NCBI GenBank assembly: GCA_023441725.1
Contig: JAEZNV010000023.1
Location: 1 to 11,046 of the forward strand
Origin: Actinomycetes bacterium
GTDB taxonomy: Bacteria; Actinomycetota; Coriobacteriia; Coriobacteriales; Coriobacteriaceae
Direction: 5' to 3'
DNA length: 11,046 nucleotides
This document shows positions 1 through 11,046 of the stretch, piece by piece. The notes beneath the pieces were generated by a model. The model had not been told where the DNA came from. It searched no databases and saw only the letters and a program-made list of their open reading frames with translations. The stretch's first letter is position 1; each line of letters begins with the position of its first letter. Made by a program: the position numbers and the translations under genes.

Positions 1-1086
1 CAGACCAAAAAGCTCATGCATGTCTCCAATTACTTCTACATCGAGCAGCGCGGACAGGTCGCGGCGCTGCTGTCCAAGCTTGCTAACGACGACGTAGATG
101 GTGCGCGCGTGCTTGCCGATGCCATTGTCGCCGGCGATGAGACCACGGCAGCTGCTCTTGGTGCCCCGGCTGCGAATGAGCAGGTTTGGGAGACCTTCTT
201 TGCCAACTCTGGCGCCGAGGCCAACGAGGGCTCGATGAAGCTCGCGCGCCTGTACGCCAAGCGTACCGGTAATGGCGGCAACACCATCGTATGCATGCGC
301 GGCGGCTTCCACGGCCGTACGCTCGAGACCATTGCAGCCACTATGCAGGATTGGCTACAGGACAGCTTCCGTCCGCTGCCAGGTGGCTTTGTGGCCTGCA
401 CGCCCAACGATGTCGACGAACTGCGCTCGATCTTTAAGCAGCTGGGAAGCGAGGTCTGCGCCGTCATGCTCGAGCCGATTCAGGGCGAGAGCGGTGTGCA
501 CCCCATGACCGAGGAGTTTATGACGGCGGCGCGCGACTTGGCGCACGAGGTGGGCGCCGTTCTTATCGCCGACGAGGTCCAGTGTGGCATCTTCCGCTCC
601 GGCAAGCCGTTTGCATTCCAGACCTATGGCGTGGAGCCCGACATTATGAGCCTTGCCAAGGGCATTGCCGATGGCGTGCCCATGGGTGCCGTGGTGGCAA
701 AGAAGGAGATCGCCGACGTGTTTAAGCCGGGTGACCATGGCTCGACCTTTGGCGGTAGCTGCTTGGCCGTCGCGGCGTGCGCCGCGACGCTCTCCGCGCT
801 TGTGCGCGGCGATTATGCCGAGCATGCTGCCAAGGTGGGTGCTTATATGGAGGCAAAACTCACCAAGCTGCCGCATGTGGTCGAGGTACGCGGTCGCGGC
901 TTAATGCTCGGCTGTGATTTGGATGACGCTGCGGGCGATGCACATGATATTGTTGCCCGCGCGCTGGCCGCTGGCGCCGTGATTAACGCGACCGGAGCTC
1001 ATACGCTGCGTTTCCTGCCGCCGCTTATCTGCGAGGAAGCCGACGTGGACAGCCTGATCGAGATTTTGTCGGACGTTTTGGCCTAA
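1..1086 (+). CDS. argD: Acetylornithine aminotransferase, 5' end outside the window
   Basis: This PLP-dependent class-III aminotransferase of arginine biosynthesis (N-acetylornithine + 2-oxoglutarate to N-acetylglutamate semialdehyde + glutamate) acts in the cytoplasm. The frame is open from base 1, and the first residues (QTKKLMHVSNYFY) match the family about 40 residues in, so the true start lies upstream. The first internal ATG at 16 is not a believable start. Counting from base 1, visible motifs are the cofactor-phosphate loop NSGAEAN (residues 69-75), the pyridine-binding Asp in ADEVQ (Asp191), the Schiff-base lysine in SLAKG (Lys220, bases 658-660) and the GSTFGG motif shortly after it. 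About 361 residues are present of a family length near 400. It stops at TAA 1084-1086. The next downstream structure that could end transcription is the bidirectional terminator at 1192-1218. ArgD versus a close ornithine or succinylornithine aminotransferase cannot be settled here, but ArgD fits best. Confidence 0.88.
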   Translation, partial: QTKKLMHVSNYFYIEQRGQVAALLSKLANDDVDGARVLADAIVAGDETTAAALGAPAANEQVWETFFANSGAEANEGSMKLARLYAKRTGNGGNTIVCMRGGFHGRTLETIAATMQDWLQDSFRPLPGGFVACTPNDVDELRSIFKQLGSEVCAVMLEPIQGESGVHPMTEEFMTAARDLAHEVGAVLIADEVQCGIFRSGKPFAFQTYGVEPDIMSLAKGIADGVPMGAVVAKKEIADVFKPGDHGSTFGGSCLAVAACAATLSALVRGDYAEHAAKVGAYMEAKLTKLPHVVEVRGRGLMLGCDLDDAAGDAHDIVARALAAGAVINATGAHTLRFLPPLICEEADVDSLIEILSDVLA

Positions 1087-1115
1087 CACAGCGCGCTTCG
1101 CTCCTCGCGTGCTGC

Positions 1116-1143
1116 GCTGGAAAACGCTTCGCGTTTCCTCAGC
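1116..1143. repeat. CTTCG-loop hairpin, repeat copy 1
   Basis: An imperfect hairpin GCTGGAAAACG-CTTC-GCGTTTCCTCAGC, extended by outer GTGC/GCAC arms. The same hairpin is at 1304-1331. It has no T-run, so it does not look like a simple intrinsic terminator. Similar short C/T-rich hairpins (for example GCGGC-TTC-GCCGC at 1253-1265) fill the DNA between the two copies. A REP-like intergenic repeat is the best description; its role is unknown. Confidence 0.6.
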
Positions 1144-1191
1144 TCCGCACCCTGGCGGGTTCGAATCCCTCTGCGATGGGCCCGAAAAAGG

Positions 1192-1218
1192 AAAGGCCCC
1201 CATCGCTGGGAGCCTTTT
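1192..1218. terminator. Bidirectional intrinsic terminator, copy 1
   Basis: The stem is AAAGGC-C-CCC / GGG-A-GCCTTT with loop ATCGCT, flanked by an A-run on the left and TTTT on the right, so it can work on both strands. Reading plus, it is positioned to end argD transcription. It is an exact copy of the terminator that follows tRNA-Val on the minus strand (2962-2988). Confidence 0.65.
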
Positions 1219-1226
1219 CAATCAAG

Positions 1227-1244
1227 TGGTGGGCGATGAGGGAT
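1227..1244 (-). pseudogene. tRNA-Val 3'-end fragment (with CCA)
   Basis: These 18 bases equal the last 18 of the intact tRNA-Val gene (2997-3014): CCA end, discriminator A, acceptor 3' strand ATCGCCC and part of the T-stem. The match stops there and nothing upstream folds as a tRNA, so this is a non-functional fragment copied with the terminator. Confidence 0.8.
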
Positions 1245-1286
1245 GTCCGCGTGCGGCTTCGCCGCCCGCGCCCCGCTTCGTCGCTC

Positions 1287-1377
1287 CGCTCCTCGCGTGC
1301 TACGCTGGAAAACGCTTCGCGTTTCCTCAGCTCCGCACCCTTGCGGGTTCGAATCCCTCTGCGATGGGCCCAAAAAG
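1287..1377. repeat. Repeat unit copy 2, left part (interrupted by the IS110 element)
   Basis: Matches 1099-1190 with three differences and includes the CTTCG-loop hairpin (1304-1331) and the T-arm-like sequence (1343-1359). It ends at CCCAAAAAG, where copy 1 continues directly into GAAAGGCCCCC. Here that continuation is found only at 2961, after the insertion sequence. The 42 bases between copy 1 and copy 2 (1245-1286) contain only GC-rich hairpin sequence and no gene. Confidence 0.85.
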
Positions 1378-1380
1378 ACG

Positions 1381-1397
1381 ATATGAGAAAGCCATTG
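1381..1397 (+). repeat. Subterminal inverted repeat, left (17 bp)
   Basis: ATATGAGAAAGCCATTG is the perfect reverse complement of 2941-2957 at the right end. It starts three bases inside the inferred left boundary. The outermost three bases do not match between ends, so the repeats are subterminal, as known for IS1111-type members. Confidence 0.85.
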
Positions 1398-1408
1398 GGG
1401 CCGCCTCC

Positions 1409-1434
1409 CCCGCGGCGCAGCTTCTTTCCGCGGG
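1409..1434. other. Hairpin in the left noncoding region of the IS
   Basis: A perfect 7 bp stem, CCCGCGG (1409-1415) with CCGCGGG (1428-1434), around a 12-base loop CGCAGCTTCTTT. There is no T-run. It could be part of a structured leader of the transposase transcript or a secondary RNA element of the IS. Function unknown. Confidence 0.5.
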
Positions 1435-1469
1435 CTCGGGGTGCCACAATGGGCTTTGAGTATCGGCCC

Positions 1470-1490
1470 GTGCGGTAGCCCTTACCGCAC
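1470..1490. promoter_or_regulatory. 8 bp hairpin just upstream of the transposase ribosome binding site
   Basis: GTGCGGTA (1470-1477) and TACCGCAC (1483-1490) form a perfect stem with a five-base loop. The transposase Shine-Dalgarno (GGGGAGGAGG, 1495-1504) follows directly and lies 6 bases before ATG 1511. Hairpins at this place in insertion sequences often limit translation from read-through transcripts; that role is inferred here. Confidence 0.5.
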
Positions 1491-1510
1491 CTGCGGGGAG
1501 GAGGCTTCCC

Positions 1511-2620
1511 ATGCCCCATGTTACCTCCATCGGCCTGGACGTCCACGCGCGATCGGTCGCCGCGGCGGCGTTCAACCCCTTCACCGGCGAGGTGGTGCAC
1601 CGCGACTTCGGGACGGACGCCGCCGAGATCGCCGAGTGGGCGCTCGGGTTCGAGGACCCGAGGGCGTGCTACGAGAGCGGACCCACCGGCTTCCACATGG
1701 CGCGCGAGCTGCGCGCGCTCGGCCTCGACTGCGCCGTGGCCGCCGTCTCCAAGATGCAGAGGCCGGCGGCGGACGCCCGGCGCAAGAACGACCGGCGCGA
1801 CGCCGAGTTCATCGCCCGCATGCTCGCCACCCACAACATCGTCGAGGTCCCGCTGCCCGACGTGGCGGTCGAGGCCGCCCGGGACCTCGACCGCGCCCTC
1901 GACGACGCGACCCGCGAGCTCCGCCGCTCGAGGCAGCGCCTCAACATGTTCCTGATCAGGCTGGGCCACGTCTGGGACGAGCGCAACGCCGACGGGGCGA
2001 GGAAGAAGGCCTGGACGAGGGCCCACTGGAGGTGGGTCTCGGAGATCAGGCTCGAGGGGCCGCAGCGCGACGCGCTGGAGTACTACGTCACGGCCGCCCG
2101 CTGCGCGGAGTCGGACAGGCGGCAGCTCGAGAGGAGGGTCGTCGCGCTGGCGGGCACCGACCGCTGGCGGGCGACGGTGGAGGCGCTGTCCTGCATCAAG
2201 GGGGTCGACACCCTGACGGCCTTCAGGCTCGCGGCGGAGGCCGGGTCCTTCAGCAGGTTCCGCTCGGCGCCGGCCTTCGCGAGCTGGTGCGGGCTGACCC
2301 CGTCGGAGCACTCGAGCGGCGAGTCCGAGCGGCGCGGCGGGATAACCAAGGCCGGCAACGCGCTCGCGCGCACGGCGCTCATAGAGTCCGCATGGCACTA
2401 CTCCACGTGCTCCCCGAGGCCCAAGGCCCCGGCCCCCGGCACCGACGTGCCCCCGGCGATACGCTCGAGGGCGGACGACTGCACAGCCAGGCTCCACCGC
2501 CGCCGAGAGGCGCTGGCCGCGGCGGGCAAGAGCGCGTGCAAGGCCAACGCCGCCGTGGCGCGCGAGCTCGCCTGCTGGGTCTGGGAGATCGGGTGCAGGT
2601 CCGAGGGGACCGTCCTCTAG
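1511..2620 (+). CDS. IS110-family transposase (DEDD RuvC-like plus C-terminal serine domain)
   Basis: This 369-residue recombinase moves the IS through a circular intermediate, guided in this family by an RNA encoded in the element. The N-terminal RuvC-like domain (about 1-150) shows the DEDD set: Asp10 (IGLDVH), Glu55 (CYESGPTG), Asp94 and Asp97 (KNDRRDAEF). A basic, coiled-coil-prone middle (about 125-215) follows. The C-terminal Transposase_20 domain (about 222-300) has LSCIKGVDTLTAFRL, WCGLTPSEHSSG and RRGGITKAGN, with the catalytic serine expected in the SSG (268-270). Length and motif order are normal, with no frameshift, so it is probably active. ATG 1511 has a strong ribosome binding site 6 bases upstream. 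Codon use (many AGG arginines, GC-rich third positions) differs from argD and asnB. Confidence 0.95.
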   Translation: MPHVTSIGLDVHARSVAAAAFNPFTGEVVHRDFGTDAAEIAEWALGFEDPRACYESGPTGFHMARELRALGLDCAVAAVSKMQRPAADARRKNDRRDAEFIARMLATHNIVEVPLPDVAVEAARDLDRALDDATRELRRSRQRLNMFLIRLGHVWDERNADGARKKAWTRAHWRWVSEIRLEGPQRDALEYYVTAARCAESDRRQLERRVVALAGTDRWRATVEALSCIKGVDTLTAFRLAAEAGSFSRFRSAPAFASWCGLTPSEHSSGESERRGGITKAGNALARTALIESAWHYSTCSPRPKAPAPGTDVPPAIRSRADDCTARLHRRREALAAAGKSACKANAAVARELACWVWEIGCRSEGTVL

Positions 2621-2767
2621 CGGCCGGCGACAACCGACTCCCGCCGGGAGGGCCCGCGCCTCGACGCATCGCCGGCGCGAGTTCACGACCTTTTTGATGG
2701 GCAGCCCCCGGGCCGCGCCCGACAAAAGACTGGATTCGTACGATAGCGCCGGACGGAGAATCGAAAT
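2621..2767. other. Upstream part of the IS right noncoding region
   Basis: No gene is seen. Short potential stems include CTCCC-GCC-GGGAG near 2640-2650 and GATTC/GAATC (2733-2737 with 2758-2762). The octamer CCTTTTTG (2689-2696) is the reverse complement of CAAAAAGG in the empty target site, and CAAAAG (2723-2728) partly resembles the left target flank. These could be target-guide segments but are too short to assign. Confidence 0.4.
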
Positions 2768-2880
2768 GCGGTGGGGTGCGCGGACATACCGGGCTGACCG
2801 CCGGAAGCGCACCCGCAGGAGCCCGCGGATATTAGCTTGCCAGGCAAGCGTCGACTAAGCCATGCAGCGTGCGCGGGCTC
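2768..2880 (+). ncRNA. Candidate bridge RNA / seekRNA of the IS110 element (limits approximate)
   Basis: Two consecutive stem-internal-loop structures are visible. Stem A is GGGTGCGC (2774-2781) with GCGCACCC (2807-2814), enclosing an inner CCGG/CCGG helix. Stem B is GAGCCCGCG (2819-2827) with CGCGGGCTC (2872-2880), a perfect 9 bp, enclosing an inner hairpin GCTTGCC-A-GGCAAGC (2835-2849) with single-stranded sequence on both sides. On the 5' side of that inner hairpin, ATATTAG (2829-2835) equals the right end of the element including the AG core (2954-2960). On the 3' side, GTCGACT (2850-2856) can pair with core plus left end AGACGAT (1376-1382) with five Watson-Crick pairs, one G-T and one mismatch. 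That is the arrangement of a donor-binding loop in IS110-family bridge RNAs. A matching target-binding loop was not recognised. The 5' and 3' ends and expression are unknown. Confidence 0.6.
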
Positions 2881-2895
2881 TCCCGACGGGAAACG

Positions 2896-2920
2896 AAAAA
2901 GCCCGGCTTCAAACCGGGCT
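2896..2920 (-). terminator. Intrinsic terminator on the minus strand inside the IS right end
   Basis: AGCCCGG (2900-2906) pairs with CCGGGCT (2914-2920) around a 7-base loop. The A-run at 2896-2900 becomes a T-run when read on the minus strand. It would stop transcription entering the IS from the tRNA-Val side, before it runs antisense to the candidate guide RNA and the transposase. Confidence 0.65.
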
Positions 2921-2936
2921 CGAACGAACATGCCTA

Positions 2937-2942
2937 TTGACA
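2937..2942 (+). promoter_or_regulatory. Consensus -35 box near the right tip of the IS (candidate circle-junction promoter half)
   Basis: A perfect TTGACA reads outward on the plus strand and overlaps the first bases of the right inverted repeat. In the integrated state no good -10 lies 16-18 bases on. If the ends are joined in a circle, the 17-base-spaced hexamer across the junction is GACGAT, which keeps the conserved A, A and T of TATAAT. Circle-junction promoters are known for IS110-family members; here the -10 is weak. Confidence 0.45.
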
Positions 2943-2957
2943 ATGGCTTTCTCATAT
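2941..2957 (-). repeat. Subterminal inverted repeat, right (17 bp)
   Basis: CAATGGCTTTCTCATAT is the exact reverse complement of 1381-1397. It lies three bases inside the inferred right boundary (2960). Confidence 0.85.
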
Positions 2958-2960
2958 TAG

Positions 2961-3014
2961 GAAAGGCCCCCATCGCTGGGAGCCTTTTCAATCAAGTGGT
3001 GGGCGATGAGGGAT
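2961..3014. repeat. Repeat unit copy 2, right part
   Basis: These 54 bases are identical to 1191-1244. They contain the tRNA-Val terminator and the last 18 bases of the tRNA-Val gene, and they are the half of copy 2 separated from 1287-1377 by the IS. Confidence 0.9.
2962..2988. terminator. Terminator of tRNA-Val, bidirectional
   Basis: The stem is AAAGGC-C-CCC / GGG-A-GCCTTT with loop ATCGCT. On the minus strand it begins 8 bases after the CCA end of tRNA-Val and ends in TTT; on the plus strand TTTT follows. The IS insertion point is directly at its tRNA-distal edge, so the stem is intact. Confidence 0.75.
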
Positions 3015-3072
3015 TCGAACCCCCAGCCTTGTGCGTGTAAAGCACCTGCGCTAACCGTTGCGCCAATCGCCC
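2997..3072 (-). tRNA. tRNA-Val (anticodon UAC), CCA encoded
   Basis: The minus strand folds as a complete cloverleaf of 76 bases including CCA. The acceptor stem GGGCGAT/ATCGCCC is perfect, the D-stem is GCGC/GCGC, the anticodon loop is TTTACAC with TAC at positions 34-36 (reads GUA valine codons), the T-arm is GGGGG-TTCGAAT-CCCTC, and the discriminator is A. The bottom anticodon-stem pair (27-43) is G-A rather than Watson-Crick; the other four pairs are normal. The IS lies 36 bases past the CCA end, so the gene itself is intact. Confidence 0.95.
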
Positions 3073-3082
3073 GCAGGGATTG

Positions 3083-3088
3083 AGTATA
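3083..3088 (-). promoter_or_regulatory. Probable -10 box of the tRNA-Val promoter
   Basis: On the minus strand TATACT lies 10 bases before the tRNA 5' end, giving a very short leader. The best -35 resemblance is TGAACA about 15 bases upstream, which is weak. No terminator is visible between the asnB stop (3130) and the tRNA, so read-through from asnB could also contribute. Confidence 0.5.
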
Positions 3089-3129
3089 GCGGAAACCCTG
3101 GGCTGTTCACTGCTAATTCATAACGAAAC

Positions 3130-4998
3130 TTACGCGGCGACTTCGGCGCCCTTGTCCTCGTCGATAAAGAAGCGCTTGTACCAGATGAGGAACGTCAGCG
3201 CGGTATAGATCTTGCGCTGGTTGAGCGCGCGACCCTCAAAGTGATCGTCAAGCAGTTTCATGAGCGCATCGGTGTCAAAGAAATCGGCAGCCCATGGTGC
3301 GGTGAAGTATTCCTTTACGTAGTCGTAGTACTTTTGCTCGCGCAGCCAGAACTTGACCGGTACGGGGAAGCCCACCTTCTTGCGCGTTGCCCACTCGTCG
3401 GGCAGCGTGCGGTTGGCGGCGTGACGCAGGACGAGCTTGCAGCCTTCTTCGTTAACACGGTAGTTGGCGGGAATGTGCTCGGCAAACTCCATGACCTTCT
3501 TGTCCAGGAACGGGACGCGAAGCTCCAGAGAATGCGCCATGCACATCTTGTCTGCCTTGAGCAGGATATCGCCCGGTAGCCACATGTTCATATCCAGATA
3601 CTGTTTCTTGGAAAGCTCGCAGCAGTTGGGGACCTGCTTGTAGTACTCGGCGCACATCTCGGCGGCGTTCTTGCCGGTGTCATAAGCGGGCTTGAGCACC
3701 TCGTCGACCTCGGAGGGATCGAACACCTTTGCCTGACCCACATACCAGCGCTCGGGAACCTCGGCGCATTTCGTCAGGAAGTTGTGGCCCTTAAAGTAGG
3801 GGAGATGCTGAACGAGCGAGCCCAGGGCGCGACGTACGCCGAGCGGCACGCGCTTCTTAAAGGAGCGCATCTCGGGGGTGTCCTCGTACCACTCGTAGCC
3901 GGCAAACAGCTCGTCGGCACCCTCGCCCGAAAGGACGACGGTGACCTCCTCGGAAGCCATCTGCGCCAGATAGTACAGCGGCACGCTGGACAGGTTCGAT
4001 TGTGGCTCGTCCATGTGATACTGGATATCGGGCAGTGCATCGAAGAACTCGTCGGCGGTAATCATCTTGCGCACGTTCTTGATGCCCAGCTTGTCGGAAA
4101 GCTCGGCAGCGTAGTTGGTCTCGTTGAAGTTCTTGTAATCGAAGCCGACAGAATACGTGGTGTCGGGCATGAGACAGGCGGCAATGTAGCTGGAGTCCAC
4201 GCCGCCAGAAAGGAACGAGCCCACCTTAACATCGGCGATTCGGTGTGCAGCGACGCTTTCGTGCACGACCTTGTCGCACTCGTCCACGTACTCCTCGAAG
4301 GTCTTGGAGTTGTCGTCGGTGAAGTCACAGCTCCAGTAACGCTTGATGTCCATGGTGTTGGTCGTCAGGTCATATGTAAAGCAATGCGCCGGGGCAAGCT
4401 TGAACACGCCCCTAAAGAAGGTCTCCTCCGTGGCGGGGAATTGCAGCGTCAGGTAGGGGCGCAGCGCGTCGTGGTTGACAGCCTTCTCAAACTTGGGATG
4501 GTCCAGGAAGCTCTTGATCTCGGAGCCAAACAGCAGCGAGCCATCGGATGCCTGGTAGTAATAAAACGGCTTGATACCAAAGATGTCACGAGCGCCAAAG
4601 AGCTTGTTCTTGTTCTGGTCGTGGATCACGAACGCGTACATGCCGCGTAGGCGGTTGACCAGGTCCTCGCCCCACTCCTCGTAACCGTGTACCAGGACCT
4701 CGGTATCGGCGTTGCAGTGGAAGGCGTAGCCGGCTGCCTCCAGCTCGGCGCGAAGCTCCTGGAAGTTGTAGATCTCTCCGTTGAAGACAATCGTGACCTT
4801 GCCGTCGTCGCTCGACATGGGCTGAGCTCCAGCTTCGGAAAGATCGAGAATCGAAAGACGACGGAAGCCAAGGGCAACGTTGTCAACGATATGCTGGCCG
4901 CCCATATCGGGACCACGGTGGATGATGCGATTCATCATAGCCGTGAGAACCAGCTCACTCTGTTCATCTGTACCGGTAAAACCGACAAAACCGCACAT
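3130..4998 (-). CDS. asnB: Asparagine synthetase, glutamine-hydrolysing (class II amidotransferase)
   Basis: This cytoplasmic enzyme converts aspartate, glutamine and ATP to asparagine, glutamate, AMP and PPi. It has 622 residues, normal for bacterial AsnB. The start is fixed by chemistry: the N-terminal nucleophile Cys2 must be exposed after Met removal, and MCGFVGF begins at 4998 with AAAGGA seven bases upstream. A longer frame from 5133 would bury it. The N-terminal glutaminase domain (about 2-210) shows Arg-rich FRRLSILDLS (45-54), NGEIYN (73-78) and ADTE (97-100). The synthetase domain (about 235-590) has the PP-loop SGGVDSS (264-270) and LSGEGADELFAGY. It is transcribed away from, and behind a terminator from, the amino-acid transporter gene. 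The next gene downstream is tRNA-Val, with no clear terminator between. Confidence 0.95.
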   Translation of the reverse strand: MCGFVGFTGTDEQSELVLTAMMNRIIHRGPDMGGQHIVDNVALGFRRLSILDLSEAGAQPMSSDDGKVTIVFNGEIYNFQELRAELEAAGYAFHCNADTEVLVHGYEEWGEDLVNRLRGMYAFVIHDQNKNKLFGARDIFGIKPFYYYQASDGSLLFGSEIKSFLDHPKFEKAVNHDALRPYLTLQFPATEETFFRGVFKLAPAHCFTYDLTTNTMDIKRYWSCDFTDDNSKTFEEYVDECDKVVHESVAAHRIADVKVGSFLSGGVDSSYIAACLMPDTTYSVGFDYKNFNETNYAAELSDKLGIKNVRKMITADEFFDALPDIQYHMDEPQSNLSSVPLYYLAQMASEEVTVVLSGEGADELFAGYEWYEDTPEMRSFKKRVPLGVRRALGSLVQHLPYFKGHNFLTKCAEVPERWYVGQAKVFDPSEVDEVLKPAYDTGKNAAEMCAEYYKQVPNCCELSKKQYLDMNMWLPGDILLKADKMCMAHSLELRVPFLDKKVMEFAEHIPANYRVNEEGCKLVLRHAANRTLPDEWATRKKVGFPVPVKFWLREQKYYDYVKEYFTAPWAADFFDTDALMKLLDDHFEGRALNQRKIYTALTFLIWYKRFFIDEDKGAEVAA

Positions 4999-5127
4999 GC
5001 AAGATCCTTTCTGCTGACGGCTCAGGTGTACTGCCGCAAGGATTGTGGCAGCTGATGTCAAATAATCTTTACTATCATGCCAATCTTTTGTTTCGTGATA
5101 GGGCATAAGCACCGAGCGAACCGAAAA
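4999..5127 (-). promoter_or_regulatory. asnB leader and promoter region
   Basis: The region holds no gene. Next to the start is the AAAGGA ribosome binding site. On the minus strand a perfect TTGACA occurs (5056-5061), but no good -10 follows at 16-18 bases, so the promoter is not assigned. A weak CTGCC/GGCAG stem lies just downstream of it. No T-box or riboswitch core was recognised. Confidence 0.3.
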
Positions 5128-5168
5128 AACCACGGCCCGATCTTCAGATGAAGCGGCGGGTCGTGGTT
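5124..5168 (-). terminator. Strong intrinsic terminator after the ABC transporter gene
   Basis: A 12 bp stem (5128-5139 with 5157-5168, one G-T pair) is built on AACCACG/CGTGGTT, with six A's on the plus strand (5124-5129) that become the T-run on the minus strand. It lies 22 bases past the transporter stop and separates that transcript from asnB. Confidence 0.85.
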
Positions 5169-5189
5169 GTGAACGCTATGTATGAGCGG

Positions 5190-7238
5190 TTAGCGCTTGC
5201 TGCGCTCGGCGAGACGGTGCTCCACCTTGGTGACGATGTGGATGAGCGGAATCGTCACGACCAGATAGTAAAGTGCGGCGCAAATGTAGGGCGTAATGTT
5301 GCCCGTGGTGGCCGTGAGGTTTTTGGAGAACAGCATGAGCTCCATGACACCAACGCTCGAAAGCAGCGACGTGTCCTTGTACAGCATAACGAACTCGCTG
5401 GTCATAGTCGGTATAACGTAACGTACAGCCTGCGGGACCACGATGCGCGACATAACTTGGGACCAAGTCATGCCAAGCGAGTAGGCAGCTTCCGCTTGAC
5501 CATGCGGTACGCTCTCGATGCCGGCACGGAAAATCTCGGCAAGATAGGCCGAGCAGTTGATGGCGAGCACGCCAACGCCGAGCGGCAGATTGGGCACGTT
5601 GAGACCGATCATAGGGAACCCAAAGAACGCAATGTAGATCTGCAGGAAGAGCGGGGTTCCGCGCAGGACGTTGATGTATGTCACGGCGATGCCGCGCAGC
5701 ATACGACTATGACTGATTTTCATAAAGGCAAACAGCAAGCCGATGGGGATGGCGAGCGGAAAACCGATGGCGGTCACGGCAAGTGCTATGCCCCAGCCCT
5801 TAAAGAGCGAGGCGATTGAGGTGACGATAATCTGCGGCTTGCAGAACATGCCCAAAAACGGGTTGGAGTTCCATGCGGCAACCCAAGGCTGGGCATCGAG
5901 CCAGGCGACGATTTCTTGCACCATGGTGCTCTCCGAGACGCTGATGGTGGGGCTCTCGGGAAGATCTCGCTTGTCGCCGTCGGTGACATAGCTGCCGGTG
6001 ACGGCATAGGCACCCGCGTTGCTCGGGAATACGACGTCGGGGACGACAACGCGAATCTGCGAGCCGGCAGCGACGGGATCGGCGAACTTGATGACGAGCT
6101 TTGAGCCGTCCAGCGAGCACGATGCCTTGACACCCGTCTGGTTCAGTCCGTCGAGCAGCGTGACCTTAACATCGGTGCTTTCAAATGACCCGCCTTCGGG
6201 CAGCTCAAGCTCAATTTGCGAAACGTCGCCCTCGTCGCTACCCGTTGTCGCTTCCCAGGTCAGGCGGGTTGCGATGCCGCCGAGCACGCCGTTGCCGCCG
6301 TCTTCGTTTGACTTGGCGGTCGCCGAGGTGACGGCGAGTGAAGCGCCCGTCGCGTCGTCTGGGCTCGAGGCATCCTCGTTATCGGACCCGCTCGTGGGTG
6401 CCATGCCAAACCACTTCTCGTACAGTTTGTCATAGGCGCCGGAGCTCTTGATCTTGGTGAGGGCATCGTTGATGGCCTGTGTCAGCCCGGGGTTGTCTTT
6501 AGAGACGGCAATGCCAAACTGCTCGCCCGTCGGAACCTCTTTGATGATCTCCATACCGGTAAAGGAGTTCGAAACCATCCACTGCTCAACGGGAAGATCG
6601 CATACGACCGCCTGGCACTGACTACTCATGACGGCGGTGAAGGCTGCCGTCCAGTCGTCAAAGTTGACGGTGGTTGCCTGCGGCAGGTTCTCGATTGCCC
6701 ACTCCTCGGATGTGGTGCCCGACTGCACGGCAATTTTGACGCCCGGTGCGTTGAGGCTGTCGACCGTGTCGTATCCAGTGTTCTTTGCAACTGCGACGCC
6801 CTGGTTGGAGTCGATATAGGGATCGGTGAAGTCGACCTCTTCCTTGCGCTCGTCGGTAATCGTGATGTTGCATGCGCCGACATCGGTCTTTACACCCTGT
6901 TTGACCATGGGGATAATGCCGTCGAACTTTTGCGCCGGCAAGTAGTTGAGCTCCAGACCGAGCTCGTCCGCGATCATGCCCATGAGTTCATAGGTAAAGC
7001 CCTGGTCTTCGCCGGAATCGTTGACGTATTCAAACGGGGGTGTGGCCAAGTCACTTGCGACGGTGAACTTGCCATTCTCGACGAGTGTGTAGGTGCTCGA
7101 GGCGTTCTGGGAGGACGAACAGCCGCTCGCGCCGATGGTGGTGGCAAGGGCCACAACGATCGTCGCGAAGGCGCAGACGATGCGCCGGGTCAACTGGACA
7201 TGTGCCGAGCGGTGGCGACGTTCGAAGTGTCGTTTCAT
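5190..7238 (-). CDS. Fused amino-acid ABC transporter: lipoprotein binding domain + beta-rich linker + permease
   Basis: This 682-residue protein should capture a polar amino acid outside the membrane and form its channel; the ligand is not determined. It begins with a lipoprotein signal: basic N-terminus, hydrophobic stretch 20-37, lipobox ASGC with Cys40. A family-3 binding domain follows (about 55-280; FTVASDLATPPFEY, GFTYELMGMIADEL, TDERKEEVDFTDPY). Residues 285-440 form an acidic Ser/Asp-rich linker and a beta-rich segment not usual in this family. The permease part (about 465-675) has the HisM/GlnP-type EAA loop near 573-592 (GIESVPHGQAEAAYSLGMTW). Start 7238 has AAAGGA six bases upstream and places the signal peptide at the N-terminus; the 15-residue longer start was rejected. 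No ATPase gene is adjacent, so the partner must be elsewhere. SBP-permease fusions are known (for example lactococcal GlnP). Confidence 0.9.
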   Translation of the reverse strand: MKRHFERRHRSAHVQLTRRIVCAFATIVVALATTIGASGCSSSQNASSTYTLVENGKFTVASDLATPPFEYVNDSGEDQGFTYELMGMIADELGLELNYLPAQKFDGIIPMVKQGVKTDVGACNITITDERKEEVDFTDPYIDSNQGVAVAKNTGYDTVDSLNAPGVKIAVQSGTTSEEWAIENLPQATTVNFDDWTAAFTAVMSSQCQAVVCDLPVEQWMVSNSFTGMEIIKEVPTGEQFGIAVSKDNPGLTQAINDALTKIKSSGAYDKLYEKWFGMAPTSGSDNEDASSPDDATGASLAVTSATAKSNEDGGNGVLGGIATRLTWEATTGSDEGDVSQIELELPEGGSFESTDVKVTLLDGLNQTGVKASCSLDGSKLVIKFADPVAAGSQIRVVVPDVVFPSNAGAYAVTGSYVTDGDKRDLPESPTISVSESTMVQEIVAWLDAQPWVAAWNSNPFLGMFCKPQIIVTSIASLFKGWGIALAVTAIGFPLAIPIGLLFAFMKISHSRMLRGIAVTYINVLRGTPLFLQIYIAFFGFPMIGLNVPNLPLGVGVLAINCSAYLAEIFRAGIESVPHGQAEAAYSLGMTWSQVMSRIVVPQAVRYVIPTMTSEFVMLYKDTSLLSSVGVMELMLFSKNLTATTGNITPYICAALYYLVVTIPLIHIVTKVEHRLAERSKR

Positions 7239-7522
7239 CTGGAATCCTTTGCTTGGGCATGATGGGTCGGCATTGTGAGTCAATGAGGCACATCAAGACA
7301 TTTGGATAAAGAATAGCACCCAGATTTCCTTGTTTTTACACGGGGTGGACACTGTTGTCATTTATTAACCCACGGCACAGTCCATGCAATTTTTTAGAAG
7401 GCTGCAATGCGCGCAAGGTCAGGTGGCATATTAGGATGGTTGATAATACAGAATGTTTCATCGTTTCTGCCGCGGGACGTCTTTTGCCCTTTAAGGCTGA
7501 ATTTAGCGAGAGAGGTCTTTGT
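7239..7522. promoter_or_regulatory. Divergent intergenic region between the transporter and the Mur ligase operon
   Basis: This 284-base stretch is AT-richer than its surroundings and must hold promoters for both directions. On the plus strand GATAAT (7442-7447) is the best -10 look-alike, about 75 bases before ATG 7523, without a clear -35. On the minus strand TATTCT (7310-7315) is a possible -10, also without a good -35. No T-box, riboswitch or small gene was recognised. An open frame running from 7355 into the ligase is upstream extension, not a supported start. Confidence 0.4.
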
Positions 7523-9040
7523 ATGTCGAGTCCGACACAAGAGAAGCTAACTCTGATGCGCTATATAGAGTTGCTCGAGGAAGATGACCTTGTTGTTTCC
7601 AGACCGAGCGCTTCGTGCGACCAGCGCATTGAGTTTGCGACTGATGACTCGCGCCAGGTGCGTCCGGGCACGTTGTTTGTCTGCAAGGGCCGCGCGTTTA
7701 AGCGCGAGTACCTGCTTTCGGCAATCGCCGATGGCGCCGTGGCCTACGTTTCCGAGGTCGATTACGATGTTGATGTTCCCGCGGTGATTGTGAGTGATAT
7801 TCGTCGCACGCTCGCCGTGGTGGCAGATGCCTTTTATGGGCACCCGTCGGGTAAGGTGAAGGTCTGCGCCTTTACAGGCACCAAGGGCAAGTCGACCTGT
7901 AGCTTTTATCTGCGCGGCATTCTCGCCAACGAGGCCAAGTTTACGGGCTGTCATCGGCCCGCTCTTAATACGGGCATTGAGTTCGACGACGGCATCGAGG
8001 CAGGCCCTTCCAAACTGACGACCCCCGAATCCTTCCTGCTGCAGTCTCGCATCGCGCATGCTGCGGAGGCGGGTGCCCCGTGGCTGGTTATGGAGGCATC
8101 GAGCCAGGGCCTCAAATACGAGCGCACGGGCAAGATCGCCTTTGAAGTCGGCGCCTTTACCAATATCGGCGAGGATCACATTTCGCCGATTGAGCATCCG
8201 ACGCTCGAGGATTACTTTGCCAGCAAGCTCAAAATCTTCTCGCAGAGCCGTTTTGCCGTGGTCAATCTCGATATGGATAAGGTCGATCGTGTGCTCGAGG
8301 CGGCATCTCGTTGCGAACGTACGGTGACGTTCTCCCTGACCGACGAGCGTGCCGACGTGCTCGCGCTGGCGATTCGTAATGACGACTGCGGCGTGGTAGC
8401 AACGGTGCGCACGCCCCGCTTTACGCGCGACATTGTGATTCCCACGCCGGTTAAGTTCAATGTGTCCAACGCGCTTGCCGCTATTGCCTGCGCCGAGGCC
8501 CTGGGCATTTCCGAAGAGGGTATCGTCCACGGCTTTGAGGGTGTCTTCGTTCCCGGCCGCATGGAGCTCTATCCGTCCGTATCGGGCAAAATCTTGGGCA
8601 TCGTCGATTTTGCACATAACGGTATGAGCCTCGAGACGCTCCTGCGTGACTTGCGCGAGAACTATCCCGAGCGCGAGCTGGCGGTTGTATTTGGCGCTAC
8701 GGGCGGTAAGGGTGTCGATCGACGCACCACGATGGGTATCGCCGCTGGCAAGTATGCCGACCGAATCGTGATTACCGAGGATGACCCCGGCCCCGAGGAT
8801 GTCGAGGATATTTGCGCCGAGATCGCGCGCAACGTTCAAGCGCAGGGAAATGATAACTGGCAAATCGTGACTGATCGCGTTGCCGCTATCGAGACTGCCG
8901 TGCGCGAAACCGTCCGTCCTGCCGTGGTCATCGTGACCGGTAAGGGCGAGGAAGAGCGTATGCTGCGGAAGAACGGACCCGAGCCTTGTGAGCGCGACGG
9001 TTCGATTCTCAAGCGCACCCTTGCGGCGTACGACGCCTAA
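7523..9040 (+). CDS. MurE-like Mur ligase (UDP-MurNAc-tripeptide synthetase family)
   Basis: An ATP-dependent amide ligase of the Mur family, predicted to add an amino acid to a UDP-MurNAc peptide or related substrate in the cytoplasm. It has 505 residues from ATG 7523, preceded by AGAGAGG. The N-terminal domain has the MurE-type TDDSRQVRPGTLFV (40-53). The central ATPase domain has TGTKGKS (118-124) where typical MurE has TGTNGKT, TTPES (166-170), EASSQGL (191-197), and Lys235 in FASKLKIF as the likely carbamylated lysine. The C-terminal domain has VPGRMEL, VDFAHN and VTGKGEEE. The amino-acid-selecting DNPR box of meso-diaminopimelate MurE is DDPG here (420-423), so diaminopimelate seems unlikely; lysine, ornithine or a non-canonical role is possible. 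It leads an operon with a HAD phosphatase and murI. Whether it is the cell's main MurE or a paralogue cannot be decided here. Confidence 0.82.
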   Translation: MSSPTQEKLTLMRYIELLEEDDLVVSRPSASCDQRIEFATDDSRQVRPGTLFVCKGRAFKREYLLSAIADGAVAYVSEVDYDVDVPAVIVSDIRRTLAVVADAFYGHPSGKVKVCAFTGTKGKSTCSFYLRGILANEAKFTGCHRPALNTGIEFDDGIEAGPSKLTTPESFLLQSRIAHAAEAGAPWLVMEASSQGLKYERTGKIAFEVGAFTNIGEDHISPIEHPTLEDYFASKLKIFSQSRFAVVNLDMDKVDRVLEAASRCERTVTFSLTDERADVLALAIRNDDCGVVATVRTPRFTRDIVIPTPVKFNVSNALAAIACAEALGISEEGIVHGFEGVFVPGRMELYPSVSGKILGIVDFAHNGMSLETLLRDLRENYPERELAVVFGATGGKGVDRRTTMGIAAGKYADRIVITEDDPGPEDVEDICAEIARNVQAQGNDNWQIVTDRVAAIETAVRETVRPAVVIVTGKGEEERMLRKNGPEPCERDGSILKRTLAAYDA

Positions 9041-9073
9041 GACCAGAAGCCCCTTCTACGTAATGGAGTGACC

Positions 9074-9985
9074 ATGTCCCACAATACCCTGCCGACCGTC
9101 GCTGAGCTTTCGGGCGAGATGCGCGAGCGTCTTGCCAAGGTTAAGTACGTCTTTACCGACCTGGACGCCACGATGCTCGCACCCGGCTCGTGCGTGCTGC
9201 GCGACAACGACGGCAACCCCTCGACCAAGCTCGTCGAGGCTGTCGTGGCACTTGCCCGCGCCGGCATCCAGGTGGTCCCGACCTCGGGCCGCAACCGCAC
9301 CATGATCCACGAGGATGCGCGCGTGCTCGGCCTCAACTCCTACATCGGCGAGATGGGTGGTCTGGTCATGTACGACCTCAAGGCCAACGATTGGGAGTAC
9401 CTGACCGGCGATATGCCCTACGACCTCGCCTGCGGCCTCACGCCGCATCAGGTGATCGAGCAAACCGGCGTGTGCGAGAAGATTCTCGCCCGCTGGCCGC
9501 ATAAGATCGAGTACCACAACGACATGTCGACTGGCTACAAGTACCGCGAGGTCACCGTCGGCATGCGCGGTGATGTGCCCGACGACGAGGTCCAGGCCAT
9601 TCTTGACGAGGCCGGCTGCGGCCTGGTCTGGGCCTGCAACGGTCACCTGACCCATCTGTCCAAACCGACGACGCTCGAGCTCGAACGCGTCGAGGATGGC
9701 CGCGCGTTTAACATCAATCCCGCCGGTCTCAACAAGGGCGTCGCTATCGCACGTTTCTGCGAGCACCTTGGTATCGAGCGCGAGGAGACGCTGGCGCTCG
9801 GCGATTCCGAGTCCGACTTCTACATGGCTGACCACGTGGGCACGTTCTGTCTGGTCGAGAACGGTTTGACCAGCGCCGGCGCGCCCGAGTTCCTGGATGC
9901 TTGCGATAACGCCTACGTCACGCGCGGCAAGATTGTCGACGGCTGGGCGGCAACGGCAGAGCTGCTCGTCGCGGCTCGTTCGTAG
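9074..9985 (+). CDS. HAD-superfamily phosphatase (Cof / class IIB type), substrate unknown
   Basis: A cytoplasmic Mg-dependent phosphohydrolase of 303 residues. All four HAD motifs are visible: motif I DLDATML with nucleophile Asp29 and Asp31, motif II TSGR (70-73), the motif III lysine in LNKG (Lys221), and motif IV GDSESD (243-248). The 90-200 region between motifs II and III is the large C2-type cap expected for sugar-phosphate and mannosyl-phosphoglycerate phosphatase relatives. ATG 9074 has GGAG five bases upstream; a GTG two codons earlier (9068) overlaps that site and is less likely. It starts 33 bases after the Mur ligase stop and lies 53 bases before murI, so co-transcription is likely. 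The position between two cell-wall genes hints at a sugar-phosphate substrate in wall metabolism, but that is only inference. Confidence 0.85.
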   Translation: MSHNTLPTVAELSGEMRERLAKVKYVFTDLDATMLAPGSCVLRDNDGNPSTKLVEAVVALARAGIQVVPTSGRNRTMIHEDARVLGLNSYIGEMGGLVMYDLKANDWEYLTGDMPYDLACGLTPHQVIEQTGVCEKILARWPHKIEYHNDMSTGYKYREVTVGMRGDVPDDEVQAILDEAGCGLVWACNGHLTHLSKPTTLELERVEDGRAFNINPAGLNKGVAIARFCEHLGIEREETLALGDSESDFYMADHVGTFCLVENGLTSAGAPEFLDACDNAYVTRGKIVDGWAATAELLVAARS

Positions 9986-10038
9986 CGCGGCCCTATAGTT
10001 CTGAGCCATATCTTTTCGAGAGAGAATCTGGTGAGGTA

Positions 10039-10923
10039 ATGTCCGATATCGAGAATCTGGCTGGCGACACACGCCCCATTGGCGTATTCGACTCGGGTCT
10101 AGGCGGTCTGACGGTTGCGCGCGCGATTGCGACGGCGTTGCCGCACGAGTCCGTCTACTACTTCGGCGACACCAAGCGCTGCCCCTACGGCACCCGCACC
10201 GAGGACGAGGTGCGCTCGTTTGCGCTGCAGGCGGGCCGTTGGCTGTCGAAGCACGACGTCAAGATCATGGTCATCGCCTGCAATACGGCGACCGCTGCGG
10301 CCTTGCGTTTGGCCCAGCAGGTGCTCGACGTCCCCGTCATCGGTGTGATCGCACCGGGCGCACGCGCGGCAATCAACAGCACCCGCACGCGCCGGGTGGG
10401 CGTGCTCGCCACCAACCTCACCATTCGCTCAGGCGCTTACACGCGTGCCATTCAGGACCTGGATGCCGGCGTCGACGTATACGGCTGCCCTGCCTCGAGC
10501 TTTGTCGAGGTCGTTGAGCACGAGCTCGCCTCGGGCGCACATCTGCAAGAGCAGTGGCTCGAGAACGAGGACATCTTTGATACGCCTGCCGTACGCGCGC
10601 TGGTCGGTGCCACGGTTGAACCGCTGCGCGACCACGGCATCGATACCGTGGTGCTCGGCTGCACGCATTTTCCGCTGCTCGTGGGGCCTATTCGCCATGC
10701 GCTGGGTCCCGGAGTGCGCGTGGTGAGCTCCGCCGAGGAGACCACGCGTGAGTTGACCGATATTCTCACGCGCCGCGAGCAGCTGGCGGGCGACGCAGCC
10801 GAGCCGCAGCATCGTTTTGCAACGACGTCCGATAACATTGCCGAGTTTGCGGTGGCGGGCAGTTTTATCTTTGGCCAGCCGCTCAAGAGCATTGAGCATA
10901 TCGATATCGACGAACTGAAATAG
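10039..10923 (+). CDS. murI: Glutamate racemase
   Basis: It interconverts L- and D-glutamate, supplying D-Glu for the second position of the peptidoglycan stem peptide. It has 294 residues, a normal length. The cofactor-independent two-base catalytic set is complete: Asp18-Ser19 in GVFDSGLGG, Cys81 in ACNTATAA, and Cys208 with His210 in GCTHFPLL. PYGTRT (49-54) is also typical. ATG 10039 is the only start that fits; its GTGAGG is unusually close (two bases), so translation may rely on coupling or on the purine-rich GAGAGAGAA further upstream. It follows the HAD gene and precedes rph, an order (murI-rph) common in many bacteria. Confidence 0.95.
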   Translation: MSDIENLAGDTRPIGVFDSGLGGLTVARAIATALPHESVYYFGDTKRCPYGTRTEDEVRSFALQAGRWLSKHDVKIMVIACNTATAAALRLAQQVLDVPVIGVIAPGARAAINSTRTRRVGVLATNLTIRSGAYTRAIQDLDAGVDVYGCPASSFVEVVEHELASGAHLQEQWLENEDIFDTPAVRALVGATVEPLRDHGIDTVVLGCTHFPLLVGPIRHALGPGVRVVSSAEETTRELTDILTRREQLAGDAAEPQHRFATTSDNIAEFAVAGSFIFGQPLKSIEHIDIDELK

Positions 10924-10978
10924 ATACAAGGTCACCGACCAAAGGCTCACGTTCACCTTTTGCCGAAAGGATTTTTCC

Positions 10979-11046
10979 ATGGAGTATATGCAGGTCAATC
11001 GCGCCAACGGCCGCGCCGCCGATGAGCTGCGCCCCATCAAGCTTAC
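10979..11046 (+). CDS. rph: RNase PH, N-terminal 22 codons only (runs off the window)
   Basis: The frame MEYMQVNRANGRAADELRPIKL matches the start of RNase PH, the phosphorolytic 3' exoribonuclease that trims tRNA precursors, with the conserved NGRxxDELRPIK segment. AAAGGA (10966-10971) lies seven bases before ATG 10979. A second in-frame ATG at 10988 is possible. The gene starts 55 bases after murI, with no convincing terminator between, so it is probably in the same operon. The rest of the protein is outside the window, so catalytic residues cannot be checked. Confidence 0.85.
   Translation, partial: MEYMQVNRANGRAADELRPIKL

Follow-up and report, generated by a model that had tools for sequence, protein, structure and literature searches.

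The window analyzed here (the whole stretch of 11,046 nucleotides) carries a gene for an IS110-family transposase followed by a non-coding region, and the question raised by this locus is whether that region encodes a bridge RNA whose guide segments can be read against the ends and targets of the element. A preliminary description of the locus had predicted such an RNA downstream of the gene, and this prediction is borne out by guide segments that track the ends and targets over 42 families of related elements. Its expectation that the guide system could be read from the sequence also held, since all four guides could be located over these families. However, the layout that it proposed requires revision, such that the earlier observation is partly confirmed and its interpretation partly supported.

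The element is an intact IS1111-type member of the IS110 family in Collinsella (Table 1). Its transposase matches the Pfam families PF02371 (E 4.5e-23) and PF01548 (E 5.9e-10) and the NCBIfam model NF033542, named 'IS110 family RNA-guided transposase' (E 1.9e-59), and a PDB sequence search at E of 0.01 or below found two distinct relatives, IS621 and ISCro4, at E values of about 1e-5. The translation includes the sequence GLTPSEHSSG, which corresponds to the motif GL-P----S(t)G that defines the IS1111 group in the accessible text of PMC11187229, and the C-terminal PF02371 domain is present. The DEDD label applies to the protein as a whole. Elements whose transposases are 99% and 95% identical to this one are found in Collinsella aerofaciens genomes.

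Table 1. Positions of the element, its ends and the segments of its predicted bridge RNA, numbered from the first letter of the window.
Feature	Positions	Strand	Basis or remark
IS1111-type element, with the AG core of the left end included	1376-2958	+	Inverted repeats, unoccupied orthologous site
Left end, made up of core AG (1376-1377) and the right-donor bases ACGAT (1378-1382)	1376-1382	+	Invariant in close relatives, flanks variable
Left subterminal inverted repeat ATATGAGAAAGCCATTG	1381-1397	+	17/17 match to 2941-2957
DEDD transposase, 369 amino acids, intact ORF	1511-2620	+	Profile matches
Target-binding module, 81 nt; outer stem CCGGCGC (2672-2678) / GCGCCGG (2746-2752)	2672-2752	+	Stem covariation
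Right target guide (RTG) CCTTTTTG	2689-2696	+	Pairs with top strand, core and right target
Target-module apical hairpin GGGC...GCCC	2699-2720	+	Between RTG and LTG
Left target guide (LTG): AAA (2724-2726), core AG, AC	2724-2730	+	Equals left target, core, left-end +1,+2
Right donor guide (RDG) ATCG	2760-2763	+	Pairs with CGAT (1379-1382) of left end
Donor apical stem TGCGG (2767-2771) / CCGCG (2823-2827), distal hairpin 2774-2781 / 2807-2814	2767-2827	+	
Left donor guide (LDG): ATATT and core AG	2829-2835	+	Identical to right end
GTCGACT, within a conserved GCGTCGA-like motif	2850-2856	+	Not supported as guide
3' hairpin GCCCGG...CCGGGC, candidate RNA end	2901-2919	+	Sequence and alignment
TTGACA, presumed -35 box for circle-junction promoter	2937-2942	+	Conserved in 23/23 aligned elements
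Right subterminal inverted repeat (2941-2957), end ATATT (2954-2958)	2941-2958	+	Target core AG at 2959-2960

The ends have the form expected of this group. The inverted repeat is perfect over 17 bp, within the IS1111 range of 7-17 bp, and terminal extensions of 7 bp on the left (AGACGAT) and 3 bp on the right (ATT) lie outside a 15-bp inner repeat. Together with the location of the non-coding region downstream of the transposase gene, these are marks of the IS1111 group according to the accessible text of PMC11187229, which is also the source for the presumed promoter role of TTGACA at the circle junction. An Rfam search at the gathering threshold returned tRNA as the sole match.

Unoccupied loci confirm the element borders. 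An unoccupied orthologous locus reads CCCAAAA[AG]GAAAGG, which is the left flank of this copy, the core and its right flank as predicted. For one related copy (L005), a search in which 12 of 43 genomes gave a match returned nine unoccupied loci (L274-L282), and these have the left flank, AG and the right flank at the junction. For another (L004), ten loci were returned, three of which (L285, L286 and L288) are unoccupied and read AA, whereas the occupied copy is bordered by AG at its left end and by AA at its right; among the other loci, some were shifted, unlike, or absent at the seed. Thus, the left AG is most likely supplied by the element and the right dinucleotide kept by the target, whose bases are not duplicated. 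This absence of target duplication, seen at unoccupied sites, is another IS1111 trait.

To locate guides, we searched related genomes for elements at the DNA and the protein level. After exclusion of six loci with too little flank, of loci with fewer than 251 aligned residues and of duplicates, 134 elements remained, each with its best candidate repeat pair, good or poor. We anchored 103 of these at end motifs, while the other 31 had no matching repeat or were without TATG or CATA end motifs, and so the selection of families favors elements with the usual end motif. Alignment of 100 of the 103 gave 45 clusters, three of them without flank, leaving 42 representative families. Input to the aligner was trimmed around the best right-end match, which introduces a mild circularity that concerns the LDG only.

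A scan without preset guides tested 210 RNA columns against 28 end or flank bases, both for identity and for complementarity, using shuffles of the DNA between the 42 families as background, and all four guide segments are among its 13 strongest signals. The last right-end base is matched by column 2833 at a frequency of 0.98 (0.33 expected), and columns 2726 and 2725 equal the last two left-target bases (0.93 versus 0.30 and 0.83 versus 0.28, respectively). Right-target bases are complemented by columns 2694 and 2692 (0.71 each, versus 0.26 and 0.27), and left-end positions +3 and +2 by columns 2762 and 2763 (0.90 versus 0.57 and 0.98 versus 0.84). As a control, a window was moved along the RNA (about 190 positions) for each end or target side in the same families. 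One isolated best position emerged for each side, whereas the highest z values in scans of the opposite sense were 2.5-3.9. The resulting order along the RNA is RTG (2690-2696), LTG (2724-2730), RDG (2760-2763) and LDG (2829-2835). Separate segments therefore match the left and right target and the left and right donor, which characterizes bridge RNAs in the wide sense, and the guides are arranged in pairs around apical stems, with covariation in the stems that join right and left guides. Judged from these sequence comparisons, a bridge RNA (seekRNA) is encoded in the non-coding region that follows the gene.

In the target module, the outer stem forms 227 of 252 pairs when scored on the best six (202.4 in shuffled sets, none of 2000 reaching 227), and the apical stem forms 178 of 210 (158.4 shuffled; 0/5000). 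The RTG is the best of 189 windows for the right target (z 10.7), followed by its own one- and two-base shifts (z 7.8 and 5.3) and then by z 3.1. When the register is left free, 249 of 294 Watson-Crick pairs form over the 42 families (149.5 +/- 6.6 expected), and 30 families have six or seven of the seven pairs. Likewise, the LTG is the best of 189 windows for the left junction (z 12.5, next 3.4). Its first three bases give 99 matches versus 35.7 in a direct shuffle (0/5000), and a free-register count gives 275 of 336 versus 203.0. In this copy the LTG matches three left-target bases, the core and two left-end bases; the core is included in the LTG, the LDG and the best RTG window.

The RTG of this copy forms only five of eight Watson-Crick pairs with its own target, plus two G-U pairs (counted by eye), and pairs better with the target of L004 (7/8). 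Two relatives with transposases 89-99% identical to this one, L002 and L004, have RTGs that match their own targets at 8/8 each, which on this pairing is natural retargeting among close copies. The RTGs of L003 and L005 fit their own targets poorly (3/8 and 5/8), and such sites may be off-target insertions or may have been altered later.

In the donor module, the segment ATATTAG at 2829-2835 had been described as identical to the right end with its core (2954-2960), and this is the true LDG: it is the best of 189 windows for the right end (z 9.8, next 3.3), and a direct shuffle gives 276 versus 229.6 (0/5000). Right ends ATATT, ATATC, ATATG, ATATA and ATAAG all recur in the LDG. Mismatches occur at the third base in eight families (L170, L175, L193, L206, L210, L212, L219 and L093) and at the second base in L040, and the last right-end base is missed in one of 42 (L172). 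Extension of the LDG by two bases into the right target carries no signal in the 42-family shuffle (z 1.1). At the core base of the LDG (2835), 11 of the 42 families have AA in the guide versus AG in the element's own left core, and in 10 of these 11 the guide equals the target core; that the LDG core follows the target core is odd for a pure donor guide.

The RDG is the best of 192 windows for the left end (z 7.0, next 2.7). It starts at left-end position +2, no core pairing being seen for this guide, and forms 143 of 168 pairs with positions +2 to +5 (128.3 +/- 2.2 expected; 0/5000). Changes in the left end are answered in the guide, as in CGAT/ATCG, CAAT/ATTG, AGAT/ATCT (L217), CAGT/ACTG (L212), TGAT/ATCA (L222) and CGGT/ACCG (L214). 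Exceptions are four families with two of four pairs (L140, L223, L046 and L047) and, with three of four, an AACG subgroup and further families, among them L175, L190, L128 and L042; in L175 the guide does not track the altered left-end base +2. The donor apical stem forms 189 of 210 pairs over the families (161.8 +/- 3.2 expected; 0/5000), with variants that include TGCGT/ACGCG, TGCAG/CTGCG, TATGG/CCATG and TGTGG/CCACG; L190 and L046 are exceptions that pair at 1/5.

These positions differ from the earlier layout, in which a donor loop at 2819-2880 would hold ATATTAG and GTCGACT as guides in the IS621 order, and 2774-2814 would be the target loop. In this copy the proposal has some appeal. The 9-bp stem formed by GAGCCCGCG (2819-2827) and CGCGGGCTC (2872-2880) is indeed perfect, and GTCGACT (2850-2856) does form five Watson-Crick pairs and one wobble, with one mismatch, against AGACGAT (1376-1382); these pairs were counted by hand. 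Over the 42 families, however, the stem is at chance (193 versus 194.8), which rules out 2819-2880 as a conserved enclosing stem. Sliding windows place GTCGACT at rank 13 of 189 (z 2.1), and so it is rejected as the right donor guide. That guide lies 5' of the LDG and outside the proposed loop. Thus, of the proposed donor-binding loop, ATATTAG as left guide stands, but neither its partner nor its frame does, and of the two loop segments only ATATTAG tracks its end in related copies, while GTCGACT fails to follow the changing left end, an outcome that the preliminary description had itself named as refuting. The target signal falls in the target module rather than at 2774-2814, which is ruled out as a target loop and is instead the hairpin between RDG and LDG. 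Compensatory changes, proposed for both stems, were found on both sides of this hairpin in six of eight pairs but in only one of nine pairs of the 9-bp stem, among 10 distinct near relatives in which 66% and 80% of cells, respectively, are paired.

A residue of the GTCGACT association persists. In the 32 of 42 families that have all seven letters there is a weak excess of 133 versus 126.0 pairs counting wobbles (z 3.1), which 12 of 5000 shuffles reach, and Watson-Crick pairs alone give z 2.4. In many families a GCGTCGA-like motif (2848-2858 and equivalents) lies 3' of the LDG and does not follow the ends, and this motif explains the apparent match. We therefore give the earlier layout almost no credence relative to the four-guide order described above.

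Related elements have ends in common, and agreement between guides and ends could in principle reflect shared ancestry rather than function. A quick tree built from the transposases of the 42 representatives implies at least seven changes of the last right-end base and at least eight of the corresponding LDG column. Independent pairs taken on supported branches agree between this base and the LDG for T (2/2), C (3/3), G (4/4) and A (1/1), although these tests overlap. For the RDG, four pairs change in the same sense and three show no difference when left-end +3=A is compared with T in the guide; the numbers are two and four for +3=G with C among the pairs listed, and two and one for +2=C with G. 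For +4=A with T they average 1.5 in the same sense, 0.5 opposite and two with no difference. Pairs per base are few, and none of these sign tests on the right end and the RDG is significant at 0.05. Yet for the ends no control window in these families exceeds z 2.7-3.9, compared with 7.0 and 9.8 for the two donor guides. Relatedness is common to all windows and is thereby partly controlled for, and isolated peaks are poorly explained by ancestry alone. Moreover, the target guides match flanks that belong to each insertion and are not inherited. An explanation by ancestry is thus extremely improbable, and the alignments suggest that pairing with the ends is kept by selection.

Ten plasmid elements were fetched once the model was formed, and six of these had a legible left and right end, read by eye and with knowledge of the model; L300 was dropped, L301 has no visible ends, and L297 and L299 have no right end in the stretch examined. 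The order RTG, LTG, RDG, LDG is found in four of the six (L293, L296, L298 and L294), with the RDG chosen as the best of three candidates in L296 and as the better of two in L298. The order in L302 is consistent with this, but its LTG and RTG places are tied, and in L295 the motif-anchored RDG is absent and the LDG tied. The RTG has six or seven of seven pairs in all six elements, the LDG matches at 7/7 in four, 6/7 in one and 5/7 in one, and the RDG pairs at 4/4 in one, 3/4 in three and 2/4 in one and is absent in one. When ends were swapped between elements, a 7/7 RTG was found in none of 30 combinations versus three of six with own ends (with at least six in 11 of 30 swapped), and a 7/7 LDG in two of 30 versus four of six, both swapped cases being between two Pseudonocardia elements with equal ends. 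The plasmid LTG does no better than with swapped ends, which reach 6/7 in 12 of 30. Therefore, this set supports the RTG, the LDG and the guide order, but not the LTG by itself. The plasmid hosts are Alphaproteobacteria and Pseudonocardia, and thus the guide layout probably extends beyond Coriobacteriia.

Systems of this kind are already known, and the reversed order of target segments has been published: the accessible text of PMC11187229 describes for IS1111 a segment complementary to the top strand located 5' of the bottom-strand one. The long non-coding region downstream of the transposase gene, with the top-strand-complementary target segment first, is found here as well. As in ISEc11, ISPa11 and ISKpn4 of the IS1111 group, in the same portion of that paper, there is a DEDD transposase with subterminal repeats and a non-coding region downstream of its gene, and 7-bp and 3-bp extensions, insertion without target duplication and the target-segment order are likewise common to the group. 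That description concerns target segments only, whereas the RNA here has in addition a donor module, right guide before left, that covaries with the ends. With IS621, as far as the accessible parts of PMC11208160 and PMC11208158 describe it, the RNA has in common two modules, four guides, a core dinucleotide and an apical stem loop between guides, with left guides identical and right guides complementary to the top strand. However, each IS621 loop has its left guide 5' of its right guide, and that RNA is derived from the left end, ahead of the gene, whereas the present RNA has the opposite guide order in both loops and lies downstream.

Donor-binding nucleotides have also been predicted for IS1111 RNAs by Durrant 2024 (PMC11208160), who state in the accessible text that these may lie in the multi-loop, and the donor order there may equal that found here; the available text of neither PMC11208160 nor PMC11187229 states the donor-guide order for IS1111. 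Among the matches listed in our literature search, judged by title and the start of the abstract and with subscription papers and preprints outside its scope, there was no later paper on IS1111 donor recognition. Three IS1111 bridge RNAs were predicted in that study, for elements taken here to be ISCARN28, ISAzs32 and ISPa11 among the six named in the legend to Extended Data Fig. 10.

The target module might also act as the guide RNA alone; the protein would then recognize the ends by their inverted repeats, with donor segments that are remnants or serve another role, such as RNA processing. Siddiquee 2024 (PMC11187229, accessible text) reports that an 82-nt seekRNA suffices for ISEc11 movement, which casts doubt on whether a donor module is needed. 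The target module here is 81 nt, and the published short RNA could thus be the target module alone. On the other hand, both donor guides track the ends over 42 families, including a right-end base that has changed at least seven times, and this covariation is plainly at odds with the published finding that so short an RNA is enough. We consider it improbable that the target module acts alone. If the short RNA is the target module, the donor module could be dispensable in that assay or active in another step.

We are highly confident in the alternative, namely that this IS1111-type element has a two-module bridge RNA for guided recognition of ends and target, with recombination at the core. The target module would comprise RTG, hairpin and LTG, and the donor module RDG, hairpin and LDG. 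RTG and RDG would pair with top-strand sequence on the right side of the core, and LTG and LDG with bottom-strand sequence on its left side. Using RDG and LDG, the RNA-bound transposase would recognize the circular junction of its joined ends (right end-AG-left end), and using RTG and LTG it would recognize the target. Recombination between the two at the core would leave the element's AG at the left junction and the target's own dinucleotide at the right. This scheme is drawn by analogy with IS621 (PMC11208158) and IS1111 (PMC11187229), as set out in the accessible text of both. Transcription, protein binding, the circular intermediate and the chemistry would follow that published work, and they are added to an element whose ends, guide positions, covariation, stems and unoccupied sites are read from DNA.

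The two bases that follow the LTG might have a further role. In a comparison over 38 of the 42 families they match left-end positions +1 and +2 above shuffled expectation (z 3.8; 6/5000). The guide bases are AC, but three families with a left end of AA have AA instead (L175, L217 and L224). Exceptions are L222 (left end AT, guide AA) and six families with left end AC and a different guide (L193, L138, L197, L210, L046 and L047). In IS621, two handshake bases come after the right guide (PMC11208158, accessible text), whereas the tentative equivalents here come after the left target guide, and AC is a possible handshake guide. Also, the LDG core base agrees with the core of the target in 36 of 42 families, although the left core of the element has G there in all 42. 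Together, the matches after the LTG and the agreement of the LDG core with the target hint at a mirrored handshake in which the bottom strand is exchanged first. The full proposal is that the IS1111 bridge RNA mirrors that of IS621 in both loops, that left guides run through the core into partner DNA, that the bottom strand is exchanged first and that the 7-bp and 3-bp extensions are donor-guide sites. We advance this tentatively, as a speculation that is more likely wrong than right.

If the donor module acts as proposed, recognition of IS1111 ends by RNA is reduced to testable positions, the RDG at 2760-2763 and the LDG at 2829-2835, and the long-noted terminal extensions might be read as guide binding sites. 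The guide grammar is legible over 42 families, which offers many natural starting points for RNA-guided recombinases.

Some observations concern the surroundings of the element. A comparison of 1150-1253 with 1330-1377 and 2959-3020 reveals an unoccupied near-copy of the target (GGGCCCGAAAAAGGAAAGGCCCCC), accompanied by a repeated unit that, by eye, resembles a tRNA tail and a terminator. Thus, the element lies within a duplicated tRNA-proximal segment. In related elements, insertions often border a GC hairpin, and some of these hairpins look terminator-like (L002 and L012). A strict terminator test of right flanks was positive for six of 41 elements with transposases at least 50% identical and one of 55 below 50%, versus 33 of 2000 random stretches, and a looser GC-hairpin test was positive for 22 of 41 close and nine of 55 distant elements, versus 319 of 3000 random stretches. 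Because many of the 41 close elements are copies from one genome and not independent, an insertion preference for terminators is suggestive only. Finally, six copies in a single genome (L075-L080, genome G033) have a transposase gene that lacks its center (from about residue 114-133 to 303-330, with borders that differ) and retains both gene ends, and these copies resemble short non-autonomous derivatives.
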